A DNA stretch of 64,000 bases from Alligator mississippiensis (taxonomy: Eukaryota; Chordata; Crocodylia; Alligatoridae), in NCBI RefSeq assembly GCF_030867095.1, contig NC_081828.1, positions 2,371,001-2,435,000 of the forward strand. The letters are read 5' to 3'. The translations under genes and the position numbers were made by a program. A model generated the notes under the pieces. That model was not told where the DNA came from and made no database searches. It saw only the letters and a list, made by a program, of their open reading frames with translations. Positions within the stretch are counted from its first letter, which is position 1. Each line of letters begins with the position of its first letter. This document shows, in pieces, positions 1-64,000 of this stretch.

Positions 1-745
1 AGTTCCCTCGGCCTCTCCTCACCAGTCCTGTCCCCAGCCCCCAACCATTTTCATTGCCCTCCACTGGACTCTCTCCAATGTGTCCACATCCTTTCTGTTG
101 TGGGGCCCACAGCTGGACACGGGACTCCAGATGTGGCCTCCCCAGTGCTAATAGAGGGGAAGGATCACTGCCCTCGATCTGCTGGCAATGCTCCTGCCAA
201 TGCAGCCCAGGATGCTGGTTGCCTTCTTGGCATCAAGGGCACACTGCTGGCTCCTGGCCAGCTCCTTGTCCCCTGTCCCCCCAGGTCCTTTTCTGCAGAG
301 CTGCTGCCCAGCCAGTCAGCCCCAGCCTACCCTGGTGCATGGGATTGCTTCCTCCTACATGTAGGACTTTGCACTTGTCCTTGTTGAACCTCATGAGATT
401 TGTTTTTGGCCTTCAATTTGGCTAGGTCTCTCTGAATCCAAGCCCTACCCACTACTCCCCCCAGCTTGGTGTCATCTGCAGACTTGCTGAGGGTGCACAA
501 CATCCCATCTTCCAGATCGTTAATGAAGATACCGAATAAACCTGGCCCCAGGACTGACCCCTGGGGCACTCCACTTGATACTGGCTGCCAACTAAATGGC
601 AAGCCATTGATCACTACCTTCTGAGCCTGACAATACAGCCAGTTTTCTGTCCACCTTACAGTCCATTCATCCAGCCCATACTTGCTTAGCTTGCTTGCAA
701 AACAGTTGTGGGAGACCATCTCAAAAGCTTTGTGTCAAGGGAGTT
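1..745 (-). mobile_element. CR1 LINE fragment, reverse transcriptase region
   Basis: Read on the minus strand this encodes part of a CR1-type reverse transcriptase. Around minus-strand 560-480 it reads [10 protein letters not shown], then an IFINDL block, then SADDTKLGG, the degraded form of the catalytic F/YADDT box. The element runs off the low-coordinate end of the window, so its 3' UTR is not seen. It is a fossil with frame breaks. The segment near positions 10-60 is almost the same as part of the copy at 48.7 kb, which confirms the family. Confidence 0.88.
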
Positions 746-2206
746 CAAGAAACAGGTTGGGAAGTGGGTGGATGTCTAAATGCAAAAGTCTATTTATTCT
801 CTCAGATAAAAAGCCACAGCCTTTATCTGTGGATTTTTCACCTGGGACTAGACCATCGTTCTCTCTCAGGTTTGTATATAGCCTTTATCACCGTGATCGG
901 TTTTTTCACCAAGTAGGGGAGGATCCAGGAGGGATGCACTTGCATCCTGCTTTGATTCCTGCTCCACCCAAGTTTTAAAACCAACTGCCTGGCCGTGGCA
1001 GCAGCATTTCTAGTCCAGCTTTAATGAGAGAGTCAACTTCAACTGGCTTCATGGCTCATTATCATCTCCCCGATTCCTTAACAACCATCTCTTCTTTCTT
1101 AATTGTCATTTTTTAATGGTCTTAATGTTCCACCAATCAAGCTAACTTTTGTCCTGCAATTCTGCTGTCTGTTTGCTGCTCCTGGTAATAGAGCTCCTAT
1201 TTCACAGCCCTGCAGATTGTTTCTAAACAATTTCAATTAAGTTATATTTGTCTTTCCTTCAATGTTAAACTGAGTAATCCAGCCCTGGGCCCCTAGCATA
1301 TTAGCAGAGCTTCTAGTGCATTTTTAACTGTAGAAAAATGTGCTATGTTATATATGATGAGGCACCTCCCCATCTGCACCTCCCTTTTCAAAATCCTAGA
1401 TCCACCCATGTCTCTGAGGCAATGGTCCTCAACCTTTTTTAAACTGGAGACACCGCTCGTTGGACACAAGATCCCCCTCTGAAAATGCCAGCTCTGAACT
1501 TTCACTTGCTTTTTGCCTACAGAAAAATATTAGAGTAATGCTTTTGTGGCAAAGGACTCAGAAAGACCACAAAGTGTGTAGAGGACTCCAGATCCCTATT
1601 TGAAATCTCTGGGTTTCTCTTGTGAACCATGTTTGCACATGTACTAGTGTTAACACTGCGAGGCGCCTCACGGCACCCTTGAAAGGATCTCCAGGCACCC
1701 CGGGGTGCCTTGAGCATCACTGCTGTGGCAAAATCCCCCCACTTGCAGTACAGTGGCAGGGAGCTCTGTGGGACTGGCTGATTTCCCCTGTTGTGGGAAA
1801 TGCATGTTTCCACTCTTCTGCCAGAGAGGAGGCAAGAGGACTCTGGGGAAAGAGACTGCTCTTCTCCTTTGGCAAGGTAAGCAGCCAAAACCTGGGCCAG
1901 ATACCATGGGGCGCTGAGCACCCTGTCTGCTGTGGGCTGCAGGGAATGCAAAGGATGCACCTTGCAGAGCTGGGCCAGTCTGTGAGCAAAAGGGCCCCAT
2001 CCTGTCCTCACAGTCACAGCAGAACAAGTGCCCTGAGTGTCCCAGGTAACTGAGAGCAGAGTATGACCCAGCAGCAGGGGTCTGGCTGGAAGCAGGATAG
2101 TTAGGCTCCTCCTGTGAGGAATAAGAGGAATTGTTTGCAGGCTGGCCTGGTAGGAAGGCTGACCTAGCCCGAGGTGTTGGGTTAGCTGGACCCCAGGCAT
2201 ATCCAG
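746..2206. other. Intergenic, no gene recognised
   Basis: Moderately AT-rich sequence (about 1000-1550) followed by more GC-rich sequence. No open frame here shows a recognisable domain, and the longest minus-strand frames look like chance openings. Nothing functional can be supported. Confidence 0.5.
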
Positions 2207-2446
2207 GGATTCATAGATTTCATAGACATTCGGGCTGGAAGGGACCTCAGAAGATCATCGAGTTCAGCCCCCTGCCCGAAGGGCAGGAAGTCAGCTGGGG
2301 TCATAGGATCCCAGCAAGATAAGCATCCAGTTTCATCTTGAAGGTGTTCAATGAAGGCACTTGAACCACCTCCAGTGGCAGGCTGTTCCAGACCTTGGGG
2401 GCTTGGACAGTAAAGAAATTCTTCCTTATGTCCAGCCAGGATGATG
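2207..2446 (-). mobile_element. CR1 LINE 3' UTR fragment
   Basis: The plus strand starts with a TTCATAGATTTCATAGA-type terminus, followed by GGCTGGAAGGGACCTCAGA and a CAGCCCCCTGCC block. This is the complement of the conserved CR1 3' end, so the element lies on the minus strand. It is 5'-truncated, as most CR1 copies are. Confidence 0.88.
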
Positions 2447-4599
2447 TTGCTAGATCAGGGGACCCTTTTTGTCCTTGGCAAGGGCTGAGGGATTAGCATC
2501 CATGAGGCAAAAGAGCCTTGGAGCACCAGAGGAGACATCAGTGCAGCTGTCTGTGCCATGGTGAAAGGAGCCTGGGAGGCCCCTTCCGGAGAGATGGAGG
2601 GAAAGAGGAGGCAAGAAGTGGAGGAAATCAGCACCGGCCACTTTTACCCGGGGAGTTGATCCTGAGGTTCCCCTGCTAAGCTCAGAGACTGAGGGAGATG
2701 GTGGGTGCTAGCCCCAACACTAGAGAGCCAATGGGCCAGCTGCTCATGCCAGCAGGCAGAGAACAGCAGCCGGCGCGGGTGAAATAGAAAGCTGAAGATC
2801 ATTCAGTGCCATTTCCCGTGCAACCCAGAGGGGACTACCAGGCAGAGACCACCCAGGGACGCCAACTTCCTCCACCAACCCACAACCAGGTGAGTGAGCC
2901 CCTTTGGTCCCTGAAGCACCAACCAGCCCAATCCCCCTCCCAGCTCTCCCAGACTACCTTCCATGGGGCCCTCGCCTGGTAAGCTAAATGCCAGGCTCCC
3001 ATGGGCAGATGTGCTTGCGGTGGGGATGACTTCATCATCCCAACAAATGCACTTACTTTGGGAAGCCAACCAGCACTTGATGGACTGACAATTAAATACA
3101 GGGATGCTGCTGGGTGCAGACTTGGCTCTTGCCGGAGAAGAGATGATCTCTCCCCTCCCAAGAGCAAATGCTAATAGCGGATGGAGATCCAGACGGTTAC
3201 TCAGCAGCAGGAGAGAGCAGGCTGCTGGCTCGACCATGGCTGGCTCCCAGTGATGTAGAGTTCAGGACAAAGGGGCCCTCCAGTGTTACCGGCTTGGGCC
3301 CGCCTCCTTAATGCTCACTCCGGTTAATTAGAAATGCTAAACCAACATGGGAATCATTTTGCAAGCCTAAAAGAGCATGAATAAATTATAGGGGAGCTGC
3401 GAGTAAACAGACCATTCGCATTAGCTTTTCATAATGGGTCCTGCCCTGACTCCATAGACTTGAACAAGCTCCAGGTTTGGTGTGGTGGAAAATCAGAGTC
3501 AGGGCTGGGCCCAAGTTCTGCTGTGGCCATATAACCAGCTGCAGCACAGCTGTTTCCCCCCCGGGAGGATGGAAATGTTAGCTCCAGTGACAAAAGTTCC
3601 TGAGATTTATTGGCTCCCGGTCCCTTTTTATCAGCCTGGGGTCCTGGGGCACCCATGGTCTCGGGCAGAGAGATTGGCCCTTGGAAGGCACCCGGTCTCA
3701 GCTAACTTGCTCAAGTCCTTTACCTGATGAATGAGCAACAACGCCCATAAGCTCAGGGAATCCCAGTGCCTGAATCCAGTTCAAGATGCAGCGTAGCCCC
3801 GATGGGAACCCAGGAACTGGAACAAAGCGTGTCCTCAGTGTCTCTTTATGAATGTCTGCAATCTCCAAATCCAGCAACTCGTCTCAGCCTCCGAGCTTGG
3901 AGGCCTTCGATAAAGCAGGGCTGCAAGTTTGATAGAGGCTGATTCACGTGGAAAGTGAGAGTGCTCCCTCTCCATCCATGCCATCTTCCTGTCACCTGTG
4001 TAGCGCTGTGGAAATGCTCTCTGCTTCACCGGGGCCGAAGTTCAATGCAAAGAACTAAGACACAAGTCTTTTTATTTTTTAATAACATTTCGTTTCCCGG
4101 CCAAAACCATTCCGTATTAAGCCCCAGGTTCAAGCCTGTGCAGTGCTACCACCAGCAAGTCTCCTCCCCCCAGAGTCTTCAGTCCAGGGCATCAGATTTT
4201 CCCAAATCCATAGTAGGTATCCTATGTGCAAGCCCCAAGCTCAGAGGCCTTGGAGCTCAGATGCTCCCTCATCTCATTTGCCCCAAGCCAAAAGACTGAA
4301 GGGGAAAGTCCAAGAGCAATCCCCCATCACCATAACTTGTGTAGCCAAGATCCTGCCATTGGGAGGCATTTGTAGACTCTGGCTGGGGTCAGCCTGCCCG
4401 CAGTGCAAGGGACGGGCCTTCACCCGCTACGACACTTGGGTCATTCAAGGCCAAGACGATGGTATCTCCTCTTCTGCCCACCCAGCCGTAGGCAAACTGC
4501 GGTGTCCTTTCCTCAGAGGAGGGCTGGGGTAGGATACCATTTCCCAGGAAACCCAGGCTTCCCCAGGAAACCTCCCCCTTTGTCCTTTGGAGCTGGCAC
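2447..4599. other. Intergenic, no gene recognised
   Basis: Mixed-composition unique-looking DNA. Several frames of 60-140 codons exist on both strands, but none has a domain, a splice-consistent exon pattern or similarity I recognise. It may hold conserved noncoding DNA, which cannot be judged from one sequence. Confidence 0.45.
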
Positions 4600-5250
4600 C
4601 CTGCATGAAAATCTAGAAGGATTAACAAATGTTAAGTATCTGCGGAGCCACCATCACAGAAGACTTAACATCTGGAAAGGAAGTCAAGACCAGAAGAGCC
4701 ATTGCCACCATCCAACTAACAAAGCTGAAAGAAATCTGGACAAGCAGCAATATGAAGATGCAGTTACATCTGCTGCGTGCTGTGGCCATCTCGATGATGC
4801 TTTATGGCTGTGAGGCTCGGACGCTTAATAAGAAGAGAGAGAACAGAATTGAGGCATTTGAAATGTGCCACTTTAGGAGACGGCTGTGCATCCCGTACGC
4901 TGAGCACCGGACCAAGGAGTCTGTCAAGCAGCAAATCGGTCAAGACACTGGAACCGGTGTTGGAGGTTGTGCAACGAAGGAAGCTGCAATGGTTGGGACA
5001 CGTCACGAGAAGGCCGGGGACCCTTGCCAGCACCATCATGCAGGGCACAGGGGAGGAAAAGAGAAAGAGATGGACCCAAGAAGAGCTGGGAACCAATATC
5101 AAGGACTGGATGGGACTGGGACTGGCAGAGTGCACAAAGCTAGCCGAGCACAGGGCAGAGTGGAGGAGGGTTGATACAACATCCAAAGTGCCCCAACAGT
5201 CCCAGCGGCCTCGGGACTGACTGGACCCTGCGTGAACACATCACTCGCCA
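4600..5250 (+). mobile_element. RTE/BovB-like LINE, C-terminal end
   Basis: The plus-strand translation contains the hallmark C-terminal LINE signature: a block of LLRAVAISMMLYGCEART, then an EAFEMCHFRRRL block, then RRKLQWLGHVTRRPG and a basic, Trp-rich end (KRKRWTQEELG). This order is typical of RTE-clade endonuclease-reverse transcriptase proteins such as BovB. The two halves are in different frames, with the shift at about 4930-4945, so the copy is dead. The clade call is from remembered motifs and could be another non-LTR clade. Confidence 0.72.
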
Positions 5251-6284
5251 AAATAAACTAAAATATGAACCGGGGGGAAACGGGGATCCTTGCAACACAA
5301 GCCTGTTCTGGTGACTATCGTGATGATTCTCCCCTTGCTTTGACCTTTTCACCCAAGCATCTCTTTGTGCATTTTGCAAGCACTAATTAAGCTACAAACA
5401 TCCCTCTGGGAGGGCGAATCCTGTCATCTCAGATAGGCAGACTAGAAGGCCTTTCGAGGTGAGAGATTAAACCAGCTCAGCCTATTTAGTTGATTTAGGA
5501 GAAGGCGAAAAGATCTGTTGGGGCCAGGGGGGAAGAAAGCTGCTGAGAGTAGAGGGCTGGTTAACGTAGGAGACCAAGCGCCGACGTCTGAAAACTAGAC
5601 AAAGTCACCAGTAAGGAGTTGGGCCTCATGCTGCAGGGGTTATTAATAACTATCCTTCTTCACCTGAAGACTCCAGATCAAGAGTGGGTATTTCTTGGCT
5701 GCTTTCCCTGATGCTCTTCAAACCAGCACAGGAATTCCCAGCACACACAAGCCAAGGCTTTGCTGTTGTAGTGCAATGGGCGCAGGGCTTGGCCGTATAG
5801 AAGAGCTGTTGTGCGTGGATAATGTGCTGGTCCTGCGCTCTGCCCCACAAACTATTAGCACCCAGACGAAGTTGTGGGTGCTTGTCCAGATGGATGATTA
5901 ACTGAAACGAGTCCAAAGCATTCGGAAGACCCAAACACGCCTATCAGGCCCTGCTTAGTGGGATTTTTCTGTGGCAGCCAACGGCATTAAAATATCTAGG
6001 AATTCTAATCCCCGGAGGCTTAAAGCAAATAGTTAAAATCAACTTCAATCCAATTATCGCACAAATCACTAATGGCCTGGGGAAAGGGGAAACCAGCACC
6101 CTTGGCCTGTGGGGGAAATAAGCCTGGTATAAGATGAACACGCCACCCAGATTAATACGTGAGCTCAGGGGACTTGCCACGTTCATTGAAGTGGGGGGGA
6201 TCAATGATCTCTTTTTAAAAAAGGAATGTATTGGGAACCCAGGAACATCCTCTGCAACTTTAAGAGATTGCAAGTATTGAAGCT
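5251..6284. other. Intergenic, no gene recognised
   Basis: No exon-like structure or recognised repeat found. Short frames only. Confidence 0.4.
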
Positions 6285-6880
6285 CTGGGCTGTGCCAATG
6301 CTCCTGCTGGGACCGACCCCGCAGGGTCCCGGCTGGGGGGTCTTGCCCCTCCACTATAATGACTGATCGCTGTATTTGGGGTCAGGAAGGAATTTTATCC
6401 CCTGGTCAGATTGGTATGGACTGAGCAGGTTTTCCTTCCTCTGTAATAGTGAGTATGGCTCTCCTCCTTAAATCTCTCAAGTACATCTTAATAAACCTGC
6501 AAGGGTCTTTGGTTAGATGTGATATCTTTTATTACACCAACTGAGTCTAATAAAAGATATCTCGTCTGACCAAAGACCCTTGCCTGCCTATGTCCTTAGA
6601 CCAACACGGCCACAACCAAAAACTCAGCATCTTAATAAACCTCGCGGTGGCAGGACACTGAGAGCCGGCATCCCCCTGCTTGACCCGGGGGAAGTTTGGC
6701 TGCTTTTGGGCAACATGCCTTGCGGTTGCGCGAGAGGGTTGATTGTGCTGTTTTAGAAATAGGTTAAGCAAGGACTTGCATGGGATGGCTTAGACAGGGT
6801 TGATCCTGCCTGAGGCAGGGGTTGGACTAGATGTGACCTTCAGAGGCCCCTTCCAGCCCCACTTCTCTAGGGTTGTATGA
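6285..6880 (+). mobile_element. CR1-like 3' end, copy A, interrupted by a younger insertion
   Basis: Positions 6290-6470 align by eye with 8365-8550: both carry CTCCTGCTGGGAC, GGGGTCAGGAAGGA and a CAGATTGGTA...CTTCCTCTGTAAT block. Positions 6775-6875 align with 8690-8790 and carry the GGGGTTGGACTAGATGTGACC tail typical of CR1-family 3' UTRs. The two homologous parts are split here by the 129-bp insertion annotated at 6499-6627. The internal part (about 6640-6775) is diverged. Confidence 0.65.
6484..6642. mobile_element. 129-bp retroposed insertion with 15-bp target-site duplication and 35-bp hairpin
   Basis: CATCTTAATAAACCT occurs exactly at 6484-6498 and again at 6628-6642, bracketing a 129-bp insert (6499-6627). 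This is a classic target-site duplication of LINE-mediated retroposition. The insert opens with a 35-bp inverted repeat (arms 6500-6534 and 6548-6582, about three mismatches, 13-nt spacer). It then ends in a TGTCCTTAGACCAACACGGC-type tail that resembles the 3' end of a sauropsid SINE family. The element itself is short and 5'-truncated or rearranged. Confidence 0.75.
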
Positions 6881-8139
6881 TCTGCTAAACCAGCGGGCTT
6901 TGATGCCCAAATCTGTGGCAATAATGCCATGCTTGTGCCATAAAGCAGTGGACATCAACGCTGTCACAACCAAAACACCTGCATGGACATGCATGATGAA
7001 GGGGAGGTCCCACCTCTGGCCACGCACAGCTGGATTGGTCCCTGGGTGCTGTAAAGGCTCTAGGGTTGCCCACAGCTGCCATAGCCAAGTGCCTCTGTTC
7101 CCACTTTCATACCTGCCATGCCTTGATCTTAGTTTATATGGAAATATAAATTTGGAGGCTGCCTTCGGAGAGATAACCGGAGTTAGGCCTTTGGTGTCCA
7201 CTCCACACTGCTCATCATCAGGTGCCAGTCTTCTCATCCTTACACCCTCTCATGTCCTCGGGCTCAGGTCTTTTCCCTCTCAGTCCTTCTGGGGCTACAG
7301 GCCCCTTCGTGGTCTCCTTCTGTCCCTGACAGCCACAACCCACTCCTCTGGTGTGACAACAGAAAAAAAGCACAAAACTCAAATTATTTAGCTACTGTCC
7401 TGCATCATAGTTTGATGTCCACCGGTCCTGGCTGTGCTGAGCATCTTTCCTCTGGCTAGCAAGGATCAGAATGAGACCTTCTCAGGGGGTCTGGTCCTAT
7501 AAGGACATCAGTTGTCATCTGATGAGCCTGTGCTCTGTTGTAGCTGTTATTCCCCACCTGAGGCCTTGCAGCCTCTGAGCACTGAAATCCCATCGCATCT
7601 TGCACACCTGGGACAGAGCGGCTGCTCCTCTCCGAGTTTGTGTGTTCCCAGCTGCCTCTGTTGCATCTTAGGGCCTGCCCAAAGGTTTCTAATTCCCTTC
7701 CCCTCAGTAATGGGGAAGGGGCCCCGTTGCAATGCTCAAGCTGCTCAAAACATCCCGCCCCCCCACGCCCCATGGCCCAGATGTGGACCTGTATGGCCCG
7801 TTGACTGGTACTCTCCACCCTTCTTCTCATGCAGATGCTTCAACCTGGAGGAATGGCATGCTAGAAGCTGGGAGAGGAGATGCTAATGGGGGAGAAATGG
7901 CATCTCTCTATATCCCAACCCAACTCATAAATGAGTGCCAGACCCCACTGGTTACTTCTCTCCAACTTGCAACTCTCAGTAGGTTGTACTGAAAATAGCA
8001 GCATGTTCAAGTCCATGCATCTCCGCTCCCCCAAGTTCAGCATGCAAGCTCCAGGAGTCCTTGGATCTTGTAGGGTGTGCTATTCCCCATCCCAGCACCT
8101 ACATCCATTGGGCAGGTCCCTACTGACCCAGAGAGAGGA
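6881..8139. other. Intergenic, no gene recognised
   Basis: No coding structure supported. Frames of 60-172 codons are scattered on both strands without recognisable domains. Confidence 0.4.
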
Positions 8140-8790
8140 TACAGCTGGGATCAGGCATCACTGGAGGTGTTCAAGAGGCTGGATAGCCACTGGTTGGGGA
8201 GGATTTAGGCATAACTCTGCCTTTGTTCTACTATGGGGATCTCCAGGCTTCTGGGTTTTGCTGGTTGCCCCCTTCCCCTCTTTCTGCTACATACATCAGG
8301 GTGTTTTTAAGCCTTGCTCAGAGGTGCTGGGTGCTAGCTGCCGCCCAGGCTGGGGATGGGACTGGGCTTGGCCAGTGCTCCTGCTGGGACTCAACCCCAG
8401 AGGATCCTGGCTAGAGCGCCTTGCCCCTGTGCTCAGGGTTAGACTGACACCGTATCTGGGGTCAGGAAGGACTTCTACCCCCTAGTCAGATTGGTACAGA
8501 CTGGGGGGTGCGGGTTGCCTTCCTCTGTAATGGGGGCACGGCCTCTGCCCGGGATCTATTATTAACAACCTTTTACAGCAGCAGGATTTTGGCCACTGCT
8601 GTCCCCCTACTTTCCCCTGCTTTCGGGTGTGATGTCTCGTGTCAGGGTTGGCAGCAATTTTGCTAAGAGGTTACATTATGGATTTGTATAGGATGGTTTG
8701 GACAGGGCTGATCCTGTCTCAGGCAGGGGTTGGACTAGATGTGACCCATGGAGGTCCTTTCCAGCCTCAATTCCCTATGATGTCCATGAA
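8140..8790 (+). mobile_element. CR1-like 3' end, copy B
   Basis: GAGGTGTTCAAGAGGCTGGA near 8165 is the CR1 3' UTR motif in plus orientation. The block 8365-8550 matches copy A at 6290-6470, and 8690-8790 carries the GGACTAGATGTGACC tail. This copy lacks the hairpin insertion, so it gives the empty-site reference for copy A. Confidence 0.75.
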
Positions 8791-9434
8791 GAAATGCAAC
8801 CTGCAATAAATGACTTACCCCTACATTAGAACAGAGCAGCATGAAAGACTGAGAACATGAACTTGAACCTCCAATGACATCTCAGTCAACAAAAAAAACA
8901 CCCAGAAGGGCTATTTTTTTGGACAATCAAAGCTGTGCCGATGCTGAAGGTGCAGGGGGGAAATGAACCACTCTCACACCTATGCTTTGCTCATGCACTG
9001 CAGTTTCAAGGTGCTGGGTTGGCCTTACCACCAAAATTAACACAGGCCAACAAACTATGCTGCCTCTTAAGAGCAGACCCCTGCAGGCTGGCTCATATTC
9101 CCGGGGACCCAGGGAATCCCCATGATAAAGGGGGTAGCGACATGGAGCTCCACTGGCTAGGAGGTATCAAAAGTTGCAATAGGGCAGCGGTCAAGCAATG
9201 GGCTGAAATGACCTAGATTGGGTCCAAGGCAGGTCAGCGCTAGGGCTGCACCACTGCTGCTTCTCCCCATGGCTGTGCCTCTTCACCAGCCCAGATGAAG
9301 CTCCCCACTGTCAAAATGCCATCAAACCCCCTAGTTTCATGGGCTGGACCCAACAGCTCTGAGCCAGATCCAGCCTGCAGGCGTATAGGTTGCTAATTCC
9401 CACAGGAAAAGCAAGACATGAAGGCTGGTATCAC
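8791..9434. other. Intergenic, no gene recognised
   Basis: Nothing beyond short A-rich and mixed sequence. No supported feature. Confidence 0.4.
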
Positions 9435-9605
9435 ATGGACCACTACAGAGGTGGTGGCATCTCCATGCTTGGAGGTGTTTAAGCCCTGGGTAGACAAAGC
9501 CTTGGCTGGGATGATGTAGTTGGGGCTGGTCCTGCTTGGAGCAGGTGGTTGGACTAGATGCGACCTCCTGAGGTCCCTTCCCACCCTCATTATCTATGTT
9601 TCTAT
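9435..9605 (+). mobile_element. CR1 LINE 3' end
   Basis: Plus-oriented CR1 3' UTR: GGAGGTGTTTAAGCCCTGGG, a GGGGCTGGTCCTGCTTGGAG block, then GGACTAGATGCGACCTCCTG and a TATCTATGTTTCTATG terminus, which matches the short 3' terminal octamer-type repeats of CR1. Confidence 0.9.
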
Positions 9606-10014
9606 GCTTGGGCCTGGCTAAGAAGGAAAAGTTCACATGAGAGCAATGACAACCCCTAGAAAAATTACAGTCCTGTTGGAACAGCTTTCTAGGGCTGTTT
9701 GATAAACCTACAGAAAGCCTCAATGAAAAGAGGGAGATGCTTGACAGTGAATGGAGGGAGATGTACTTGCCCCAACCTTCCTTCCCCGTCCTTTCTCCTT
9801 TCTCGCTTTTCTTCTGCTCTTGCCTTTTCATGCCTTCGCTTTGATTTTCCCCGAGTGTCTTTTGTTCCTTTATGGTGTGCCAAAAATATAGCCCTGAATA
9901 CATCTAGATCCAGACATGGGCTCAATAACTTGGACCTGTTTGATATGTTGGCCCTTAGAATTTGTTCAAGTTTGTGAGATGAGAACAGACTGGAAAAGTT
10001 TAATAAATAATAAA
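9606..10014. other. Intergenic, no gene recognised
   Basis: Between two CR1 3' ends. A pyrimidine-rich stretch near 9770-9830 is the only notable feature. Confidence 0.4.
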
Positions 10015-10265
10015 AGATCAAGCACCTCCATATAAGAAGCAGATTTAGATTAGACATTAGGAAAAATTTCTTTATGGTGAGGGTTGCCAAAGTCTGGACC
10101 GGGCTCCCAAGGGAGGTGGTGCTCTCCCCTACCCTGGGGGTCTTTCAGAGGAGGCTGGACAAACACCAGGCCGGGGTCATCTGACCCCAGCGCTCTTTCC
10201 TGCCCAGGCAGGGGGTCGGGCTCAATGATCTGCTGAGGTCCCTTCCGACCCTAAACATCTATGAA
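10015..10265 (+). mobile_element. CR1 LINE 3' end
   Basis: Plus-oriented CR1: TTAGACATTAGGAAAAATTT, then TGGACCGGGCTCCCAAGGGA, a GGAGGCTGGACAAACACC block and a CTGAGGTCCCTTCCGACCCT tail ending in ATCTATGAA. This is a long, well preserved 3' UTR piece. Confidence 0.92.
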
Positions 10266-12559
10266 GCCTATGAAGGCTGCACCAGGTGACATGGTGCTGA
10301 CGCAGGAAAGATGGCAGTGTGGACAACCATGCTGCTCCTTTCTGGCTCCTCTAAGAGCAAGCAAGGACAATGTTTTGGAGAGCTGCCTCTGAACAGGCCA
10401 GACTGAAGTCATGCATCCAAGGAGCAGAGGGCTTGGGGTGGTTGCCTGCAGCTTGGGGCGATATCAGCCAGGACCGAGGGTGGGCAGCACTTCTGGCCCA
10501 GAAACTAGAGGCCGAGATCATGGCATAGGACCCCAGAGTCCTGACCCCATCGCCTGCCCTAAACAGGAGAACAGAGCAGCTGTCTCACTTCCAAACGGGC
10601 ATCCTTCCCCACGGCACAGGTCGCATTGGCAACCACAAGAAAACCCTCCTGCCTCTTGTTTGAGGAGCGCTCCCAGCCCAAGGCCTCACCGCCTCCCATC
10701 TGGATGCCCTAATTGCTTTGTTTCTCACATGCCCCAAGACGTAGGTGGCAACTGGAGGCAAAGCATCGGGGCTGTGACCCTGAAGGTGGTCTCCTTCCAG
10801 GCACAGCTTTGCCTCTGGCTTCTGAAAGCATTGGCCTGGCCATCAGCCCATGCCCTGCCGCACATCTGGGCGCTCCCATTTCCCTCCAGATGTATTCAGG
10901 GGCCCACTGCGCGAGGCAGGAAGGCTCCAGGCAAGCTCCCCTCTGCTAATGCAGACTGGAGGCTGCTCAGCTTTCAGCCATCTGCTAATCAAAGTGCAGG
11001 GCTCTACGGATTAATTCAGCTCCTTTGTTCTCCACTAAATTCTCCTTACAAAAAAAAAAAGGGGGAAAGGAAAGGAAAGGAAAGGAAAGGAAAGGAAAGG
11101 AAAGGAAAGGAAAGGGGTGGGAACAAAACCCCAGTGAAGCTCCCTCAAGCTCCTTCTAATGCCTGGGCCTGGCTTGGATGGAGTCTCGAATCCGAGCCCG
11201 TGCACCCGAGCCGTGATGAGCGTCCATTCGTGCCCGGCCTCGCGGCGGGCTGGCGAGAGGTCTCCGTCCCAGGGTGCTGCGGCACTGGGCCCGCTTTGTT
11301 TGCTCGCACTGAGCCTCTTTCAACCTTCAGAGGAAAGCAACAAAAGCAAATTGTTTGTTCTGGGCTGGGGTTTTTGAATTGCTGGCTGGTGAAGGGAGGA
11401 GCCCAAGCAAGCCGGCATCACGGCGTGGAGAGGTTTGTTCTGGGCCACAATGGACAGAATACGGATAAATAAGTGATGGAGCAGGGTAGAAGCAGCTTTA
11501 CCAGTAAAAGCACGACCCACCAAGAGCCAGAAATGCCTCCTTGGAGCTACTACACAGCCCACCGCTTTACCCGCCAGCATCGTTCACTGGGGGAAGCCCC
11601 AAAGCTCCCGTGGTTTTATGCCAGGGACCCTGTTAGGACACCCTGGCCATGCCGAGGCTGCCCATATTTCCCTGACATCAGCACCGGTCTGTGCAGCGTC
11701 TGCTAATCCCCCCCGGCCTTGCTTCACTAAATGACCTCTGTGCTGAACTGTCAGCCCAGCCTCCTCCTCCGGCGGGGAGAGGCTAATTCCATCTCCACGC
11801 TCCCTCGGGCGCCCCGGGCATCTGGTCAGCAGATAGTGCCAGTCACTTCCCATTATCCGAGGCGGTGCTGACCGCCGGGCTGGAAATTCATCCGGCCTGG
11901 CTGCACCAAGCTCTCTCGGGGCTGGAGCTCAATGCCTCAAGTCCAAGAGCCTCTCCCCTCCACCCCAATCTCTTGACACACGGGAGAAGGGCTGCAGTAG
12001 GTCCCCAGTCACCTGGAGGCAGGCTGGCTCTGTGCAGCTCAATGCGGGGGCATTATAGGGAGGTGGAAGGGGAAGGGGTCCATTGATTTCCACCGTTAAC
12101 TCCAAGGATCACGGCAACTAGAAATCAAAAAAGACCCACTTGCCTTCAGAAGTCATCTCTGGGTCAGGGCAAGACTGTCCCCACTGACCCTCCTCCAAAG
12201 AGGTTGTCCCATGAGATAGGGTTTTCCCTCCCGGGAGACTTCCCCATATCCTGCCACCAGGAAACTAATCCAGCTGCCTATGCCTCTCTGCGTGCTTGTC
12301 CCCGAAGAGGAGAGAGAGGCACTGGCTGGCAGCCGAGGGGACGTAAGAGTTCCCAGAGCCGTAGCAAGGTGAGCCCCACTTCCACGTGGAGTTTCCATCC
12401 CAGAGGCAGGATCTGGCTGGTGACCCTGGTGAGACAAGGGTTAACAGAAGCAGCCGGGGCTCTGGCCTGGTGCAGTCCCCCGCTTGCCGAGTGTGGAAAC
12501 ACAACTGGATCCCTGCAGAGTGACTTCCCCCAGATGCCACTCCGCCGTGAATTTATCCT
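10266..12559. other. Intergenic, GC-rich, one microsatellite
   Basis: A plus-strand frame of 353 codons (10411-11472) crosses the AAAGG microsatellite, has no recognisable domain and low complexity in its middle, so I treat it as chance. Some stretches (about 11100-12100) look unique. No splice-consistent gene was found. Confidence 0.45.
11066..11115. repeat. (AAAGG)10 microsatellite
   Basis: Ten uninterrupted AAAGG units preceded by an A11 run and a G5 run. Confidence 0.97.
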
Positions 12560-12995
12560 ACACTGGGAGAATCTACATGTGTGCATTTACTGCGCAGTAA
12601 CCAAAGTGACCGCACAGTGCGGTGCATGTCTACAAGTGCACACCCATACTGTGGAGCAAACACAGTGACTTACACTGACTTGAGCTTAAATTTGATACCT
12701 GCATCATGTGGTAACTAATGCAGTCCTGCTGCATGATGCAGGTATCAAATTCATGCCTGATTAGTTACTGCACAGTAACACACATGTAGATGCGTTACTG
12801 CACATTAAGCGCATTAACACTGTGTGTGGTGACTGACTTGGCATTCATTTTAGTCCCAAATCAGTCCCAAGCACCCAGCGCTAATGAGCTTTAATGCCTA
12901 CACATGTAAACCTACCTTTGCCTGCTTACTGCACAGTGACTTACTGCGCAGTAAATTTAAGCTGGTGTAAATGCACATGTAAACACGCCCAGTAA
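12560..12995. mobile_element. Fold-back/MITE-like DNA element
   Basis: The left edge (CTACATGTGTGCATTTACTG...) and the right edge, read in reverse complement (TTTACATGTGCATTTACACC...), are similar, giving terminal inverted repeats. The palindrome TTACTGCGCAGTAA occurs near both ends. The centre holds a perfect 20-bp inverted repeat (12689-12708 with 12732-12751) around a 23-nt loop. There is no coding capacity. The superfamily is not identified; a crocodilian MITE family is plausible. Confidence 0.7.
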
Positions 12996-15439
12996 GGAGC
13001 AGACACCGCCGGCTATCCCAGACTGGCTGCCCCCAGCAGGTACTGTTACAGCATCTGGCCAGTAGCGATGAACAGCTACCCCAGGGCTGTACAGAGCTAT
13101 GACAGCGGACACACTCTGGTTACACCGGGGTAACTGATGCTCTTTGCCTCAAGCAGTAACTTTGCCCCACAGTGCAACGACTTACCCCGGTGCAAGGCTG
13201 GGCAGCGTGCACCTGCTCCCCTCTTCAGAGAGGAATCCATTTACTCCGCCATAAATGTACCGTATGCCCACAGCTTCCTTCATGCTAGAGAAGGGGGTGG
13301 GGGGGCAAATAAATAAATAAAAGTCGATGCCCAGGCCTGGTGCTGAGCACAGCCCCCCGCGGGAATGGGCGAGTCGAAGACACAAGGGTGCTCGCACTCA
13401 CAGCTGCACGGAGGCAAAGGCTGTGCAAGGGGCAGAGCCAGGCGGGAGGCAGGGAACATGCCCCAGTGCATCTACCGCCATCTCCCTGCACACGGCCCTG
13501 CCGTTCCTAGCTGCCTCTTGGATGAAAGGCTTCCAAAGCAGCCTCCCGTGGCAGCTCGCCAGCCCTAGCCGCCCGCTCAATGGGAGAAGGAGGGACCAGT
13601 CGTCCTCTTGGCACAGCCCCGCAGCACAAGAGGCCTCTGTTGACACTAGGACTGGCTGTTCCCCGGCCTCTGCAGAGACTCCGCGAGGCCTCGTGGAAGA
13701 GCACGTTGCAGACCCCCTCCTCTCTCTCTGGCAGCTCCCACGCACGCACAAGGACCCAGGAGAGCAGACATCATGGGAGCCAGGGTCCCCCGCTTCCCTT
13801 TCACCTTAACACTAGCAATTTCCTGGCCTGGTGCCTGCAGGTGCAGGGGCTGGGAGAGCAAGAAGCCAGGGCCAAGGCACACGGCAGCCCCAGCGTGGTT
13901 CCCCGGACTCGAGCTGGCACGGGGCTGCAGCGAGATCCTCCCCAGGCGGGTGCAGCAGGATCCAGGCTCCGACTTACTGTTGGGCATTCGTCTCCAGCCC
14001 CAGGCCGCAGCCGTGGATTGCAGCGAGGGAGCTCGCTCTCTCGTTAAGCTGCCTGTCATTCTGTTTAATTGCAAGCTCCTGCCCAGGGGGGCCAGGCAAG
14101 GGGAGCGCGTGTGCCACACAGGAACGAGCACGGCAAGAAGTTTAAGTGCACTCGCTGGGAGAATAGCCCGTTGGGCTATGCTAATATACAGACCGAGCCT
14201 GCAGCTGTAGCTCGGCTCGTGTTCTTCGCCTGGCTGGTCAGGGAGCTAGAGAGCTGCCCCTGCCATGCCCATGGCCGTGGGTGCAGGTCACCTGCCCAGG
14301 TGCTTGGCACCACACAGAGAAGATCCTGGCATAGGCAGCAGCTTTGCCGTGCTCCTGGGGGCAGCCAGGGAGGAGGAGAGGCCTGGATAGCAGGGTCTCC
14401 CCAGGGGGACAGCACTGACTGCAAGGACAGAGGGCTCCATGCACCACAGGAGACCCTGGACACCGCTGGTAGCTGCATTTCAGAAAAACCCAGTGCCAGG
14501 CTGGGCATCTCCACTCACCAAGCTGCAAGCCACGCCACAGAGGGACCAGCCCTGCCATGGCTGGAGGATGACGCTTGAGGTCCCTGCTCAGAGCAATTTG
14601 CTGTCACTGGGAAACCCAGGCAGCTGGGACCAGGGAAGCCAACGTGCCCTGGGGGTGCCCTCCCCTGCCCTGGGGTTTCTCTCCTGCCAGGCACAGAGAG
14701 CAAGCAGCAAAACAGGGGAGACTGCAGAGAGCACAGGGCGCTGTCTGCGCTGCCCCAGCGGCACCAGAGCGGCTCCCGGGACGGTCCAGAAAGGCCCGTC
14801 ACGCGCTCCGGCGGCTCGGAGGCCACAGGCGCTGGGGAGCCGGCAGCTCCACCACCTTGTTATTGTCAGCGCTCCCCGAGGAGGGATTGTATAACCCGCT
14901 GGCAAGCGCGGCCCCAGGCGCCGACTGCTGCCAGCCGCTGGCTCCAGCTGATGCGGGAGGTCCCTGGGTCTGTGCATGACAGAGCCCCCCGCACAGCCCA
15001 GCGCCGCCTGCCACTGCAAAGCGATGGGCTTCTCCGCAGTCCAGCCCGGCTGCGCGCCCACCTCCACCCCTTGGCTCATTGCCCCGGTCTGTAACGCTCC
15101 CTCCCCGTAGCTGGGCCCTGCTCGGCTCTCCTACGCCCCAGCTAGACGGAGATAGGACACGGAAACACCAACAGGGATGGGACAGGACGGGGGTTCAGCG
15201 TACCTGCTGCTTCCTAAACTAACGATGGCTGCAAAAAGGAGAAGCCAAGAACCCCCCTCCCCGCCCCCGGCCTCAATGCTGCACACACCTGTGCTTGTGC
15301 ACACTCTTGCACCAAGGTGCACGTTTACCAGGCTGCTTGCTCACACGGACGCCCTCCTGGCACATGCAGATGCACACACGTGTACACAATAATCCAGCTG
15401 CCCCTGCGCATCTGCAGGGCTGGGGCACCAATCCCCTCC
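12996..15439. other. Intergenic, GC-rich, no gene recognised
   Basis: A tetranucleotide (AAAT)-type run lies near 13305-13322. Many overlapping frames occur on both strands at high GC, as expected by chance. No domain or exon pattern supported. An ACAC-rich segment lies at about 15280-15390. Confidence 0.45.
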
Positions 15440-15520
15440 TGGCACAGACTGACCCTGTTGACAGGGGCTTGGACTAGATGTGACCTCCCAAGGTCCCTGC
15501 CGGCCTGACTTCCCTACATA
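15440..15520 (+). mobile_element. CR1 LINE 3' tail
   Basis: GGGGCTTGGACTAGATGTGACCTCC-type tail followed by AAGGTCCCTGCCGGCC. Short plus-oriented CR1 terminus. Confidence 0.8.
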
Positions 15521-15524
15521 ATAA

Positions 15525-15990
15525 GGACGGAGCTGCCATGTGCTGGGTCAGACCCCGGGTCCGTCTCGCCCAGTGCCCTGTGTCACACCACGGCAGAGAG
15601 CCGCGGCCGGATGGGAGAGTGACCTGGGTCTGAGCAGGTAGCTTCATTTCAGGGTTTTCCTCTACTCCTCTCCCACTTGCAGCCTCCAACACTGAAGGTC
15701 CAGAAAAAGCTGATGGAGAGGCCGTGCCCCTCATCCCCGTGCTCAATAGCGACCAATGCCCCCTTCCACCAAGAGTATGTCCAGTCCCTTTGGGAATCTG
15801 GTTCAGCCATCAGCTTCCACCACATCTGGTGGCAATGAGTCCCCCTGCTTCATGACATGGTGCTAGTTGTAAACTTACTATTAGTTTCGTGGTATGACCT
15901 CTAGCTCTTGGATTGTGAGAGACAGTAAAGAATAAATCCCTGTCTACTCTCCCTTCAATAAATCCCTACCTGGATTATCTGAGACAAAGC
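15525..15990 (-). repeat. Dispersed repeat family X, minus-oriented copy
   Basis: The plus strand carries TGCTGGGTCAGACC... and CTCTCCCACTTGCAGCCTCC, the complement of blocks in the copies at 17.06 kb and 41.34 kb (the CGGACC/TGGGTCTGACC and GGAGGCTGCAAGGGGGAGAG blocks). It is a diverged non-coding dispersed repeat. I cannot assign a class. Confidence 0.5.
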
Positions 15991-17059
15991 TCTGCTGCGC
16001 CCCAGGGCATCAGACTATGGCAACAGGGTCCCCCAAGGCAGCGACAGCCCTAGTGTAGACAGGACCCTGCCCCACGTGCACACAAAGCACTAGCAAGGGA
16101 CGTGCAAATGCCTGCAAGTGCAGACTGGCTTCTATCTGGCGCTTCCTCAGCCTGCTGGATGCAGCCCCCGCCAGTCCCATGCTCCTAGGCTGGCAGGAAG
16201 CCTCAAAACCAAGAGGGCTAGCCCTTGGCAGGGGGCCTGGCGGTGCCAACTGCACAGCCAAAAGCAGCGCAAGGATCTGCTGTGGCCCAGCCAGCAGCGG
16301 GCCCAGGAGCTCCCAGCATGCAGCCCCTCCCCAAGCGACACGGAGCAGGGGCATCTCTGCATCCGGGCTGGTTAGCTCCCCAACCTGCACTTGCACCCCT
16401 GCAGGGTCAGCCCCCACAACGCTGCCCAGGCCCCGCACCGAACCAGTCGTGACAACAAGCCCCCGTCGCCAACATCCCCTCCCTGCCTGCAAACATCGGA
16501 GCCTGGGAGGCTGCAGCCCCAGGCCGGGGTGGGCAGCAGGGGAAAGTCATGACCTTGATGGTGAACAAGGAGGAATGAGCAAATGAGGACAGCGTGCTGG
16601 GAAGCCAGGCCCAGTCTCTCCAGCAGCGAGGGCCGCTCCTGTCTCCAGGCTAGGCCAGCCCAGCCCTGGTCCCCACACAGCCGGCGCGGTGTTGAGTGAG
16701 GACAGAAAGTTGCTTTCTGCAGCACCGAGACAGCTGCAAAGAGCCAGGCAGTCCCGGCGGTGTCATGATGTATTTGGAAAGCAGGATTTTTAGCTACATC
16801 TCCTCCCCACGCACTGCTTCCTGCCCAAATCCCAGCTCCAGCCTGGGGGGAGCAGCATAGTCGCTCCCCTTTTTCAAGTTTCTCTGTGCACGTGGCCACT
16901 GACATGTGCAAGAAGACCCAAGGGACCGGAGGCAAGGCAGAGCAGAAAAGCTAGGAGCGTGGTATAGCACTGGAGTAAGAAGTTAGGCCAGGAGGTTGCA
17001 GTACAGTAGTCACCAATACACCCTGGCTAAATCATCCTCAACTGGACCTAACCCCGTTC
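15991..17059. other. Intergenic, no gene recognised
   Basis: GC-rich, with several chance frames on both strands. Nothing recognisable. Confidence 0.4.
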
Positions 17060-17340
17060 ACAGCCCAGCACCCACCCGATGCCATACAGGGATCGGACAC
17101 ATGCTCGGAGGAAAGAGATATCACTCGCTAAGGGGCACGGGAGCGAGAGGCACGGCCTCTGCATCCGAGCTTCAATGCTGGAGGCCGCAAGGGAGAGAGG
17201 AACAGGGGAAACCCTGCTCAGCCCCAGGCACCCTCCCTCCCAGCCTCCGCTCTCTGCTGCCGTGCGAGACAGGAGCCCGGGTAAGACGGACCTGGGTCTG
17301 ACCCGGGAAACAGCAGTTCTCATGTTTTTAAGCCCCAAAT
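17060..17340 (+). repeat. Dispersed repeat family X, plus copy 1
   Basis: Shares with 41345-41620 an ordered series of blocks: GGGATCGGACACATGCT, GGCACGGCCTCTGCATC, GCTGGAGGCCGCAAGGGAGA, CAGCCTCCGCTCTCTGCTGC, and a terminal CAGCAGTTCTCATGTT. Identity by eye is roughly 75-80 percent. Non-coding. Confidence 0.7.
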
Positions 17341-19479
17341 TGCTTCTAGTGCAAGTTTGATACAGGAAGTGGGTAGATGGATGGGCTACGACAAGGTGGC
17401 CAAGTGCCCAAAGCCACACTGTTACGGCCTCGTGGACGCGCGAGTTCGACTCCCATTTTTGTCGTGTTCTTCTCTTTGGAGACCTGTTCCCAACCTTAGC
17501 TCAGCCAGAGCCGATTCTCACTGGCAAGCAGCCACTCGCGCAGGTCTTGCTGGATTTAAAACGCAGAAAAACCCTCTCTTTTATCCAAGGGTGTAGGTTG
17601 AATCTCTTATCCAAAGGACACCCCCAGCTGCAGTCACAAAGGGGGCTCAGGGTCACATCCTCAGAGCTGCAGCGGCTTGTTCTGCACCGGAGCGCTGCCC
17701 ATGGGTGAGAGGTGTGGTCCCCACTGGGCTTTTATTAAAAGGCCTGATTATCCCCAGGCTTTGCAGTGCAGGGATGGAGCAGTGGGGAAAGGGTTTAGAG
17801 ATCTGGGCTCGATCTGTCTTGAGGGCGCTGGGAAAGGAGCCCTGGGAAGCCTTGGAGCAGGAGATCGCCGCACCCCAAAACGCACGCTATCCTTCTACAC
17901 CGTCCCTGGGGCAGGGGACTCTTCAGAGCGGCTCCTGCCTGCTCCAGCTGGGCCGCAGCCCCAGGACAGTGGGGAAAGCAGAAGGGGAGAGGAGAGGCCG
18001 TGCCTCTGAGCACAGCGGGGAAGGACGGGATGTCTGCCCGCTTTGGGGACTGGTGGGATGTGGGGGCAGAGGCTGTGAGCAGGGTGTGGCCACACCTGCA
18101 GCATAGGTAGCTGGTCCTGCACCCCCTTTTCCAAGTCCTGCATCTGCCCCTGAGCCTCTGTATGCGGCACGTGGCAGATCAGAGCAGGGAGCAGAAAGCA
18201 GAGCAGCAGATCAGCCAGGGGAAGGCAGTGTCGGAACGGCACGCTGCCAAATAGATTGGCCTGCACCGAAGGAAAGCGCGAGCCCACGAGAGGCACAGAG
18301 GGGTCTGCGTGGAGGTTTCCCAGGGAGGAAGGACCCCTTTGAGGAAAAGAGGGGATGGGGAACTGCAAACACGGAGCGAGGAGGTGGGAGCGCAGGACGC
18401 AGCTGGAAGGAGAGAGGAGCTGGTGGGAGACACGGGGAAGGTGCGGAAGGGGTGCCAGACGCTGGCTGCTCCCAGAGCCGTGACACGGCCGGTGCTGGTG
18501 GGGAGCGAAGTCTCGTTAGCCCCGGATGCAGACGAGGGCAGCTCTGGCCAGCGAGGTGAAGGGGAGAGGAAGGAGATTATTTCACGGCTGATTCGTTTCG
18601 ACACCTTAGCAGCAGCCTGCCTGCAGGAGAGGGGGAGGCAGGCCTCTCGCTCCCCGCAGTCCCCCAGCTCCTGGGGTCTCAGAGGTGGCCCCAGTTCGGG
18701 ATCCACGTCCACGTCGCTCAGCCATGTTCGCACTAGAGCATTGTCTCACTGGAGGTCCTGGGAGGAGGCTCCCGTGCTCTGGGAAATGGCTGCAAAACAT
18801 CATGGGATATCTGCTGGCGCTATCAAGAAGCCTGGGTCCACACCCCGGCCTTCCCGCTGACCCAGCCCGTCATTCCTCGCTTCCCTGGGCTGTTTCCAAC
18901 CTCCACAGGGAGAAGGCAAAGCAAGCACGGGGGCCTTCAGACGTCCTCTTACTCCAAAAGCAGCTGCACAAACAGCTCAGTCCCCAGGGAGCCATCATCA
19001 CATCTGGGAAGGCTTCCCCGTGCATCTTTCCCCCATTAGCTTTGGTTTCTTCCCCCTTTCTTTTAGCCCCGTGTTTCCTGGCACTGGGAGAATTCCAGCC
19101 TTCCTGCAATGCTTTTGGCCTTCGGGTTTTAATTCTCATTTCAGTAGGGTTTTGACTACTGGTCTATGGTCTATGATATTGAGATGCCTGGCGAGGTGGC
19201 TGGGTGCTGGGGACGGGCAGAGCACCTTCCCCTGCATGGGGGGGAACCGCTGAAAAGACAAGAAACAGGATGCGGTGAAGTCAGGAGCAAGACTCGGTGA
19301 GAAGTGCTGCGGTCGGGCATGCGCTGAGCAGATGCATCCTGCGTGGCCTGCAAGGAGGTGGGAGGAAGAAGGTGGTGATACAGGAGATGGCCAGGGCCAG
19401 GGCTTGGGAGACACAGCAGCCTGGGTGGGTGGGTCCAGGAGCCTCCCAAATCTCAGCACCAAACTCCAGGGAAATCTAG
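17341..19479. other. Intergenic, no gene recognised
   Basis: GC-rich sequence with many overlapping chance frames. I looked for ZSWIM5-like exons, because ZSWIM5 neighbours HPDL in mammals, and saw none. Confidence 0.45.
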
Positions 19480-19590
19480 AAGATCTCGCATTTGTGTAGG
19501 AAGGTTTGGAAAAGGATGATCCTGCCGCCTCAGGCAGCGGGCTGGACTAGAGGACTTAGGGAGGTCTCTCTCCACTTTGTCCACTTCCTT
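19480..19590 (+). mobile_element. CR1 LINE 3' tail, diverged
   Basis: GGAAGGTTTGGAAAAGGATG, then a CCTGCCGCCTCAGGCAGCGG block and GGCTGGACTAGAGGACTTAG. This is the order of the CR1-family tail seen at 6.8 and 8.7 kb. Confidence 0.6.
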
Positions 19591-21387
19591 TCCACAGTGG
19601 GAGGCCCGTGGCACGTAGAGTAATGCTGTAGCACGAACTGCGATGCCCAGACACCTCCAGGGACCGCAGTGGGCACTAGAGCTCCCAGCAGGAAGCAGGA
19701 GGAGCAGCGTGGGAGCACGGGGCGACGCGGTGGAGGGGGACTCGCGTTCGTGGGGTCGGACGGAGCGGCGGAGCAGGACTGCGAGCTGCAGCACCAGGGC
19801 TCGGATGCAGAGCCCGGGCAGACGGCAATTACACGTTTTTATGGGACTGGTTTGGAGCCCTCCAGAGTTGTGGGAGGGTTTGAGGTTCTCCCGTGCCTCT
19901 CTCACGGCGCTTGTGCTTTCTACCAGTTCACCACAGTGCTACGATTTACCTCCCATCATCCGGTTCCTAAGTCTGTGTGCCTCAGTGCTGATCCACCTGT
20001 GTCTGTGCCCCTCTCCTCAGCCTGTTGGCTTGTCACCTAATCTAAAGCATCCCCTATATAAAAGTGGGACCGTGCCTCGGCGGCTCCTACGCAGGGTGCT
20101 GGGTGCGGGGTTTGGCACAATTCTGGGACCTGGCCCGGAGCTGGTGCCTAGTGCTGCAGCAGCACCTGCTTGCAAGAGCAAGAATTGCAGGGCCTGTTCA
20201 TGTTGCTGCAAAGACGAGCACCAAAAGCTTTCTTCAAACACCCCATCGTGCCCCCTCCGCTGTGTTTAGACCTTGAATTTTAAGATCCAAAATGCAAGTA
20301 CTTGAGCAGAAACATTGCCCCCAGAAATCCTCTTCTGTAGCATATTCAAGGGCTATTCTGAACACCCCAAGTTCCTTCCCAGAAATGTCCGGACCTACTC
20401 CGCTGTCCCCAAATGCCGGCAAGTCAGTTCATAGTGATGCTTATCGTCACGACCATTACTTAGGACTGGTGTTATTTTAGTTACAGGGCAGAAAGCTGAA
20501 GTAGAAATATCACGGCTCATTAAGTGTAGGGAACCTTTCATACCGCACACCGGCTCAGAAGCTCAGAAGAAGATTCCTTGCTGGGCCTCTTTCCTCAGAG
20601 GGGATGAAGCAGGCGCTCCGTTCAAATGCTCATCTAAGTCTACCCCAGCCAGGCAGTCGGTCCAATAAGAGATCACTCACCAAAGTCCTTGCCCCAAAAG
20701 TTATCCTAGTTGCTCCAGGACTCGAGAGAAAGGCAGCCCATGCAGGGACGCCCCATGCAGGCCACGTTGCAATCCAGCTGTTTTTGAACAATTTCACTTT
20801 AATGCCAAATGTGGAAGAGCGCGCACGCCGACCACTGAATAGGAGGGTGTTCAGTACACCCGTCTCCTGAGCAAGGGGCTCTGGCGCCCTTCAAGGCTTC
20901 AGTCCTTCAAGTACCTGCTCCCCTACGGCACGGGGCATCGTAACACCAAGCCGGGCACCCCAGGAGCCCACAGTCTGCAGCAGATTGCAGCCGAAGAGAC
21001 CCACAACACTTACCACTTTTCTTCTCTCAACCCTATTCCTGTCACTGGATCTGCAGGAGACGTGCCCAGCAGCCCGGCTGCAGAGCCCAAACAGCCCAAC
21101 GCTCACGTCTCCAGGAAGACGACTGTAGATTTCTTCTGGAGATTCCCCGTGGGCTCCAAGAATACTTGCGTGTACGCGGATGTCCACAGGCTACTCGGTG
21201 CAGGAGGTTACATTTCTCATTTGAGGCTTTAACATCTCTCCCCTCTTTCTAGCAATCAGCCAGGCAATGAACAGCCTCATTGCTGCTGCAACAAACTGAC
21301 CCTTCAGATAAGGCCCCAGCACCCATAGATACCAGGTGTGCACTCCGGCTTAGAAATAGCATCTAAAGGTTTTGGGAATTATATAAG

Positions 21388-21428
<41 letters not shown>

Positions 21429-24294
21429 TGCATGCAATATATAGATATATATAGATACATATACATGAGAATGGTTCAGGACAGGCAGCAGCAGTTCATT
21501 GATTTCTGAGAAGCTTGGCTCTCACACACACAGCTGTACTTTAACTCTGATGACAGCCCTAGGATTTGGTAGATAGATAGAATCGCTTGCTTGTTTGCAT
21601 TGCTTCTTTTCTGTTAGCACAGTGTATCAATAAATCTGCCTATTATCAAATGGAAAGGTCACGGTCAGTCTGAGGGTGTTTCCTCACCCAGAACAAGGAA
21701 TCTGGATCCTAAATCCAGAGCCAACGGGCTGCACACACAGTTACTAACACAGCCCTCCTGTGAGGAGCCGGTCTTATCAGTCCGGGGGATGAGCAGGCAG
21801 GTGATACCTCCCAGATGGACCTTCTTAGGGAAGGTAATGACCTTCTTCACTCCTCTTCCAGACATAGGCTGGGTGCAGTTAGTGGGCAAACAGGACCAGG
21901 ACCAGGCTGCAGCGGGGTCAAAGCTGCCTGTGCCACCAGCACAGAGGAGCTGGCTGCAGCAGGAGGGGGTGGGCAGGAGGGTCTTCCCAGCCAGGGTATC
22001 CCAAAGAGGCCACTTCCCAGTCCTAATTCCCTGCAGACATCCCCCCTGCTCCGTCATGCCAGGGTCCGTGTGCATCTCCCATTGCATTCCCCACTTTCAG
22101 GGGCAGAGCTGGCATGGCAGGTCCAAAGCACCCCCAAGGTCCCCAGAGCCACGTGCCCAACAGTGAAGCTCTCCCCAGCCATGGACCGCTCCACCTCCTT
22201 GCCCTGCAGAGGAGCCTGCCCTGTAAGAAGCAGCACAGCCCACCTCCTCCGGCCCCTACCCTGCCTGCTTCTCAGGCTCTCCCCACCTGGAGCAGGCTCT
22301 GAGCAGCAGCTGTTCCTAAGTGTCTGCTTGCTCAAAGCTGGGAGGTAATTAGGCCCTTCATTAACCTTTTCTGGGCTGCATCCTCTATTGGTCCCTGCTG
22401 CCTCTCTTCTCTCCTCGTGCCACTTTCTCCCTTCCAAGAGCTCCCATCCCTTTCTCCCCCCCACCAGGGGTACCCCATGAATCCTGGTATCCCCTGTGCC
22501 AGGACTCCTGCATCCCCCCCTGTTCCCCCTTCCCTGCACCACGACACCCGGTGCCAGGGTCTCTGTGCGACACCCTTGCCATTCCAGGGGTGCAGCATAA
22601 GGCCCTCCGCGAAGCTGGGGGTGATTGTGGGGCTGAGAGGCTCTAATAGCCACCATCACTTGCTTCCTTGATCTGCAGACAACCCCAGGTGCAGCTGAAG
22701 CTGCTGAGTGCTCTGCCCAAGCACCAGAGGGGTTGCAAGTCCCCATTTCTGTTTCCCCAACAATTTTCACATATTTCATCCATCCAAAGCCGGCCACACT
22801 CCCCCCATTTGGCTGAGAAACAGTTTCCAGAGCCACTTGGCTTGATGAGGCTCCGGGCACCCCGGGACAGACTCCCCACATACCCCAGCACCTAACACAG
22901 GTCACAACGGCACTAGTGTAAACGCAGCAAAATCCTGCTTCTGGGACTTTTACAAGGCACTGGGCAGATTCTGTGCCTGTAACGATGCACCATCTAGGAG
23001 TTTTTCTACTCAACACAAGCAAAGGCCTTGAATCTCTTGGGCTCAGCTTCTCCAAGGTACTTCGGTACCTGATACTCCTGGGATCCTCCCTGAGGGTCAC
23101 GGACCCACTTGCCTTTGGAGATCTGTGACCCTGAGCTTCATTTTCCCCATGGATAAGAAGGAAATGCCACGCGCATGCCCTGCCCTTCACAAAGAGAAGG
23201 TCAAACACCAGCGATGCCTCCCCTTCAGAGTCAAGGCCAAGGTCCAGCACAGCTGGAAGGCTTCGATGAGCTCATTTCTGGGACCAGGCTTGCAGGAAGG
23301 CACGTCAGGGAGGAGTCCGGCCCAGGGGCTCAGTGCCGGCGGTCAGGACAGAGGGGCCCCAACAAGGTTATCCGCTAACTCATCATGAGCTATCGTCTCA
23401 TTGCCATCATTTATCTCCTTGACCTGGACTGCATTTCAGGAGGGCAAAAGCCAAGATAAACACCAGCAGCTGGTGGCCAGCTGGTCTTGCAGCCGTCCCA
23501 GCTCTCCAACCCCCGTGTTGACCCCCCTTGGCTCTGCCTCCTGCTTTGCAAATGGTTTCAGTCCCGGTCTCCGCTCCGTTGTCCTCCGGCCTCCTTCGCT
23601 CTCCCTCTGCCAGGCAGCTGCTGCATGAGGTTCCTGCCTGGCCTCGATGCCTCCTGCCCAGCAGACAGGGGTGCTGAGCTGCTGACGGGAGCATGCTGCA
23701 CCCCGCCGCCTCGGAGGTCATTGCTTCCCCCCCACCTTGTGCTCAGCGCTCAGCTGGCGGCAGGGGTTGGTCCTCAGGCCCAGCCAGCATGGTGCTGAGA
23801 GAGATGCTGCTCCATACCCACGCCAAGCAGAGACCAGAAGCCAACGGCAGCTAGCATCCTTGCTGCCCCGTGCCCCTATCCCCTGGGTTTGGAGGCAGCC
23901 CTTCCCCCGAGACCAGGGTTGGAGAGGGCAGCTGGCAGGGGTTGCCTTCTGGGGTAAGCGCCCACCAGCCAGGACCCAACGTCCATGCCAGGGCTTCATG
24001 GAGGGCACAGTCGAACACGGCCACGCCGCCCAGGGGTAAGCTCAGGGGACCCCTATGGGCTGCCCCAAAAGGGTCGAATCCCGGAGCCAAGCAGGGCCCT
24101 TCACCTCGGCCATCTTCCCCCACACGCCTGGCCGGAGCGTGCACCCCACGAGCCCGGGGCCTCCGTAACCATCCTGAGCAGGGTCACTTCGCAGCACTTT
24201 ATTTGCACCCTCGTTCTTCGCCCTGGCGTGGCCTGCCTGGCCGTGGCTTGGTGAGGACGTGGGTGCCACCTTGCGGCGACTTGCCACCACTGCC
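19591..24294. other. Intergenic, no gene recognised
   Basis: Contains the TA microsatellite at 21389. The minus-strand frame of 398 codons (22054-23250) shows no domain and is treated as chance in GC-rich DNA. The low end abuts the SELENOP2 poly(A) signal. Confidence 0.45.
21389..21426. repeat. (TA)19 microsatellite
   Basis: Uninterrupted TA units followed by degenerate ATAGATATATATAGATACAT sequence to about 21465. Confidence 0.97.
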
Positions 24295-24300
24295 TTTATT
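24295..24300 (-). terminator. Poly(A) signal of SELENOP2
   Basis: TTTATT on the plus strand is AATAAA on the minus strand, about 590 nt after the SELENOP2 stop codon and 280 nt past the candidate SECIS core. A second AATAAA lies about 100 nt further down (24198-24203). Confidence 0.6.
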
Positions 24301-24544
24301 TATAGCTGGGACACAGAGGGCGGGAGCCATGTTCTCCCCCGTCACACCGGGCAAATATTGCTAAGAGAAGTGGGGGGAAAATGAGGCCTGGGGGAGCTTC
24401 GGGGAGGAGAAATGGACCAGGAGGGGCTGTCCCATCACCCCTGCCCCCTTCCCCTTCAGCGTGCCGTTGCCCGAGGGTGGTGGGGCGGAGGAGGGAAGAG
24501 GCTGTAGCCATCCCGTTGCCTCCTCCAGCCAACGCTGGCTCTGA

Positions 24545-24650
24545 CTCCTGCACCCTTGGCCCTGCTTTTCCACACAGCATCTGTCCACGGCGACCGGGGA
24601 TGAACCCGGGTTGCACCACAGGCTTCATTGAGCGCAGAAAAGGCCCGAGT
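24545..24650 (-). promoter_or_regulatory. Candidate SECIS element in SELENOP2 3' UTR
   Basis: Minus strand, about 260 nt after the stop codon. The 5' core ATGA is at 24628-24625. Twelve nucleotides follow, then the apical AA at 24612-24611, and the 3' core AGAT is at 24582-24579. The 12-nt helix pairs largely through G-C and G-U pairs with two mismatches. Flanking helix I pairs a GGCCTTTTC block with a GAAAAG...GGCC block. The spacing fits the eukaryotic SECIS rule (quartet, 10-13 nt, AA). An SBP2-bound SECIS is required to read UGA as selenocysteine. The fold was drawn by hand, not computed. Confidence 0.6.
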
Positions 24651-24887
24651 CAAGGGAGGAAGGGGTCAGAAGCAGCCCCACGGTGGGTGCCTCTGTGCTG
24701 AGAGGGGGCATGCTGACAGGAGGGGAGGGTCAGCGGGGCTGGGCGAGGGATCAGGACCCGGAAGGTGGTAGGCAGCACCGTGCCCTCCACTGGTGAGCAT
24801 GGGAGACAGGGCCAGCGAGGGTGAAGGAGTCCCGAGTCCCGTGGAAGTGAACCCGCTGCGTCTGCACATCCCCGTGTTCACCCCTCG

Positions 24888-27711
24888 CTAATGCACTCCC
24901 CGCTCCTCGTCCTGCGCGGCTGGCGCCTGGTGCTTGTGCCCCTCGTGATGGTGGCTGTGAACAGGGGCAGCCTTGCCATGCAGGACCGAGGCCTTCTCGC
25001 TGCCATCAGCTTCGTGGTGGGGTGTGGGGTGGATGCCGTGCCCGTGGGTGGACGGCTCCTCTTCCTTCTCCTGTTCGGGGGCCAGGCTTGGATTCACCTG
25101 ACCTTCTGCTGTGCCGTTCGCCTGGGAAGGGAACGTCAGAGGTTGGAGGCGATGCACAGACACGTACCCTGCCTTGGAAGGAGCCCGTCAGCGTCCTCGC
25201 AGGTGCAGTCGGAGCAGCGTCGTACACCCCAACCTGCTGAAGCTGGGGGGAGAATCCTCTCCACCGTGGCGAGTAGGTTAGGGCCAAAAGGACCATGGTC
25301 CCTTGTACTGCGCCACATGATAGCAATGCATGGCAGGGCATGCTGCGGCTTACCTCTTGCTGGGTGCTGTTGGAGTAGTGGATGCAATTCCCGCAGTAAT
25401 CCTTGGTGTACGTGAAGTGCACGGCGGACTCCACGTAGGGGAAGTGCAGGAAGCTGTAGGGCAGCGAGATGTGGAAGACCAAGCGGCCGCACCTGCAAAG
25501 CGAAGCGAGAGGCATCTCAGCGAGCCCCTGCCATGCAGCGACAGGTAGCAGCAACCACGCTTCATGCACAGCTTGCCCTCCACAGATCTCCCCAGCCTTT
25601 ACAAAGCAGGATAGCCTCGTGTGTAAACTGATAGTAAACCCATTGTAGGAGAGGGGGAGACTGAGGCACGGAGAGGTCAAACGAGCTCACTAAAGTTGCC
25701 CGGCAGGTTAGTGGCAGAGTCAGGAACAGAAACCACCTCCCCCTGCTGCAGTCCAGGGTCTTATCCATTAAGGCCCTATTGGGTTAGGCATTGTAATGAC
25801 TCTTCACTGAGTCTCTCCCACTTTGTTCCCTAACACCAGATCTATTTTACCTCCCAGACCAGAGACTTTACTCCTGAGAAACCCCCTGCCTCTCCTCCCC
25901 ACCGAGACCCATGCATGGTGCGCCAACTTAAAAGTAAGGCCTGGCTGCTCCACGATAAGGTACAAGGGGCGTGCATGTCTGTGCACCCATGCCGTACTGC
26001 CCTCAAGAGCGAGACCTACCCATGGGCTTGTGACGACATCGCTCTCGAGTAGTTACAAGCCAAAGACCAGAACAAAAACCAGAGAGAGGCAGAGCTAGTT
26101 AGTCCATGCAGACCCAGAGGTATTATTTCTGGTTCAGGAGAGAGCCAGGCTTACCTTCAAGCAGCACCATGCTAGCGCTGTCTCTCGGCAGAGCTAAATA
26201 GCCTGCCCGCGGCACCACAATCAGGTGGTTTCACTAGCCAGAACGGGCCTAAATCCCGCCAGGTTCTGAAGATACCTAGCGGGTCGTGAACCAGGACCAT
26301 GCTCTGGATTTTGGTACCCTAAAATTGGGTGCTTCTCCCAGAGCTACAGGGTAAGACTGAAGCTTGGTGAGGTGCAACCAGAGTCGTTGCACAGCAAGGG
26401 GATCCCGGGAAGCACTTGTGCGTCACCGCCTTGGTTTGTGCTGGCTTTGCACTGCGCGTGCAACTGAGATGGGGGGGAAAAAAGGGAAGGAAAGCACAGG
26501 CCAGGTCCAAAAACACACGCCTGTGGGGTCTGTAGGAAGGTTCTCTGGGACCCTCGAAGCCCGTGCCCTTCCTGGCAGCTCAGCCCCCTCCCCGAGGCCT
26601 CTCGGCTTGCGTTGCCCCAGCTCCGTCCCAGCAGGTCGCTGACTGTGCTGTGTGCTTATTCGCAGCCCCCTCTCCTCCGTGGGCAAAGTTCAAGGGCCCG
26701 TGGAGCAAACGATAGCAGCGGATTAGGAAAACAACTGCAGTCCGTGAGGGTTACACAATGCAGGGACTGAGCCAGGCAGGGGGCACGTGCCACCCGCAGA
26801 AGGAAGGGGGCAACAAGAGGGTTGGAAGGGACCTCAGTGCAACCCCCTGCTCCACGCCAACTAGACCATCCCGCGTCACAGCAAAGCACGGCAGAGCTGA
26901 AAAGGACCCCAACCACTTCCAGACTATAAACTAGGCTTGGGTCAGGCAGACAACCTGGGAGCCCCCATTCCTGGCTTGGAGCCACAGCTGCATGGCTGCC
27001 CCTTGCCCGGACCGGTGTGGCAGGCACTGAATTACAAGCCTCTTTGGAGGGACGAGGCTGACCCCCGAAGCCCAGCCGTTGGCTACGCGTCACTAATTCA
27101 AGACTCCTGGAGGGATCGGAGAGCACAAGACCACAGCAGTGCCCTGGAAGAGCTCGCAGCCCCGACGCCAGGCACTCACTTGTCGTAGATGAGGAAGTCG
27201 TCCTTATCCCCATCCAGGATCTGCCAGACGTCGGGGTCCAGGATCCCCTGCTGGTACACGGGCACCCCCTCGGGGGCCTGGCGCTTCAGCTCCCAGTACA
27301 TGGCCCGGGACAGCGGCGCCTTCTCGTTCACGATCATGTAGCTGACGTTGGCCATCCCTTGCCGGGACAGCTTCTCGCGCAAGCCGCCAAGGCTGGGAGG
27401 AGCGAAGAGCCGGGATGAGGAGACGGGATGCTGCTGCAGCAGAGCGGCTGGCTTCAGCCCCCGGCCGGCTCTTCCCCGCGCCCCCCAGCCCCACGGGAGC
27501 CCCAAGCCCACCTGTTAGCTTGCTTGAGACAGAACTGTCAGCTGGCCTTCAAAAGCGCCACCACCGTCACCTGCCCCAGCGCCTCGTCCATCGGGACCGT
27601 CCCATTGATCTTCCACAGCGGAGCTGGCTGGCAGATGCGGTCGGTGACTTCCGCCAGCACGGTGGCCACCAGCCCCAGGAGAGCGGCCACGGCCAGGGAC
27701 GGAGGCCCCAT
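24888..27711 (-). CDS. SELENOP2: Selenoprotein P2 (selenoprotein Pb), complete, Sec-containing
   Basis: Four coding exons on the minus strand: 27711-27512, 27392-27180, 25492-25354 and 25121-24888. All junctions are GT-AG and phases agree, giving 261 aa. Residues 1-20 are a signal peptide, so the product should be secreted. A thioredoxin-like domain follows. Its redox site is U58-Q-F-C61, where U is an in-frame TGA at 27540-27538. Family blocks are clear: VTVVALLKAS before the Sec, VPVYQQ, KDDFLIYDKCGRLV and YCGNC. Four N-glycosylation sequons are visible. The last exon is acidic, then His-rich (13 His) and ends at TAG. It has none of the Sec-rich C-terminal tail of SELENOP1, so it probably acts as a redox enzyme rather than as a bulk selenium carrier. 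A non-coding 5' exon may exist upstream. Selenoprotein P2 is known from fish, birds and other non-placental vertebrates. Confidence 0.93.
25640..25790 (-). mobile_element. MIR-type SINE fossil
   Basis: In SELENOP2 intron 2. The plus strand reads GAGACTGAGGCACGGAGAGG, a GTTAGTGGCAGAGTCAGGA block and CTTATCCATTAAGGC. This is the complement of the MIR core (splicing-independent tRNA-derived SINE), so the copy lies on the minus strand. It is strongly diverged. Confidence 0.7.
26815..26882 (-). mobile_element. CR1 LINE 3' end, short
   Basis: AGGGTTGGAAGGGACCTCAG followed by CAACCCCCTGCTCCA, the complement of the CR1 tail, inside SELENOP2 intron 2. Confidence 0.75.
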
Positions 27712-30700
27712 CCTGGCCGCCCTGCCTAAGCCTGGGGAGCGAGAGGAGTGTTACGAGTCGTGTTGAGCCTGACCTCTCTCCTGCACACGTGGGGGAACAG
27801 CCAAGACATGGGACGGGGTCAGACAGACGCACGGCCACATTTCCAGGGGCTCCTCTAAGCCCCTCGGGTGGCCCTAACCTGGGGAGCAGCTACCCGTGCC
27901 TGGGAATACAGCACGCTGCCTTCCCCCCACAACCGAGACCCGGTTTTCCCTGCAGTGCTTGGACTCCCACATCTGCAGCAGCCACGTGCAATATGTTCAC
28001 ACGCTGAACAGGTCTACATTACACCCGTGCCAAAATACAGCCACCTCTGGGGAGGACCCCCAACAGCTATACGCCGCAGGACACAGCACAGCTGAAGCGG
28101 AGATCTCCACACCCGGTAAAGAGAAGCAGACGGGGTTTTGGGGGGACAGAGTCCCTGGTGCACAGGGACCAACCCGTTTGTACATCGAGAAGGTCAGCAG
28201 CCACAGACAACGCAATGGGGGAGCCCAGCTCTAATCCCGCAGCGGCACCAACCCCGCTGTGCTCCGGGGGCCCGCTAGCCCCTTGGCCCAGAGCTCTGCC
28301 ACTGCGGAGAACCCGGAGACTTGGGCTCGTCCCGGCTGCGCCCCGGCGGACGTGCCTGAACACAGCCCAGAGGCCAACCCTCGTTTCAGACATCCCTGGC
28401 TCCTTCTCACAACCCCCCGACCCCTCCAATGCATGCATCTTGCCCCCACCCCAATCCCTGGGGCCTCATCCTGGCAGCTGCTGAGCTCCCTGCGCTTCCC
28501 CAGGTCTAGTCACCCCGTCCCCAAGATGGAAAAGAGAGGAGATACTCTGCCTTCACCCCGCAGCTCTGTCCCGGGCTGGGCTGCTCTCTCCACCCAGCCC
28601 CAGCCAGTTCCTGCTCCCTTTTATTTCCCAGCCCAGCTCTCTCCACCCAGGAGGGAGGGATAAGGGAGGGCTGCAGCCCCCTGCCCCTGCCCGAGAGAGG
28701 ACAAACAAGGCGGAGATGGCACTCGCTGGTGCCGCATGACTTGTCCCTTCAAATGCTTTCCAGCCCTCGCTGCAGCAGCTGGACCTAGGCAGTGCCAGGG
28801 CACAAGACCAGGGGAAGCTGCTGGTATCCTGCCCAGGCCCTCGGCAGCCGGCGCAGGATGTTTGCTGCAAGAAACCAAACCACTGTTCGAAAAGCAGCTT
28901 TCTGCTCATCCGGCCGCCGGGTCCTGCCCGTCCGGGCTAGCCAAGTCGCCAGGTGGAGCCGGGCCCAAGCGGATGCCCCTGTTTGATGCTCCGGGACTGC
29001 ACCCCGAGGATGTGAGAGACACCCCGGATGCACCCCCCGTTGGTGCTGTCAGCAGGGGAGGAGGAAGACCTCTCCATGCCCCTCGGTCCCACCAGGCGCC
29101 CAGGGGACACAAGCCCCTTCCCCGGCACCCCGCCCTGCTCACAGGAGGGGCAGGCTGCTCCGAGCCAGAGGCAGGCAGCCGTGGGGGTGCTGGACCCGGG
29201 CCCTGCTGCCCTTTGTCCACACAGCGGCACAGGACAGTGCTGGCAGCTCCTCCGATGGGGAAACTGAGGCAGGAGAGACGCATGACAGCAGGACCCCAGA
29301 GCCCCCCGCTTTCCCGTGCATTAGCTACCAGACCGTCCTCAGGGGCAGACTAGCTTCACAACGAGCCTTGCCCGCTTGCCTGGGGCTGCAGCGGGGAAGC
29401 TGGAGACCCCCGAGTCCCGGCAGCACCCAGGCCACCGGGCGGGAGCTCGCTGCCAGGAGCGGGGAGCAAATATTTGCGCAGTTCATTGCGCTGGACGCCG
29501 GGCAAACACGGGCTAGGCCGGCGAGGGGCCGGGCCCAGGGCCCCGGTGCAGACAAGCAGAGCCGGGCACGCGGGTGCGGGGCGAGAGTCCCACCCGAGAC
29601 ACGTCCCCGGAAACAGAGAGGAAAGGGCATTTCCTACGGCCCCCGGGCAGCCCTCCCCCCGCCACCTCAGTCATGCCGCTCCCTGCGTGTGCCAGGATCC
29701 CCCGCCCTGCCCCGTGCGGGGGGCCACACACCCCCGCCACCCCCACCACAGGGCTGCGAGCTGCCAGGGCACGGTGGCATGGAGGTGCACCCCGGCCAGC
29801 CCCATTGCAGGGCTCGGCTCCTCCCGGCTGGAAGAGGCTGAGCTCAAGGGGAGTCTCCCCGAGCCGGCAGCAGTACAGGGTCTCTGATACCCAACCCCAC
29901 CGACTTCAGATGCAGCACTGCTTTATACCGGGATAAGGGCTCTAACAGACGTTCCCGCCCCTCGTCCCGCCTCAAGCCCCAGGGGAGTGCCCGGATGAAC
30001 CCTTTCCGCCCCGGGACAATCATGGGCCAATGCGCTGCGTGTGCAAACCCCCCCGAAACCGGATCGGAGGCGAGTGTGACCCGCCCGGCGGGCCCGATCC
30101 CTGCGCAACCCCGCCTCGCCCCACCCCCGCCTGGGCGGATCCATCGTGGGGGGGGGGGGACAGGCACCTCCCCCCCGCCCGGCCATGGACCCGCCCAGGC
30201 CCCGCCCACAGCGCCCGGCCCGGCTCCACGTGCGCACCCGGCCAAGGTCAGGGTTGGGGGGCATATATTTCGGGAGGGCAGAAATGTGGGGGTGGGGGGG
30301 GCAGAGATTTTTTTGGAGGGGCAGAAATGGGTCGGGGGGGGGCTTGTGTGCAGGTGTGCATTCCCCCCCCCGGAAAGGATCATTGCGAGGGTGCAAATTG
30401 CCGTGTGTGCAAAGCCAGGGCATGTGGGGTACCCCCAAAAGCGTGGAGTATCTCCAGCGGCATTACCAAGGCTGGACTAGAGCTGCACCTTACAGACTAA
30501 CTGAATCCGTGGTGAGTGGCGGATGCTCCGACATCGCCCCGCCGCCGCTAGCCTGCGCCCTGCGCGTCCGCGCGTGGCGTCTGCAGGGAGCGCGTGCTCC
30601 TGCGAGCGTGTTCTGCATCTGTGTAACCCGCGCGGGTGCGGGCAGGCGGTGGAGGACGCCGGCTCGGCTCGGCTCGGCTCGGGGGTTTGACCGCAGGGAA

Positions 30701-31148
30701 ATCATCGCGGGTTTTTCTGTTGCAGAGAACTGCGGAAGGCCGCAAAGGCGGACTGCTGCGGCGGGCGCTGGGTTTATCCTCCGAGTCGCATTTGAACGCC
30801 CAACAGCTGTGACGCGGCCCGAGGCACCCCGCATGCTGCGGCACCCCGTTTGAGAGTCCCCGCGTGAATCTACAAGGTGCAGCTCTCCCTTGCCTCGTGC
30901 CCGATTCATGCTAACACGGCTCACACTTCCCTAAGGCCACGCTGTTCGCTCCCGCTTGGCCTGGCAGTCGTACCACCTTCGTGGCAGCAGCACGCCTCCA
31001 CCGGATTCAGCCCTTTGAGCAAACGGGGCTTTTCCTCCGAAAGGAACCAGGGCAGGGGAGCAGATTTGCACGACTTTCCCAGTGCTGAATCTCCTCCCGC
31101 TTTCCCTCTGATCTGACTGCAGCCGGCATCGCCTGCCCTGGCCGCGGC
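27712..31148. promoter_or_regulatory. Head-to-head spacer of SELENOP2 and HPDL, GC/CpG-rich
   Basis: Both genes point away from this 3.4-kb stretch, so it should hold both promoters. GC and CpG density are high from about 28900 to 30850. A (GGCTC)n block lies near 30660-30682. A G-tract cluster lies at 30250-30345. No coding exon is supported; the frames here are GC-driven shadows. Confidence 0.5.
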
Positions 31149-32339
31149 ATGGCTGCATCTGTGAGCCGCCTGTGCCACGTCGCCTTCCACGTGCCCCGTG
31201 GGCAGGGCCTGGCCAGTGACCTGGTGACCAAGTTTCGCTTCCGCCCCGTGGCCGTGCGGGAGACGGCGCGCGCCCGGCAGCTGGCTGTCTGCAAAGGCGC
31301 TGCCGTCTTCGTCGTCAACGAAAGGCGGGAGGCAGCCCCGTGCTCTGGTCCCACGTGGCCGTCGCCGGGCCCTGGAGCCAGCGACTTCCTGTACGACGTG
31401 GACCCCGCGTATGCCGTGAGCACGGCCTGCAACGTGTGCTTCGAGCTGGAGGACATCCCCGGCGTCTCCCGGCGCCTCCAGGACCGGGGATGCCGCCTGG
31501 CCGTGCCGCCCACCGAGGTGACGGACGCCGACGGCTCTGTCACCTACTCCGTGGTGCGGTCCATCGTGGGCAACGTCAGCCACACCCTGCTGGACCGCTC
31601 CCGATACCGAGGACCCTTCTTGCCCGGCTTCCACGCCGTGACCGCTGCCCCCGAGGGGCCGCCGGATGGGGCCGAGATCACCCACGTGGACCACATCACG
31701 TACGCCTGCCCCCGGGGCAGCGCACGCACCGTGCTGGACTGGTACGAGAGCTGCTTCGGCTTCCGGCGCTTCCTCCTGCACGGGGCCGAGGATGCAGGCG
31801 AGGGCTACGTGATCCGGGGTCGGGGCGTGGGGCTGCGGCTCATGGCCCTGCAGGGTGGCCGAGCTGAGCGGGCCCGGCCCACGGACGGCTGCAAGCTGGT
31901 GCTGGCCGAGTCCCTGCCGGAGCAGGGGCAAAACCAGGTGGACACCTTCTTGGAGCAGCACGGCGGGGCCGGCGTCCAGCACATCGGGCTCTACACCACG
32001 GACATCGTTTCCACGGCCCAAACCCTGGCAGCGGCCGGCGTGCAGTTTGTGGAGCCACCCCGCACCTACTACAGCGAGGCGGGTAAGACGGAAGAGATCC
32101 AGGGGGCTGGACAGGACCCCGGGGCGCTGGCACGGCACGGCATCCTGCTGGACGCGGAGCTGGCTGGGGAGAGCCCTTCGGCGAGGAGGTACTTGATGCA
32201 GATCTTCACCAAGCCTTTCTTCCCCGAGGAGACCTTCTTCCTGGAGCTCATCGAGCGCCGGGGGGCCTCGGGCTTCGGGGAGGGCAACATCCGGGCCCTG
32301 TGGAAGTCTGTACAGGGCTACATGGACCGGCAGCGCTAG
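31149..32339 (+). CDS. HPDL: 4-hydroxyphenylpyruvate dioxygenase-like protein, complete
   Basis: Single-exon frame of 396 aa, as in mammals, where HPDL is also intronless and about 371 aa. It starts at an ATG in a strong GCGGCATGG context. Two VOC (glyoxalase/dioxygenase) modules are present. The three iron ligands expected of the family are visible: His182 (THVDHITYAC), His278 (GVQHIGLYT) and Glu366 (FFLELIER). Family blocks include YRGPFLPGF, GILLD, TKPFFPEETFF and FGEGNIRALW. The protein is mitochondrial in mammals, works in conversion of 4-hydroxymandelate toward a coenzyme Q headgroup precursor, and its loss causes a neurological disorder; that is family knowledge. The 25-residue length excess lies mostly in a loop near residues 60-80 and around residues 220 and 340. 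Confidence 0.96.
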   Translation: MAASVSRLCHVAFHVPRGQGLASDLVTKFRFRPVAVRETARARQLAVCKGAAVFVVNERREAAPCSGPTWPSPGPGASDFLYDVDPAYAVSTACNVCFELEDIPGVSRRLQDRGCRLAVPPTEVTDADGSVTYSVVRSIVGNVSHTLLDRSRYRGPFLPGFHAVTAAPEGPPDGAEITHVDHITYACPRGSARTVLDWYESCFGFRRFLLHGAEDAGEGYVIRGRGVGLRLMALQGGRAERARPTDGCKLVLAESLPEQGQNQVDTFLEQHGGAGVQHIGLYTTDIVSTAQTLAAAGVQFVEPPRTYYSEAGKTEEIQGAGQDPGALARHGILLDAELAGESPSARRYLMQIFTKPFFPEETFFLELIERRGASGFGEGNIRALWKSVQGYMDRQR

Positions 32340-33132
32340 GACAACACCACGGCCTCACGAGGCCAGCAGTTCTAGGGGTGCCTTGCGGGTGGCGGGGAGA
32401 AGGGGACGGAGGTCTGCAAAGCCCTCGGGCAGTCAGGCCCCTGGCCTGTGGCTTGCTCGTCCTCTTCCCCTCTCCCAGTGCCCAGGGGTCGATCCTTATC
32501 CAGTGCCATGGCTCCCATGGAGGTTATAAGTGGGTTGAGGGGCCCTTGGTTCACCCCCCTGGGAAGGCAGAAGGGCGGCTGGGGGGGAGCCGACGTTCCC
32601 AGGGCCGCTCCAGCTGGGGCTGCACCGATTTCTCACCGTTCCTGAGCCATCGGGCGCTCACTGGGCTTTACTGCCCTCTCCACCCAGCCCGTGGGACAGC
32701 TCCGGTCTCATGCAGCCTCTAGCAGGGTCCTGAGGCCAGTCCAGAGCAGAGCTCCAGGGAGGCTGATGGCCAGGACGGGGCCCGTCCCTCCCGGGGCCAC
32801 GGCCGGGGCTAGAAGCTACGTAAACCCTCCAGAGCCCCATGAGCACCCACAGGCCGCAGGGCTTCCCCCGGCTGGAGCCTGGAGTTCTCCCAGGGCTGCA
32901 GAGGGGAAAGCAGGGCCCTGCAACCACACTCCTGCCCCGTCCTCGGGTCTCGGGAGCAGCTCGGCCCCAGCCTTGCCCGAAACAGCACAGCACCACGCTG
33001 CTGTTCCCCAGCCCCCGGGGCAGGAGGGCAGCCCCCGCTCTGCCTTTGCCAGCACACACTCCTGCTCTTTCCTCCCACAGGGAAGACTTGCCCCATAAGG
33101 GCCAGGAACATGTTGGTTACTTGAATTACTGA

Positions 33133-33138
33133 ATTAAA
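33133..33138 (+). terminator. Poly(A) signal of HPDL
   Basis: ATTAAA about 790 nt after the HPDL stop codon, in a locally AT-rich patch. The MUTYH signal on the other strand is 420 bp further on, so the two genes converge here. Confidence 0.5.
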
Positions 33139-33554
33139 AGTCAGAAATGCTGCTTTTTCCTGCCCACGAGGAGCTTTCTGTCGCCGGCTGCATGCAACAC
33201 ACCCCAATTCTTCTGCCGGGGACAGGGAACGGGCACGGTCTGTGCGCCCAGGGGCACTGCGCCCCGCACACAGCGCTGACGGGGGGGCAATGCAGCAAGT
33301 GCAGGAGGTGGCCGCTTGCCCACGGAGCAGTGAATCCCACTACGCTCACGTGGCCCAAGCTGGTTTCTTTATCCTGCGCAACTCTGCCTGGCCTCAGACC
33401 CATCTCCCACGCCGTTTGCCTGGCTACCTCCACCCTGGCTGGGGTCGGGCATTTCCCTGCTATTTTGCTTCCAGGGCTCAAGGAAGGAGGGAGTCGTATG
33501 ACGTTGAGTGGAGCCACAAACCTGACTTCTAAATGTCTCAGTTAAAAAAGAGGA

Positions 33555-33560
33555 TTTATT
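33555..33560 (-). terminator. Poly(A) signal of MUTYH
   Basis: TTTATT on plus is AATAAA on minus, in an A/T-rich patch downstream of the last recognised MUTYH exon. It marks the probable 3' end of the transcript. Confidence 0.5.
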
Positions 33561-35111
33561 AAGAAAACATTGGTAAAAGCAGAGATAAAAGTAACCGGCA
33601 CCTGGTGCTCCGACCAGCATCTGATATAGCCTTCCAGAGAGCCAGGACTACCGCCGGCAGGGCTCTCGCAGGGGTCTCTGGCTGCTGGGAGGAGCAGACG
33701 GGCAGCGGGTGGAGATGCAGCTGGCTCCCTGTGGCATCATTTTCCCATCCCTAGGTGCACACAGACCCCACCATTACCAAGGGGGGAGATGGCAGGGAAG
33801 GGTGTTGGCGCCTCACCCTGCAGGAAACGTCCTGTTCCGATGACGAGTCCACCCTGCATCCGAGTCGACCACGCGCAGGCTGACCCTCTGGTCTCAGGTT
33901 CAGTTTTGAGGGTTAAAAAAAAAACAAAAAACGCAGCTTTTTCCCCTCAATATAAGCCCATAACTATAGACAGACTGAACGCTCTTGCAAAGTCTAGCAG
34001 AAGCGTCCAGTAAACCAGGAGAGACTCACGGGACTAAATACCCTAAAAACAATAGTGATGATCTGAAATGGGAACGATACGCTCGTCCAGGCTCCTCCGC
34101 CGGCAGCCTCGGCCAGCGGGACAATCCCCCGGGGTGCAAGAGGGAGATTTGGTCCGGTCCAGATGCGCAGGGAGCCAGGGACTGGCAGCTGGAGCTCCCC
34201 AAGCTCGGACTCGGGGTGCTGCTCCAGAAAGAAACCCCACTTGACCTGTCCCCCGCCGGCAGCTCTGCTCCGTGGGGGAGCAGGGGTCTCCAGTCCGGGG
34301 CTGACAAGCCAGTCAGACATGTCCTGCCGGAGCCTGGAAACCGTCCTGGGGAAGCCCATGGCTTCTCACCATGAAAGGTGAGTACCTCTCTCACCAGGCC
34401 GGAGCTGCCGGCCAAGAGGAGAGGACATTTCCTTTTCCCTGGGGACGGCCCCTCTTGCTCCGGTTTGAGGCAGCTACAAGGAGGCCTCAGAGACGCAGGG
34501 CACCGTGCCTCAGTCGTTGTGCCCCCCCTGGGCTCCACGCACCCAGCGCTGTGATCTGCAGCAACGTGGAGCTGGGCGGGGAGCCGGCGTCTGTGGGGAG
34601 TCCAGCCGCACACCAGCCCCTGCCGAACGGGGGACGACACCCCACACCTTTCGCCCCAGGACTCACCGGTGGGGTCCAATCCTGACCGATCCAGCCGGAG
34701 ACAGCAGTCACTTTGCTTTGAGGAAGGCGTGAAGGGAGAGCTGTCCCCTGGCCAGGCCGCCATCTGCATCCGTGCCTGCCTTCACCCGGCCAGGCGGGCG
34801 GGGGGCATCCTCGAGGGCGGCACCCCGCTTCCGCTTGGAGACCTGGGTTCAGGGATGGAGGAAAAAGCCAGTCCCCTGCGCTCATGGGACCACGGAGGCA
34901 AGGAGTCTCCCAAAACAGCCAGGGCAAACCCTGCCATGCAGCTACTTGGCACCAAGGCCCTACCACTCCCTGGGGGGGAAGGAGTTGCCCCTGCTGGAGG
35001 AAGGCAAAGCCCCCGCAGACCCAAGGGAAAATCCCTCCCTGACTACACATGGGGCCCTGGGTCTGTCCCTGAGTGGGACAGCCAGCCCCCAGCCAGGGAC
35101 CTCTGGGTTTC

Positions 35112-35230
35112 TCAGCACCGGCAGCATCGCTGGCACCCCCCAGCGCCTCCCGCAAGCGGAGAAAATCCCCTCCTGGCCCCACCTGTGACCCCAAGGTGTG
35201 GAGCAAAGTGCTCCAGGAGACTGAACTTGA
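35112..35230 (-). CDS. MUTYH: Possible last coding exon of MUTYH
   Basis: A phase-0 AG acceptor after a CTGCCCTCCCCC tract opens a frame reading FSLLEHFAPHL and ending at 35112. LLEHFAPHL loosely resembles the PCNA-binding (PIP-box) end VLDNFFRSHI of human MUTYH but lacks the leading Gln. The acceptor is an atypical AAG. An alternative is an exon starting at the CGCAG near 35323 that encodes only about 21 residues. Neither is proven. Confidence 0.25.
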
Positions 35231-35442
35231 GTGCCCCAGGGGGAGGGCAGGAGCGCAGGGGCCCGTCAAGGTCTGACACCCCAGGGGCAGAAGCGGAGAC
35301 ACTCAGGGGGTCCCAGCAGACAAGTAGTGCCCTGCGCACGGGGGAAGGAAGAGACTCCCCCAGCTCTACCCACGTAGGGCAGGGCTGAGACATGCTGTGC
35401 TGCGGTCCCGGACACTGGCCATGCCCACGCTGAGGTGCTCAC

Positions 35443-38400
35443 CGTGCGGGGCATCTTCTCCTCGCGGCTCTGCCTCTCGCACGCCTGCAGCACCTGCGGG
35501 GAGACCAGGGCTGAGCCCACCGGCCGGGGAGGGGAGCCTGCTGGCCCCCACGGCCGCGGGGTGCAGAGCAAGAGACCCTGAGAGGGGAAGGGACATGCAC
35601 GGCTGGGCGCGCTGTCCCCAGGTACCTTCTTCATGGCCGTGGAGACAGCGGCTGCCTGGAAATCGGCCTTTGTCACCCACCGGGATGCCGGCAGCTCCGG
35701 CTCCTCCTCCCGCTTCACCGGCGCCGCGGCCCTGGGGCCGTCGAGGAGCAGGGAGTACACCACGTACGTCTGGTGGATGTGGGAGAAGACGTGGATGACC
35801 TGGGATGCAGAGGGGGCAACGGGGCATTAGCATCTGCAGGGCAGGGGTGGTCGGGAGGGAGCGAGCCGAGTTGTGTCTGTGCTCAGCCTTGGGGCAATGA
35901 GTGGCAGGATCCGGCTGAGGGACACGGCACTGGGGCTGAACAGGGAGCCCGGGGGCGCTGTAATCAGGGCAGTGGAGGATGGAGCAAGTGCAAAAGACCC
36001 CACTGGGCTTTCAAAATCAACCAACACGCCATGCCAGGCAGCCCAGCGGCAACCTGCCACGACTGCTACCCCCCTCCCAGCACCACAGGGCCCTGGGGCA
36101 AGGTCCCATCTGTCCAGGCACACGTGGCAGCTGCCCCCAGTGGTCAAGGAGGCCAGGCCCACAGGGCACGGCACTGACCCCCGCGCGGCCTGACTCACCT
36201 CCCCGACGTGCCGCAGGCGACCTGCTGCAACGGCCGTGCCCGTCTGGGCCCGGACGTGCCCCGCCAGCGCCTCCCTCTGCTGCTTCTCCTTCAGCCCCGG
36301 GGCCACGAGCAAGCTGGGGAACTCCCAGAGCCCCGCCAGCAAGCCTGGGGGAGACGGACATTGCAGCCAGCCCTGCGGGTCTCAGCGCCCGAGACGGACA
36401 CCCTGTGGCTGCCAGCAGGAACCGCGAGCCTGAAGTCGGCGCCCATTTCTGTTGCTCTCTGCTGGACTCTTTAATTTCCCCACCTCCTCCTCAAAGCACA
36501 AGAGCAGTCCCGGTGTGGCAGGCACTGAATTTAGGGGATGAGACATCTCCCTGCACTTGCAGGGACACCGCCCAGGGTCCTGCTGGCCTGCCTTGCAATG
36601 AGGAAGGGGTTTTGCTTCTCTGTAGAAAGGAGCCGCCCCCCCTTCAGCCCTCAGCATCGGACCCCGGTACCTGAGCTGGGTCTCTGCACAATCAGGAACT
36701 CCGGCTCCCCGCAGCGGCCGCTCCTCTCCAGCACGCACGTGGCCGTCCGCTCCGCCCGGGGCTGCTTCTTGGCGGCTTTCCTGGGGAAGTTGGCCACGCC
36801 GAGGCTGCTGTCCCATGGCTCCGAGGCAGGGGGGCACAAGGGGCAGCTCCCCGAGGCGCCGGCGGCTGCAGATGTGAGAGCAGCCCTGGGTCAGCCCGTG
36901 ACCCCTGCGCCGCTTCCCTGCTGGCAAGCACACACTGCCCGCTGTCAGTGCACCTTGCTCTGGCAGCTGACAATTTGGACCCCAGACGGGGACCTCGGCC
37001 GGCCCGGGCAGAGACTGCGCGGCGAGACCCCGCCAAGGCTGCCCTGCCTCCTCCCACCGTGCCTAGAGTTCAACCCCAGTGCTCTGCCCATGGAAACCCA
37101 CCTCTACGAGACCCTGAAGCTGCCCCATTGCCCTGCCTGGCTCCAGCACACGGGCAGTCCCTGCAAGACCACCACCCGCACCCAGATAGGACCCTGCAGA
37201 GGGTGAGCAAAGGGCCACAAGCAGCTTCCTCCCCATGGGGCAACCACGTTTCCGCACCTACCGCACTCCTCGATGTCAGGCCCTGGGGGGCAGCTGGAGG
37301 GGGCTTTTCCCAGCAGTCTCCTGGAGGCAACTTCCAGCTCCTTCTCCACCTGTGCACGGAGACGGGGTCAGCGACGGGGCGGTGCGTGCACTCATCCCAG
37401 CTCCCCGCCCCCACGGAGCTGGCGGCTCCATGGGGAGTGTGGTGTGGGCAGCCCCCTGCCATCGTGCCCTGCAACGGCGTGACCCTGGCTTAAAGCACGA
37501 CAGGCTTGCCCCGATGGGAACGGGCCTGGGCACCGGTGCTGGCTCCAGGGCCCAATCTAGTCCACAGACAGGCCTACAAGGGATGGGGCAGGCAGAACTG
37601 GGCTAGACGCTGCCCTGGGGATGACGCAGCCCCAGGGTGAGATTGCCCGGCCCCTACAGCCATTCCCCGCAGCCATCGGTCCCTGCTGCTGACGGGGGCC
37701 CCGAGCCCGGCAGGAAGGCAGGTGTGTTCGTGGCGTCGCAGGGCCAGAGGGGACCTCAGGGCTCAGCAAGTCGCAGCTCCATTAGGCAGGGAGGGAAACG
37801 ACCCCACAAGGCAAAGGGACTTGCCCAGGGCCATGAAGGAAGCCTGTGGCAGAGCTGCCCCCTCAACCACACGCAAGCCCGAATCCTCCGCATGGGCCGG
37901 GCCCGGACCTACCCTGCGCTGTGCCCAGCAGTGCGGCCGCACGGGGCACTCCGCACACAGCGGGGCCTTGGGAGAGCACACGGTCGCCCCCAGCTCCATC
38001 AGCGCCTGGTTGAAGTCTCCGGGCCGGGCCCGATCCACCAGCGTGTGGGCCAGGCCCCTGCAAGGGAACGGCGGCAGGAGTGGGTGTGGGCGGCCTGGCG
38101 AAGGAGCGAGCGACAGGGACAAGAGCAGCCGCCCTGCCCCAGCCGTCCCCGGAGCAGCGGGGGCTCAGCCCACAGCCTGAGACCCCTACAAGCCCCACCT
38201 CAGTCCCCCCGACCAGGCTAGTGCATTTGTGCTGTGAACATTGCTGGGACAGGAGCCAGCATCGTGCCGCCCCACATGCCCAGTCACCCCTCGCCTCTTT
38301 GAACGAGGTGCAGCTCCTACCAGAGGTGCTCGGTGACGGGTGGGCTGCTGGCGTCGGCGCCGAGGCATCGCAGGCGGCACAGGACCCGTGTCACGTTCCC

Positions 38401-41400
38401 GTCCACCACGCCCGTGGCCTGGCGCGACACAGACGGGCAGCGGTTACCGGGCAGGCTTCCACGCTCTGGGCAGCTGGGCCGGCCCGTGTCCCTCTGGGGT
38501 GAGGAGCAAGGCCAGGCCTGCCGCAAGCAGGCAACAAGGCCAGGCTGGGGCTGGGCACGGACACCCCAGACCCAGGCTGTGGCACGAGGCCTCCTCTCAG
38601 CGCCCGGTGCCCCTGGGAGAGCCTGGCTGGTCCTGCAGACGTCGCACCCAACAGGAAGGCCCGGGCACCACGGCGGGCAACCAGCAAGCGGGAGGTGCCG
38701 GTTCCCAACGAGAACCAGAACAGCCGCCCACAGTGCCCCAATCCCCAGCCGCGGTCGCACCCGGGCAGCGCTCTCATCACCTGCCCGTAGGAGATGGAGG
38801 CGATGGCGCCTGCTGTGTATCTCCCCACTCCCGGCAGCAGCTTCTGCAGCTCCTCAGCCGTCCGGGGCATCCGACCTGCCAGCTCGGAAACCACCTGGGG
38901 GGCAGGAGGGACTCGGTGAGACAGCAGGACACGACGCCTGACTCGAGGAGGGGGCAACTGAGAGCCCAGCTGGAGCTCCCAGTGACCCCCCGGTGACAGA
39001 GCAGAGGGACCGCTGCTGGCAAGAGGAAATACCCCCCACAGGGTAACTCCCCCACCCCGGGTACCTTGCGAGCTCCTTCCTGCAGCCGCTTCCCCCGCGA
39101 GTAGTAGCCGAGGCCGGCCCACAGCGCGTTCACTTCCTGTCCCAAAAGAGCGCGAGGCATTACGGGGCTGAGAGACCAAGAGCAGCACTCGCACCCGCTC
39201 CTCCAGGACTCACCTCCAGCGACGCGTCGGCGAGCGCCTGCAGCGTCGGCCATTTCTGCGGGCAAAGGAAGCAGGGGGCTGTTAGCGGGGGAGAGCCGGG
39301 CAGGAGCCGTGCAGGGGACCCGGGGCAGGTGGGCAGCTCACCTGCATCCAGCGCGTGTAGTAGTCCATCACCGTGGCCACCTGCGTCTGCTGCAGCATGA
39401 CCTCCGACACCCACACTGCGGGCAGAGGGAGCAACACCGTCGCAGGGGCCCGCGAGGCACCGTCCCCTCGTGCCATGTCCCTGCCTGCCCTGGGGAACTG
39501 GGGGGGGAGCAGAGATTCCCAGGGCCTGGCCTACAGCTACCGTATTCACCCAAATCCAAAACAGCTTCAAATTTAAGATGACCCCCCGCCAGAATGAGGC
39601 TCTAGATGCTGACAATTCAGACACACATTCGAATTCCCCCATGTCTAGAGTCAAGTTGTCGGAGGGTCACCTTAAACTACAGCACGGAAAGCAGCGGGGG
39701 GTCATGTGGCCTGTTCCCTGCCACCTGCATCCCCCCCTCAGCTTGGCCCCCCAGAGAGAGGGGCAGAGGTGGCAGGGAGCAAAGGCTGCAAGGGGCAGGT
39801 GAGTAGTGGGGGGAAAGAGGCACCTCGAGCTCCAACCCCAAGCAGGGGGTTGGGGTCAGAGCTTCCCTGGCACTCGAATCCAAGACAAGGGACATGTTGA
39901 ACGGGGGGAATACCTTGTCTTGGATTCAGGTAAACACGGTACTCACACATGCACACACGCGTGGGCAGGGGCATGTATCTGAGGCAGGCTCAGCACCGGG
40001 CCTGTGAAGCGTGTCCCAAGCACCTGCCTGTTCCCTCAGGCTGCTGCCATGCTTCAGACCAAGCCACAGACCCGCAGGGCTCAGGCGCAGGTGGGCACGT
40101 ACGGGCTGGCCTCTGAAGGGGCCGCAGCGGGCTGTTTGCTGCGGGCGGGTTTGAAACGGGATGCGACCGAGTCCACAGCGCGGCTGCTGTTCCCCACCCC
40201 GAGCTAAGGATCATCCCGCCACACGCCAGCACACCCCGGTAATCAGAGAAGAGAAGCCTTTGGGGACAACCCAGGCTTCACGGCGTCTCACCTGAATACG
40301 CTCTTCTGTCCACGTCCGGCTCGCTCACGGCCTGCAAGGAGAGAGAAGGAACAAGAGAGTCCGTATCTCAGGGTGAATAAACACCTCTCTGCAGCCTGGG
40401 AACCTCGAACCAGACAGCTGGACCCAGGATCTCCTGCCACAGGAGGACGCGGCACTGACTGGAAACACACCGGGAAACCAGCACGTCTGGTGTCAGGACT
40501 GGAGACCAGCACTGGCCAGAAAGCCAATCTGTCTGCAGCTCCATGGCCACCCCGAGGACGTGGCCCTGTCCCTTTGCCCCACGGAGAACCCAAGCCCCGA
40601 CCCCATCCTGCATTACCAGTCTCCTCCAGGGAAGGTCCCGCTTGCATCTGTCGTACCAGGCGAGCAAGGACGTCCGAAAGGCCTCGATCTCGGCTGTGTC
40701 GACGAAAAGATGGAAGGCAGACGGCTGGGCAGGCGCTGGACAGCTCGCTCCTGCGCACACGCACAGAGATGCCGGTTAGGATCAGGGGCCACTGGCTAAA
40801 GGGACGGACGGGGAAGTGGGGAAGGAAGGAAAGAGACTTTCCATCTGCCTGGAGAGACCACGAGGACGAAGATGGCAGCCGCCACAGCGGCAGCGGTGCC
40901 ACTTGTGAGAGAAGAGTGCTCAAGGCAGGCAGGGGTCTGAGAAGACAGGGAGCTGAGCTCCCCTGTGGGGGTTAAAGCAAGGCTGTCGAACTCATCCAGC
41001 CCAAGGAGTGTCATGGGAACAGTTCATGGGCTGGTCGGATGCCGCAGGCTGGATCAGGCACAGACGCTCCTCCCCCTGCCCCAGCCCCGCATCCTGGATC
41101 CAACACGCACGGCACCCAATCCGGGGCTCCACTGGGCACTTGGCTGCCGCTGCGGCAAGATCCCCCGTTGCACCCAGCATCGAGGAAAAGTCTACAGGCT
41201 GGATGACCCTGCTCTGCAGGCCAGATCCAGCCAGTATGCTTGAAACCAGCAGGTAGGACGTGTTTAAGCTAACACAAGGCAGCTCTTGATCACCCAGAGA
41301 GGCATTAAAGGGGGGATTTGTTGCCACCAGATGTGGGGGAACGTGAGAGACCAGCCAGATTCACAAAGGGATCAGACCCATGCTGGAGGAAAGGGGCATC

Positions 41401-42166
41401 GGGAGCTATCGAGCACGGGAGTGAGGGGCACGGCCTCTGCATCAGCCCTTCGCTGCTGGAGGCTGCAAGGGGGAGAGGAACGGGGGGAAACCCTGCTTGG
41501 ACCCAGTTGCTCTCCCTCCAGCCTCTGCTCGGTGCTGCGGTGTGACAGGACGCCGGGCACCACGGACTTGGGGTCTGACCCAGTCCACAGCAGCTCTTAT
41601 GTTCTCGTGAGAACAGGGAATTCGGGGCCAAGCCAGATCGATGCTTCACAGGAGCTGAACTAACCAAGCCAGCGTCACTCGCAGGCGGGCTCTGCTGCTA
41701 TTTCCCGAAAAGGCGACAAGGACATGCTTGAAAGCTGGACTCAAGAAAACAGACACCGACAACAAGAGCCGGGAGGAGCCGACTGACTCCAACGGCGCCG
41801 CAACCTCAACCAGGCGGCAGCCTGCTTCCGGGGGAGGCGTCTCCCTGCCCCCGGAGCAGAGAGGAGAGGAATCCCACCCTGCTCCCTCCTGCGGAAAGAC
41901 CTGCTGCCTCCGCGGGCGGGTCTGTGGCTCAAGGACCCGACTCTTTGGTCACTCCAGACGCATCCCAGGGGTCAGCCTCCAACGGAGGGGTTGCCGGCGG
42001 CCTGCGTTTGCTGGCGTCCCCGCCCAGCCCCTCCAGTGCTTCCCGGGGCGTCACCTCTCTGGGGCGCCGTCGTCTCCCTGCACCTGCCGGACGATCGCTT
42101 CGCTGGCCCCGTGCCCGGCTGCGGCCTGCGACCGACGCCAGCAGCGGCTGCTCGGAGTCTGCCCAT
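35443..42166 (-). CDS. MUTYH: Adenine DNA glycosylase MutY homolog, all but C-terminal exon
   Basis: Removes adenine mispaired with 8-oxoguanine. Fourteen minus-strand coding exons with GT-AG junctions and agreeing phases: 42166-42055, 40750-40617, 40331-40292, 39415-39342, 39255-39214, 39136-39065, 38894-38781, 38418-38321, 38057-37913, 37349-37262, 36865-36671, 36344-36199, 35799-35626, 35493-35443. They total 495 codons (human about 521-546 with the last exon). The basic, Arg/Ala-rich N-terminus suits mitochondrial targeting. Visible: [11 protein letters not shown], the helix-hairpin-helix [10 protein letters not shown] (178-187), catalytic Asp202 in VVDGNV, the 4Fe-4S ligands C256, C263, C266, C272 (C-x6-C-x2-C-x5-C), and the NUDIX-like 8-oxoG recognition domain ([10 protein letters not shown] to VSTAMKK). 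All key residues are intact. It lies head-to-head with TOE1. Confidence 0.94.
37780..37890 (-). mobile_element. MIR-like SINE fossil
   Basis: In a MUTYH intron. The plus strand reads AAAGGGACTTGCCCAGGGCC followed by GCCTGTGGCAGAGCTG, the complement of the MIR core. Very diverged and short. Confidence 0.5.
39538..39941. mobile_element. MITE-like DNA element, 404 bp, in MUTYH intron
   Basis: The left end (TACCGTATTCACCCAAATCC...) and the right end in reverse complement (TACCGTGTTTACCTGAATCC...) form inverted repeats of about 25 bp with a few mismatches, both bounded by TA. A second, perfect 15-bp inverted repeat (39876-39890 with 39913-39927) makes a subterminal hairpin. It has no coding capacity. 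The TA flanks suggest a mariner-type parent, which is inference. Confidence 0.72.
41340..41625 (+). repeat. Dispersed repeat family X, plus copy 2
   Basis: In the first MUTYH intron. Shares ordered blocks with 17060-17340: GGGATCAGACCCATGCT, GGCACGGCCTCTGCATC, GGAGGCTGCAAGGGGGAGAG, a CCTCCAGCCTCTGCTCGGTG block and CAGCAGCTCTTATGTT. Confidence 0.7.
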
Positions 42167-43034
42167 GGTCTGGCTGGGGGCAAGGGGAGGCAGGTGTTAG
42201 TGGACGCGGGAGCCCCCCGGGGAACAGCAGTGACACGCAGCCGCCTCCCAGGCACCGTGGACCATGCACCGTGGACCACAGACCAGCCACCATGCACTGG
42301 GGACTGTGGACCGGGAACTGTGGACCACGCACCCTGGTCCGTGGACCGCACTGGAGACCATGCACCATGGACCTTGCACTATGGACCACGCACCATGCAG
42401 CGCAGACCGTGGACCGTGCACGATGAACCATGCACTGGAGGCTGTGGACCATGCACCGTGGTCTATGAACCACAGACCATGCACTGTGGACCAGACCGTG
42501 CACTGAGGCTAGCAGCCTCCGGACCCCGCATGCCCCAACGCAACTCCCTTTACCCGCACGCTGGATTTTCCCGGGGAAACACTTCCGTGTCGCGGGGACC
42601 AATCAGAACCTCCCTCCCCGCTGAACAGGAGCCAATCAGAACGAGCGCCGGAAGGGCGGAAGAGGCGGGCGGACGAGATCTCGTTCCGAGGTGAGGTAAG
42701 GGCGGGATTAGCGGCGCGCTCACCAATCAGCGCTCCTGACAGCCGGACCGGCGGGCCAGCCACCAATTAAAGCACCAGATTCCTCCCCGCCCTTCCTTCA
42801 GCCACGAGGACCCCGCGGGGGCTGCCAGAGGCAAGCGCCTGTCGCGAAGGGGCACTTACGCGGACACCCCCGGCGCGACGGCAGAAAGGAAGGACCCCCA
42901 TCAGCGCGCCCCGCAAGTGGCAGCATGGCGGCGGCCTGAGCGCAGCGGCGCCTCTGAGGGCCCTCGTGCGGGGCGGGGCGGGGCGTTATCCCGCGCACGA
43001 CCCGAGCCCCACACAGGGCGAGCTTGGCGGGACG
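42167..43034. promoter_or_regulatory. Bidirectional MUTYH/TOE1 promoter
   Basis: The two start codons are 868 bp apart on opposite strands, as in mammals. CCAAT pentamers (NF-Y type) lie at 42599, 42632, 42723 and 42763; the first three read CCAATCAG. ETS-like GGAAG/CTTCCG cores sit near 42580 and 42648, and GC boxes near 42655-42670 and 42700. No TATA box is seen. CpG density is high from 42590 to 43030, as for a housekeeping promoter. The heptamer satellite occupies the MUTYH-proximal third. Confidence 0.8.
42252..42509. repeat. Heptanucleotide-based satellite
   Basis: About 37 diverged units of 7 nt. They alternate forms of GCACCRT and GGACCRT, often paired into 14-nt doublets (ATGCACCGTGGACC). 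The period is directly visible over about 258 bp with a few slips. A 256-codon plus-strand frame crosses it only because a 7-nt repeat without stops is open in every frame. It starts about 85 bp upstream of the MUTYH ATG, so it is in the 5' UTR or core promoter. Confidence 0.92.
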
Positions 43035-46000
43035 ATGCCCGGCTGGCGGGTGCCGGTGGTGGACGTGCAGAACGACAACTTCAAGGAGCTGTGGTCCTCC
43101 ATGCTGCTGGCCGTGCGCACCTCCAGCTTCGTGGCCGTGGACACGGTGAGCCGCCCCCCCCCCCCTTTCCTCCTTCCCCCTCCCCCCGGCGCGCTGCGGG
43201 GAGAAGCAGCCCACCTTCCTCTCGGCACGAGGCCGGCTAACCCCGTCTGCCGTCCCCGCAGGAGCTGAGCGGCCTCGGGACGAGGAAGAGCCTGCTGAAC
43301 CAGTGAGTGGGGTCGTCCTCCCCCGTTTTCACGCGGCCTCTCGAGGCTCGCGTCTCGGTGCCGGTGTGGTTTCCTCGCCCCCGTGTGCCGACCGACCGGG
43401 GCTCGTCCTGGGACTGTCCCAGGCGGAGGGAGAGGGAGGTGGGAGCACGCTTGAGGCAGGGACGGGAGATGAAGCCGCGGCGTTTCTCGCCCCTCCCCCC
43501 CCCCCCCCCCGCGCGCGTGCGGCAGCGACGGCTCACGTCCCCGCCTCGCCCAGGTGCATCGAGGAGCGATACAAGGCCGTGTGCAACGCCGCCAAGACGC
43601 GCTCTGTCCTCTCGCTGGGCATCGCCTGCTTCAAGCAGCTCCCGGACAAGGTAGGTCGGGGCCGGGCCGCGCCAGACGCTGCCGCTGCCTCCGTGGCGTC
43701 CTGGGGAAGCGCGTGCCGGAGGGCTCCATGAAGGAGCTGAACGCTCCCGTTGAGGGAAACCAGCGTCAGGCCCCGTTGAAATGGGGGGGGGCTCCGTAGC
43801 CAGGCTGACTCGTTGCCGCCCGTCCTCGCAGTCGGAGAACACCTACCTGTCGCAGATCTACAACCTGACGCTGCTGTGCATGGAGGACTACGTCATCGAG
43901 CCGCAGTCGGTGCAGTTCCTGGTGCAGCACGGCTTTGACTTCAACAAGCAATACTCGCAGGGCATCCCTTACCACAAGGGCAACGACAAGGTACTGGTGC
44001 CCTGCGGGGTGGGGGGGGGCTCCTCTCCTCTCTTCTCCTCTCCTCGGCCCCCGTCGCAGTGTCGTAACTGGCAGGAGACCCGCTTCGAGGGTGAGGTTAC
44101 GTCCCCAGCACCTGCGGAGGGCTGGGGGGAGCCTGCTTCAAGCAGGTCCAGGAAGCCCCAGCCATCATGAGGCCAATGTACGGGGGGGGGGGGGCTTGAA
44201 TTAGGGGCTGGTTGGTGGGTCTGTGCCTGCTTGGGACAGGTAAGGCCAGGATCCTGACTGCAGCATGGCCCCCCGCTGCCCTGTGCTGGGGGAATCACTC
44301 CCACCCCCTGGGACAGACGCCAGTGAGGTTTCTTAGGCCCCTGCTACACGATTCATATGTGACACAATTAACTGGTGAATCGCAGAGTCAATTTAGACCG
44401 GCCTCACGGACAGAGCAATCGTCACGCCACGAAAAGGACAGTGCAGCTCTAAAGAGAGCTAACCTGCTGCAAAACTAGCGGTTGCAAATGTGCAACACCA
44501 CTATAGCTAGTTCCAAGCTGGCTTGAATTTGAATGTGTATCCAGGCTCCTCCCGGGGATGGGGCTCCGCACGGCCAGGAGTAGCATGGGGCTAATCGGCA
44601 CTCCCGTTCCCAGGGCAATGAGAACCAGAGTCAGAGCGTGCGGTCCTTCTTTCTGGAGCTGATCCGGGCCAAGAAACCCCTGATCCTGCACAACGGGCTC
44701 ATCGACCTGGTGTTCCTGTACCAGTGCTTCTACGCCCACCTCCCCGACAGCCTGGGCACCTTCACCGCCGACCTCTCGGAGATGTTCCCAGCCGGCATCT
44801 ATGACACCAAGTATGCCTCCGAGTTCGAGACCCGCTTCGTGGCCTCCTACCTGGAGTACGCCTACAAGAAGTGGTACGTGGAGCCCTGGGACAGAGTGCT
44901 TGGTGTCCTTCTGTACCTTCTGGGTCTCCATCGAGAGCGTTCGGGCCCCAGCTTTGGGTAACGTGTTAGCCCCGATGCATGCAGCTTGGGCAGGAAACGG
45001 GCAGCGGGAAGGTGGAGGTTTTAGCTGGGCCCGTCCATCCCCAAGACTTCCAGGGAAGGGGTAGGGGAGCTCCACATGTAAGTGCAGTGCTTCCATCACA
45101 GTGATGCACCAGGCACAGCTATGGTCTGTCCCCCAGTTCAGAGCCTGACTGACCGCTTCCCAAGCAATGGGGATGTGCTGCTGCCCAGGTAGCCTGCACT
45201 CCTGCAGGCAGGAGGTGGAAGCAGCCTGGTCCACCTCTTGCCCTCTCCAGACCGTTCTGGCTGCAGCAGGAGCAGGGCCCTAGAACAGGCAACCTGCAGC
45301 AGGCAGCCCCCCGAGCTCCCCCAGGAAGAGAGTCGTGGCTCTGCACCTGTCTGAGGAGCCCCGTGCTCCCCGACTGCAACCAGCGGGTGCTTTGAGATGG
45401 GGGAAGCCCTCTGTGAACAGGCAGGGCTGGCTTCAGCACTTGCAGACCCGACTCGCTGTTCCCCTGCAGTCTCTGTCTCACAGGCTTGACTGAGCAGGGC
45501 AGGACCACCATGCCTCCCTGCCCAGCCCAGCCCTCATCTGAGGTTTTTCCCTGGCATTCCTTTCCAAGGGGGTCTCCCGCCCCGGGCCCAGTCACCTGCT
45601 GACATACGGCTCCCTTGCATCGTCCCTGGCTGGCACCAGGCTGGACCTGCCCTGCCTTGGAAGCTTTGCCCAACACCCCCAGCCTTCTTGGTCAAGCCAT
45701 ACCTGGGCAGGACACTCCCTCAGGACCCTTCACTGGGTACGAGAAGCAGGAGCTGTTGAATATTCACCCTGGTGACAGATTTGACTGCTAAGAGGTGGCT
45801 TCTCCCTGGAGACCTTCCCAAGCCTGGGCTGAACTTCTGAGAAGCGGAGATGGTCTCCAGGTGAAGCGTTTCCCCTCCCTGCCCCAGTAAGGCCCAGGGA
45901 GCTCAGCCACGAGCCTCACTGCGCTTCTGTGTGTTCCAGCAAGCGGGAGAACATCAAGCTGAAGGACTCGAGCAGCCAGCACCTCACGGTGGAGTTCTGC

Positions 46001-47391
46001 AGCTACCCCACCAGCATGGCCCACTACATTGACTACCGATACTGCTCCTTGGAGGACAGCAACCACAGCGCAGCCCAGGCCAGCAAGGTCCCCGTCTGCG
46101 AGACCTTCTCGGTGAGTCGTGCGACCGTCTCTTGCTGCAGGTCTGAGGACAAGGCCCAGGGAAGGCAGACAGGGAGCTCTGGTCACCTGGTCTCATGCCT
46201 CAGGAACAGTCCTTGCAGTTGAGAAACTTTCAGAGCTGGAGTGGAAACAAGCAGCCCAGAACGAGCCTGTGCCCAGGGGGGCGGACTGCTGGGAGGGGTG
46301 GCCCACCCTGGATGCCAGGACCACCCATATCCACACGCAGACACTGTGTATCCCTGCACTGTGAGGAATACACACTGCCCGGGCCAGGCTCTGGACAGGG
46401 AGAGTTGACCTGGGACAGGCTCTGCAAGAGGTCCCCCAGCCCCTGCTGCTAGCTGACCAGCATCATTTGCTGTCTGGCTTGCAGAGCTGTAAACTGACTC
46501 CCTGGAGTCACAGCTTTGCTCAATCTCAGGTGATTAGTGAGGCTCTACGGGCCTCCTGGCTGCCCCTCAGCCCTAAGAGGAGGGTTGGAGTCAGGCTGCA
46601 ACCGTAGGGGAACAGGAGGTTCTTCCTGCTCCTAAAGGCTGTGCTAATGTCTCCGCTTTCCCTCCTGCCAGGCCTATGGGTGGTGCCCCAATGGGATGAA
46701 GTGCTCCCAGTCCCACAACATCGACCTCATCATCGATGAGGACGAGCGGCTCCGGGCCGAGAAGCGGAAGAAGCGGAAGCAGAGGTGGAAGCGGCGCAAG
46801 AATGCGGAGGAGGCCGCCAAGGCGCCTGAGCAGCCAGAGGCAGCAGAGGAGGCCCACAAGGGGGAGGACGGGCCCCCGCGGAAGCAGGGCAGAGCAGGGT
46901 CAGATCCTGTGGGGAAGGCATCCAGCAAGGAGGCAGAGAGCACCGTGGATTGGACCGCAGATGTCGGGGTGGACGACTTTGGGAGTCCCATGGAGCAGGA
47001 GCGTACCACGCAACCAACCGCCGGAGGGAGCGCCTGCCACGACGAGCAAGGGGAGAGCGCAGCGGAGCCAGGCGCCTTGCCACCCCAAGACTGCTCCCTG
47101 GACACTGCTGCTGGCTCCCCTGGTGGGAAGCCTCCGGAGGCCGAGGCCTCACCCGCGTATGGGGGCATTCACCGCGCTGGCTTCGACGCCTTCATGACTG
47201 GCTACATCATGGCCTATGTCTGGATGCTCAAGAAAGGGACAGCTGGTGAGTCAGGGCCGTGGCTGCCGGACTGTCACAACAAGCTGTACCTCAGCGGGAA
47301 GTCGGTGCCGCTGCAGATCGTGAAGAGCTTGTTCTCCAAGTCCTCCAAAGCTCACTGCCAGAAGATGAAGCTGGCCTGGGCCAGTGGCTAG
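43035..47391 (+). CDS. TOE1: TOE1 3'-exonuclease (target of EGR1), complete
   Basis: A nuclear/Cajal-body DEDD-family 3'-5' exonuclease that trims oligo(A) and 3' tails of snRNAs. Seven exons: 43035-43145, 43262-43302, 43554-43650, 43832-43990, 44614-44873, 45940-46111 and 46672-47391. All are GT-AG with agreeing phases, and encode 519 aa (human 510). The CAF1-type nuclease domain begins at residue 5. The metal-binding D36-x-E38 is split by intron 1 (FVAVDT/ELSGLG), and further acidic residues lie in HNGLID (D167) and IYDTKY (D200). A CCCH zinc finger is exact: C276-x8-C285-x5-C291-x3-H295. It is followed by a strongly basic nuclear localisation signal (about 308-323). The C-terminal block [14 protein letters not shown]...GPWLP is conserved. 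The gene is driven from the promoter shared with MUTYH. Confidence 0.97.
44333..44556. mobile_element. Possible MITE in TOE1 intron 4
   Basis: The left edge AGGCCCCTGCTACACGATTC and the reverse complement of the right edge (AGGAGCCTGGATACACATTC) are similar over about 24 bp. The sequence between is AT-richer than the surrounding GC-rich intron. Weak, diverged inverted repeats only. Confidence 0.4.
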
Positions 47392-47510
47392 CACGGGGGG
47401 AGGTTAGCGCTTTCATTTTCCCTCCAGAAGTTTGAGGCTTTGACTCCATGAACAACTTGTGGGGTGGGGTGGGGGGAGGGACTGTCCTGTTCTTGTTTAA
47501 TGCCAGGACA

Positions 47511-47516
47511 ATTAAA
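47511..47516 (+). terminator. Poly(A) signal of TOE1
   Basis: ATTAAA 120 nt after the TOE1 stop codon, preceded by a G-rich tract and followed by a T/G-rich stretch. It implies a short 3' UTR. Confidence 0.6.
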
Positions 47517-47539
47517 TTGCTCTTCCCCCAAAGCCCCAC

Positions 47540-48354
47540 GTTTGTCCTTTGGGGCACTACATGATCTGCGCCAGCCTTGGCCGAGCTCAAGCATGGAGCT
47601 TTTGGGGGCCAGGGCCTGTGTTCAGCCTGCACCTGGACTTTCACCCGTGGTGATATGAGGCTGCTCCCTGCCAAGGAAGCGGCCGAGGTAAGAGTCCGCT
47701 GGGGTGGCAGGAGCAGTTTGCCCCAGCCTGGTTCTTTGGAGAACTCTCACAGGCTCCTGAGGCCAAGGCAAGAGCTTTAGGAAGGCTGGAGGTGGAGGGG
47801 GGCCTGCCTGGGACTGGGGATCACTGCTGCCCCCTTTTCCACTGGCCCCTGCTCTGAGGAAGGGCCCCCAGGACCAAGGGAAAGGGGGTGGCTGCTTCAG
47901 CCAGGAGTTGGGCCCGCCCTGCTCCCAGCTGCCCAAGTGCCCTTCCCTGGGGAGCGCATGGGAATGCAGGCAGGTAGCAGTGGTGCTCTCGGGGCACTCT
48001 GGGAAGTGCCAGGCAGGGCCCCAGCAGCTACTGACCGTGCTGGCACCTAGCTGCTGTGCCAGGAAACCCTAGGGCTGGTAACCAGCTGCTTGGGCTCTGA
48101 CCTCAGGGGAGGGGGAACTCTGGCACTGTACAGGTATTGAACCACTCTGTGCACATCTGGCTGAAGGCAGAGCTGGAGTCGGGTCCCCCTGAACACAGAC
48201 TGGCCCAACCAGCACCTCCATGAAGTGCAGCAGCTGAGGGAACAAAGCAGGCAGGAAGACCTGTGCCCATGTGAACAAACCCAGGTACCAGAGGAAGGGC
48301 CCCTAGGAAAGCAGGGTGACAAATGGGCTCAGCTGCCACCAAGCTACAGGTAGT
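47540..48354. other. Intergenic between TOE1 and TESK2, no gene recognised
   Basis: The convergent ends of TOE1 and TESK2 face each other here. No exon supported. Confidence 0.45.
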
Positions 48355-48880
48355 TCATAGAATCCTAGACCATGAGGGCGGGAAGGGAGCTCAGGAGTCT
48401 CATCTAGTCCAACCCGTGCTCCAAGCAGGGCCAGCCCCAACTGCATTGTCTAGCCAGGGCTTAAAACACCTCCAAGGATGGAGACCACCACCTCTCTGGG
48501 GAACCTGCTCCAGTGCTTCACCCTCGAGGTGAGAGAGTATTTCCCAATATCCAACCTCAACTTCCCTTGCTGCAGCCTGAGCCCATTACTCCTTGTCCTG
48601 CCATCTGCCCCCACTGAGAGCAGTCCAGCTCCGTTTCTTTGCAGCCCCCCTGCAGGGCGGTGAAGGCTGCTATTCAATCCCCCTCGCTCTTCTCTAGACT
48701 GAATCAGCCCATTTCTCTCAGCCTCTCCTCACCAGTCCTGTCCCTCAGCCCCACAACCATTTTCGTTGCCCTCCACTAGACTCCCCCATGTGTCCAGCCA
48801 GTACCAGTGCATGGCATTGCTGTGGCCCAAATGCAGGATTTTGCACCTCTCCTTACTGAACCTAGTTAAATACAGCGAGA
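48355..48880 (-). mobile_element. CR1 LINE 3' end
   Basis: The complement of a CR1 3' part: TTCATAGAATCCTAGACCAT, then a GGAAGGGAGCTCAGGAGTC block and CCTCTCCTCACCAGTCCTGT, which is shared with the element at position 15. It includes the 3' UTR and the end of the reverse transcriptase ORF, and is dead. Confidence 0.9.
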
Positions 48881-49269
48881 CTTAAGCTAGTCTCTTGGGG
48901 GCCACCCCACCCTGCCTTCCCACTGTAATGAGCTGAGCTGTGAGCTCACTTCCTGCTGTGAAGCAGCCAGGGCCACGTAGCTTCCCACTCCTAAACACCA
49001 AAGTGTCTGTGTTTGCAGTCCATGCTCAGCCAGGCTCAGAGGGCAGCCTCGGCTCTCCCGTACTTGCTGGTACAGCAGGGCAGCCTGTATTCAGGAAGCC
49101 GCACAAGTCGGTCGTGCAGAGGCAGCCAAGCCCTTCAAAGGCCTCAGCACTTCAAAGACAAATGCAAGGTGAAATGTGCTTGTTCTTGGACCGTAAACAC
49201 CAGTGAAGAGGAGTTGGGGATGGTGGAGGGAAGAGCTGCTTTCACCTGGACAGGAGCCGGCGCTTGGTT

Positions 49270-52200
49270 TTCTTTTTATTTTAAAAGCGAGTTGGGAAAC
49301 AGTTTACAAAAAACTGACCAAGAAAAAAAAATTATGAAAATATTTTGCTGGCTTCATCTTTGGTTACTTCTTACTGCGATTCCAACAACACAGACTTCCG
49401 CGCCCGAGCGGGAGAGCAATCGACATTAAAAACAGGATTTGCTTTCTTTACAGCTTCATAAATATCCACAATATTAGAAAAGTTGTTTTGCAAAGATTTC
49501 TTCCTGGCAGTGTTAACTTATTATTATACACAGGCTACAAACTTCTCCCTACGCCTTTAATTACAAGTTTAGCTATTTACAGACTGGAAAATATTAAGAC
49601 GTAAAACTCCTTCATAAATATGAAAATAGATAGTCATCTGGCAAAGATCTTTAAACTTATTTAAATCAAACATCCGGCTGCCCCCAAAAAGGTTATTTGT
49701 TTTTTTTTTTGCATAGAAATGTAGTGACATGCGATATAACAGTAGCATTAAGTGCAAACAGGAATTATTCAAGTGTCTTTAGTTGTACTGGCGTGAAATA
49801 CCAATATTTTGTTATCCATAATACGCCAACGCCTTCCCAGCGGCCCCCTTGCCCCACAGCCCCTCTCTCGGGGCAGTGATTTGCAAGTGCCCCCCTCCTT
49901 GTATCAATCATGGATTTAAAAAAAAAATAGCTTATAAGAGACATTTAAACTCATCCCAACTTAGAAAGATTCAAAGTGAATTAAAACCGTGTAGATTTCT
50001 CCTGGGAACAGAGCCGTGTGTAGAAACAGCTGTTCAAAAGAGCAAAAAATTGCCTCCGGAAGGAAGTAGAAAACATGATAAAACCCGATCAGAACAAACA
50101 GCGTTCCTATAAAATGCGGGGTTGGCCTGATGGCTTGCACTAGGCAGAGCAGCCTCTGGGAAGGGACACAGGCCACAGACAGATGAACCAGGAAAGAGGA
50201 GAGATGGGGCCTTACCGCAGTTCAGCTGAGCTGGCCGTAGCCGCAATCTGCCTGCGCTATCCCAGGGTAAGCAGAAGCTCAACCGCAAGAACATACCGCC
50301 CGTTTCATTGGGGGCTAAAATTGTTGCAGTGCAGCTTCGCTTGCTGCAGGAGCGGCAGGCAGATGACACGGCGATGAAGGCTCAGCCGCTGTGCACCGAC
50401 GAGCGAGCGGTAAGTCCCCATCCTCCCAATAGTAAAAACCACCCATCTGTCCATGCCCCTGCATCCACATGACTGCCTGGGGGCTGTTTAGGGTTAGTGT
50501 TCGCCACATCCAGACCACCCGCCAGGCCTGGCGTTAACCGATACTGCCCCCTTTCAAAACTGGATTTCTGTGCCACATCCACCACGCAAGCCAGGACTTT
50601 GGGGAGGCCTGGTGCAAAGGTGGCATCGCTGGTTCCCATCCCCAGCGGCTGCAAAACCAGAGCTGCGTCCCCCTTGGGTCAGTTGGCCTGCTACAGGGAG
50701 CAGAACTGTTTCCCAAATGAAGAGCCTCTTAGCAGTGCGGGGGGGGGGGGGGGGGGGGGTATTTTACCAGCTACCGTCTCAGACAAACCAGGAGTTAGGA
50801 ACAGATGGGTTTGCTGTGACCAGAGCCCGGGCTGTGCCAGAGACCGACTCCACCCAAACATCGCGGTCTGCTAACACGACGGGAACCGTGCAGGGCAGCG
50901 GGTGCCCATGGTGCAGTGTTACCGGCTGACCTGGGATCAGAGCTGGGAGAAGCGTGAAGGCAGGTGAGAGCCAACAAGGAGGTGCTTTGTCCTTCCCCTC
51001 CGAGGCAGGGGCACAAGTGGAAGCAGCGAGTGGGACAGACTCATCCACGGCCCAGAGACCGTCCCAGCTGCAAAGCCCCTGGTGTCATTATTGCTCGTTG
51101 GTCTGGAGTCGAGATCCCCAACAGGCCTTGTAGCAGCCGAACCTGGTGGTTTCCCTCATGCCCAGCGAGGATCAGCTGGCAGTGAAGACGCGTCGGCCGG
51201 CACGCTGTTCCCTTTGGAGACTGAGCAGCCAGCGGGGCTCCCTGCCAGGCTCTGCGGCTCCCCCAGCCCCGGCGGCCACACAGGACAGGAAAAGGATCGT
51301 GCTGGGAATTGGCACTTTTGTGAGGCAGGAGTATGGGGGCAAGGGGCATCGATGGCCCTTCTTGGGAGCTGCCTATTGGCAAGGGCTGCGCGAAGGAGCT
51401 CGGGGCTCCTATTCGATTCTTCAGGGCCAATACGTTACGGGGCGATGCTGCCGGCCGGGTTCAGACAGGTAGCACCACCTCTGGCATCGCTCGTGGCCCA
51501 GGAAGGAGTTACTGACCCCTCTCAAATGGGCTCTGACAAGCCCTCTTCCGACGTCTTCGGTGCTTTGAGACGGGGCCGGAGCGAGCGTACCTCTTGCAGA
51601 GAAGCTGGCCAGCGGGGCTGAGAGTGGTCGTGCAGGGAGAGAGTGGGGAGGTGTGGGTGAAGAAGGGTTGTGTGGGAAACTGTGCAAATTACTATCCTAG
51701 AACAAGCTTTCCTTCTGCCTCCGTGGCAGGGCTGGACCAGGCTCCGACATCCGCCAGGGCCCCCACCAAGGGGGGTTTCAAACCCACCTCTGCTTCCTTC
51801 CAGCGTCCGCCAAGGGACAGCGATTATCGTCCTTAACGCCCAAGAGACAGGAAGGAGCTCACTGGGAGAAATGGATCTTTTTCGGGTTCTCCGATAAGCC
51901 ACTTGCCTGTCCGTGAGAATCCAGCATGTTCCCTCAAAGACAAGGTCCTTTACCGTTGCGCTCACGTGGCCGAAAACTGCTGCCGCTTCCACTGCCCTGC
52001 AGCCTCCTGTTCCTGGCTGTACCTATGGAGCAAGCTGCTTAGTTTCAAGCAGGGACAGGCTGTTATTGCAGTGTAAGAGCCTCGCATCCACAGAACGGCC
52101 CGGCGCAAAGGACAGAAGCGGGCAAGAGGGCCCGGCGTGAGCGTGGCTGGGATCAGCAGTGTCCCAGTTGTGGCTCCCAGAGTGCTGAGACCAGCGCCGA

Positions 52201-53094
52201 GGTGGTGACAACTCAGCTTCCTCCACACCACAAAAACGTGCCAGCACAACTGGCGCTTTCGCAAGAGGCCCCGAGGCTGTGCGTGGCGCCTGCGCTCTCC
52301 TTCCTCAAGCCGGCAGGCATCTCTCTTTCCCCATCAGGACTGGGACACGCTGAGGGCTGTGCACACAAGCTGCTGCAGCCTGCGTCCTGCTGGTGCTATG
52401 GCTGGGACTGCACTTGCCGGGCTGCTGAGCCAGCCTATTGCAGCAGTGCTGACGGATCAGAACGGACTCCCACAGGAACAAGAAACACGGGAAGGTCCTG
52501 TTGCATGTGCGTGGGTTAGCAGGCGCTTGGCAGAGCTGCTACGTGCTCCCCTGCTGCCAGATGGACACTTCTTTCCTTGCTCAGCCCTGCAACCAGAACT
52601 TCACCCCCTGCTCCTACTCCTCCGAAGGCTTTAGACTTGCCCAGCTCTGCCCAAGACAGCTGGGCAGGTTTCCGATTCAATTCCAGGGCAACGCAGAGGT
52701 GTAAAAGAGCATGGATGGTCCTTCAGACAAACACACATCTCCTATCCCCAAGCCCAGAGCAGGTGCTTGGAAGGTGCACTGAGCTCAGGGTCCGACCACG
52801 TGCACGGTACCAGCTCCTGCTGCATGCAGGCTTGCAAGGCTTCTGGGACCCCAGACAGGAGGGCGTCCTGCCCACTGGCAGCTGCAGTAGTTGCCTGCTG
52901 CAGTGAGCTAAGGAGTGATAGACACTTGGAAAATGAAATACTGTCTCTTCAGATGCCCTCGGCAGCCTCCTGCTGCTCCTACGATGCGCCCGGGCTGCCT
53001 GAGCTATCTGAGCCTTAGCACTAGAGAGTTAGAAGCCCAGTGTCTGGGGACCGCTGACCCCACAGGGACAGGAGCGGGGGCTCGTGCGCTCTCC
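49270..53094 (-). other. Probable long 3' UTR of TESK2
   Basis: An AATAAA on the minus strand (49275-49280) is the last signal before the intergenic CR1. An AT-rich block (about 49270-50120), unlike its GC-rich surroundings, resembles a distal 3' UTR. If used, the UTR is about 3.8 kb; a nearer signal could end it earlier. A G21 run lies at 50739-50759. Confidence 0.35.
50739..50759. repeat. Poly(G) run, 21 nt
   Basis: Twenty-one consecutive G residues, unusual in length and possibly affected by assembly or polymerase slippage. Confidence 0.95.
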
Positions 53095-62128
<9,034 letters not shown>

Positions 62129-62344
62129 CTAATGAAGGGGAAAAAAAAAAAAAGCACATGGCTCAGTTAGGAACAGTCCGTGTCCTCACCTGCCACCAGG
62201 TTTCCCCTGCCGTAAGGGGGTTTCAGAGGCTATCCAGAACCCATTGCTCTGACCCCGACCACTAACAGTAACACAACTCACACTTGCAGCTGAGGAAATA
62301 CATGCCCACAGCAGAGTGCTCTGGCAGCACTGATGCCAAAAAGA

Positions 62345-62445
62345 ATGACACAATCACAGACAATGAGGGTTGGAAGGGCTCTCAGGAGGTCAAATTTAGT
62401 CCAGCCCCCTGCTCCAAGCAGGACCAGCCCCAATGCTTTCACCTG
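62345..62445 (-). mobile_element. CR1 LINE 3' end, short
   Basis: ATCACAGACAATGAGGGTTG, then GGAAGGGCTCTCAGGAGGTC and CCTGCTCCAAGCAGGACCAG, in the TESK2 intron upstream of the first exon seen here. Confidence 0.88.
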
Positions 62446-64000
62446 CACACAAACATTTCCTCAAGTCACTGCTGCTCCAGAGCATGAAGGAAAATGAAAG
62501 CTCGCTCCAAGCCAAAAGGGGTAAAATCGCAGCCGACATCCCACAGCTGTGAGCAATCACAAATGCAGCCAAACATGACATGACGGCAGATTGGAGCGGT
62601 TGGGGAGCAGAATTGAGAAGATAAGCGATCGCTGCCTGCCTAGAATGTTAATGCAGGTAAAAACTCAGTCCATTCTTCCTTTTCCAGGTTAAATACTACT
62701 TTGTGAAATGCCCACCCAGGTGTCAGGAACCCAGCCACCTCCACCCACTCCGGCTGCAGCGTCCTGCATGCACCATGCCTACTGATCACCTGTCCTACAC
62801 ACCCTGATGTTCTGCATGTCCCAGATTCTCACTTCACATTTGCCCACGTTATAAAGCTCAAGCAAACAGGGAATCCAGACAACAGAGCAGTAGCAGGGCT
62901 CCTCTTCAGACACTGAGTACGAAGGTCTATTTACACGACTGTCAGCTTTTGTGTTCATTAACAAGCAGGGTAATGTGATGGCCTTACAGCTTTGGGTCTC
63001 CCAAGGAGAGCAGGAAAAGGTGTGCAGGACATGAGAAGTGGAACGCACACATCTAACGATAACCAGTTTGCCATGGTAATGTCTACATCCAAGAGTACTT
63101 GGTGCTGCTGGCAAAAAGGGCAGAGGGTGTGGACTTTACACAGGAAAGCAGCATTCCCAAGACAGAATCTACTAACAGTTGGTTTCCACCAGGATTCTGC
63201 GTGTCTATATGCACATGCATGCATGCACGCACATACACGCAGCCTGAAGGCTGCTTTCCAGTCTGCCTTTCTTCGTTCCTTCTCTGCCCTAGCTACATGA
63301 TGCCATGAGAAAGGAGGCTGGCAACAATTCTTTGGAACAGTTCCTGTCTAGGCAAGTCAGATTTAGAAATTTGGTGGTGAAATGTGGAACCTCTGCTTTT
63401 TCAATTCCATATTGCACATGGTCACGCAACCCCCCTCATTCCATCTACGTTTCTATTGCAGAAAAGCTCCCTTCACGTCCAAAAGGCAAGAGGAACCCAA
63501 CAAATTGTCTACTCATGTTGCACTAAGCTCTGCTAAGCAAAGATGCAGTAAGACAGAAACATCAAACATATGGCCCAGGAGCTGGAGCTGGCCCATAGAG
63601 CCACTTTATCTGGCCTGCCAGACTACCAGCATGGCCTGCCGCAGAACCCAGGGCTCTCAGGCCCCGGTGGATATAGCGATCAGCAGCAGGAAGGCAAGCA
63701 AGGGCTGACAACCCCGGTCACCCTCCAGCTGCTTTGTCCATCTATACTTCTGCAGCCTTATTTCCCTGGCCACCAAAACCCACTGCACAACCTTTGCTGG
63801 AGCTGCCTCCATGCCACAGCACCAACCCTGGCCCCAGGATGGGGCACATGGTGGGGTGAAGCCACTGATGCATGCCCCAGGTTGAAGCCAGAGCTGCCAC
63901 TGCTGCTGCAACTTCCTCATGCTGCAGTCTGGATCAGATCTGCAAGGAGCTCCACAGTCCAGATCCGGTCCAGGGCACAGGAAAGTCTGACACCCATGCA
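62446..64000. other. TESK2 intron running off the window
   Basis: No further TESK2 exon was found on the minus strand up to 64000. The preceding kinase exon (activation loop region) must lie beyond the window. A GCATGC-rich alternating tract lies near 63210-63240. Confidence 0.6.

Follow-up and report, generated by a model that had tools for sequence, protein, structure and literature searches.

SELENOP2, also called SelPb, is a vertebrate member of the selenoprotein P family. The excerpts of the literature available to us report SelPb from fish, birds, frogs, platypus and opossum, its single selenocysteine (Sec) being replaced by cysteine in Xenopus (PMC2397514), and from fish, birds, platypus and marsupials, with a loss before the placentals (PMC3316567). 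Reptiles also have SelPb according to the available part of PMC5133445, which describes an mRNA with one UGA and a single type-2 SECIS. The same excerpt states that introns are common to SelP and SelPb and that a distance of 26 nt from the first UGA to the intron is highly conserved in SELENOP. In the accessible sections of PMC6301783 the first coding exon of SelPb encodes the UxxC, and salmonid SelPb genes contain 1 to 4 Sec, and SELENOP2 mRNA has been reported from turkey liver (PMC5708738, likewise an excerpt). A literature search for reptile SELENOP2 yielded no paper naming SELENOP2 or SelPb among the matches listed.

We have analysed a window of 64,000 nt of Alligator mississippiensis DNA, the whole stretch to which positions refer unless another locus is named. 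As judged from its sequence, the gene described here is almost certainly vertebrate SELENOP2 (SelPb), and the UGA at codon 58 would be decoded as Sec via one SECIS in the 3' UTR. The features of the gene are the following:

27512..27711, minus strand: coding exon 1 of SELENOP2, translated with TGA as U; on its own matched by SelP_N at E = 8.1e-13 over residues 25-66, spanning the TGA; GT donor
27538..27540, minus strand: in-frame TGA, predicted codon of Sec58, with 26 nt between it and the exon end; aligned with codon 59 of SELENOP1
27180..27392, minus strand: coding exon 2, thioredoxin-like domain; AG/GT borders; on its own matched by SelP_N at E = 4.4e-26
25354..25492, minus strand: coding exon 3, Cys-containing block CGRLVFH...CGNC; AG/GT borders; matched by SelP_N at G000:C5:2396342-2396494 when the genome was searched
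24888..25121, minus strand: coding exon 4, His-rich tail; TAG stop at 24890-24888; no further in-frame TGA
24565..24642, minus strand: SECIS candidate, type-II-like; ATGA at 24628-24625, AA at 24612-24611, mini-helix, AGAT at 24582-24579, flanking helix I
24295..24300, minus strand: first poly(A) signal AATAAA 3' of the stop; a second one lies at 24203

Translation from the ATG at 27711 gives ...VVALLKAS-U-QFCLKQAN, up to a GT donor after 27512. The first-pass annotation had put a TGA at 27540-27538 within VVALLKAS-U-QFC and had let the frame run on past it to a GT donor; the coordinates are correct, the codon being number 58 on the minus strand, and the donor is in place. Three further exons had been said to join exon 1, and we found canonical GT/AG borders at all junctions as well as the terminal TAG. 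The joined exons 27711-27512, 27392-27180, 25492-25354 and 25121-24888 encode 261 aa with one in-frame TGA, so that both the earlier 261-aa model and its residues 55-66 around the TGA agree with our re-derived frame. A single combination of borders, among those tried, satisfied the GT/AG rule, and it is the same one that yields the 261-aa reading. Downstream of the TGA the exons are open, without a second in-frame stop. Exon 1 encodes a hydrophobic N-terminus, which by eye is likely a signal peptide, followed by the beginning of the thioredoxin-like domain and the UxxC site.

Membership in the selenoprotein P family is carried by the Pfam model SelP_N (PF04592), which matches the joined protein over residues 25-249 with 258.1 bits, well above the curated cut-off of 23.2. 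With an E value of 8.6e-77 over the joined protein, the reading is far from chance. The model had no match in any of 14 control prokaryote genomes. In six-frame translation the 2.35-Gb genome has six stretches that match SelP_N, three of them here (exons 1, 2 and 3) and three at one paralogue. Of the three further exons, all said in the first-pass annotation to encode selenoprotein P blocks, exon 2 is recognised by itself; exons 3 and 4 gave no SelP_N match when scanned separately, but the match of the joined protein extends to residue 249. Searched against the PDB, the SELENOP2 protein gave no relative (two rows, E 0.55 and 1.2), and neither did a scan of viral contigs. In NCBIfam the protein had a weak match to the 'TUGYCR motif thioredoxin fold (seleno)protein' (redoxin_TUGYCR; E 0.0006, 19.7 bits, cut-off 100). 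This (seleno)protein domain comes from a prokaryotic library, and the below-cut-off match might reflect a distant link to SELENOP2.

The paralogue at the second SelP_N place (G000:C3:274306474-274309422) is SELENOP1 (SelPa), the plasma selenium carrier. It spans 1906-8105 on the plus strand of the retrieved locus and encodes 395 aa; of its 15 in-frame TGAs, 14 fall at residues 289-392. The first SELENOP1 TGA, codon 59, aligns with Sec58 inside the UxxC (VTVVALLQASUHLC compared with VTVVALLKASUQFC). Before the TGA, at residues 25-57, 17 of 33 aligned residues are identical between the paralogues. After it the identity amounts to 4/8 in the rest of exon 1, 34/71 in exon 2, 20/46 in exon 3 and 17/56 in exon 4, and BLASTP reports 50% identity over 116 aa for the part beyond the TGA. 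Downstream of the TGA, 125 aligned codons differ at 54 first, 42 second and 82 third positions, a pattern that indicates a protein under constraint. In both genes the TGA lies 26 nt from the exon end, and the phases of the exon junctions agree. The two genes thus have in common SelP_N, the aligned TGA, the 26-nt spacing, the intron phases and a His-rich region. However, SELENOP1 has a Sec-rich tail and two SECIS places in addition to its greater length and its 15 Sec codons, whereas SELENOP2 combines 261 aa and one Sec with one SECIS match.

Selenocysteine insertion in eukaryotes would also call for a SECIS element, and a candidate lies about 260 nt 3' of the stop and ahead of the first AATAAA (24300). 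A crude SECIS scan of the 2887 nt after the stop gave 11 rows, with the candidate best by energy. In a stricter scan of the same 2887 nt, written after the candidate had been seen in the crude scan, it was the sole match. Its helix II comprises 11 positions with 5 Watson-Crick and 4 G-U pairs, the apical AA is followed by a CCGGG/CCCGG mini-helix as read by eye, and helix I is paired at 9 of 10 positions when small offsets are permitted. Applied to both strands of the whole window, the stricter scan found four matches, of which this candidate alone has a helix I of at least 7. The mean number of matches in 60 randomised windows was 2.27 overall, 0.53 with helix I of at least 7 and 0.13 with at least 8. 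We also made 3000 dinucleotide shuffles from the 597-nt 3' UTR: 19 of them contained any match and 6 a match with helix I of at least 6, and none reached 9. As a positive control we scanned the 3' UTR of SELENOP1, which has matches at 8454 and 9154 of its locus (three rows, two places). Their helix I is paired at just 5-6 of 10 positions; hence a strong helix I is no general mark of SECIS elements. The free energy of the stretch is uninformative, as it folds no better than shuffled sequence (z -0.41; 62 of 200 shuffles fold equally well or better).

The Rfam SECIS models gave no match, whether the window, the region of the gene or just the 131 bases at the candidate (E up to 10) were searched. 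With SECIS_1 the first SELENOP1 element reaches 27.2 bits, below the cut-off of 35, and the second SELENOP1 element is not listed. We therefore do not take the missing Rfam match as absence of a SECIS, and SECIS_1 looks insensitive here. Genome-wide, Rfam found at least three SECIS matches, two of them over cut-off, a lower bound because 150 of 40559 first-look candidates were scored; SELENOP1 and SELENOP2 are absent among the matches listed. The one SECIS of the 3' UTR is thus a single pattern-scan match, a candidate that goes unrecognised by Rfam. Its type-II-like form agrees with the type-2 SECIS given for SelPb in the excerpt of PMC5133445.

The genome also encodes the decoding machinery. 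The Rfam model of tRNA-Sec has 16 listed matches, two of which reach the cut-off; these two are separated by about 9 kb and oppositely oriented. Since this model matched in 14 of 14 control genomes (above cut-off in 5), ARAGORN was used as a second program on eight loci. It identified the two above-cut-off loci as tRNA-Sec (anticodon TCA) and each of the remaining six as tRNA-Ser. The two tRNA-Sec(TCA) genes, at G000:C2:135923216 and 135932141, have equal scores. SepSecS exons are represented by six matches over cut-off at one place on C2, two of which contain a TAG within the matched stretch; the SepSecS model matched in 3 of 14 control genomes.

Compared by published descriptions, no difference between known SelPb and the alligator gene was seen. 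Within the excerpts cited above, both have the UxxC Sec in the first coding exon with the intron right after the UGA, and both encode a short His-rich protein that lacks a Sec-rich tail and is accompanied by one type-2 SECIS, here a candidate. The alligator protein contains one U in 261 aa, within UQFC at the N-terminal site, and the 26 nt from the first-exon UxxC codon to a nearby intron recur in SELENOP1. The single Sec is not universal in SelPb, given the 1 to 4 of salmonids in the sections of that source.

The claim of the first-pass annotation, a selenocysteine codon in SELENOP2, can be upheld on five grounds. Family homology to SelP_N lies on both sides of the TGA, SELENOP1 has a TGA at the aligned codon with conserved sequence behind it, a SECIS-like hairpin is a candidate in the 3' UTR despite its non-recognition by Rfam, the genome has tRNA-Sec(TCA) and SepSecS, and the available descriptions of published SelPb give exactly such a gene form. 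Two other explanations were considered. The TGA might be a true stop, as it reads in the standard code, which would leave a pseudogene or a 57-aa peptide with the downstream exons as relics; the lack of a SECIS by Rfam would fit this. However, the exons behind the TGA are open with canonical borders and no other in-frame stop, they are conserved both by SelP_N and in the SELENOP1 alignment, the corresponding SELENOP1 codon is likewise TGA, and the 3' UTR contains a SECIS candidate. We therefore rejected a true stop, which is extremely improbable.

The frog gene suggests another origin of the TGA, namely an assembly error or a recent mutation of a Cys codon in a gene that is otherwise a Cys form, since Xenopus SelPb has Cys for Sec in the excerpt of PMC2397514. 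Such a gene could do without a SECIS, but the 3' UTR has a candidate, and the TGA of SELENOP1 stands at the same place. On these two points a Cys-to-stop error was rejected as well, and we consider it exceedingly unlikely.

If the codon-58 UGA is read as Sec, insertion most likely follows the usual eukaryotic mechanism, in which Sec-tRNA is brought to the UGA by SECIS-binding protein and the Sec elongation factor. In SELENOP2 the one SECIS hairpin of the 3' UTR would recruit Sec decoding, and tRNA-Sec would decode the single UGA at codon 58. The predicted product is a secreted, His-rich protein of thioredoxin fold that carries a redox UxxC site and lacks a Sec-rich tail. The gene structure, the homology, the TGA of the paralogue, the SECIS candidate and the presence of tRNA-Sec and SepSecS are seen in the sequence; from these we infer that SELENOP2 is expressed and spliced as modelled and that its product contains Sec, is secreted and has a redox function. 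The UGA might in addition serve as a selenium-sensitive switch between the full selenoprotein and a secreted N-terminal fragment of 57 residues, and the exon-junction complex might influence which of the two is made. A role of the exon junction has already been raised for SELENOP1 in the available part of PMC5133445. With the UGA 26 nt before the exon junction, the sequence is compatible with such a switch, which we nevertheless hold to be very unlikely.

The neighbours adjoin the 5' side of SELENOP2, to the right in the window. A single-exon ORF of 396 aa at 31149-32339 (plus strand) is HPD-like, with 4-hydroxyphenylpyruvate dioxygenase as top PDB match (E 7.9e-38), and is probably HPDL. At 43056-47373 (plus strand) four stretches match the CAF1 family of ribonucleases, two over the Pfam cut-off, in a gene that is presumably TOE1; a PDB search with one of its exons gave nothing at E 0.001. 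HPDL and TOE1 are located at human 1p34. Going by these neighbours, the locus may correspond to the region of human chromosome 1 without SelPb, which the excerpt of PMC6301783 gives as 'CH1' only. Coding-like stretches at 53179-55983 (minus strand), two of them without a Pfam match, resemble, we assume, the tail of a TESK2-type kinase, and a PDB search with 55813-55983 gave nothing at E 0.01. Broken LINE reverse-transcriptase fragments (RVT_1), which we take to be CR1-like, lie at 57029-57619 (minus strand).

Taken as a whole, this is an ordinary member of SELENOP2 in which nothing unusual was seen, and both the gene and its biology are already known. A recoded stop was found here from raw sequence with its expected parts present: the UGA, a SECIS candidate, the intron spacing and the paralogue. 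The practical value lies in annotation, where a pipeline without handling of Sec could end SELENOP2 at the wrong place.
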